From NCBI GenBank assembly GCA_020721325.1, contig DYNA01000032.1, positions 1-32,812 on the forward strand: a stretch of 32,812 nt of DNA, in the 5' to 3' direction. The notes under the pieces are model-generated. The model was given only the letters and a program-made list of their open reading frames with translations. It did not search any database and had not been told where the DNA came from. This DNA comes from Paludibacter propionicigenes. GTDB lineage: Bacteria; Bacteroidota; Bacteroidia; Bacteroidales; JAIFNL01. Below are positions 1-32,812 of the stretch, in pieces. A program made the translations under genes and the position numbers. Within the stretch, counting starts at the first letter, position 1, and each line of letters opens with the position of its first letter.

Positions 1-193
1 AAATAAAATATTTTTTCTAATTTGTAAATGTTATTTATTTACGATTACTAAATTCGGAAATTTTCATTTTTTTAAAAACATTTTGAAAGCGTAAATTACT
101 CGTAACCAATATTTTAAAAAATATTTCGTTTACTTTTAATATGCACTTTCATTTAATTTTATACTTTCGTAAAAAAAATTTAATGAAAAAAAA

Positions 194-622
194 ATGGAAT
201 TTAAAATACAATCGATTAGCGAAATAACCCAACAAGCTCAATTGTTTTTAAACTATTTAGAAACACAATTGCACAATAAACAAACCCGTGTGATAGCTTT
301 TTATGGTAAAATGGGAGCAGGAAAAACCACTTTTATTAAAGCTTTTTGCAATATTTTGGGTGTAGAAGACGAAGTAAACAGCCCTACTTTTGCACTTATC
401 AATCAATATTTTGCTGGCAAAGAGACAATTTTTCATTTCGACTTTTATCGCATCAAATCCGTAGAAGAAGCTTTTGATTTTGGTTACGAAGATTATTTTT
501 ACAGTGGAAATTATTGCTTGGTTGAATGGCCTGAAATGATTGAAAATTTATTGCCAGAAGACTTCATTAAAGTTCAAATAATTGAAAATGAAGACAAAAC
601 ACGAACTTTAATCGTTGAATAA
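194..622 (+). CDS. tsaE: TsaE, tRNA t6A biosynthesis ATPase
   Basis: This is the ATPase partner of the TsaB-TsaD complex that makes N6-threonylcarbamoyladenosine at A37 of ANN-decoding tRNAs in the cytoplasm. The 142 residues match the usual size of the family. A Walker A loop lies at residues 38-45 (GKMGAGKT), followed by the family blocks SPTFALINQY (63-72), HFDFYR (81-86) and EWPE (111-114). The ATG follows an A-rich stretch, as is normal in Bacteroidota, with no Shine-Dalgarno motif. TACTTTCG at 162-169 is one base off the TAnnTTTG -7 consensus and could be its promoter. The gene stands alone, 210 nt ahead of cmk. The family assignment is secure. Confidence 0.95.
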   Translation: MEFKIQSISEITQQAQLFLNYLETQLHNKQTRVIAFYGKMGAGKTTFIKAFCNILGVEDEVNSPTFALINQYFAGKETIFHFDFYRIKSVEEAFDFGYEDYFYSGNYCLVEWPEMIENLLPEDFIKVQIIENEDKTRTLIVE

Positions 623-639
623 TTTTTTTTGAATAAGAA

Positions 640-667
640 GATTTTTTTTTATTAACAAAAAAAAATC
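640..667. other. A/T-only hairpin after tsaE
   Basis: GA plus nine T, a six-base loop, then nine A plus TC form a perfect 11-bp inverted repeat 18 nt after the tsaE stop. It could be a weak terminator, but in DNA this rich in homopolymers it may be chance. The rest of the 210-nt gap before cmk shows nothing I can name. Confidence 0.25.
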
Positions 668-832
668 ATTAAAAAATTATTTTTCAAAAAGTTTTAAAAA
701 AAACAGAATGAAGGATTACTGGTATTCAAATTTCAATTTTTTTTACAAAATAGTTAATTTATTGATAATCAAAAGTTTTCTTTATTTATCAAAATTTCAA
801 TAAAACAATTCAACCAAAGAATAAAAAATTTA

Positions 833-1519
833 ATGAAAAAATTAATAATAGCCATAGACGGACATTCCTCGTGCGGAAAAAGTACCGTTGCCAAACAAAT
901 AGCAGCTCAATTGAACTACGCCTACGTAGATACAGGCGCAATGTACAGGTGCGTAACCCTTTTCGCATTTCAAAATTTTTTTATAAACGAAAATAAAATT
1001 GACGAAGAAAAATTAATAACACGTCTGAACGAAATTGACATAGATTTTCGATACAGTGCTGAAAATCAGCGAAATGAAACCTACTTAAATGGCACAAATG
1101 TAGAAAACGAAATTCGGAGTTTAAAAATTTCGGAAATGGTAAGCCCGATTGCCAAAATAAAAGAAGTGAGGGCTTTTTTGGTTCAACAACAAAAAAAAAT
1201 GGGCGAAAAAGGCGCAATTGTAATGGACGGTCGCGATATAGGAACGGTTGTATTTCCCAATGCCAATGTAAAAATTTTTATGACCGCATCGGTGCAAATT
1301 CGCGCCGAACGGCGATTTAAAGAACTGAAAACCAGCACTCCTGATGTTTCTTTTGCAGAAATTTTTAAAAACATCGAACAACGCGACTTTATCGATTCCA
1401 ATCGTGCCGAAAGTCCTTTGCGACAAGCAGATGATGCTATTGTTCTGGACAATAGCTTTTTAACTCCTCAAGAACAATTAGATTGGATTATGGAAAAAAT
1501 TAAAAATAAAATGGTTTAA
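833..1519 (+). CDS. cmk: Cytidylate kinase
   Basis: Cmk phosphorylates CMP and dCMP with ATP in pyrimidine nucleotide metabolism. The 228-residue length is typical. The P-loop DGHSSCGKST is at residues 9-18 and DTGAMYR at 33-39. The CMP-specific insert with YLNGTNVENEIRS starts near residue 84. DGRDIGTVVFP is at 132-142, and the arginine-bearing lid segment RDFIDSNRAESPL at 184-196. All expected family motifs are present and nothing looks broken. The start ATG is preceded by an A-rich run. No hairpin is seen directly after the stop. Identification is secure. Confidence 0.96.
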   Translation: MKKLIIAIDGHSSCGKSTVAKQIAAQLNYAYVDTGAMYRCVTLFAFQNFFINENKIDEEKLITRLNEIDIDFRYSAENQRNETYLNGTNVENEIRSLKISEMVSPIAKIKEVRAFLVQQQKKMGEKGAIVMDGRDIGTVVFPNANVKIFMTASVQIRAERRFKELKTSTPDVSFAEIFKNIEQRDFIDSNRAESPLRQADDAIVLDNSFLTPQEQLDWIMEKIKNKMV

Positions 1520-1719
1520 ATTTGCAAATTACCGTATCATTCTGTTAATGAGCAATTTATTGATGTTTGATTTCAACTTATTTTGTAAACAATTGATACA
1601 ATGCATCTGAGTTAGTTATCCATTAAACTTGCAGATTTTGGAAATTGTAAAAATTTATTCTATTTTTTAAAATTTTTTAGTCATAATATTGTTAAAATCA
1701 AAATATTAGGCACAAAAAA

Positions 1720-1749
1720 AAGGCTTTTCATTTTTTAACGAAAAGCCTT
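1720..1749 (-). terminator. Rho-independent terminator of the cold-shock gene
   Basis: AAGGCTTTTC (1720-1729) pairs perfectly with GAAAAGCCTT (1740-1749) around a 10-base loop. Read on the minus strand, the stem is followed directly by a T run (the A run at 1714-1719 of the plus strand). It starts 30 nt after the stop of the cold-shock gene and ends that transcript. It may also act on read-through from cmk on the other strand. Confidence 0.88.
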
Positions 1750-1778
1750 CATTTTTAAAAAAAAACAAAGAGTAAATA

Positions 1779-1970
1779 TTATATAACTTTCACATTTACT
1801 GCGTTTAATCCTTTTTTACCTTGTTGCAACTCAAACTCAACATAATCGCCTTCACGAATTTCATCAATTAAACCGGAAATGTGAACGAAGTGTTCTTTTC
1901 TTGAGTTTTCTTCACTAATAAAGCCAAAACCTTTCGCTTGATTGAAGAATTTTACTGTACCTTTAATCAT
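1779..1970 (-). CDS. CspA-family cold-shock protein
   Basis: A 63-residue single-domain cold-shock protein: a five-stranded OB fold that binds single-stranded RNA and DNA and acts as an RNA chaperone. RNP1 is KGFGFI (residues 13-18); RNP2 is the variant HFVHI (27-31), and the N-terminal GTVKFF block is intact. The last residues fit the short Bacteroidota forms. It is monocistronic, with its own terminator at 1720-1749 and a likely -7 box at 2114-2121. That would give an untranslated leader of roughly 135 nt, as expected where these mRNAs sense temperature through RNA structure. Which paralogue it is cannot be told. Confidence 0.95.
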   Translation of the reverse strand: MIKGTVKFFNQAKGFGFISEENSRKEHFVHISGLIDEIREGDYVEFELQQGKKGLNAVNVKVI

Positions 1971-2294
<324 letters not shown>

Positions 2295-2699
2295 CTATTC
2301 AATTAACCATTTTCGAGCCGTTTCATCGTCGTCAAAATATTTAATTTGCTTTCTAACATAGTCGTTACTGTCGTCAATGGCTTGTTGCAAAGCTACTTGA
2401 ACAAAAATATCCAATGGCACCACAAAAGCAAATCGCTCGATACCCAATTTTAAATAAAGTGGAATAACTTCTTTGTTTAGAGCATCTTGAATTTCGGGAA
2501 CAACTACAAATTTAAAGTCTTTCATATTCATTAAAATTTTTTTTGCTTTAAAATTACCAGCTATTAAAGGAGTTGTGCGCGAAAATCCAGTGTATTCGTC
2601 TTCAGTCATTGAAAAAGAATTTTCAAACCAAATGATAGAAAGCAATTCCAAAGAAGGCTCAAAGACTAATTTTCTGTACTTTTCATGAATTATTTCCAT
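2295..2699 (-). CDS. SpoIIAA/STAS-like small protein
   Basis: A 134-residue soluble protein with no signal peptide or membrane segment. The alternating pattern resembles the SpoIIAA-like (STAS/SEC14-type) fold common in Bacteroidota: an opening strand (KLVFEPSLELLSIIWFE), a helical stretch, a strand pair around KKILMNMKDFKFVVVPEIQ, a strand FAFVVPLDIFVQVA, and a closing helix with the typical FDDDETARKWL end. Such proteins are often stand-alone and of unknown role. There is no partner kinase or sigma gene beside it. The assignment rests on pattern, not on a catalytic motif. The alternative is an uncharacterised conserved protein. Confidence 0.6.
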   Translation of the reverse strand: MEIIHEKYRKLVFEPSLELLSIIWFENSFSMTEDEYTGFSRTTPLIAGNFKAKKILMNMKDFKFVVVPEIQDALNKEVIPLYLKLGIERFAFVVPLDIFVQVALQQAIDDSNDYVRKQIKYFDDDETARKWLIE

Positions 2700-2785
2700 A
2701 TTTTTTTTTCGTTTTAAAAGGTTAATAACTTTTACAAATAAAGTATTTTTTTTTTAGAAAAATGAAAAAAAATGAGTTTTTTTAC

Positions 2786-2793
2786 TACTTTTG
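2786..2793 (+). promoter_or_regulatory. Likely -7 box for the SDR gene
   Basis: TACTTTTG matches TAnnTTTG exactly. No clear -33 box lies 19-21 nt upstream. If used, the transcript would begin just before the inverted-repeat element at 2817-2920 and carry it in a leader of about 165 nt. Confidence 0.45.
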
Positions 2794-2816
2794 ACAAAAT
2801 AAATATTCCTCAAGAA

Positions 2817-2920
2817 CGATTTTTGTGAAATAATTTATCGCACACAGCATTGCAAAGACGCAAAGCTAAGAAAAACAGTCATTTATTTCTTTGCATCTTG
2901 GCGTGAAAAAACAAAAATCG
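2817..2920. repeat. MITE-like imperfect inverted-repeat element
   Basis: Perfect 10-bp ends CGATTTTTGT (2817-2826) and ACAAAAATCG (2911-2920) enclose a more GC-rich, imperfectly mirrored core: TGCAAAGACGCAAAG (2851-2865) on one side and CTTTGCATCTTGGCGTG (2889-2905) on the other. The core resembles the widespread intergenic elements built on 'GACGCAAAGACGCAAAG' and its complement, seen in many genomes. It encodes no protein. It sits between the STAS-like gene and the SDR gene. Its composition is unlike the flanking A/T runs. Confidence 0.55.
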
Positions 2921-2964
2921 GTCTCGTATCCATACATTCTATTCAAAAAAAAGAAAGAGAAAAA

Positions 2965-3843
2965 ATGAAAAAAGTAGTTATTGCCGGCGGAACAGGTTTT
3001 ATTGGTAGTTATTTAGAAAAAGAATTTCAAAAACTTAATTATCAGGTTTTAATCATTTCTCGCCAAGCCAAACATCTATCATGGAACAACGACAATGAGC
3101 TGTGCCAAGCTCTTGAAAATGCCGAATTACTAATAAATTTAGCCGGAAAATCAATCCAATGCCGTTTTACAAAAGCCAATAAAGAAGCACTTTTGCATTC
3201 GCGCATTTATACCACCGAGCGTTTGGGAAAAATAATTCAAACATGCAAAAATCGTCCAAAATTGTGGATAAATGCGAGTGCGATAGGTATTTATGAAGCT
3301 TCACAAGCCTTTCCGCTTACTGAAAACGATGCTAAATTTGACCAAAGTTTTTTATCTGAATTGGCACAAAAATGGGAAAAAACTTTTTTTAGTTTTACCA
3401 ATTTAGGTATCCGACAAATTGCTTTGCGCATTGGGGTTGTTTTAGATTCCAAAGAGGGTGCGCTTCCTATTTTAATGAAATTGGCAAAATTTGGACTTGG
3501 TGGCAAACAAGGTTCTGGAAATCAAATGTTTAGTTGGATTCACATTCACGATTTATTTGAAATTGTTCATTTTGCTTTGCAAAAGCCACAATTGGAGGGA
3601 ATTGTAAATGCCGTTAGTGCAAATGCTATTTCTAATAATTTATTAATGAGAGCTTTACGCAAAAAAAATAAAATTCCTTTTGGTTTTCCTTCGCCCGAAT
3701 GGGCTTTAAAAATAGGCAGTTTTGTAATGGGGCAAGAAGCCGATTTGATTTTAAAAAGTCAATGGGTTTTACCGTTAAAACTTCTCAATTCGGGTTTCTC
3801 GTTTAGCTATTCTACAATAGATGAGGTAGTTAATAGTATTTGA
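2965..3843 (+). CDS. TIGR01777-family NAD(P)-binding oxidoreductase
   Basis: An extended short-chain dehydrogenase/epimerase-like protein (YfcH/SDR39U1 type) of 292 residues, the usual family size. The Rossmann loop GGTGFIG is at residues 8-14, NLAGKSI at 58-64 and NASAIGIY at 103-110. The C-terminal DUF1731-type segment covers about residues 240-292, including FPSPEWALKIG. The substrate is not established for most members, so no reaction is assigned. It converges with the hybrid kinase gene; the stops are 7 nt apart with no visible terminator between them. Upstream lie an inverted-repeat element and a -7 box. Confidence 0.9.
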   Translation: MKKVVIAGGTGFIGSYLEKEFQKLNYQVLIISRQAKHLSWNNDNELCQALENAELLINLAGKSIQCRFTKANKEALLHSRIYTTERLGKIIQTCKNRPKLWINASAIGIYEASQAFPLTENDAKFDQSFLSELAQKWEKTFFSFTNLGIRQIALRIGVVLDSKEGALPILMKLAKFGLGGKQGSGNQMFSWIHIHDLFEIVHFALQKPQLEGIVNAVSANAISNNLLMRALRKKNKIPFGFPSPEWALKIGSFVMGQEADLILKSQWVLPLKLLNSGFSFSYSTIDEVVNSI

Positions 3844-3850
3844 AAAAAAA

Positions 3851-6800
3851 TTAATCCAAATAACGGGCTAATAAATTCAAAAGTTGCTCTTCGGCAAAAG
3901 GTTTGGTAATGTAATCGGAAAAACCGGAATTAAGGCATTTTTCGCGCTTAAAAGAAAAAGCGGTTTGTGCAATAATCGGTATTTCTTTGTGTTCAATTCT
4001 TATTTGCTGGGCAGCTTGAAAACCATCTAAAATAGGCATTTTTAAATCCATAAGAACTAAATCTATCTTATTGGTTTTAAATAAATTAATGGCTTCTTGA
4101 CCGTTAATGGCATGAAGAATTTGAATTTTTGTAGGTTCTAAAATTTCTTCTATATATAAGTAATTAAAATCTTCATCTTCGGCTATTAATATGGTTTTGT
4201 TATGCCAATTTGCAATAAGATTATTGGTATTTTTATTTTCTTCGAGCAATTGATTTTGAGCATTTAAAGGTAATTGTACAATAAACTCAGTACCGTAAAA
4301 AGGTTCTGATTCAATCAAAACTTTGGCTTGAATAATATGGCACAATCCGGCTACAATAGCCAGTCCAAGCCCTATTCCGCCAAAATGGTCGGGAATAGAT
4401 TCGTGTGCTTGCGCAAAACTTTTGAAAATAATTTGCTGCTGTTCTTTTGCAATTCCTATTCCGGTGTCTTTTACAAAAAAACTGATTGTATTGTTTTCTT
4501 CTCTAAATCCAAATTCAACGCCTCCTTTTTGTGTAAACTTAAATCCATTATCGAGCAAAATTTTAAGAATTTGGTTGAGTTTTGTATAATCAGTAGTTAT
4601 TTTTTTTGAAAAAACAGCAGGTAATGAGAGTTTGAAAAATAAATCGGCACGTTCGGTTCGCAAAGAATGGTTTTCAAATTGATTGTAAATATCGGTAAGT
4701 AAATCTTGCGGTTTAAATTCGAGTAAATTTACTTGCAATTGTTTGGTTTCGATGTGAGAAATGGTTATGATGCTTTCGATGATGTTTAACAATTGATTTA
4801 CAGATGTTTGAATGTAATTATAAAAAGTTTGTCGCTTATCTGAAGAAATCTCGGATTTGAGCAAAAGTTTTGAAAAACCACTGATAGCATTCATTGGAGT
4901 ACGAATTTCGTGCGAAATATTTTTCAAAAATGCCGATTTGAGTTTATCGCTTTCTTCGGCTTTTTCTTTGGCAGAAATTAATTCATGCGTTGTATTGCGC
5001 ATATCGGTAATGTCTTCAAAAGTAACAATAACCAAATAAGGCTTTTTTTGATTGGTTTTAAATTTGGGGTAAGCATTTATTTTTATCCACGTGTAACTTT
5101 CTAAAACCGGATTGAAAATGCCCATCGTTTGGTTCAAAATAACTTTTCCGGTAGAAAGTGCAAGCATAGCCGGATGTTTTTCGCCAGAAAATTCGCTGCC
5201 ATCGGGATTTATCGAACGCCAATGCGGGTCAAGAGAGTTGCGCCCGCGCAATTGGTCGTAGGTTAAACCCAAAATTCGTTCCGCAGCTTTGTTGGATTCA
5301 ATAATATCACCGCTTGCATTTTGATATACAACGCCTTGTATCATATTCTCAAATAAAAACGAAAAACGCTCCGAACCTTCTTCTATTTGAGCTATGGCTT
5401 GTTTTAGTTTTTGATTTTGTTGTTTATATTTCTGATAAAGAGCAGCATACTCATCTTTCTGCCATTGCAATTTCTTTTCGGCAATGCGTTGCTGGCTTAC
5501 ATCGCGCACTATGGAAATGATTTCGTTGTTCGCTATTTTTACCATTCTTGCTTCATATTCCCTCATTTCATTTTTGCCGTAAGGCAGAGAATAATCAAAA
5601 GTAATTATCTGATTACTTTCAATGGTATCTTCAATTTTTTCCTTTAATATTTCGGCAAATTCGGCTGGCATAATTTCGTAAGCCGAAAGCCCAATAATGG
5701 ATTTCTCTTGATAGTATAAATCTTCGGGATTGGCTTTATAATCTAAATAAACTCCATTAGTATTCATTCTGAAAAGCATATCGGGAATGGCTTGATTTAA
5801 AGCTTGAGCTTTTTTTTCACTCAATTCGATAACTTTCAGAGCTTCAATAAGATTTCGTTCGGTTTGCTTCTGCGAAGTAATATCGAATGCAGCAGCTAAA
5901 ATGCACTTTTTCTCGTTCAAAAAAATGACTTCCGCTGACCATAAACATTGTCGTATAGAGCCGTTTTTGTGGAAAATATCTAATTCTATTTCTTTTAAAG
6001 GCGATTTTTTATTCAATTCATCAATAATTTGCTTTCGCAAAAATTTTGTTTTCCAGAGTTCTAATTCAAAGGAAGTTTTACCAATGACTTCTGTTTTTTT
6101 ATATCCGGTCAAATTTTCAAAACCATGATTGACATCGATAAATTTTCCGGTATCAAAATCTGAAATTCCTAAGGCAAAAGCATTGAAATTAAAGGCTTTA
6201 GAAAAACGTTCATTGGCTTGAATCAATTCGAGATGGATTTTTTTACTTTCGGTAATATCGGTAGCGTAGCCCTCTATAATAATTTCGCCAGAGTTAAAGC
6301 TCTTAAACATGATGCAATCCGAAATCCAAATCCAATTTCCCTGTTTGGTTTTTACTTGATATTCAATCTTGTAATCTTTTCCATACAGCTCATTATGAAT
6401 AACTTGAGTTACTTTTTCTAAGTCGTTGGGGTGAATGGAATTAGTCCATAAAAAAGGATTTGTAAACATTTCGTCTTGGGTATAACCCAAAATAGAGGTT
6501 ACACTTTTTGACCAAAATAAAGCACCTCTTATGCTGGAAAACTTATAAAAAATATCGGGTGAATGATTAATTAAATCTTGGTATTTGTCTGAACTTTCTT
6601 TAAAATCAATACAAAACTCATCGTTTTTATTTACTTCATTTGCAATGCACAAAACACAATCCTCTGAATCATAATATTTTAAAGTGCAAATAAATGCTTT
6701 GCTTTTTGAATCTGTTTTTAATAAAAAATTATTTTTTACAAAAAAATCGTTTTCATTTTTATTTTTTAAAACCTCTTCTACGCTCTTTTTAAATTTCAAA

Positions 6801-6967
6801 ATCTCTTCCTCATTTACAAAAACTGCACTTAAAAAAGCAATATTTGGGTCATAAATATTCAATTTTTTCTGAAAAGAAACATTACAAAATATTATCTTAC
6901 TCTCTTGGTTATTGTATATAAAAACCAAATCGCTAAGTAAATCTATTATTCTATTGTAATTTGTCAT
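3851..6967 (-). CDS. Multi-PAS hybrid sensor histidine kinase
   Basis: A 1,038-residue cytosolic sensor without signal peptide or membrane segment. About five PAS domains can be placed: a divergent one near 10-110, then 128-240, 252-365, 388-493 and 533-655, several ending in the typical D(I/V)T or RDVSQ linker. The HisKA domain carries H686 in SHEIRTP. The ATPase domain has N807 (LLDNGFKFT), DTGIGI at 834-839 and GGIGLGLA at 863-870. The C-terminal receiver has phospho-acceptor D974 (LMDLKMP), T1002 and K1022. There is no DNA-binding output domain or adjacent regulator, so the receiver must signal by phosphorelay or by feedback on the kinase. Ligands of the PAS domains cannot be read. A strong promoter precedes it at 7029-7059. 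Confidence 0.95.
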   Translation of the reverse strand: MTNYNRIIDLLSDLVFIYNNQESKIIFCNVSFQKKLNIYDPNIAFLSAVFVNEEEILKFKKSVEEVLKNKNENDFFVKNNFLLKTDSKSKAFICTLKYYDSEDCVLCIANEVNKNDEFCIDFKESSDKYQDLINHSPDIFYKFSSIRGALFWSKSVTSILGYTQDEMFTNPFLWTNSIHPNDLEKVTQVIHNELYGKDYKIEYQVKTKQGNWIWISDCIMFKSFNSGEIIIEGYATDITESKKIHLELIQANERFSKAFNFNAFALGISDFDTGKFIDVNHGFENLTGYKKTEVIGKTSFELELWKTKFLRKQIIDELNKKSPLKEIELDIFHKNGSIRQCLWSAEVIFLNEKKCILAAAFDITSQKQTERNLIEALKVIELSEKKAQALNQAIPDMLFRMNTNGVYLDYKANPEDLYYQEKSIIGLSAYEIMPAEFAEILKEKIEDTIESNQIITFDYSLPYGKNEMREYEARMVKIANNEIISIVRDVSQQRIAEKKLQWQKDEYAALYQKYKQQNQKLKQAIAQIEEGSERFSFLFENMIQGVVYQNASGDIIESNKAAERILGLTYDQLRGRNSLDPHWRSINPDGSEFSGEKHPAMLALSTGKVILNQTMGIFNPVLESYTWIKINAYPKFKTNQKKPYLVIVTFEDITDMRNTTHELISAKEKAEESDKLKSAFLKNISHEIRTPMNAISGFSKLLLKSEISSDKRQTFYNYIQTSVNQLLNIIESIITISHIETKQLQVNLLEFKPQDLLTDIYNQFENHSLRTERADLFFKLSLPAVFSKKITTDYTKLNQILKILLDNGFKFTQKGGVEFGFREENNTISFFVKDTGIGIAKEQQQIIFKSFAQAHESIPDHFGGIGLGLAIVAGLCHIIQAKVLIESEPFYGTEFIVQLPLNAQNQLLEENKNTNNLIANWHNKTILIAEDEDFNYLYIEEILEPTKIQILHAINGQEAINLFKTNKIDLVLMDLKMPILDGFQAAQQIRIEHKEIPIIAQTAFSFKREKCLNSGFSDYITKPFAEEQLLNLLARYLD

Positions 6968-7028
6968 TTTCTATAATAAAAAGTTAAAAGAATATTTGCA
7001 CAAAGGCAATTGAAAAATAGAATATTTG

Positions 7029-7059
7029 CAAATTTAATCAACTTTTTAATAAAAACAAA
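7029..7059 (-). promoter_or_regulatory. Bacteroidota-type promoter of the hybrid kinase
   Basis: On the minus strand TTTG (7059-7056) is followed after exactly 19 nt by TAAATTTG (7036-7029). This fits the Bacteroidota sigma-ABfr consensus TTTG-N19-21-TAnnTTTG. Transcription would start near 7022, about 55 nt before the kinase ATG. It is the best promoter match I found in the window. Confidence 0.75.
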
Positions 7060-7085
7060 CTTAAAGTTTTTATTAGCTAATTAAT

Positions 7086-8189
7086 TTATTTTTTTTGAAC
7101 TGCAATTTCATAGATTTTGTTCCAATTTTTACCGGTTACAAAAATTTTGTTATTCTCCGCATCAAAAGCTATTCCATTGAAAACATCAATATTTCGATGA
7201 AGGTCTTGCTTGTCGGGTAATGAATTGAAATCGATTTGTTTAAGAACTTTTCCGGTTTTTGGGTCAATGCGCACAATGCTCTTTTTGCCGTAAATATTTG
7301 CCCAAATTTCACCATTAATATATTCTAATTCATTCAAATACGAAATGGCTTCTTTGTTGTTGTAAACTTCTATTCTACTGGTTTCCACAAAAGTTTGCGG
7401 GTTTAAATAATACAAAGTAGCCGTTCCATCGCTCATTACCAACGAGTCGCCTACGGTGGTTATTCCCCAGCCTTCGCGGGGATAATTGAATTTTTGAAGC
7501 AATTCAAAAGTTTTCAAATTATATACAAAGCCTTCGTTCGACCGCCAAGTAAGTTGTATTATTTTATCATTATAAAGTGTAATTCCTTCACAAAAATAAT
7601 CATCTCTTATAATGTGATTTTGCACCACAGCACCGGTTTTTAAATCGACTTTTCGCAAAGAAGACGAACCTTTAAGTCCTGTACTTTCGTACAAAAATCC
7701 TTTATACCAAAATAATCCTTGGGTATAAGCCGTTTCGTCGTGAGGATAAGTTTTAACAACTTTAAAAGTTAAATTTTCCGGTATTATATCAGAAAGAACA
7801 TCAAAATTTTTACTTATTTCGGTTTTCTTTTTTTTATGATAACTTTCGATTTTCAAAATGCAATTTCCGACTTTTGAATTATTTAAAATATGTTTTACCG
7901 TAAAACGAGTTTGAATTGTTTGCCCAATTTTTTTGTTGTCTAAAAAAAAGACCATAGAATCGAATTGACTGGTATCTTTTTCTGAAACTTCAAATTCCAT
8001 TTCGTTTCCCAAAACATATTTAATATTGGAAAGAGTCAAACTTAGCGAAGAAATTTCTTCTAATTGCTTTTCAGTTGCTGTTGAATCTTTTAATTCATTT
8101 TTTGGATTGTTGTTGGTACATGAAAATGATGAAAACCACACCAAAAGAATAAAATAAATTGTTTTTTTATAAAAAAATGTATTTTTCAT
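7086..8189 (-). CDS. Glutaminyl cyclotransferase-like lipoprotein
   Basis: A member of the plant-type glutamine cyclotransferase family (PF05096), a five-bladed propeller that cyclises N-terminal glutamine to pyroglutamate. I start it at the ATG at 8189 because the resulting N-terminus is a lipoprotein signal: KK, a hydrophobic stretch, then SSFSC with the lipidated Cys at residue 24. An ATG 39 nt upstream would add 13 residues and overlap the previous gene. A β-rich Ig-like segment follows (roughly 30-125), then the propeller with repeated blade motifs, including TAYTQGLFW, CEGITLYNDKIIQLTW and REGWGITT. It is probably anchored in the envelope facing away from the cytoplasm. It is the last gene of a three-gene operon. 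Family assignment is good; activity is not proven. Confidence 0.88.
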   Translation of the reverse strand: MKNTFFYKKTIYFILLVWFSSFSCTNNNPKNELKDSTATEKQLEEISSLSLTLSNIKYVLGNEMEFEVSEKDTSQFDSMVFFLDNKKIGQTIQTRFTVKHILNNSKVGNCILKIESYHKKKKTEISKNFDVLSDIIPENLTFKVVKTYPHDETAYTQGLFWYKGFLYESTGLKGSSSLRKVDLKTGAVVQNHIIRDDYFCEGITLYNDKIIQLTWRSNEGFVYNLKTFELLQKFNYPREGWGITTVGDSLVMSDGTATLYYLNPQTFVETSRIEVYNNKEAISYLNELEYINGEIWANIYGKKSIVRIDPKTGKVLKQIDFNSLPDKQDLHRNIDVFNGIAFDAENNKIFVTGKNWNKIYEIAVQKK

Positions 8190-8211
8190 TGAAAATAAAA
8201 AAGATAAAAAA

Positions 8212-8496
8212 TTATAATAAATCTTCAATTAATTGATAAACAAACAAAAGAATACCTAATGCAAAAAGAGAAAAACGAATAAAATTAAAAATATTTCGGT
8301 TTTTTTCATACTCTTCCTGCTCCATATTTAGTTCTTTTGCCGTATTTCTAAAAATAGGATGCAATGATAAAAACAATGGACTTGCTAAAACCCAAATGAT
8401 TGAATGAATATAATTTCCGGTAGAAATAAACATATAAATAGCTACGCTCAATAAAATCAACGTAGCTGCTAAACTGGAAAGGTATCGTCCACGCAT
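8212..8496 (-). CDS. Small three-helix membrane protein
   Basis: A 94-residue protein I do not recognise. It has hydrophobic segments at about residues 8-27, 29-45 and 71-92, separated by a charged, Glu-rich loop (NMEQEEYEKNRN). The gene begins 2 nt after the nitroreductase stop, and 22 nt separate its stop from the next start, so the three genes are almost certainly cotranscribed. No catalytic motif is visible. Confidence 0.8.
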   Translation of the reverse strand: MRGRYLSSLAATLILLSVAIYMFISTGNYIHSIIWVLASPLFLSLHPIFRNTAKELNMEQEEYEKNRNIFNFIRFSLFALGILLFVYQLIEDLL

Positions 8497-8498
8497 AA

Positions 8499-9245
8499 TT
8501 ATTCTGTGCTAAAATTCTGATTTTTAATAGCTTCTAAAAACATTTTTGAAAATGTTTCATTGTTGGCTTTCGTATATCGAACATCTGTAAATACTTGTGC
8601 CAATGTATTTTTGTTGTTCTCGACAACAAATTTTTTATTCCACTCCAGATTTTCTTTTTCTTTATAAAATTGGTTTATCTTTTCGGCTGAATATTCTTTG
8701 TACGTTTCATAATGTACCACAGCTTCTAAAGGCAAACGCTCAACTTGTTCGGGTATTTCTTCTGCGTAACCTACTGTAAGAGTGGTAATTGGCACAACTC
8801 CTTTTGGTAAATTCAAAACATCGATAATTTTTTGAGTTAAGTAAGTTGTTGTGCCTAAATAACAAATACCCAAGCCTTTAGCTTCGGCAGCAATGGCTAC
8901 ATTTTGAGCTACCAAAAGCGCATCAATGGCAGCCGTAAAAAACGATTGAAAATTGTCGTATCCGGGTTCAGCATCGTTTTGTCTGCACCACTGGTTAAAA
9001 CGATTGAAATCGGCGCAAAAAGTAAGCACAACGGGAGCTTGTTTTACCATATTTTGCTTAAAATGGCATTCCCACAAACGGTCTTTAATTTCTTGCGACT
9101 GAGTTGCTATAATGCTATAAACCTGCATGTTACCGGTTGTAGAAGCTCTTACGCCGGCTTGTAAAATCTCTTCCAATAAATCGTTGGCAATCGGAAACAA
9201 CTTGTATTTTCGTATGCTCCTGTGTTTCAATAATATATCTATCAT
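8499..9245 (-). CDS. Nitroreductase-family FMN oxidoreductase (NfsA-like)
   Basis: A 248-residue flavoprotein of the nitroreductase superfamily, resembling NADPH-dependent NfsA/Frp enzymes. The FMN-phosphate binding motif HRSIRKY is at residues 8-14. A STTGNMQ block near 36-42 and a GLGICYLGTTT block in the middle follow the family pattern. The C-terminal tail with ETFSKMFLEAIK is usual for this group. Physiological substrates are unknown for most members. It is the first gene of the operon with the small membrane protein and the cyclotransferase-like lipoprotein, though no functional link between them is obvious. Confidence 0.9.
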   Translation of the reverse strand: MIDILLKHRSIRKYKLFPIANDLLEEILQAGVRASTTGNMQVYSIIATQSQEIKDRLWECHFKQNMVKQAPVVLTFCADFNRFNQWCRQNDAEPGYDNFQSFFTAAIDALLVAQNVAIAAEAKGLGICYLGTTTYLTQKIIDVLNLPKGVVPITTLTVGYAEEIPEQVERLPLEAVVHYETYKEYSAEKINQFYKEKENLEWNKKFVVENNKNTLAQVFTDVRYTKANNETFSKMFLEAIKNQNFSTE

Positions 9246-9298
9246 TTTATTTTCTTGCTTAGAAAAATAAATTGGATTTTTTACTGTATATTTTTTTA

Positions 9299-9306
9299 CA
9301 AAAGTA
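9299..9306 (-). promoter_or_regulatory. Likely -7 box of the nitroreductase operon
   Basis: Reads TACTTTTG on the minus strand, an exact TAnnTTTG match about 55 nt before the start codon. The TTTG at 9340-9337 is 30 nt away, too far for a standard -33 box. Confidence 0.5.
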
Positions 9307-9371
9307 GGATTAATAATTTAGAAATTAAAAAAAATCCAAAAATGTTGTCTTTTTTTTATTTTTCATAAAAA

Positions 9372-10889
9372 TTATTCCCATTTACTTTCGTCAAATTCTA
9401 CTAAATAAGTCCGTATTTCTACTTTTTCAATTTGCTCAATTTTTTCACAAATCAAATTGGGCAAACGTATATCGTTGGGATAAAAAACCAGATATATTCC
9501 TTTGTTCAAATTCAAACTATTGCAGTAATAAGCCAATTGTTTTTTTCCGGTAAGAAACTGATTTTCATAATAATATATTTTAGTTTCAATTAAATATTCT
9601 TTGGAATTTACATTGATTATCAAATCGCTTTTACCCAATCCGGTATCGGCTTCGCGGTAACTTTTTCCGTTTACTACTTGCAAAAAAGCTTGGATATACG
9701 TTTCAAAACTATACATCAAGGCACTTTCTTTTATTGATGGATAGTTTCCGTTTGCATCTTTTTCTCTGAATGTTTTAAAACCCCTTCGTTTTACATATTC
9801 TTTATAATTTTTTATAAGATTATCGAATATTAAATGACCTTTTTCATCAAAAAGTTCATCTATTATTATATTTCGTAAAATAGTTGTTTTTTCCCCATTC
9901 GTATAAGGATAAAAGGCATCATAGAGTCGTTTTTTGTAAAATGGAACCCAAAATGTAACAAAACCTTCTTCGTCTTGTTTTATTAAACCGTTGGTATGCA
10001 ATAATTTAATTGCCGGACGGTCGATTTTAAAAGGGATTTTGTCTTCGGTAAAAAGCAATCGTTCAACAAAATTACGCTCTTCGGTGGCTTTGTTTAAAAT
10101 ATTTTCAAAATTTTTGTCAATCGTTAAATTCAAATACCAATGCTCTACTTTCAAATAGTCTTGATAATCAATTATTTGCTTGCCTTCAAAATCTTCTACC
10201 AACTTTTGTGCAAATCCATTGACTAAACCCGGCTGATTAGCAGTTATTTGGCTTATTTTGCGCTTTACTTTGTCTTCAAAAAGTTGTCCCGTTTCACTTT
10301 CGTGTTGCGCTAAAAGTTCAAAAACTTCACTTTCTGTAAAATACGGAACACTCAGATTATCAGCTATATTAAAAGGTGAAGCGTTGTCGCTCACAACGCC
10401 CACAATGTTTGAAACACCCACCAAAATAACGCTGTGCAAGCTGTGTTGATAGCGCGAATGATAAACACGCCGTATGGAGTGCAAAAATTGACCAAAATAT
10501 TCTGAATTTATTCCTTCTACTTCGTCAATAATTAACACAAATTTTTTATCTGTTTTCTTTTCAATTTCATAAAAAATTTGAGATATATTTGTTTGTAATA
10601 ATTGAGTTCCCCAAAAAGTATTTATTTTGTCCACAAATTGTTGCATAAACGTTTCTATGGGCGAAATTTTGCTATCTTCAAAATTAATATGAGCTACTTT
10701 ATAACCCGTTTGCTCTAAAACTTCTGAGAGTTGTGCAAAATATGTACTTTTTCCGGTTTGTCGCGGCGCCCAAATGGTAAAATACCGCTTTTCTTTTACC
10801 AATTGCAGACCTTTTTTTATCAAATCGGTTCTGTAAATGGTATAATGTTCTTGCGCAATATTGGGTCCGGAGGTATTAAATCTTCGCAT
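9372..10889 (-). CDS. AAA ATPase with PD-(D/E)XK-like C-terminus, copy 1
   Basis: A 505-residue ATP-binding protein of a family common as isolated genes in Bacteroidota and cyanobacteria, recognised by its RRFNTSGPN start. Walker A is APRQTGKST (41-49) and Walker B VLIIDEVEG (118-126). A sensor-like stretch LVGVSNIVG is near 156-164. The middle region is probably a winged-helix lid. The C-terminus has D422 in KSDLIINV and E435-x-K437 in LIETK, the spacing of a PD-(D/E)XK nuclease fold. The protein is identical to that of the neighbouring copy. The role is unknown; selfish or defence functions have been suggested for similar architectures but nothing here proves either. Confidence 0.85.
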   Translation of the reverse strand: MRRFNTSGPNIAQEHYTIYRTDLIKKGLQLVKEKRYFTIWAPRQTGKSTYFAQLSEVLEQTGYKVAHINFEDSKISPIETFMQQFVDKINTFWGTQLLQTNISQIFYEIEKKTDKKFVLIIDEVEGINSEYFGQFLHSIRRVYHSRYQHSLHSVILVGVSNIVGVVSDNASPFNIADNLSVPYFTESEVFELLAQHESETGQLFEDKVKRKISQITANQPGLVNGFAQKLVEDFEGKQIIDYQDYLKVEHWYLNLTIDKNFENILNKATEERNFVERLLFTEDKIPFKIDRPAIKLLHTNGLIKQDEEGFVTFWVPFYKKRLYDAFYPYTNGEKTTILRNIIIDELFDEKGHLIFDNLIKNYKEYVKRRGFKTFREKDANGNYPSIKESALMYSFETYIQAFLQVVNGKSYREADTGLGKSDLIINVNSKEYLIETKIYYYENQFLTGKKQLAYYCNSLNLNKGIYLVFYPNDIRLPNLICEKIEQIEKVEIRTYLVEFDESKWE

Positions 10890-10907
10890 TTTCTATTATT
10901 TTTTTTA

Positions 10908-10915
10908 CAAAAGTA
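10908..10915 (-). promoter_or_regulatory. Likely -7 box of ATPase copy 1
   Basis: TACTTTTG on the minus strand, 18 nt before the ATG. The duplicated copy has TATTTTTG at the equivalent site, so the two copies differ in a non-consensus base while both keep TAnnTTTG. Confidence 0.5.
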
Positions 10916-10943
10916 TAAAAAATTATTATAATTACCTGTAAAA

Positions 10944-12461
10944 TTATTCCCATTTACTTTCGTCAAATTCTACTAAATAAGTCCGTATTTCTACTTTTTC
11001 AATTTGCTCAATTTTTTCACAAATCAAATTGGGCAAACGTATATCGTTGGGATAAAAAACCAGATATATTCCTTTGTTCAAATTCAAACTATTGCAGTAA
11101 TAAGCCAATTGTTTTTTTCCGGTAAGAAACTGATTTTCATAATAATATATTTTAGTTTCAATTAAATATTCTTTGGAATTTACATTGATTATCAAATCGC
11201 TTTTACCCAATCCGGTATCGGCTTCGCGGTAACTTTTTCCGTTTACTACTTGCAAAAAAGCTTGGATATACGTTTCAAAACTATACATCAAGGCACTTTC
11301 TTTTATTGATGGATAGTTTCCGTTTGCATCTTTTTCTCTGAATGTTTTAAAACCCCTTCGTTTTACATATTCTTTATAATTTTTTATAAGATTATCGAAT
11401 ATTAAATGACCTTTTTCATCAAAAAGTTCATCTATTATTATATTTCGTAAAATAGTTGTTTTTTCCCCATTCGTATAAGGATAAAAGGCATCATAGAGTC
11501 GTTTTTTGTAAAATGGAACCCAAAATGTAACAAAACCTTCTTCGTCTTGTTTTATTAAACCGTTGGTATGCAATAATTTAATTGCCGGACGGTCGATTTT
11601 AAAAGGGATTTTGTCTTCGGTAAAAAGCAATCGTTCAACAAAATTACGCTCTTCGGTGGCTTTGTTTAAAATATTTTCAAAATTTTTGTCAATCGTTAAA
11701 TTCAAATACCAATGCTCTACTTTCAAATAGTCTTGATAATCAATTATTTGCTTGCCTTCAAAATCTTCTACCAACTTTTGTGCAAATCCATTGACTAAAC
11801 CCGGCTGATTAGCAGTTATTTGGCTTATTTTGCGCTTTACTTTGTCTTCAAAAAGTTGTCCCGTTTCACTTTCGTGTTGCGCTAAAAGTTCAAAAACTTC
11901 ACTTTCTGTAAAATACGGAACACTCAGATTATCAGCTATATTAAAAGGTGAAGCGTTGTCGCTCACAACGCCCACAATGTTTGAAACACCCACCAAAATA
12001 ACGCTGTGCAAGCTGTGTTGATAGCGCGAATGATAAACACGCCGTATGGAGTGCAAAAATTGACCAAAATATTCTGAATTTATTCCTTCTACTTCGTCAA
12101 TAATTAACACAAATTTTTTATCTGTTTTCTTTTCAATTTCATAAAAAATTTGAGATATATTTGTTTGTAATAATTGAGTTCCCCAAAAAGTATTTATTTT
12201 GTCCACAAATTGTTGCATAAACGTTTCTATGGGCGAAATTTTGCTATCTTCAAAATTAATATGAGCTACTTTATAACCCGTTTGCTCTAAAACTTCTGAG
12301 AGTTGTGCAAAATATGTACTTTTTCCGGTTTGTCGAGGTGCCCAAATGGTAAAATACCGCTTTTCTTTTACCAATTGCAAACCTTTTTTTATCAAATCGG
12401 TTCTGTAAATGGTATAATGCTCTTGCGCAATATTGGGTCCGGAGGTATTAAATCTTCTCAT
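10944..12461 (-). CDS. AAA ATPase with PD-(D/E)XK-like C-terminus, copy 2
   Basis: Encodes exactly the same 505 residues as the gene downstream of it at 9372-10889, so the same motifs apply. Five coding differences between the copies are all synonymous, including changes inside the APRQ codons of Walker A. Each copy keeps its own -7 box, so they need not form one transcription unit. The gene is divergent from the FHA-ABC exporter gene across a 240-bp gap. Near-perfect identity means a recent duplication, ongoing gene conversion or an assembly artefact. There is no transposase or terminal inverted repeat around the pair. Confidence 0.85.
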   Translation of the reverse strand: MRRFNTSGPNIAQEHYTIYRTDLIKKGLQLVKEKRYFTIWAPRQTGKSTYFAQLSEVLEQTGYKVAHINFEDSKISPIETFMQQFVDKINTFWGTQLLQTNISQIFYEIEKKTDKKFVLIIDEVEGINSEYFGQFLHSIRRVYHSRYQHSLHSVILVGVSNIVGVVSDNASPFNIADNLSVPYFTESEVFELLAQHESETGQLFEDKVKRKISQITANQPGLVNGFAQKLVEDFEGKQIIDYQDYLKVEHWYLNLTIDKNFENILNKATEERNFVERLLFTEDKIPFKIDRPAIKLLHTNGLIKQDEEGFVTFWVPFYKKRLYDAFYPYTNGEKTTILRNIIIDELFDEKGHLIFDNLIKNYKEYVKRRGFKTFREKDANGNYPSIKESALMYSFETYIQAFLQVVNGKSYREADTGLGKSDLIINVNSKEYLIETKIYYYENQFLTGKKQLAYYCNSLNLNKGIYLVFYPNDIRLPNLICEKIEQIEKVEIRTYLVEFDESKWE

Positions 12462-12479
12462 TTTTTATTATTTTTTTTA

Positions 12480-12487
12480 CAAAAATA
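12480..12487 (-). promoter_or_regulatory. Likely -7 box of ATPase copy 2
   Basis: TATTTTTG on the minus strand, 18 nt before the ATG and in the same position as the box of copy 1. No -33 match at 19-21 nt. Confidence 0.45.
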
Positions 12488-12602
12488 TAAATTTATTTTA
12501 ATTTTCTATCTTTTTTTAAACCGATATTGAAAAAAAAAAAAATCAAAATCAAAATTTTTTTATTTTTTTAAAAGTTTTTTTTTTTTGAAAAAAAATAATT
12601 TA

Positions 12603-12610
12603 TATTTTTG
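12603..12610 (+). promoter_or_regulatory. Possible -7 box of the phosphorylation island
   Basis: TATTTTTG matches TAnnTTTG and lies 92 nt before the FHA-ABC start. The nearest TTTG (12584-12587) is only 15 nt upstream, short of the usual 19-21. The region is packed with A and T runs, so this is a tentative call. The rest of the 240-bp divergent gap shows only homopolymer tracts. Confidence 0.35.
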
Positions 12611-12701
12611 AAAACTATTTTTTACCAAAAAGCTAAAATGGTTTAAAATACAAACTTCTAAACAATTAAATTTTTTATAAATAGGCGCTTTAAAATTTAC
12701 T

Positions 12702-15569
12702 ATGAAAGAACAAATTTATAAATTTATTATTACCATTAAGGGAAATGAAATAAAAAAATTCGCTTTTTCAAAAGGCGAAAATGCCTCTTTAATTATTGGA
12801 CGAAAATCTACTTCCGATATTGTAATCGATTCAAATTTTGTTTCGGGCAACCATTTGCAATTGCTCAAAGACGAATACGATAATCTATTCATCAAAGACT
12901 TAGACTCCACTAACGGTACTTTCCTTAACGGAAAAAAAATACCGCCGCAAGTAAAAATACCACTAAAATTAAATGATATTGTTGCCTTTGTCGATGGTTC
13001 GGATATTCAGCTTTTGGTCTTAAAACCAAGTGGTTCACAAGCATCTGATAGCAATTTTTCGGCTCAAGGGAAAAACCTTGCCGGAAAAAATGAAATTACT
13101 ATTGGGCGAAATGCCGATTGCGATTTTGTAATTAATAATCAAATCGTTTCGCGCCGACATGCCATTTTAACCAAAAACAGCGACGGTTCATACACTTTGC
13201 GCGACAATAATTCTGCCAACGGAACGTATATCAACAACAGTTTGCTGACCGGAAGCCGCAGAATTTCAGCTACCGATACCATTAAAATTGGTCAAAAAAC
13301 TTATACTTTAAGCGATTTTATTGGCGAAAAAGCTCAACCGCAAACTCCCGATTCAGTTCACGAAGCCTCAAGTCTTCAAAAACTTTTACAAAACAAAAAT
13401 ACAATTGTCATCGGGCGAAGCAAAAATGCCAACTTAATTATTAACGATAATTTAGTTTCTCGGGAACATGCTCGAATAACAAAAGAGAACGGAAAATATT
13501 TTGTCCAAGATTTAGGCTCAACCAACGGAACGTATATAAATGAGGAAAAAGTTTTAAAAAAGCTGGAATTTAAAGCCGGCGATGAACTCCGAATTGGTTT
13601 AAAAGTTTTCAGTCTCGACCAAGCCGAGCGCGAATTGAGCGACACTACGGCTATTCGTGCCACGAATGTAACTAAAAAATTTCCAAATGGTTACGTAGGT
13701 TTGAAACCGATGAGCGTAAACATTCCGAGCCGAGCTTTTATTGCTCTCATGGGACCGTCAGGCTGCGGAAAAACTACTTTAATGAATACCCTGAACGGCG
13801 ACAATCCGGCGACCGGCGGAAGTGTTTACATTCATGGTTTGGAGCTGAAGCGAAACTATCAAATGCTCAAACAGAAAATAGGCTATGTGCCTCAAGATGA
13901 CATTGTTCACCGCGATTTGACCGTTGATAGTTCACTTTATTACGCCGCCAAATTGCGTATGAACCCCGATACAACCGAACAGGAAATTCACCAGCGCATA
14001 GACGAAGTACTTACAAGCCTGAAAATCAATCGCCCCGATATTAGGCAAAAGCCCGTTGGTAAACTTTCGGGCGGGCAGCGAAAAAGAGTTTCAATTGCCG
14101 TAGAATTATTAAATAAACCGGCAATTTTATTTCTTGACGAACCCACATCTCCACTTGACCCCGAAACCATTGACGGTTTTTTAACCAGCATTAAGGAACT
14201 GGCTGAAAAAGAGCAAACTACCGTAATTATGGTTACTCATAAACCTTCCGATTTAAACTATGTGGACAGGGTAATTTTCTTAGGCACAGAGGGTTATCAA
14301 GCTTTTTACGGAAGTGAAAACGAATTGTATGACCATTTTGAAATTAAAGACCGAAATATTATTCGTGTTTATTCCATGCTCGATACGGGAAATAAAGCTG
14401 AAACATGGAATAAAAAATGGTTAGAAGTTTCTCAAAATATAAGTTCTCAGGTAAAAGAACAAAAAGGTTTTGAACGCGAAGCTCAAAAAGTATCTTGGTT
14501 TTTGCAACTTTTCTGGCTCACCAAACGCTATGCCAACATCAAACTCAACGACAAGGGCAATATGGCTCTGCTTATGATGCAACCGATTGTTATTCCGTTG
14601 GCATTGGTTTATTTATTCGACCAACTGCAATTGGGCGTGCTGTTTATGATGGCGGTTTCAGCCATTTGGTTTGGCGTAAGCAATGCTGCCAAAGAGATTG
14701 TAAGTGAAATTCCGATTTATAAACGTGAACGTATGTTCAATTTGAACATCACAACGTACATGCTTTCAAAGATTATTGTGCTTTCCATTATTGCTTTGGT
14801 GCAAGTAACTATTTTTGTTCAAATTGTCGGTTTATTTATCAATAGTTCCAGTACGATTGATATGGTAAATATTCCGCAAGCCACGTTATTTTTGTTCTTT
14901 TTGTCGTTTTCGGCTACTTTAATGGGTTTGCTGCTGTCGGTGGTTTTCGATAATGCAGAAAAAGTGATGACTTTTATACCCATAATTTTAATTCCACAAA
15001 TTATATTTTCCGGTGTAATTGCCGATATTGACCGAAAAGACAAAGAAGTTTTCAGTTATACCATGTTTGGACGCTGGGGAACGGAAGGTTTAGCCCGAAT
15101 ACAAAGCGATTATAACGATTATAGAAAAACGGATACTGTGGTTTTGGTTATCAAAATAGGCGAAGATATTGATACAATTCCTGTTATAGATACGATTTAT
15201 CCGGGTGGAATGGTCAAATTGAAAAATAAAGTAATAAAAATTCCAAAATTTAAAGACACTCTTCTGGTAAATACTACAATAAAAAGTGTAAGTAATTCGG
15301 TGCCGAAAATGATAGTTTATTCAGATACGTTGGTCATTAAAGAAGATGGAAAAGATGAAAACACCGACAAAGACACTGTGCCACACAAAAAAACCGGTGA
15401 AAGTGAATTTAAAGGTGCCGACCCGCTCAAAAATTTAAAATTTTATGAAAATAGTAAACTTATTAACGCTTTTAATTCATTGAATAAGAATATTTTAGCA
15501 ATTAGCATCATCGATATTTTGTTATTAATTTCAATTTATGTATTTTTGAAAAGAAAAGATACCATTTAA
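12702..15569 (+). CDS. ABCG-type transporter with three FHA domains
   Basis: A 955-residue half-transporter that probably works as a dimer in the inner membrane. Three FHA phosphothreonine-reader domains come first: about 30-85 (GR, SGNH, STNGT), 132-185 (GR, SRRH, SANGT) and 235-290 (GR, SREH, STNGT). The nucleotide-binding domain (320-530) has Walker A GPSGCGKTT (351-359), signature LSGGQ (455-459), Walker B ILFLDE (475-480) and H513. Its D-loop reads SPLD instead of the usual SGLD. Membrane helices lie near 622-640, 644-662, 690-713, 728-749, 757-775 and 929-949, with an unusually long outside loop (776-928) before the last. Mycobacterial Rv1747 has the same order with two FHA domains and is controlled by kinase PknF. 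Substrate unknown. First gene of the island. Confidence 0.93.
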   Translation: MKEQIYKFIITIKGNEIKKFAFSKGENASLIIGRKSTSDIVIDSNFVSGNHLQLLKDEYDNLFIKDLDSTNGTFLNGKKIPPQVKIPLKLNDIVAFVDGSDIQLLVLKPSGSQASDSNFSAQGKNLAGKNEITIGRNADCDFVINNQIVSRRHAILTKNSDGSYTLRDNNSANGTYINNSLLTGSRRISATDTIKIGQKTYTLSDFIGEKAQPQTPDSVHEASSLQKLLQNKNTIVIGRSKNANLIINDNLVSREHARITKENGKYFVQDLGSTNGTYINEEKVLKKLEFKAGDELRIGLKVFSLDQAERELSDTTAIRATNVTKKFPNGYVGLKPMSVNIPSRAFIALMGPSGCGKTTLMNTLNGDNPATGGSVYIHGLELKRNYQMLKQKIGYVPQDDIVHRDLTVDSSLYYAAKLRMNPDTTEQEIHQRIDEVLTSLKINRPDIRQKPVGKLSGGQRKRVSIAVELLNKPAILFLDEPTSPLDPETIDGFLTSIKELAEKEQTTVIMVTHKPSDLNYVDRVIFLGTEGYQAFYGSENELYDHFEIKDRNIIRVYSMLDTGNKAETWNKKWLEVSQNISSQVKEQKGFEREAQKVSWFLQLFWLTKRYANIKLNDKGNMALLMMQPIVIPLALVYLFDQLQLGVLFMMAVSAIWFGVSNAAKEIVSEIPIYKRERMFNLNITTYMLSKIIVLSIIALVQVTIFVQIVGLFINSSSTIDMVNIPQATLFLFFLSFSATLMGLLLSVVFDNAEKVMTFIPIILIPQIIFSGVIADIDRKDKEVFSYTMFGRWGTEGLARIQSDYNDYRKTDTVVLVIKIGEDIDTIPVIDTIYPGGMVKLKNKVIKIPKFKDTLLVNTTIKSVSNSVPKMIVYSDTLVIKEDGKDENTDKDTVPHKKTGESEFKGADPLKNLKFYENSKLINAFNSLNKNILAISIIDILLLISIYVFLKRKDTI

Positions 15570-15735
15570 TTTTAAATTGTAAAATGGTTTCAGTGTTAAA
15601 AATTCGATAATGAAAATTTTAAATAGCCAAATTTAGTTATTTTTTTTTAAAAAGAGCAATTATTTTACTATTTTCTTATTTACAATTTTTAAAATTTAAC
15701 AATTAAAAAAAACAACATATAAAAAGTAAAAAATT

Positions 15736-16443
15736 ATGGAAAAATGTAAAAACGGACACTTTTACAATCCGGCTACGCACAGCCATTGTCCATACTGTCC
15801 ACAACCCGAAGGACAAAATAACAACCCGAATGAAACGGTAAAAACCAAGCAATTCGATGGAAATCAGGGCGATAAAACCGAGCATTTTAATACGAAAAAT
15901 GCCGACCCTTCCAAAACGGATATGTTTGACAAACCGGAGAATAACCACAACAAAACACAGCTTTTCGACAACGCAAACGAAACCGATGTTTTTACAAAAG
16001 ACGTTAAAAAAACTGCGATTGTAAACGAAAACAAAGAGCAAGATTGGAACAAAACCTACATAGGCATTGACGATGACGACGATTTGCCCGATGGAAATCA
16101 AGACAAACTCCGCGACAACGCACCCAGAGCGCAACGGAAACTCGTTGGCTGGCTGGTTTCGTACACCATCGACCCGCTCGGAATCGATTTTCGACTTTAC
16201 GAAGGAAAAAATGTAATCGGTTCAGCTCCCGACAACGAGATAACCGTTATGGGCGATAAATTGGTATCTTCGCGTCATGCAACCATTTTATTTAGAAGTA
16301 ATAAATTTAGATTGAAAGATGAATTTTCTACCAACGGAACGTTTTTAAACAACGAAGATATTGAAGATGAAGTGATTGCATTAACCGATGGCGATATTAT
16401 CAAGGTAGGTGCAACCTTTTTTAAATTCAGGTCTGCATTATAA
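15736..16443 (+). CDS. Zinc-finger/FHA protein with repeated KTxxF motifs
   Basis: A 235-residue soluble protein. The N-terminus (C4, H8, H17, C18, C21; CKNGH and HCPYC) looks like a small zinc ribbon. Residues 30-110 are low in structure and carry evenly spaced threonines, each followed at +3 by Phe: T37, T48, T61, T74 and T83, then weaker T93 and T107. Four of the five TxxF sites are preceded by Lys. An acidic DDDDD stretch follows. The FHA domain (about 150-230) has SSRH and STNGT, but the Arg of the phosphate-binding GR pair is Ser163. The repeats suggest a multi-phosphorylated docking platform for the FHA proteins next door (inference). The gene follows the ABC gene after 166 nt and precedes the vWA gene by 39 nt. 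Confidence 0.85.
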   Translation: MEKCKNGHFYNPATHSHCPYCPQPEGQNNNPNETVKTKQFDGNQGDKTEHFNTKNADPSKTDMFDKPENNHNKTQLFDNANETDVFTKDVKKTAIVNENKEQDWNKTYIGIDDDDDLPDGNQDKLRDNAPRAQRKLVGWLVSYTIDPLGIDFRLYEGKNVIGSAPDNEITVMGDKLVSSRHATILFRSNKFRLKDEFSTNGTFLNNEDIEDEVIALTDGDIIKVGATFFKFRSAL

Positions 16444-16482
16444 TTTTATTCTTTTTTTCTTTTTCTTATAAAAAAATAAAAT

Positions 16483-18108
16483 ATGAAATACATAAAAATT
16501 ACTGTTTTTTTTATTTTCATTTCTCCTTTTGTCTTTGCCCAGCAAATTGGAAAAGTAAGTAAAACCGAGTTGGAAGAATTTCCGAAAGTTAAATTTACTC
16601 TCAACTTGTTTAAACCCGAAGAAAAAGCTACCGGCGACTTTCAACTCTTTGAAGATGAGAAGAGTATGGAATTTACCGTTGAGCGTTCCAATGCTCCGAT
16701 TTTGGACAAAACCAAACATATTTTGATTCTTTTTGAGGACATGACTTCTCATATTAACCAAAGAGATTATTTTAGGTATGTTTTGGAAACAGCCATTCCA
16801 AAATTCGTAAATAAAGGCGATAAAGTGAATATTGCTGTTTTCGATAGAAATAGAGGAGAAAAAACGTCTTTACGATTTTTACTCGATAATTATTCAGATG
16901 ATGTTGATTTATTGGTAAATGCAGTAAAAACTTTCCGAACGATTTACGACGAACACAGCAACAAAAAAAGTTCCGAATTGTACGATGCCATTGACGATGG
17001 ATTGAATAATTTGCATGAAAAATTTCCCAATAAAAATGCTTTTATACTCGAACTTTCTGCCGGTTTTAATTTAAGAGACAACAATGCTGTTACACAAGAA
17101 GGCTTAATTGCTACCTCGCGTGAGTACAGAATACCAATTTATTCGGTGTATTACAACATTTACGACAACAGAACCGACAACGATTATGCTGAAAAGTCTT
17201 TCGGTCTTTTCTTCTTATCCGATAAAAAACGAGACGATAAAGAAAAAGCCGCCGAACAAGTAACCGAATTTATGAAAAATGCTTTAAAAAGGCATTATGG
17301 CTACAATTACACGTTTACTTATACTTCCAACGCTAAACAAGACGGTAAAATTCACAATTTAGTGATTAAAGTAGATGGACAAACCGTTGAAGAAAAACTA
17401 CAAGCACCGTCTTGCGATTTGGTTTGTTTTGTGAAAAATAATTTGGTATTAGTTGTATTGGGATTTGTTGCACTTTTGGGTATTGGAATTGGTCTTTTTG
17501 TTTTTTCAAAAAAGAAAAAAGAACAAGAACAAAGAATGCAAGCCCAAAAAGAAGCCGAACAAACCGAAAAATTAAAGCAAATTGAAATTCAACGCCAAAA
17601 AGATAAAGAAGAGCAATTGAAACGCGAAGAAGCTATGCGTCTTGAAAATGAGCGACTTGAACGCGACCAACGCGAACAGCGTGAACAACAGTTGCGTATT
17701 CAACAACAAATGGAGTCTGACAAATTGGCAGAACAACGCCGCAGACAAATGGAAATGCAACAAATGCAAGAACACGAGCGAAATGCCAAACTTTTGGACG
17801 AAATGAAACGAAATAGAGGCGGTTTGCCTTCGCTCAAAGTGGTTTCGCACGGTTTGAACAAAGATTTTGTAATAAATAAACCCGTTATTTCTTTTGGTAG
17901 AGAAAAAAATCTGAACGAGTATTTTATGCAAGAACCTACGGTTTCGGGCAAACATTTTGAAATTCAATACGTTGCAGGTGAATATTTTTTACAAGATTTG
18001 GGCAGCACCAATGGTACAAAAATCAATGGAACACCTGTAAAAAGGCATAAACTCAAACACAACGACATTATTCAAGCAGGAAAAGCGCAAATGATGTTTA
18101 TTTGGTAA
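16483..18108 (+). CDS. Periplasmic vWA-like, transmembrane, coiled-coil, FHA protein
   Basis: A 541-residue bitopic protein. A signal peptide (1-19, ending VFA) sends the N-terminal half to the periplasm. Residues 77-270 have the von Willebrand A pattern, with strand KHILILFEDMTSH and the helix/strand order that follows, but the metal site is degenerate: D86-x-T88-x-H90 instead of DxSxS, and LSAGFN where a TDG-type loop is expected. One membrane helix (319-341) is followed by KKKK, a strongly charged coiled coil (343-440), and an intact cytoplasmic FHA domain (450-535; GR, SGKH, GSTNGT). A periplasmic sensing domain thus faces a cytosolic phosphothreonine reader. The next gene, PP2C, begins 33 nt later. 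Confidence 0.85.
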   Translation: MKYIKITVFFIFISPFVFAQQIGKVSKTELEEFPKVKFTLNLFKPEEKATGDFQLFEDEKSMEFTVERSNAPILDKTKHILILFEDMTSHINQRDYFRYVLETAIPKFVNKGDKVNIAVFDRNRGEKTSLRFLLDNYSDDVDLLVNAVKTFRTIYDEHSNKKSSELYDAIDDGLNNLHEKFPNKNAFILELSAGFNLRDNNAVTQEGLIATSREYRIPIYSVYYNIYDNRTDNDYAEKSFGLFFLSDKKRDDKEKAAEQVTEFMKNALKRHYGYNYTFTYTSNAKQDGKIHNLVIKVDGQTVEEKLQAPSCDLVCFVKNNLVLVVLGFVALLGIGIGLFVFSKKKKEQEQRMQAQKEAEQTEKLKQIEIQRQKDKEEQLKREEAMRLENERLERDQREQREQQLRIQQQMESDKLAEQRRRQMEMQQMQEHERNAKLLDEMKRNRGGLPSLKVVSHGLNKDFVINKPVISFGREKNLNEYFMQEPTVSGKHFEIQYVAGEYFLQDLGSTNGTKINGTPVKRHKLKHNDIIQAGKAQMMFIW

Positions 18109-18141
18109 TTTTTTAAAATTTTATAATAAAAAAATATAAAA

Positions 18142-20121
18142 ATGGCACAAAATATTTTCAATATACAAAAAGACGTTTGCAGCCTATCCGATGTGGGCAA
18201 TGTGCGACCTAAAAACGAAGACAATCAAGGATATACGAACACCGAAAATGGTCATATTTTTGTGGTTTGCGATGGAATGGGCGGACACGTAGCCGGCGAA
18301 TTGGCGTCAAAAATAGCTGTTGAAACCATTATCGAATATTTTATCACTCGAAATGTTCCAAACATTTATGTGGGCATGAATGAAGCTATTGAATTGGCTA
18401 ACAGTAATATATACCAACGCGCCGTAGAAGACCGCAGCCTCAGAGGTATGGGAACAACGGTGGTTTTGTTGGTTGTAAAAAACGACAAAATTTTTATTGC
18501 TCACGTGGGCGACAGTCGAATTTACATTCATTCCAACGGCGAATTGCACCGAATTACAAAAGACCATTCGTTTGTGCAAACCCTTGTAGATAAGGGAACT
18601 ATAAGCGATGACGATGCCGAACATCACCCGCGAAAAAATGAATTGATGCGAGCCTTAGGAATTGATAAACAGGTAACGGTTGAAGTTTTTGATAGTGCTA
18701 TTTTGGCAAAAAATGGCGACATGTTTTTGATGTGCAGCGACGGTTTGAACGGCATGGTGAACGATTTAACGATGGAATCTGTTTTGAACAAACCCGAAAC
18801 GGTAACTCAAAAAGGCGAAGAATTAATTAACCTTGCCAAAATGGCAGGCGGAAAAGACAACATTACGCTTACGCTGATTGAAATAACCAACAGCCCGCAT
18901 CGAAATTCGCGATTTGTTTCAAAATCGCCCAAAAGAATAACCATTCCAAAAACCAATCCCGATATAAAATTGGTTAATACCCTTTCGGGAAACGATTTTT
19001 CCGAAAAACCGGAAGTTGAAAATAAACAAGTTGATAAATTTTCTAAAAAAAAAGAGCCGGAATTTACAAAAAATAATGAACAAAACGACATGCCACCTAC
19101 CAACGAGAACGAAAAAAATAAGAAAAAACTTTTTACTATCGTTGTAGGAATTTTAGCAGTAGTGGTGCTGGTGGTGGTTTTATTTTTTGCAGGAGTTTTC
19201 GATAAAAAACCTTATGAAGTTTTAATAATTGAACAAAACTCAAAAATGAAGTTAGGTTATTTTGAAACACTTGATGAAGCAAAAGATGCAGCACGATTGG
19301 ATATTGAACAGAGAAAAGTAAAAGCAAAATTTGAAATTTGGCTTTATAAAAATAAATTCGCAAGTCTTGAATTTACAGAAGACCCAGATGCGCCTGTTAT
19401 TCCTTTAAATTCAGAAGAAAACGAATTAAACAAATCGGTAGTTGTTCCTGAGGGTGTTGGTTGGAAAGCTTTGTATGAAGAATACGGCGTTTGCAAATGC
19501 TACATTATTGAATCAAATCCGGCATCAAGTTTTACAAAAGATATTAATTTAAAGGCAAATACAACTTACATTATACCGCTTCATTTTTCAAGTAAAAAAG
19601 AACACAATCCAAAAAAATACATGGATTATTCACTCGAAAAAAAGGGCTATGATAACAACGGAAATTGTTCAAAATACAACAAATGCGTAGCAACAACGGG
19701 CGGTACAAGCAGAATTATTAAACCCAAAGAAGACCCGAAAAAGGAAAACTCGAAAAATGAGGTTGCCCCAACAGAAGAAAATACCAACGAAACTACTGTA
19801 AATGACCCGAATACAGAAAAACCAAAAACAGAAACTACCACCGAACTTACGCCCGAACAAAAAAAGGCTGCCGCATTAAAAGCTTATGAAGATGCAAAAA
19901 TTAAATATGAAGAGGCTCAAAAAGCTACAAAGGACGCACATGCGGAATATGTAAAAGTTACAGAAGAACTTCAAATAGAAAAATTAGGTAAAAAAGACAA
20001 AGAAAAAATAAAACGTCTTGACACGGAAATAACCTTGTCAAGCAATAAATATAAAGATGCCCAAAAAGCTGAAAAAGCAGCAAAAGAAGCAATGATTAAA
20101 GCCAAAGCGGAGTTAGATTAA
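18142..20121 (+). CDS. PP2C Ser/Thr phosphatase with periplasmic tail
   Basis: A 659-residue membrane-anchored phosphatase. The cytoplasmic PP2C domain (10-248) has every core motif: RPKNEDN, D44 in CDGMGGH, GMGTT, HVGDSR with D124, SDGLNG with D200 and GGKDN with D239. A low-complexity linker leads to one membrane helix (329-351), which puts the C-terminus in the periplasm. There, residues 357-412 form a small α/β segment that loosely resembles a SPOR fold. Residues 433-480 resemble a divergent LysM domain (VPEG...LYEEYGV...SNP...YIIP). The tail (570-659) is a Lys/Ala-rich coiled coil. It is the only phosphatase in the island and so the likely off switch for all three kinases. The LysM-like and SPOR-like calls are tentative; PP2C is certain. 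Confidence 0.94.
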   Translation: MAQNIFNIQKDVCSLSDVGNVRPKNEDNQGYTNTENGHIFVVCDGMGGHVAGELASKIAVETIIEYFITRNVPNIYVGMNEAIELANSNIYQRAVEDRSLRGMGTTVVLLVVKNDKIFIAHVGDSRIYIHSNGELHRITKDHSFVQTLVDKGTISDDDAEHHPRKNELMRALGIDKQVTVEVFDSAILAKNGDMFLMCSDGLNGMVNDLTMESVLNKPETVTQKGEELINLAKMAGGKDNITLTLIEITNSPHRNSRFVSKSPKRITIPKTNPDIKLVNTLSGNDFSEKPEVENKQVDKFSKKKEPEFTKNNEQNDMPPTNENEKNKKKLFTIVVGILAVVVLVVVLFFAGVFDKKPYEVLIIEQNSKMKLGYFETLDEAKDAARLDIEQRKVKAKFEIWLYKNKFASLEFTEDPDAPVIPLNSEENELNKSVVVPEGVGWKALYEEYGVCKCYIIESNPASSFTKDINLKANTTYIIPLHFSSKKEHNPKKYMDYSLEKKGYDNNGNCSKYNKCVATTGGTSRIIKPKEDPKKENSKNEVAPTEENTNETTVNDPNTEKPKTETTTELTPEQKKAAALKAYEDAKIKYEEAQKATKDAHAEYVKVTEELQIEKLGKKDKEKIKRLDTEITLSSNKYKDAQKAEKAAKEAMIKAKAELD

Positions 20122-20126
20122 TACCA

Positions 20127-20144
20127 GTAAATTTTTTTATTTAC
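20127..20144 (+). other. Small hairpin between phosphatase and kinase
   Basis: GTAAAT and ATTTAC flank six T, in the 42-nt gap after the PP2C stop. It is too weak and too near the next gene to be an efficient terminator. It could mark an mRNA processing site. Confidence 0.25.
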
Positions 20145-20163
20145 ACAATCAAAAATAAGGAAA

Positions 20164-20973
20164 ATGTATCCGATTATAAAAGAAAATTTAGAAATAAAAC
20201 GCGAACTCGGAAGCGGTGGAACAGCCAAAGTATTTTTGGCTTACGACCGTTGGGCGAAAAAAAATGTTGCCATAAAAGCCTTGTTTAAAACACGTTACGA
20301 AGATAAAATCATTCGTGAAAAATTTAAGCAAGAGGCAAATTTGTATCTGTATTTGGAGCATGAAAACATTGCCAATTTGACCGATTACATTGTAACGCCC
20401 GAAACGGATTACATTGTTATGGAATTTATTGACGGCATCAACTTGGAAGAGTACATTCAAACCAAATCGGGTCCGATAGCCGACGAAAATTTGGTGCGAA
20501 TTTTTTCGCAAGTGCTTCGCGGAGTGGCTTATGCACATCACAACAATGTTACTCATCTCGATATAAAACCCAGCAACATAATGATAACCAGAGATATGCA
20601 CGTAAAAGTGTTGGATTTTGGCATTTCGTCGTCAAAGGACGAAAAAATAGAAAGTGCCAAACGCCGCATGGGTACGCCCATGTACATGAGTCCTGAGCAA
20701 ATTGATATGAAAAACATTGGAAGACAAAGCGATATCTATTCTTTGGGCGTAACTTTACATCACATGGTTACCGGACAGTTGCCTTACAAAGGGGGTTCGA
20801 TAAAAGAAATTTTTTATAAAATAAAAAACGAAAAACTGCCGAGAATCAAAGACTTATACCCTTTTGCAAATCCGAAATTGCAGCCTATTATAGACGCAGC
20901 AACTGAAAAAGATTTGAAAAAACGCTATCAAACTTGCGAAGAGTTTGAATATTATCTTTCTACTATTTTATAA
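20164..20973 (+). CDS. Soluble Ser/Thr protein kinase, non-RD type
   Basis: A 269-residue kinase consisting of the catalytic domain alone; no membrane segment. K38 (VAIK), E57, catalytic D133, N138 and DFG (151-153) are present, along with SPE (176-178), so it should be active. Two features differ from the other kinases of the island: the glycine loop ends in Ala (GSGGTA), and the catalytic motif is HLD instead of HRD, which makes it a non-RD kinase that need not be switched on by activation-loop phosphorylation. GTPMYMSPEQ of the P+1 loop is conserved. It lies between the phosphatase and the FHA-RDD gene (gaps of 42 and 26 nt). It may act as the cytosolic effector kinase or a constitutive writer (inference). 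Confidence 0.94.
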   Translation: MYPIIKENLEIKRELGSGGTAKVFLAYDRWAKKNVAIKALFKTRYEDKIIREKFKQEANLYLYLEHENIANLTDYIVTPETDYIVMEFIDGINLEEYIQTKSGPIADENLVRIFSQVLRGVAYAHHNNVTHLDIKPSNIMITRDMHVKVLDFGISSSKDEKIESAKRRMGTPMYMSPEQIDMKNIGRQSDIYSLGVTLHHMVTGQLPYKGGSIKEIFYKIKNEKLPRIKDLYPFANPKLQPIIDAATEKDLKKRYQTCEEFEYYLSTIL

Positions 20974-20999
20974 TATTTTTTTATAAAGAAAAATAAAAA

Positions 21000-22004
21000 A
21001 TGGAAATAAAAATTATAGGACGCTCGCCCGAATGCGATTTTTTTTATGAAGACCCGTTTATTTCGCGACAGCATTTGCAATTTGTGAAATATTCTGATTT
21101 CGATTATCGCATTATTGACATCGATTCTACCACCGGAACTTACGTAAATGGGCAAAAAATACCTCCCGGAACCGAATATAAATTGGAAAAATCCGATGTT
21201 GTGAAAATTGGGAACACGCTTTTAAAATGGAATGAATTTTTCAAAACGCCTTCCAAAACGGTTTCACAACCAGATATTTACGCTACTAAACCTGATGAAG
21301 AGGTTTTAAATAAAAATTCCGGTAATTTAGAACCTACTTTGCCCAACGAACTTTTTGAAATGGTAAAAGCTTTTGCCGAAGATGGAGTTTATACTGAGAA
21401 AGAGCAAATTGCTTTAAAATCGTATTGCCAAACGCATAACATTGATTATGAGAAATATATAGAGCCTTTGATTAATGAAGCCATTTTTAATGTAAATAAG
21501 AACAAAAAAGAGCAAGAGCTTAAAAATCAAAACGATAGCCAAAACAACAAAACCATTCACAATTATACGGTCGATACCATGGGCGATTTGGTTTTTAAAC
21601 CATTGTATGCCACGTTTGGTCAGCGTTTGGGAGCTTTTCTTATTGATGCCATTATTTTGAGTGTTTTGGAAGTTTTAATCAGTTTTGTTTATGTTAGCCT
21701 AAACGGAATGTATGATTATGAAGATTTACTGATTTTGAATGTGTTATATATAGTAATTTCGTGGTTTTATTTTGCAATTTTGGAAAGCAGCAAAGCCGGA
21801 GCAACTTTTGGAAAACAAGCGGTAGGATTGTTTGTGGTGAATGAAAATAATAATAGAATATCATTTTTTCAAGCTTCCGGTCGATTTTTTGCTCGTATTT
21901 TATCGGTTTTAATTTTATTTATCGGTTATTTGATGCCATTGTGGACAGAAAAAAAACAGGCATTACACGATTTAATTTCGGGTTGCATTGTAGTAAAAAA
22001 ATAA
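21000..22004 (+). CDS. FHA-RDD membrane protein with helical linker module
   Basis: A 334-residue protein with three parts. The FHA domain (1-75) has GR and SRQH, but STTGT replaces the usual STNGT, so a conserved Asn is lost. Residues 117-165 form a helical module with EDGVYTEKEQIALK in the centre, which recurs in the kinase encoded just downstream. The C-terminal half (about 203-334) is an RDD membrane domain: the R209-x-GAFLID block, then helices near 212-235, 243-262 and 297-313, GATFGKQAVGL and the closing QALHDLISG. RDD proteins are proposed transporters or ion exchangers, but roles are poorly known. Coupling FHA to RDD suggests a phosphothreonine-controlled membrane protein. A 29-nt gap separates it from the next kinase. 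Confidence 0.9.
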   Translation: MEIKIIGRSPECDFFYEDPFISRQHLQFVKYSDFDYRIIDIDSTTGTYVNGQKIPPGTEYKLEKSDVVKIGNTLLKWNEFFKTPSKTVSQPDIYATKPDEEVLNKNSGNLEPTLPNELFEMVKAFAEDGVYTEKEQIALKSYCQTHNIDYEKYIEPLINEAIFNVNKNKKEQELKNQNDSQNNKTIHNYTVDTMGDLVFKPLYATFGQRLGAFLIDAIILSVLEVLISFVYVSLNGMYDYEDLLILNVLYIVISWFYFAILESSKAGATFGKQAVGLFVVNENNNRISFFQASGRFFARILSVLILFIGYLMPLWTEKKQALHDLISGCIVVKK

Positions 22005-22033
22005 TTATTTTGCAAAAAATAGATTAAAAAATT

Positions 22034-23596
22034 ATGATAGGAAAAGAAATAAACAATTATAAAGTAGAAAGTCTTTTGGGACAAGGCGGCATGGGAAGCG
22101 TTTACAAAGCCACACACACGGTTTTGAAACGAATAGCAGCCCTAAAATTATTGCATTTTAATTTTTCAGAAAATCCAAAAGTATTGGAACGTTTTAAAAA
22201 TGAAGCTCTTACGCTTGATGACTTAAAGCACGATTCCATTGTACAGTTGCTTGATTATGGAAAATTTGAAAATCGCCCGTTTTTGCTACTCGAATACATC
22301 GAGGGCGTGCCTCTTGATGATTATATAAAAAATATTTCGGGTCCGATACCGGAAGAACGGGCGTTGGAATTGCTTTTGCAAATGCTCGAAGGCATCAATT
22401 ATGCACACAAAAAAACGGTGGTACATCGCGATATTAAGCCTTCCAATTTTATGCTTACGCCCGAAGGCAAAATTAAAATTCTCGACTTTGGAATTGCTAA
22501 AATCTTGTCAGACAACAACATGAACATGACACGCGAAGGACAAAAGTTAGGAACTGTTCCTTACATGAGTCCCGAACAAATTCAGGGCAAATTGATTGAT
22601 ACACGAAGCGACATTTATTCACTCGGAGTTACTCTTTTTCAGATGCTTACGGGAAAAGAACCTTATGAAAATACCTTTACGGAATGGGAACTTTCCAATA
22701 AAATAGTTTTCGAGCCGTTGCCGAAAGCTAATTTAATTTACCCGCATATTTCCGATGGCACTCAGCATTTAATTGATAAGGCTACCGCCAAAAATAAAGA
22801 CGATAGGTTTCAGACATGCGAAGAATTTATATCGGAAGTTCACAATTTGTTACCCAATAAAGAATTGATAAACAATGAATTAGCAAATAAAAAATCCATA
22901 GAAGAATCCACGAAAGAATATTCAAAATTATTTGAAGTTTTTTATGAAGATAAAATAATTTCCGAATCAGAGCGAGAACTTTTAAAAAGAAAACAGGTAG
23001 AATTGAATTTAGACGAATCGGTTGTTTTGGAAATTGAAAAAAATATTTTCGCAAAATTTTCAAAAAATGAAAATTCAAAAAATGAAAATTCTAATCAAAC
23101 GACAGAAAAACCGATTGCATCGGATATTGTAATAACTGAAAACTTTAATTTGAAATCAAAAAATAAAAATAAAAAAATAGGTATTTTAGTAGGTGCAGTA
23201 CTGGTTTCGATTTTAATTTTTTTTGGTATCAAAATGATGTTTTTTTCAGAATCAGAAAAAATTGATTATGAAAATACAAATTTTGAAACTCAATACATTG
23301 GAAAAATGGAATGGGAAGGAACGGAAGTTTCTATTCGATTGAAAATTAATAAAGTAGAGCCGGATTGGACGGTTTATTACGATTTTTTCTTAAAAGCCGA
23401 GCAAAAATTAACAAACAAGCAAGCTCGAATAAATACCCAAACCAATGAAATTACTTTTTTATTAAAAGATGCAGAAGATGCTGAAAAAGAAATAATTAAA
23501 CTGCTAAATACAGCAAAAATAAATAAAAATTCTATCGGAAAAATAGAATTTACTTCAACAAATAATGAATGGAAATTAATGCAATTAATACAGTAA
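22034..23596 (+). CDS. Transmembrane Ser/Thr protein kinase
   Basis: A 520-residue bitopic kinase. The cytoplasmic catalytic domain (9-272) is canonical: LGQGGMG, K38 in ALK, HRDIKPSN with D133, DFG (151-153) and GTVPYMSPEQ. Residues 298-342 hold a helical module (LFEVFYEDKIISESERELL) that matches the one in the FHA-RDD protein. A low-complexity linker with a small NSKNE repeat follows (about 346-352), then a single membrane helix (382-404). The remaining 115 residues would be periplasmic and β-rich, with WEGTEVSIRLKIN and YYDFFLK strands. That domain is unrecognised and may sense a ligand. The lipoprotein gene starts 4 nt after the stop, so the two are probably translationally coupled. Confidence 0.94.
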   Translation: MIGKEINNYKVESLLGQGGMGSVYKATHTVLKRIAALKLLHFNFSENPKVLERFKNEALTLDDLKHDSIVQLLDYGKFENRPFLLLEYIEGVPLDDYIKNISGPIPEERALELLLQMLEGINYAHKKTVVHRDIKPSNFMLTPEGKIKILDFGIAKILSDNNMNMTREGQKLGTVPYMSPEQIQGKLIDTRSDIYSLGVTLFQMLTGKEPYENTFTEWELSNKIVFEPLPKANLIYPHISDGTQHLIDKATAKNKDDRFQTCEEFISEVHNLLPNKELINNELANKKSIEESTKEYSKLFEVFYEDKIISESERELLKRKQVELNLDESVVLEIEKNIFAKFSKNENSKNENSNQTTEKPIASDIVITENFNLKSKNKNKKIGILVGAVLVSILIFFGIKMMFFSESEKIDYENTNFETQYIGKMEWEGTEVSIRLKINKVEPDWTVYYDFFLKAEQKLTNKQARINTQTNEITFLLKDAEDAEKEIIKLLNTAKINKNSIGKIEFTSTNNEWKLMQLIQ

Positions 23597-23600
23597 GATT

Positions 23601-24578
23601 ATGAAAATGAGAATTTTATCTTTTTTAATTATTTTAGTTGGTCTTTATGCTTGTTCGGGCAATTGTGAAGAAGAGGTTGCTCTTTTAAAGAACAAAATAA
23701 CTGAATATGAGCAACAAACAGAGCTTACGACTTTAGCCATGAACGAATACGACCAACAGCTTCAAACGTATAAAACCAAAGACGATTCGCTTAAAATGTT
23801 TCGCGACTCAATTGAGATGTTATCAACAAAAATGCGTTCTTCGGGGCGTGCGAGTGCTTCCGATAACAAAGCCATGAACAATTACGTTAAAGAAATGCAG
23901 CGTATTTTAGGTGAAAATAAGGAACTTACAAAAATTTTGGAAGAAAAAGTCGGTAAAGGAAACATTGGCGATAATCCGGCTTTGGTAGTGAGTGTTTTGG
24001 CACAAAACATTGAAACAAAAGAACGCGAAATTGCTGATTTACAGCGACAAATAACCGAATTGCAAAAAGAAGTAAAAGGTTTGAAAGTGGAAATTGAAAC
24101 AATTACTGATGTAAACATAAAAATGACGGATACTTTGGGAAATCTAAAAAATGAAAATCAAAACTTAACAAAAGAAGTTAAAGTGTTGAAAGTTAATAGA
24201 ATAACGAATAAAATATATAATAAAAAAGGAAACGATATAACAGATAATAAGATAAAACTTTATAACACCATCGGGTCGGTAGAGATTTGTTTTACATTGG
24301 AAAAAAATAAATTTGCCGATGTTGGAAATCACAATATTTATGTTTGTTTAATTAAAGGAGGTTCTGTTTTGACCAATTCCTCGTCAAATCTTTTTACGTC
24401 AGATGCTGGAAAACAAATTGGTTATACCATAAAAACGACAGTAAATTATCAGGGAGAATTGATTAGAACCTGCACGAATTGGCAAATTGGAAATAATAAA
24501 ATCGAAAAAGGCAGTTATGAAGTTCTGATTTACGATGAAAAAGGTCGAAAAATTGGAAATGATTTGTTTTCGATATAA
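23601..24578 (+). CDS. Coiled-coil lipoprotein
   Basis: A 325-residue envelope lipoprotein. The signal peptide ends in a clear lipobox, LYAC, with Cys18; the next residues are SGNCEEE. Two long coiled-coil stretches (about 24-118 and 133-200, the second with regular Leu/Ile heptads) lead to a β-rich C-terminal domain (about 202-325). That domain has a strand pattern like a small β-sandwich and contains two Cys. No enzymatic motif is seen. Tight coupling to the preceding membrane kinase (4 nt) suggests it is that kinase's periplasmic partner or ligand carrier. M3 is an alternative start with the same signal peptide. It is the last gene before the large hairpin. Confidence 0.85.
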   Translation: MKMRILSFLIILVGLYACSGNCEEEVALLKNKITEYEQQTELTTLAMNEYDQQLQTYKTKDDSLKMFRDSIEMLSTKMRSSGRASASDNKAMNNYVKEMQRILGENKELTKILEEKVGKGNIGDNPALVVSVLAQNIETKEREIADLQRQITELQKEVKGLKVEIETITDVNIKMTDTLGNLKNENQNLTKEVKVLKVNRITNKIYNKKGNDITDNKIKLYNTIGSVEICFTLEKNKFADVGNHNIYVCLIKGGSVLTNSSSNLFTSDAGKQIGYTIKTTVNYQGELIRTCTNWQIGNNKIEKGSYEVLIYDEKGRKIGNDLFSI

Positions 24579-24590
24579 AATATTGATAAA

Positions 24591-24643
24591 TCCTAACAAA
24601 ACAAATCTGAAAAATGTATTTTTCAGATTTGTTTTGTTAAGGA
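24591..24643. terminator. Long perfect hairpin, possible terminator or attenuator
   Basis: Arms of 24-25 nt (24591-24614 and 24619-24643) pair perfectly apart from one extra A near the base, with a TGTA loop. It starts 12 nt after the lipoprotein stop and 47 nt before the next kinase gene. The arms contain AACAAATCTGAAAAA and its complement. No T run follows on the plus strand, so termination is plausible but not textbook. It could partly uncouple the last kinase from the rest of the island. Confidence 0.6.
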
Positions 24644-24689
24644 AAATAAATCAAAAGAAACTTTTTATTAATTTACCTAATTTTTTTCA

Positions 24690-26717
24690 ATGATAGGGCA
24701 AACCATTCAAAATTACACAATTGAAAGCAAAATAGGCGAAGGCGGAATGGGCGATGTTTATTTAGCTAAGCACATACTTTTAGATAAAAAAGTGGCTATA
24801 AAAATGCTGAATGTCAATTTAAGTAAGCACAAAGAATTTTTAGCGCGTTTCGATATTGAGGCACGTACTTTAAATAAATTGAAAAGTAAATATATAGTAG
24901 AACTTATTGATTATAACCAACTTAATGGAGTTCCATATTTAATAATGGAATATGTGGAAGGCACACCTTTAGACGACTTTATAAAGAAAATTTCAGGTCC
25001 CATACCCGAATCGCGTGCCATTAAGTATATGCTACAAATTTTGGAAGCTGTTGATACAGCGCATAAAGCAGGAATTATTCACCGCGATTTAAAACCTTCA
25101 AATTTCATTTTGACTCAAAAAGATGATATTAAAATATTAGATTTTGGAATTGCAAAAATGATGTCGGAAACGGAAAACCATCAACTGACTAAAATGGGAC
25201 AAGGTATGGGTACCCTGCCTTATATGAGTCCGGAACAAATCTTAACAACCAAACTTGAAAATACCAGCGATATTTATTCTTTGGGCGTTTGTCTTCACCA
25301 TTTTATTTCAGGCAAAGAGCCTTATAATCTGGAACTTACACGCCGTCAAATAGAAGATAAAATTATCCAAGAACCTTTAGAACGAATTAAAAATATTTAT
25401 CCGTTTGTAAGTGAAAAAATTCAAGCTATTGTGGACAAAGCAACTGAAAAACAAGCAGATAAACGTTTCCAATCTTGTTCAGAATTTGCAGAAGCTTTAC
25501 AATTGGAAAAAACAATTTCCATCAATTCAAATAGTGATAATATTTTATTAGACAAATCGAAACAGAATATTGTAAATAGGGAACTAAACGAGGAAAAACA
25601 AAAGAATGAAAAAACACAAATAGTTGAAAAAACACAAATAATTGAAAAGAGTGTTATTGCAGAAACAGCTAAAAATGAGCTTAAAACGAACAATAAACAA
25701 TTAGAAAACAACCTCAATGAACAGGAACTTCCAAAAATAGATGTTCAAAAAAATGAACAAAAAACAGTTTTAGAAAATAAAAAATCGAATAAAAATATTT
25801 TTATATTTTCAGGTATTTTAATTTTAATATTTATTGTATTATTTATATTTTTTGGTCAAAATAATAATAAAATAGAGGAAGTAAAACAACATAATGAAAT
25901 TGAAACTTCTGAAAATATTGAAAACGATAAAACAAAAATTAAGGCAGTAGATGTTCCAAAAAATTGTGAAGCGGATTTTAAAAATGGTTTGGCAATTTTC
26001 ATAAAAGAAAATAATAAAAATTATGGTATTTTGAATGAAAATTGTGATACAATTTTAAGCTCGTGTAATAAAATAGAATGGCTCAAAGAAGGGACAGTAT
26101 TATTAGCTCAAAAAGATGGTAAATTTGCACTAATCCACGCGCAAAATCCAAAGGAAATGGATTTTAAATATAAAAGTTTTTCGGTATTTAGCAAGAGTTT
26201 AAAAAAGTATGCTTGGAAAGCCGAAAATTTTGAAAATAAGTCGATTGTATTTTTTAATAATGAATTTATTCTTACTTCAACTTACCAATCGATGGAATTT
26301 AGAAGTTTCTGGGGCAGTGGTTATTACGTTGTAGCAGCCAACGGAAAAAAAGGTATTTTTTCAAAAGAAAAAGGTGAAATTTTAGCATGTAATTATCAAA
26401 AAATTCTTTGGATTGATAATTTTGAATACTTTTGGGTGCAAGATGTTGATACAAAAAAATGGGGTGCTTACAATAAAGATGGTAAATTAACGGCTATTCA
26501 AATGGCTTATGAAGAAGACTTTAAAGAACTTAATTCCAATTTGTTAGCTGTTAAAAAAAATGGAATGTGGGGAGTTGTTTCGATGAATGGACAAATAAAA
26601 TTAAATTTTGAATATCAAGCAATTACAAAAACACAAATGGAAAAATTCTCGTTTTCGGCAAGCCATAAAAGTATGCAAACTCATTATTTCGATGCCAATG
26701 GAAATAAAGTTAATTAG
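24690..26717 (+). CDS. Transmembrane Ser/Thr kinase with WG repeats
   Basis: A 675-residue bitopic kinase, clearly paralogous to the 520-residue kinase of the island (same ISGPIPE block near residue 101 and PLDD(Y/F)IK). The catalytic domain (9-272) has GEGGMG, K38, HRDLKPSN with D133, DFG and GTLPYMSPEQ. A long hydrophilic linker (275-368) with a duplicated EKTQI(V/I) motif leads to a membrane helix (369-388). The outer part (430-675) contains WG-type β repeats: NYGILNE, DGKFALIH, GKKGIFSKEKGEIL, KWGAYNKDGKL and MWGVVSMNGQI. WG repeats are known in Bacteroidota envelope proteins and are thought to mediate binding. murB follows after 19 nt. Confidence 0.94.
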   Translation: MIGQTIQNYTIESKIGEGGMGDVYLAKHILLDKKVAIKMLNVNLSKHKEFLARFDIEARTLNKLKSKYIVELIDYNQLNGVPYLIMEYVEGTPLDDFIKKISGPIPESRAIKYMLQILEAVDTAHKAGIIHRDLKPSNFILTQKDDIKILDFGIAKMMSETENHQLTKMGQGMGTLPYMSPEQILTTKLENTSDIYSLGVCLHHFISGKEPYNLELTRRQIEDKIIQEPLERIKNIYPFVSEKIQAIVDKATEKQADKRFQSCSEFAEALQLEKTISINSNSDNILLDKSKQNIVNRELNEEKQKNEKTQIVEKTQIIEKSVIAETAKNELKTNNKQLENNLNEQELPKIDVQKNEQKTVLENKKSNKNIFIFSGILILIFIVLFIFFGQNNNKIEEVKQHNEIETSENIENDKTKIKAVDVPKNCEADFKNGLAIFIKENNKNYGILNENCDTILSSCNKIEWLKEGTVLLAQKDGKFALIHAQNPKEMDFKYKSFSVFSKSLKKYAWKAENFENKSIVFFNNEFILTSTYQSMEFRSFWGSGYYVVAANGKKGIFSKEKGEILACNYQKILWIDNFEYFWVQDVDTKKWGAYNKDGKLTAIQMAYEEDFKELNSNLLAVKKNGMWGVVSMNGQIKLNFEYQAITKTQMEKFSFSASHKSMQTHYFDANGNKVN

Positions 26718-26736
26718 TTGAATATAAGACATTTAG

Positions 26737-27753
26737 ATGATAAATATACAATCCGATTTTTCTTTAAAAACGCACAATACTTTTGGAATTGATGCAAAAA
26801 CTGATTATTTTATATCTTTTTCAACCGAAGAAGAGTTATTATTTTTCTTAAATTCTTCCGAAATTTGGAAATCTCAATGCGACTATTTAATTATAGGAGC
26901 AGGTTCTAATATTCTGTTTACCAAAGATTTTCATGGAATTATTTTTCATTCTTTATTACAGTCCATTGAAATAGAAAAAGAGTCTGACGAATTTGTATTT
27001 ATTCGTGCGGGAAGTGGTGTAGTTTGGGATAATTTTGTTGAATTTGCCGTGCAAAATAACCTTCAAGGTATTGAAAATCTGTCGCTTATACCCGGAACCG
27101 TAGGTGCGAGTGCCGTTCAAAATATTGGTGCGTATGGAGTTGAAGCAAAAGACTTTATTGAAAAAGTAGAAGTAATTGATTTAAAAACTACCAAAAAACT
27201 TATTTTTAAAAATATTGATTGTAATTTTACTTACCGAGATAGTTTGTTTAAAAAAAATCAGAATTTTTTAGTTACTAATGTTACTTTTAAATTGAGAAAA
27301 TCAAATTTTCAGTTTTATCTAAATTATGCAGACTTACAAAGCAAATTGCAGAATATAAATAATTTGACGCTTATTGATATACGAAAAGCCATTATTGAAA
27401 TACGAGAAAATAAATTACCGGATTATAAAAAAATAGGAAATGCCGGAAGTTTTTTTAAAAATCCGGTCGTAGAATTTGAAAAATACCAAGAAATTTTATA
27501 TGATTATCCCAATTTAATTGCGTATAAATTAGCTGAAGGAAAAATGAAATTGGCTGCCGGTTGGCTCATTGAGCAATGTGGTTGGAAGCAGCAACGCACT
27601 AAAAATGTGGTTGTTTACCCAAAACAAGCTCTTGTTATTTGCAATTTGGGTAAAGCAAGTGGAAAAGAAATTTTTGATTTTTCACAGAAAATTATACAAT
27701 CAGTTTATAATCAATTTGGTGTGTCGCTCGAACGCGAAGTAATTGTAATTTGA
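26737..27753 (+). CDS. murB: UDP-N-acetylenolpyruvoylglucosamine reductase
   Basis: MurB makes UDP-MurNAc from UDP-GlcNAc-enolpyruvate with FAD and NADPH in peptidoglycan synthesis. The 338 residues match the E. coli-like type. FAD-binding motifs are HNTFGIDA (13-20), GAGSNIL (54-60) and IPGTVGASAVQNIGAYG (118-134). Catalytic residues are R167 (YRDS), S238 (GSFF) and probably E334 near the C-terminus. It starts 19 nt after the stop of the WG-repeat kinase on the same strand, so it is probably cotranscribed with that kinase. It converges with the AlkD-like gene, with no hairpin visible in the 13 nt between the stops. Confidence 0.97.
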   Translation: MINIQSDFSLKTHNTFGIDAKTDYFISFSTEEELLFFLNSSEIWKSQCDYLIIGAGSNILFTKDFHGIIFHSLLQSIEIEKESDEFVFIRAGSGVVWDNFVEFAVQNNLQGIENLSLIPGTVGASAVQNIGAYGVEAKDFIEKVEVIDLKTTKKLIFKNIDCNFTYRDSLFKKNQNFLVTNVTFKLRKSNFQFYLNYADLQSKLQNINNLTLIDIRKAIIEIRENKLPDYKKIGNAGSFFKNPVVEFEKYQEILYDYPNLIAYKLAEGKMKLAAGWLIEQCGWKQQRTKNVVVYPKQALVICNLGKASGKEIFDFSQKIIQSVYNQFGVSLEREVIVI

Positions 27754-27766
27754 ATAAAAAAAAACG

Positions 27767-28450
27767 TTATATAGATTTTAAATTTTCACCGAAAAAATCA
27801 ATTTGAAATTCGGTATTTTCTATTATAAAATTCGTATTATCCGTATTTTGAAGTTTAATCAGGTTTAAAATATCTTTGATTTTTTGATTGTTTTGCATAT
27901 CAACTTTTGCTATTTCTACTAATGCTCGCGATAAAGCATTTTTTACATGTAAACTATCTGAATTAGAATTTGTTACGCTTAGTTGAAGGATTTTTTCTTC
28001 CAATTCTGTACGTTCCTTTGCGGTTAAATTTTTTATCAATAATGAGCTAAGCAAAAATGCCGAAGTTTTTATATATTCTTGCTCATTTTCAAACCAATTA
28101 TAACAAGCTATTATAGCGAAATTACTTTTAGAAAATAAATTGATACATGTTTGTTCTACAATTTCAATGTTGTTAAAATCCAATGCCCACTTTTCCATTT
28201 GGCTCAGCGTAAGTTGCTCTACAGGTTGTAAAAAACCGGCTAAAATTCTCATTTCCCGAATATTACTTTCCCACAACTCCAATGCTAATTCGGTATCGGG
28301 TGTAAAATCTTTTGCTATTTTTTTTATTATCGGAACTTTTACACCATAATTTCTCCTATATTTTACACCACGCTTGTATAATTGAATCATCGTATCACCA
28401 TCGGCATTTCGATTGATTTTCTTTAAAATTTTCTTAAAGTTTTCTGTCAT
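27767..28450 (-). CDS. AlkD-like DNA alkylation repair protein
   Basis: A 227-residue all-helical HEAT-like repeat protein of the AlkD/AlkC superfamily (PF08713), small glycosylases that remove bulky or positively charged alkylated bases. The YGVKVPIIKKIAKDF opening, WESNIREMRILAGFL in the middle and WALDFNN/CINLFSKS follow the family layout. No membrane or signal segment is seen. Several family members lack glycosylase activity, so function is inferred from family only. It is divergent from the MarR-like gene, with a -7 box 20 nt upstream of its ATG. Confidence 0.88.
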   Translation of the reverse strand: MTENFKKILKKINRNADGDTMIQLYKRGVKYRRNYGVKVPIIKKIAKDFTPDTELALELWESNIREMRILAGFLQPVEQLTLSQMEKWALDFNNIEIVEQTCINLFSKSNFAIIACYNWFENEQEYIKTSAFLLSSLLIKNLTAKERTELEEKILQLSVTNSNSDSLHVKNALSRALVEIAKVDMQNNQKIKDILNLIKLQNTDNTNFIIENTEFQIDFFGENLKSI

Positions 28451-28469
28451 TTTTTTTAATTATTTTTTA

Positions 28470-28477
28470 CAAAGATA
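28470..28477 (-). promoter_or_regulatory. Likely -7 box of the AlkD-like gene
   Basis: TATCTTTG on the minus strand, an exact TAnnTTTG match 20 nt before the start codon, implying a very short leader. No TTTG is found at 19-21 nt upstream. Confidence 0.55.
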
Positions 28478-28633
28478 AATATTTTTTTTATTTTATATTC
28501 CTTTTTTCAAAAAAAATATAAATTCTATTTTCTAACATTCTTAAATTCAATATTTTATTTTACTTTTTTCTTGTTTACTACAATTACGTACAATTTTTTT
28601 TTCAAAAAATATTTATTTAATACGAAAATGTAA

Positions 28634-28641
28634 TAAATTTG
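28634..28641 (+). promoter_or_regulatory. Likely -7 box of the MarR-like gene
   Basis: TAAATTTG, an exact TAnnTTTG match about 94 nt before the ATG in the divergent gap shared with the AlkD-like gene. T-rich sequence stands in place of a clear -33 box. Apart from these two boxes, the 284-nt gap shows only A/T tracts. Confidence 0.5.
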
Positions 28642-28734
28642 CAAACGAATTATGTTGATGATTAGCGGTTTCAATGTAATTGATTTTTATTATATTTTTT
28701 TATAAGTAAATAAAGTAATTCTTATAAATACAAA

Positions 28735-29403
28735 ATGGGAAAATTTGAACTCTTAAATAAAATCATTCCATATATTGATGAATTTGAAAAACAGCATCAA
28801 AATGCTGATATTAACGACTTTAACGTGTGGTTAAATAAAAAACTAAATGGCAGTATTTCGGAAACTGAAAAAAAACAGAAAGGTGGAATTTTGCCTGAAA
28901 TAATGGAAAATTTACCCGATTTAAGTAAAGATATTATCATTAGTAATCAATTACGATATTTATTTAAGTATTCAAATCTTTATACGAAAAAGGCTTTAGA
29001 GGGTACTAATTTAAAGACTATTAACGACATAGCTTTTTTGGGAACTTTATTAGTAGAAAAAAATTTATCCAAATCGGAACTCATAAATAAGCATGTTACT
29101 GAAATTACTTCGGGTACTGAAGTGATTAAAAGACTCAACAAATTTGGGCTTTTGCAAGATTATAAAAATGAAAAAGACGGCAGAAGCAAAAAAGTACAAC
29201 TCACCGAAGAAGGACGCGAATTAATTATTGAAATTTTGCACGAAGTTGATAAAGTTTCTCAAATTTTAACTGCCGGACTCTCTGATAATGAGAAAGAACA
29301 ATTACTTACAACTCTTGTTAAACTCCGCAAATTTCACGACAATTTGTACCAAAAATTCAAAAAAAATAGCATAGAAGATATTTTTGATGCTATAATAAAA
29401 TAA
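28735..29403 (+). CDS. MarR-like winged-helix regulator with N-terminal extension
   Basis: A 222-residue DNA-binding protein. The winged helix lies at about 95-165: a KSELINK helix, recognition helix SGTEVIKRLNKFGLL, then a β wing DGRSKKVQLTEEG, which is a typical MarR signature. A helix-rich C-terminus (165-222) would complete the dimer interface. Ordinary MarR proteins are about 140-160 residues long; the extra 60-70 residues at the N-terminus (IDEFEKQHQN...VWLNKKLNGS) form an unrecognised helical extension. The ligand is unknown. The divergent AlkD-like gene is a possible target. Confidence 0.85.
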   Translation: MGKFELLNKIIPYIDEFEKQHQNADINDFNVWLNKKLNGSISETEKKQKGGILPEIMENLPDLSKDIIISNQLRYLFKYSNLYTKKALEGTNLKTINDIAFLGTLLVEKNLSKSELINKHVTEITSGTEVIKRLNKFGLLQDYKNEKDGRSKKVQLTEEGRELIIEILHEVDKVSQILTAGLSDNEKEQLLTTLVKLRKFHDNLYQKFKKNSIEDIFDAIIK

Positions 29404-29576
29404 TACATTTTCGTTTTTTTCAATTTGAAAATCATTGATAAACTGCAATTTGAAAGCAAAATACAACGCTTAAATCAATAAATTGCCAAATTATCCCATC
29501 TTTTTACAAAAACACTTTTTTATTAAAAAAAGATAAAAAAAATTATAAAAAAAATTTTTTTTACCTTAAAATAAAT

Positions 29577-29584
29577 TATATTTG
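29577..29584 (+). promoter_or_regulatory. Likely -7 box of the phosphohexomutase gene
   Basis: TATATTTG matches TAnnTTTG exactly, 88 nt before the ATG. The position 19-21 nt upstream holds a T run, not TTTG. The 268-nt gap otherwise shows nothing recognisable. Confidence 0.55.
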
Positions 29585-29671
29585 CTAAAAATAAAAATGA
29601 ACAATCCGATTTCATTTTTTATAAAAAAACCGGTATTACAAAATAAAAAATTATTATAAAAAAATACAACT

Positions 29672-31420
29672 ATGAGCGATAAAACGATACTTTTACAAGA
29701 GGTAATGGAAAAAGCACAAAAGTGGCTCGCCCCCGAATTTGACGAATCTACGCGTAAGCAAGTGCAGCATTTAATTGATAATGAACCAGATGAGTTAATC
29801 GAATCTTTTTACAGAACCTTAGAATTTGGAACGGGTGGTTTGCGCGGAATTATGGGCGTTGGCACTAACCGAATGAACATTTACACCGTAGGAATGGCTA
29901 CTCAAGGTTTATGTAACTATCTGATTAAGAACTTTCCCAACGAAAAACAAATCAAAGTGGTGATAGCCCGCGATTGTAGAAATAACGGAGAACTTTTTGC
30001 ACAAACGGCAGCCGGAATTTTTTCGGCAAACGGATTTAAAGTGTATCTTTTTGACGATTTGCGCCCTACTCCTGAGCTTTCTTTTGCCATTAGGCATTTC
30101 AATTGCCAAAGCGGAATTGTGCTGACAGCTTCGCACAACCCCAAAGAATACAACGGTTACAAGGCTTACTGGAGCGATGGAGCGCAAATGATTGAACCTC
30201 ACGACACCAACGTAATTGCGGAAGTGGAAAAAATTACTTCAATTGCTCAAGTTAAATTTGACGGACCGAAAGAAAATATTGAAATCATTGGGCATGAAAT
30301 TGATGAGATTTATGTAAATGAATTGAAAAAATTGTCGCTTTCGCCCGAAGCCATTGCTGCAAACAAAGATTTAAAAATTGTTTACACGCCCATTCACGGA
30401 ACAGGTGTAAAATTGACGCCTATGGCATTGAAAGCCTTTGGCTTTGAGAATGTTACAACGGTTAAAGAACAAGACGTGGTGGACGGTAATTTTCCAACCG
30501 TTGTTTCGCCCAATCCTGAAAATGCAGAAGCCTTAAAAATGGCTTTGGCGAAAGCCGATGAGATTGGTGCTGACCTTGTTATGGCTACCGACCCCGACTC
30601 CGACCGCGTTGGAATTGCTGTAAGAAACCACAGCAATCAATTGGTTTTGCTCAACGGAAATCAAACGGCTACTCTTTTAATTTATTATTTGATAACTAAA
30701 TGGAAAGAAAACGGAAAACTTTTGGGCAAAGAATACATTGTCAAAACCATAGTAACAACCGAATTGTTAGTTGAAATAGCTCAAAATTATGGAGTTGCAT
30801 ATCACGATGTATTGACAGGTTTTAAATACATAGCCGACATAATAGAAAAAAAACACGGCAAAGAAAATTACATTGGCGGAGGCGAAGAAAGCTACGGTTT
30901 TCTTGCCGGAGAATTTGTTCGCGACAAAGATGCCATAATGGCATGTGCTTTGATAGCCGAAACTGCCGCTTGGGCAAAACACAATGGCAAAACACTTTAC
31001 GAATTGTTGATTGATATTTACTCACAGTATCATCTTTATTATGAGGGACTTGTGAATATTACAAAAAAAGGAAAAGCGGGTGCCGAAGAAATCAGTGCCA
31101 TGATGCACCAATATCGCACTGCTCCTCCTAAAGAAATAAATGGTTCGCAAGTAATTATGATAAAAGATTATGAGTTTAGTGTAGAAAAAGATTTGCTTAC
31201 CGGCAAAGAAAAAGTCATTGAACTCCCAAAATCAAATGTTTTGCAATTTTTCTTAGCCGATGGTACAAAAATTTCCATTCGCCCATCGGGTACAGAGCCA
31301 AAAATTAAGTTTTATTTTGGTGTAAAAGAAAAACTCAAAAACAAACAAACTTACGAAACTGAAATGAAAGATTTGGTTGAGAAGGTAAATATTGTAGCTA
31401 AAAGCATGAATTTGAATTAA
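29672..31420 (+). CDS. Phosphoglucomutase/phosphomannomutase
   Basis: A 582-residue α-D-phosphohexomutase that interconverts hexose 1- and 6-phosphates through a phosphoserine. It feeds nucleotide-sugar and envelope synthesis. Length and layout match the long PgcA-like form common in Bacteroidota and Firmicutes. The catalytic serine is S154 in TASHNP. The Mg loop is DPDSDR with D307, D309 and D311. The sugar-binding loop GGGEESYG is near 402-409, and the phosphate-binding loop RPSGTEPK near 537-544. GTGGLRG (53-59) marks the N-terminal substrate site. Glucose and mannose specificity cannot be separated from sequence alone. A terminator lies 92 nt after the stop. Confidence 0.95.
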   Translation: MSDKTILLQEVMEKAQKWLAPEFDESTRKQVQHLIDNEPDELIESFYRTLEFGTGGLRGIMGVGTNRMNIYTVGMATQGLCNYLIKNFPNEKQIKVVIARDCRNNGELFAQTAAGIFSANGFKVYLFDDLRPTPELSFAIRHFNCQSGIVLTASHNPKEYNGYKAYWSDGAQMIEPHDTNVIAEVEKITSIAQVKFDGPKENIEIIGHEIDEIYVNELKKLSLSPEAIAANKDLKIVYTPIHGTGVKLTPMALKAFGFENVTTVKEQDVVDGNFPTVVSPNPENAEALKMALAKADEIGADLVMATDPDSDRVGIAVRNHSNQLVLLNGNQTATLLIYYLITKWKENGKLLGKEYIVKTIVTTELLVEIAQNYGVAYHDVLTGFKYIADIIEKKHGKENYIGGGEESYGFLAGEFVRDKDAIMACALIAETAAWAKHNGKTLYELLIDIYSQYHLYYEGLVNITKKGKAGAEEISAMMHQYRTAPPKEINGSQVIMIKDYEFSVEKDLLTGKEKVIELPKSNVLQFFLADGTKISIRPSGTEPKIKFYFGVKEKLKNKQTYETEMKDLVEKVNIVAKSMNLN

Positions 31421-31511
31421 TTATATGATTTTTAAAATAATAAGTTTGTATTCTTTGAAAATAACATAAATTATTTTTAAAGTTTACCAGCTTATTTAAT
31501 TTTAGAAAAAT

Positions 31512-31559
31512 AAAAAACGCTTCTTTAATTTTTCAAAATTAAGTTCGGAAGCGTTTTTT
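31512..31559. terminator. Bidirectional-looking Rho-independent terminator
   Basis: AAAAAACGCTTC (31512-31523) pairs perfectly with GAAGCGTTTTTT (31548-31559). The 24-nt loop contains a second small inverted repeat (TTAATTTT/AAAATTAA). A T run continues on the plus strand to 31561. It ends the phosphohexomutase transcript and insulates the acyltransferase gene, which starts 29 nt later. Confidence 0.88.
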
Positions 31560-31587
31560 TGTTTGATAAAAAAAAACGGTTTTATTT

Positions 31588-32715
31588 ATGAATATTCTTT
31601 CAGCCCAAGTAAGTGCGAAATTCAAATTCTGGTCGTTTGTATCCATGATTTTACTTGTTTTTGTGCATGGTTACAACATGGAATTACGCTATTTGCAACC
31701 TTGGACTATCACAAACGAGCCATTTACAATGACCGGTTTTATTGAATATTTTTTGGCAAATGGATTGTTTCGTTTCCGAATACCTATGCTTTTTATTATT
31801 TCGGGTTATCTGTATGCTTTACACGATTACAAGCCTAATAATCAACGAATTGGCAAACGTAGTCGCACTTTGCTGTTGCCTTATTTATTGTGGAGTGCAT
31901 TTGGTTTGTTGCTGATTTTTGCTTTTGAACTTTCTCCTGCGGGCAAAGAAATGGTACTTAAAAGCGGTTTGATGCGATTAGACGATACCCGATTTTATTT
32001 TTCCGATTATCGTTGGTATGAAACACTTGCAAGGCTTTTCATTGTTCCAGTTCCCTTTCAGCTTTGGTTTATTAGGGTTTTGTTTTTTTACAATTTAATT
32101 TATCCTTTTATTCGCTGGTGTGTGGAAAATAAAAAAGCCCGTATTTTCTTTTTCTCTTTTGCATTTTTTCTTTGGATTTCTACTTTTGGTTTTCTTTTTT
32201 TTGAGGGCGAAGGTTTGTTGTTTTTTTCTTTAGGTGTTTATTTTCAAAAAACAAATTTCAACATCGAAAAGTATTCAGGTAAAATATCATTAAATTACTG
32301 GATAATCATTTTTTTGCTTACAGCAATAATAAAAACCTATTTGGCTTTCTTTGGAGAAATGTTTTTGAATAAATTTACTGTTTTTACCCTTTTAATTTTG
32401 CATAAAACGGTTATTTTTACTGGATTAATTGCCTGTTGGTTTGCAAGTGATAAAATAGTTCGGTGGTTTATGAACAAAACTTGGTTTGTATGGCTTTCGG
32501 CATTTTCATTTATTATTTATGCCATTCATGCGCCGTTAATTACTTTAATTATAGATAGTTACATGAGAGTTTTTAATTTAGGCCAATTTACACACGCCTT
32601 TGCATTTTTCACATTACCGATGTTTATAATTGCATTAAGCATCGTAATTGGAAGCATTTTGCGAGCCATTTTGCCCAAATTTTATAGCTTATTAACCGGC
32701 GGAAGAGGATTTTAA
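31588..32715 (+). CDS. Acyltransferase family 3 membrane protein
   Basis: A 375-residue polytopic membrane protein of the acyltransferase-3 family, which transfers acetyl or other acyl groups to sugars and other envelope molecules. The conserved catalytic His is probably H27 in FVHGYN, within the first membrane helix. The paired Arg lies at R62 or R64 in GLFRFRIPMLFIISGYLY, and RTLLLPYLLWS follows as usual. About ten hydrophobic helices are evident, and the closing FIIYAIHAPLI block is typical. The start is 29 nt downstream of a strong terminator, so its promoter must overlap the hairpin region or be absent. The acceptor cannot be predicted. Confidence 0.9.
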   Translation: MNILSAQVSAKFKFWSFVSMILLVFVHGYNMELRYLQPWTITNEPFTMTGFIEYFLANGLFRFRIPMLFIISGYLYALHDYKPNNQRIGKRSRTLLLPYLLWSAFGLLLIFAFELSPAGKEMVLKSGLMRLDDTRFYFSDYRWYETLARLFIVPVPFQLWFIRVLFFYNLIYPFIRWCVENKKARIFFFSFAFFLWISTFGFLFFEGEGLLFFSLGVYFQKTNFNIEKYSGKISLNYWIIIFLLTAIIKTYLAFFGEMFLNKFTVFTLLILHKTVIFTGLIACWFASDKIVRWFMNKTWFVWLSAFSFIIYAIHAPLITLIIDSYMRVFNLGQFTHAFAFFTLPMFIIALSIVIGSILRAILPKFYSLLTGGRGF

Positions 32716-32812
32716 ATAATTGATAATTAACAATTTAACAAATTAAATACATCGTTATTAGGTGGTGATTCAAAAAGTATGATAAAATAAAACTTTAACA
32801 ATAAGGAAATTA
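32716..32812. other. Non-coding end of the window
   Basis: After the acyltransferase stop there are only AT-rich bases, with a small mirrored stretch around TTGATAATTAACAA. No gene start or terminator can be supported before the window ends. Confidence 0.4.

Follow-up and report, generated by a model that had tools for sequence, protein, structure and literature searches.

The window, that is, the whole stretch of 32,812 nucleotides analysed from Paludibacter propionicigenes (GCA_020721325.1 DYNA01000032.1:1-32812), shows nine ORFs on the plus strand between positions 12702 and 26717, whose coordinates and strand were re-checked and whose domains were assigned by Pfam. Their order is FHA3-ABCG, zinc-ribbon-FHA (Zn-FHA), secreted vWA-TM-FHA, PP2C-TM, kinase, FHA-RDD, kinase-TM, lipoprotein and kinase-TM-WG, with successive intergenic gaps of 166, 39, 33, 42, 26, 29, 4 and 111 bp. 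The nine genes and the domains named in the original prediction were borne out by the coordinates and Pfam and, in the case of the vWA domain, by a structural model and Foldseek. Active-site motifs are complete in all three kinases, the PP2C phosphatase and the ABC ATPase. The six readers of the original prediction are six FHA domains spread over four proteins, but those of the Zn-FHA and FHA-RDD proteins are non-canonical.

The first gene (12702..15569, +) encodes a half-exporter of 955 aa containing three FHA domains, an ABC ATPase and an ABC2 membrane domain (Pfam: three FHA, ABC_tran and ABC2_membrane). Its ATPase motifs are intact: Walker A (351), the signature LSGGQ (455), Walker B (475) and the H-loop. 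The canonical FHA phosphothreonine-binding consensus consists of GR, SxxH and NG (PMC1262709), and the translation shows all three elements in each of the three FHA domains of the exporter. It is followed by the Zn-FHA gene (15736..16443, +), whose 235-aa product contains a zinc ribbon (CxNGH...CPYC), a disordered linker and an FHA domain (Pfam FHA and alignment). The third gene (16483..18108, +) encodes a 541-aa protein with a signal peptide, a vWA domain, a TM segment, a cytosolic coiled coil and a canonical FHA domain, complete by GR, SxxH and NG (Pfam FHA, alignment and structure). Its vWA domain has no Pfam match; the AlphaFold model of residues 18-322 (pLDDT 88.8, pTM 0.84) matches vWA/integrin-type A domains of the PDB in Foldseek, several of which are flanked by beta-sandwich domains like those of integrin beta and inter-alpha-inhibitor, and the predicted fold supports the vWA identity. 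The MIDAS motif (DxSxS...T...D) is degenerate in the window, with ED for DxS and SAG for SDG, and intact in the relative L090. The next gene (18142..20121, +) encodes a 659-aa protein consisting of a PP2C phosphatase, a TM segment and an extracytoplasmic C-terminal region (Pfam PP2C_2 and NCBIfam); the phosphatase is of the Stp1/IreP type (NF033484, 266.8 against a cut-off of 230 bits), with intact metal-binding Asp motifs.

The remaining genes encode three Hanks kinases (Pfam Pkinase) and two other proteins. The first kinase, kin1 (20164..20973, +; 269 aa), is soluble and non-RD (HLDIKPSN), and the motif HLD[IL]KP is kept in all seven orthologs examined. The FHA-RDD membrane protein (21000..22004, +; 334 aa; Pfam FHA and RDD) shows TTG instead of TNG in its FHA domain, that is, TG in the place of NG. 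The second kinase, kin2 (22034..23596, +; 520 aa), is of the RD type and has a TM segment and a small extracytoplasmic domain, whose model (pLDDT 51.7) was too poor for use. A helical module seen by eye in both the FHA-RDD protein and kin2 was dropped, since phmmer similarity was absent. The coiled-coil lipoprotein (23601..24578, +; 325 aa) shows a lipobox, LYAC, recognised by eye, 66% identity to its counterpart in the congener and no match to a Pfam family. The last kinase (24690..26717, +; 675 aa), also RD, contains a TM segment and a WG-repeat extracytoplasmic domain, in which one WG repeat scored just below the Pfam cut-off (E=5e-5).

A perfect 22-bp inverted repeat with a 2-base loop (24594..24639, no strand) was seen in the gap between the lipoprotein and last kinase genes and is a possible terminator or attenuator; since it sets the last kinase apart, this gene may form its own transcription unit. 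Promoter and terminator scans gave site numbers no higher than in shuffled sequences. The murB gene starts 19 bp past the last kinase and lies about ten genes away in the congener, so that it was rejected as an operon member and is regarded as flank. The flanking genes are mostly housekeeping: tsaE, cmk, murB and phosphoglucomutase. On the minus strand, 9368-10892 and 10940-12464 are tandem genes encoding 505-aa AAA_35 ATPases with 5 mismatches in 1525 bp, either a very recent duplication or an assembly artefact.

A repeated threonine motif in the Zn-FHA linker

The small Zn-FHA protein carries a row of KTx[IV]F repeats, which the original prediction overlooked and which is the most telling feature of the operon. 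The linker region at 15841..16068 (+) contains KTKQF, KTEHF, KTDMF, KTQLF, ETDVF, KTAIV and KTYIG, and was evaluated by shuffle tests. The window linker alone shows 6 sites of the motif [KR]Tx[IVLMF] against 0.29 expected, a number equalled by none of 20000 shuffles. Zn-FHA linkers bear one to five copies of this motif, and the linkers of 15 orthologs together contain 46 sites against 2.5 +/- 1.5 (maximum of 9 in 2000 shuffles), in a test that preserves composition and ignores kinship among the orthologs. When a final F/Y is required, the same 15 linkers have 20 sites against 0.07. A hydrophobic residue at +2 is present in 46 of 56 KT/RT sites of the linkers, compared with 12 of 65 other threonines of the same linkers and with 75 of 227 KT/RT sites in unrelated ORFs. 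Ten held-out orthologs, found after the motif was defined, show 24 sites against 1.2 +/- 1.1; one of these lineages lacks the zinc ribbon and retains repeats of the type DP[KR]TQ[IV]. Recent DNA duplication was rejected as the source of the array, because synonymous and middle codons vary among its copies in the window; repetition within one sequence, together with diverged codons, argues against simple inheritance as well.

The last kinase also has this motif, as the pair KTQIV-KTQII (25611..25649, +) in its juxtamembrane linker. Across 14 TM kinases, juxtamembrane linkers have 9 sites where 2.0 were expected (a count reached in 0 of 2000 shuffles), but in a patchy distribution restricted to 5 of the 14; examples in the TM kinases of relatives are DKTIIEE (L089), EKTVVVE (L098) and SKTVILEKTIIV (L103).

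The solved FHA structures nearest to the Zn-FHA domain are those of Rv0020c, GarA and Rv1747, with OdhI also among the nearest. In the branch of the window this domain shows GS where GR, with the phosphate-binding Arg, is expected, a degeneration that the original prediction likewise overlooked; elsewhere the position is GT or GA, and GR is retained in L043, L088, L089 and L098-L100. Given this loss, the window protein is better read as a scaffold and substrate than as a reader. We infer that its linker is a multi-site phospho-acceptor scaffold that would recruit the exporter and envelope proteins through their FHA domains; the array could also have binding partners other than the FHA domains of the operon.

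Distribution of the operon in Bacteroidota

The congener (G010, L041) contains the nine genes in unchanged order with 55-86% identity. The nine-gene unit originally proposed stands in the congener, but the unit conserved more widely consists of Zn-FHA, vWA-TM-FHA, PP2C-TM and the non-RD kinase kin1 (hereafter the core), plus FHA-ABCG in most loci, which recurs in other Bacteroidota families with 25-45% identity. The RDD protein, the lipoprotein and the WG kinase are kept in the congener, the last by its kinase domain only as the extracytoplasmic part is different, but they are lineage-specific: elsewhere the RDD/lipoprotein slot contains an FHA-TM protein, an FHA-TM-M48 protease or a LEA_2 protein.

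Seven loci of other families (L043, L045, L061, L088, L098, L099 and L100) show Zn-FHA, vWA-TM-FHA, PP2C and kin1. L043, L045 and L061 belong to other families of the same order as the window. L043 and L045 have these genes in the same sequence followed by a gene encoding an FHA protein, after which L045 continues with kin2 and the L043 contig stops. L061 shows FHA-ABCG, the four core genes, FHA-RDD and kin2, and then the contig ends. At a greater distance, L088, L098, L099 and L100 contain Zn-FHA, vWA-TM-FHA and PP2C, then kin1 and FHA proteins, and then an M48 protease, LEA_2 and FHA2-ABCG; a TM kinase lies on one side or the other, and in three of them M48 is an FHA-TM-M48 fusion. In the more distant classes of L089 and L090, Zn-FHA, PP2C, M48, LEA_2 or a LEA_2-like protein, FHA-ABCG and a kinase are retained, and L090 has in addition a vWA protein with intact MIDAS and a trypsin-TM-FHA protein. 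The fusions of FHA-TM-M48 or trypsin-TM-FHA type (L098:11877-13247, L099:8200-9573, L100:5497-6717 and L090:7201-8430) are apparently periplasmic proteases wired to cytosolic phosphothreonine signals. Genes for lipid transport of the MlaE-MlaF-MlaD type lie between the TM kinase and Zn-FHA genes of L088 (4183-6738), and the LEA_2, M48 and MlaEFD neighbours hint at an envelope role.

The FHA-ABCG fusion is rare, being present in 6 of 396 genomes sampled across the phylum. Core genes adjoin 11 of 16 FHA-ABCG loci (G000, G010, L061, L042, G140, G312, G337, G377, G604, G718 and G841), a count that includes G140, where the contig stops short of the FHA part. Four loci lack core genes: in G171 and G690 the FHA-ABCG gene is alone, in G171 on a separate contig from the core, and in G568 and G381 only M48 and LEA_2 are beside it. 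The contig of the last locus, G681, where M48 is adjacent, is too short to judge. The operon PP2C is the only one of the genome in G312, G604, G718, G841, G140 and G377, and G604 and G841 have all their kinases there too. At a density of one to three PP2C genes per 2-4 Mb, about 1-2% of genomes would by chance have one no more than 10 kb from any chosen gene. The pairwise divergences of five shared genes are correlated (r 0.65-0.95, seven loci). The recurrence of the same genes together in many families makes the linkage far more than chance, and the co-conservation of neighbours across Bacteroidota, on which the original prediction had been staked, held.

The core is also found with no adjoining ABC gene, in L067, L045 and the f210 lineage. 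L067 comes from the culturable Rhodocytophaga aerolata and shows Zn-FHA, vWA-FHA, PP2C and a kinase in this order. The ABC gene is therefore the most detachable part, and the core may have other outputs. In family f210 (L128, L130, L132, L133 and L134) the core is cut to a scaffold-FHA protein, a vWA-like-TM-FHA protein and PP2C; the scaffold has lost the zinc ribbon and shows the DP[KR]TQ[IV] repeats, and FHA-ABC is not adjacent. Three-gene relatives consisting of a C-terminal-FHA protein of about 480 aa, PP2C and a kinase are present at L048:11441-15681, L051:8355-12745 and L052:2668-7207.

Comparison with known systems and proposed mechanism

We file the operon as a variant of the FHA-ABC exporter and kinase systems of the PknF/Rv1747 kind, outside the T6SS, KKP, GarA and TerY-P families. 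An FHA part is fused N-terminal to an ABC ATPase and ABC2 membrane domain, and three Hanks kinases are in the same operon, an arrangement kept in relatives. The likeness to PknF/Rv1747 of M. tuberculosis, judged here from genes, extends to putative phosphatase reversal and disordered linkers. In contrast to Rv1747, the candidate acceptor array is on a separate protein, Zn-FHA, the exporter has three FHA domains, and the operon, a Bacteroidota one, itself encodes the phosphatase as well as additional kinases, a membrane effector and the vWA-TM-FHA protein. The TerY-P triad groups vWA, PP2C and kinase as this operon does, but here the vWA protein is secreted, membrane-tethered and FHA-bearing (signal peptide, TM-FHA) rather than of the cytosolic TerY type, and no Ter domain was found in the Pfam scans of the window, as the original prediction had stated of Ter core genes. 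Its claim that the full gene set is undescribed also agrees with our literature searches, which found no such system in open-licence papers and so give weak evidence.

Taking the observed genes, domains, linkage, co-divergence and conserved motif array together, we consider it somewhat probable that the operon encodes a self-contained threonine-phosphorylation module controlling an ABCG-type exporter and other envelope proteins via the linker array. The transmembrane RD kinases would sense a cue outside the inner membrane through their varied extracytoplasmic domains, and the small non-RD kin1 would work in the cytosol. These kinases would phosphorylate the KTx[IVLM][F/Y]-like sites of the Zn-FHA linker and sometimes their own juxtamembrane linkers, and the phosphorylated array might serve as a multivalent docking platform, bound by the three FHA domains of the exporter and by those of the vWA protein and a membrane effector, which would be RDD in the window and M48 or trypsin-like proteases in relatives. 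Docking would gather the FHA proteins and switch or cluster, and so gate, the exporter, and the membrane PP2C would reset the array. By analogy, the exporter substrate may be an envelope component. In the mycobacterial system, phosphorylation by PknF makes the FHA-linker region of Rv1747 condense more readily and PstP reverses this (PMC9312465), and in T6SS, condensates of PpkA and Fha recruit T6SS parts (PMC12607579).

A broader reading, held more tentatively, is that this Bacteroidota system possibly uses a dedicated scaffold of tandem phosphothreonine sites to bring FHA-tagged membrane machines (ABCG exporter, RDD and vWA proteins, periplasmic M48 or trypsin-like proteases) together in a switchable assembly, which any membrane protein could join by gaining an FHA domain. 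Exporter control as in the FHA-ABC system of M. tuberculosis would then be one case of a broader pattern, with FHA domains connecting various envelope machines to a common phospho-scaffold. Ser/Thr kinase signalling of Bacteroidota is little studied, and knowledge of substrates and reader motifs has long been deficient for bacterial kinases; judged by sequence alone, the operon brings together a candidate acceptor motif, the protein that bears it and the domains likely to read it.

Since some loci have the core or the ABC gene without the other, the strongest rival is that the Zn-FHA, vWA-FHA, PP2C and kinase core is a general envelope or cell-wall hub and the exporter an optional client or passenger. 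The loci with only one of the two parts fit such a hub, as does the fact that the operon is nearly the whole Ser/Thr kinase system of small genomes; however, a rare fusion that adjoins the core at 11 of 16 loci and diverges congruently with it indicates a direct functional tie in most lineages, and we regard the hub as rather doubtful. Less probable, and unlikely on balance, is that Zn-FHA regulates a metabolic enzyme as GarA and OdhI do in Actinobacteria, its phosphorylated N-terminal motif being bound by its own FHA domain and the enzyme released. In GarA and OdhI an ETTS threonine motif precedes the FHA domain (PMC12321487). The layout of Zn-FHA, with a candidate phospho-motif before the FHA domain, is alike, and both proteins are among its closest solved relatives. 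The GarA sequence after ETTS runs on with VF, which would fit Tx[IV]F. Zn-FHA, however, has several motifs rather than one, a zinc ribbon, and in the window no phosphate-binding Arg, so that self-binding of phosphothreonine should fail there; its NCBIfam OdhI score is 29.8 against a cut-off of 200, and the operon contains no metabolic enzyme and no link to 2-oxoglutarate dehydrogenase.

The module controlling an exporter was also weighed against anti-phage defence (KKP, PD-T4-6 or MADS kinases) and the post-translational switch of T6SS. The kinases match the PADLOC PD-T4-6 models with strong scores, but these are kinase-domain models, of which each of the three kinases matches dozens, and many Hanks kinases should match them; the matches were judged generic and a defence system was rejected as highly improbable. 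Neither an FHA-exporter nor a vWA-TM-FHA protein is known to have a role in KKP, PD-T4-6 or MADS. The KKP prophage module likewise groups at least two kinases with PP2C and FHA, and is defined by one cold-shock-domain kinase and one FHA-domain kinase (PMC11341870), but both are absent from the operon by Pfam, the window contains no prophage genes, and the flanks are mostly housekeeping. Least probable of all, to the point of being barely credible, is the T6SS switch PpkA/PppA/Fha, with which the operon has in common the enzymatic logic of membrane kinase and PP2C, an FHA scaffold, a vWA domain and envelope partners. Here, however, vWA is on an FHA protein instead of the PpkA kinase, and the output is an exporter. 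The sheath gene TssC/VipB is absent from the window genome, the congener, G114, G604 and G841, with a positive E. coli control, in line with the absence of secretion core genes noted in the original prediction, and TssR was not found in the window genome or congener; the switch was rejected for the window genome since VipB and TssR were not found, a negative that rests on a genome 91% complete, with 9% missing. A point in its favour is the relative L045, where 13421-18678 (G114:C558), upstream of the core, contains genes for an ABC ATPase, an FtsX-like permease and three members of the TssR family, one of which has the TssR vWA domain. As a T6SS sheath gene was not detected in G114, TssR may also have a role beyond T6SS.

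Follow-up and report, generated by a model that had tools for sequence, protein, structure and literature searches.

A conserved array of threonine-centred units, candidate FHA ligands, in the linker of a zinc-ribbon/FHA protein of Paludibacter propionicigenes

The zinc-ribbon/FHA protein and its neighbours

The window, i.e. the whole 32,812-nucleotide stretch of P. propionicigenes DNA that was analysed (contig DYNA01000032.1), encodes a 235-aa protein composed of a zinc ribbon, a disordered linker and an FHA domain (15736..16443). This gene and the candidate partner genes described below all lie on the + strand. The architecture was derived from the open reading frame, a Pfam FHA match to residues 160-225 (PF00498, 5.4e-16) and 70 homologues. 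The N-terminal zinc ribbon (15736..15807) has the form CxNGHx9CPYC, in which C4, H8, C18 and C21 would bind zinc; C4, N6, G7, H8, C18, P19 and C21 were invariant in 34 homologues. An AlphaFold2 model made with 34 homologues had pLDDT values of ~94 for the zinc ribbon, ~96 for most of the FHA domain and ~49 for residues 30-130. No secondary structure was present in residues 30-130 of the model, which supports the disorder that the initial annotation had proposed for this Asn/Asp/Lys-rich linker. For the C-terminal FHA domain (16135..16440), the nearest FHA domains were those of GarA, FhaA and Rv1747 by sequence and of FhaA and GarA by fold, with a Foldseek match to FhaA (3poa) at an E value of 4.8e-9 and a TMt of 0.89.

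Several kinases and six FHA domains had been noted nearby, and this count was reproduced by Pfam, which assigned three kinases and FHA domains distributed as 3+1+1+1 between 12702 and 26717 and also placed one PP2C in this interval. The three-domain set belongs to an Rv1747-like FHA-FHA-FHA-ABC transporter (12702..15569), a candidate reader of phosphorylated threonines whose FHA domains are all canonical by the signature residues read from the sequence. The best candidate reader is a membrane protein with a C-terminal FHA domain that is encoded directly downstream (16483..18108); its signal, transmembrane segment and vWA-like part were assigned by eye and Pfam yielded the FHA domain alone. A candidate eraser, the PP2C phosphatase (18142..20121), scored above the NCBIfam Stp1/IreP cut-off. 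Candidate writers are three Ser/Thr kinases recognised by Pfam: kinase 1 (20164..20973), with HLDIKPSN and DFG read from the sequence; kinase 2 (22034..23596), with a hydrophobic, transmembrane-like segment; and kinase 3 (24690..26717), with a weak WG repeat and, by motif scan, EKTQIVEKTQII in its linker. A further candidate reader recognised by Pfam, an FHA-RDD membrane protein in which STTG replaces STNG, is encoded between kinases 1 and 2 (21000..22004).

Other features of the region were also recorded. The kinase 3 linker holds a short tandem repeat of K-T-x-I form, NEKTQIVEKTQIIEKSVIAET (window 25610-25680), and this repeat was absent from the genus-mate orthologue (L018). A lipoprotein-like coiled-coil protein with a weak coiled-coil Pfam match is encoded between the kinase genes (window 23601-24578) and is kept in L018. 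In window 9368-12461 a 505-aa ATPase-like ORF occurs twice in tandem; the copies are identical in protein and 99.7% identical in DNA, with a 1572-base offset and 1396 exactly identical bases, and either arose by recent duplication or reflect an error of assembly. A reading of the cluster as a defence system was set aside, as PADLOC matched the kinases to its PD-T4-6 and mad6 models as generic kinases and returned no match for the zinc-ribbon/FHA or vWA-FHA proteins.

Threonine-centred units of the linker

Translation confirmed the initial observation that five linker threonines are followed by Phe at +3 and mostly preceded by Lys, with Phe in 5/5 units and Lys at -1 in 4/5. These are, with the coordinates of the residues from -1 to +3, unit 1 (vkT37KQF; 15841..15855), unit 2 (dkT48EHF; 15874..15888), unit 3 (skT61DMF; 15913..15927), unit 4 (nkT74QLF; 15952..15966) and unit 5 (neT83DVF; 15979..15993), the last having Glu before the threonine. 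The linker (residues 23-132) contains 10 Thr and exactly five Phe, each located at T+3. This arrangement was reached by 0 of 200,000 composition-preserving shuffles of the linker, and a look-elsewhere procedure admitting any low-count residue at offsets of -6 to +6 gave 0 matches in 20,000 shuffles. Two further units, KT93AIV (unit 6; 16009..16023) and KT107YIG (unit 7; 16051..16065), have K-T-x-I in common.

Homologues were collected by several searches. An order-level search gave matches in 12 of 393 genomes, the window's own included, and a family member was present in 11 of 396 genomes of the phylum, i.e. a patchy distribution. A scan of genome contigs with the single protein as query gave no match, and a plasmid search gave one distant match limited to the FHA part. 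An alignment query retrieved 80 named loci, nearly all titled Bacteroidota and one titled Ignavibacteriae. Cultured carriers of the family include Raineya orbicola and Rhodocytophaga aerolata. The comparative set consisted of 70 distinct full-length zinc-ribbon/linker/FHA homologues, from which 34 representative linkers (window excluded) formed a reduced set. A held-out set of 13 linkers outside the main analysis was cut out by hand, with one of each group of near-duplicates taken. It includes the linker of the L112 protein, a zinc-ribbon-less subgroup with arrays of FDPQRTQPxG, and more distant members whose units are of KTVI type. All of these homologues share common ancestry, and motif counts are not independent events.

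Alignment of orthologues showed that the units are kept while the linkers diverge, both in the two closest orthologues and in most of the 70 homologues; the first of the refuting outcomes named in the initial annotation, orthologues without the repeats, was thus not borne out. In the two closest orthologues the threonines T48, T61, T74, T83 and T107 were invariant, as were 19 of the 87 remaining linker positions (Fisher P 0.004); the linker threonines at 34, 53, 87 and 93 all varied. F64, F77 and F86 of units 3, 4 and 5 were likewise invariant in these orthologues, and unit 1 was kept in part. Across 34 homologues, T48 and T74 were each conserved at a level of at least 90%. T93 and T107 had been described as decayed copies. 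This may apply to T93, where a close orthologue has Ser, but not to T107 (NKTYIG), the most conserved unit; as T107 was invariant in 34/34 aligned homologues, it represents the core unit and not a decayed copy.

Linkers of the 70 homologues and the 13 held-out sequences mostly contain between two and six units, each written as [DN]-[KR]-T-x-[IVM]-[F/Y/M/V], with a family consensus of [DN][KR]T[QEK][IV][F/M/Y/V]. Around the threonines of the 70 linkers, enrichment was observed for K (4.5x) and R (3.4x) at -1, D (2.0x) at -2 and L (3.8x) at -3 on the N-terminal side, and for Q (2.7x) at +1, I (4.8x) and V (3.1x) at +2 and F (4.0x) at +3 on the C-terminal side. Phe at +3 is thus one preference among several in the family and not the strict rule that the window protein would suggest. 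The even spacing has a similarly local validity: the seven units of the window protein are separated by 11, 13, 13, 9, 10 and 14 residues (CV 0.15, P ~0.0003 vs random placement), but in the family one pair was 4 residues apart and spacing otherwise ranged over 8-50 residues with a median of 18.5.

The central residue was strictly threonine. The variable position was Thr in 66/66 occurrences of [KR]X.[IVM][FY], never Ser, and in 58/58 occurrences of [DN][KR]X[QEKRM][IVM], both counts reflecting in part shared ancestry, and nothing comparable to the Thr-centred enrichment was found around Ser in the 70 linkers. In the 34 reduced linkers [KR]Tx[IVLM] was observed 72 times vs 3.6 expected and the Ser version 0 times vs 2.9 expected, with two or more units in 24/34. 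The held-out linkers contained 53 [KR]T vs 10.7 expected and 4 [KR]S vs 11.2 expected. The Thr-only rule fits the selectivity of FHA domains, which recognise phosphothreonine in preference to phosphoserine.

Two deviations were observed within the family. In the zinc-ribbon-less subgroup (L118-L126) the units are of the form FDPxRTQxhG and follow one another in tandem, with as many as six in a single protein. One homologue (L012/L099) has long P/E-rich repeats (EPIELPEATVELPE) in place of the units, a replacement that could mark loss of function.

The FHA domain and the linked genes

The FHA domain of the window protein has the FHA fold, for which the canonical contacts are not needed; these contacts are needed for calling an FHA domain a classical phosphothreonine reader, and here the GR arginine is replaced by S163 (16222-16224) and the second basic phosphate contact by S179. 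Loss of the GR arginine was rejected as a family-wide rule, since 37/70 members keep it, but at least one canonical contact was missing in 69/70. The Asn of T/S-N-G was kept in 41/70, the Arg and Asn losses were largely complementary, and members keeping both usually had a changed third contact (AANG, TANG). The full set of contacts (GR Arg, SxxH Ser, T/S-N-G) was present in one member only (L013), and Arg or Lys was found in 0/70 where DgcB has its second basic contact (R76, SRxH). In contrast, the neighbouring vWA-FHA proteins retained the GR Arg in 58/58 and the full contact set in 44/58. As judged by these residues, the protein's own FHA domain is consistent with relaxed or altered phospho-binding, contact loss being no proof of binding loss. 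Because its own FHA domain lacks canonical contact residues, a feature that the initial annotation had not foreseen, the readers of the units are more likely to be FHA domains acting in trans.

The gene order is shared by much of the family. A vWA-FHA gene (vWA assigned by eye) was directly downstream in 57 of the 74 loci with room for it, and PP2C, kinase and further FHA genes were found near the family gene in 53, 48 and 49 of 80 loci, respectively. The unit itself is confined to the family: KTxhF had a density of 3.62 per 1000 aa in family members vs 0.03 in the remaining ORFs of these loci, with values of 0-0.15 across the further protein families of the cluster. The motif was therefore rejected as a cluster-wide feature, with no enrichment in the kinases, PP2C, vWA-FHA, FHA-ABC or FHA-RDD proteins, EKTQIVEKTQII of kinase 3, which L018 lacks, being the exception. 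A DNA-level search of the genome for pairs of KTxhF units was uninformative, with 9 matches vs 27 in a reversed control. In Raineya and in locus L069 the family gene stands alone, i.e. with no linked kinase or FHA genes, and the Raineya case indicates that a platform of this type can act with dispersed partners.

A proposed docking platform and its alternatives

As the units are kept, are strictly threonine, match solved FHA ligands at +2/+3 and lie in a conserved kinase/PP2C/FHA cluster, they are best read as a multi-phosphothreonine docking platform, as the initial annotation had proposed; strict Phe at +3, conserved even spacing and decay of T107 found no support. The linker would be a tandem array of phosphothreonine ligands, of which several would be phosphorylated by the linked Hanks kinases and dephosphorylated by the PP2C. 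Phosphorylated units would be bound in trans by FHA domains of neighbouring membrane proteins, in particular that of the vWA-like protein encoded downstream, with the triple-FHA ABC transporter as a further potential trans reader in this genome. One small protein could thereby bring together several membrane partners with FHA domains, by recruitment or clustering that depends on phosphorylation, while its own atypical FHA domain would probably not capture the units in the classical way. We regard such a kinase-written, PP2C-erased, multivalent ligand read in trans by other FHA domains as having a somewhat better than even chance of being correct, and the linker is probably a phosphorylation-switched docking strip for the FHA proteins encoded beside it. 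Its support comes from the array, family-wide retention, Thr specificity, confinement, predicted disorder, gene linkage and the atypical FHA domain, while the orphan genes (Raineya, L069), the patchy family and the unit-less L012 count against this reading. A literature search found no report of phosphorylation or binding for any family member.

The window protein can be compared with several known systems. In GarA and OdhI of Actinobacteria, a Hanks-kinase-written phosphothreonine tail (ETTSVF, with Phe at +3 of the second Thr; GarA peptide SDEVTVETTSVFRADFL; PMC8546545) consists of one short site that is captured by a working FHA domain of the same protein. In the Bdellovibrio FHA-GGDEF protein DgcB, the tail LEKpTSIV is inserted in the FHA domain through pT14 and the Val at +3, and its hydrophobic -3, +2 and +3 positions are common to GarA and OdhI (PMC6733907). 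The DgcB tail is of the same K-T-x-I-hydrophobic type as the unit and is seen bound to an FHA domain, but is a single ligand supplied by the protein itself and attached to an enzymatic output domain. A phosphorylated unit of the window protein might likewise fold onto its own FHA domain, or onto that of a second copy to give self-assembly, with several units merely tuning the switch. The shared architecture (N-terminal phospho-tail plus FHA), the nearest FHA structures (FhaA, GarA and OdhI) and the resemblance of the DgcB and GarA tails to the unit favour such a switch. We nevertheless consider it unlikely, its self-assembling form included, since the contacts lost from the protein's own FHA domain are kept by the neighbouring ones, the changes differ by lineage (Arg to Ser, Asn to His, Thr to Ala) and 2-6 units are superfluous for a single-tail switch. 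The window protein also differs from GarA and OdhI in having a zinc ribbon, an atypical FHA domain and, at -1 of the family unit, a Lys/Arg unlike the GarA site. It did not reach equivalog-level similarity to GarA/OdhI, with 29.8 bits against the NCBIfam OdhI model (cut-off 200), and has several KTxhF units in place of a single ETTS tail.

Other alternatives dispense with an FHA reader. Phosphorylation acting through charge or as a counter would be in line with the linked kinases and phosphatase and with the fact that multi-site disordered substrates are common; a threonine that is never exchanged for Ser, together with hydrophobic residues fixed at +2/+3, is typical of FHA ligands and superfluous for charge, and this explanation appears improbable. 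More doubtful still is a short docking motif that is independent of phosphorylation, e.g. through beta-strand addition to a partner. The hydrophobic +2/+3 residues could suffice for this, the DgcB tail was also seen bound in unphosphorylated form (PMC6733907) and orphan family genes occur without linked kinases, but the model leaves unexplained why, among kinase and FHA genes, Thr never changes to Ser or Val. Hardly any credence is given to a recent functionless expansion of a low-complexity repeat; regular local spacing and an Asn/Asp/Lys-rich linker would suit it, but it is already contradicted by the persistence of units across Bacteroidota and the record titled Ignavibacteriae while the linkers diverge.

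The docking platform also has partial parallels. Rv1747 of M. tuberculosis (FHA-linker-FHA-ABC) forms condensates through its FHA domains and disordered linker, a process that PknF promotes and PstP reverses (review, PMC9312465). A triple-FHA ABC transporter is likewise present in the cluster described here, but Rv1747 combines FHA domains and a disordered linker in one protein whereas the acceptor array of the present cluster belongs to a small protein of its own; the FHA-ABC group contained no KTxhF and the units lie in the adjacent gene, so that the Rv1747-type combination of acceptor and FHA in one ABC transporter was not found. By analogy, clustering of such transporters is possible and may occur here. 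ArnA and ArnB of Sulfolobus are a zinc-finger/FHA protein and a vWA protein paired under Ser/Thr kinases (PMC6509490). In that pair it is the vWA partner that is phosphorylated, and phospho-recognition remains functional in the zinc-finger/FHA partner; here these roles seem to be exchanged, with the vWA part of the neighbouring protein assigned by eye. Human MDC1 is an adaptor with an FHA domain of its own, and several T-x-x-F units (pTQXF) in one of its regions are read in trans by the FHA domains of RNF8 and Pellino, with contacts to the Phe at +3 (PMC11884936). MDC1 is an unrelated protein, phosphorylated by ATM and with an obligatory Gln at +1, and the analogy is a convergent one with no claim of homology. 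The fuller picture of a bacterial MDC1-like adaptor, i.e. a docking strip whose own FHA domain has been disabled and so does not capture its tags, and which gathers FHA receptors of the membrane and an FHA-gated ABC exporter into clusters, is put forward tentatively and has a less than even chance.

From the sequence data, the window protein appears to be a variation on the FHA phospho-tail theme, the initial observation being confirmed with two corrections and its interpretation supported in outline. Bacteria commonly encode FHA proteins and Hanks kinases, but few of the pairings between them have been worked out; hardly any such work was found in the literature for Bacteroidota. The conserved Thr-only motif provides a directly testable FHA ligand and substrate for the linked kinases. 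Many ligands combined with a degenerate FHA domain of its own would make this protein a clear example of a bacterial adaptor in which ligand and reader are kept apart, as they are in the eukaryotic DNA-damage adaptor MDC1.
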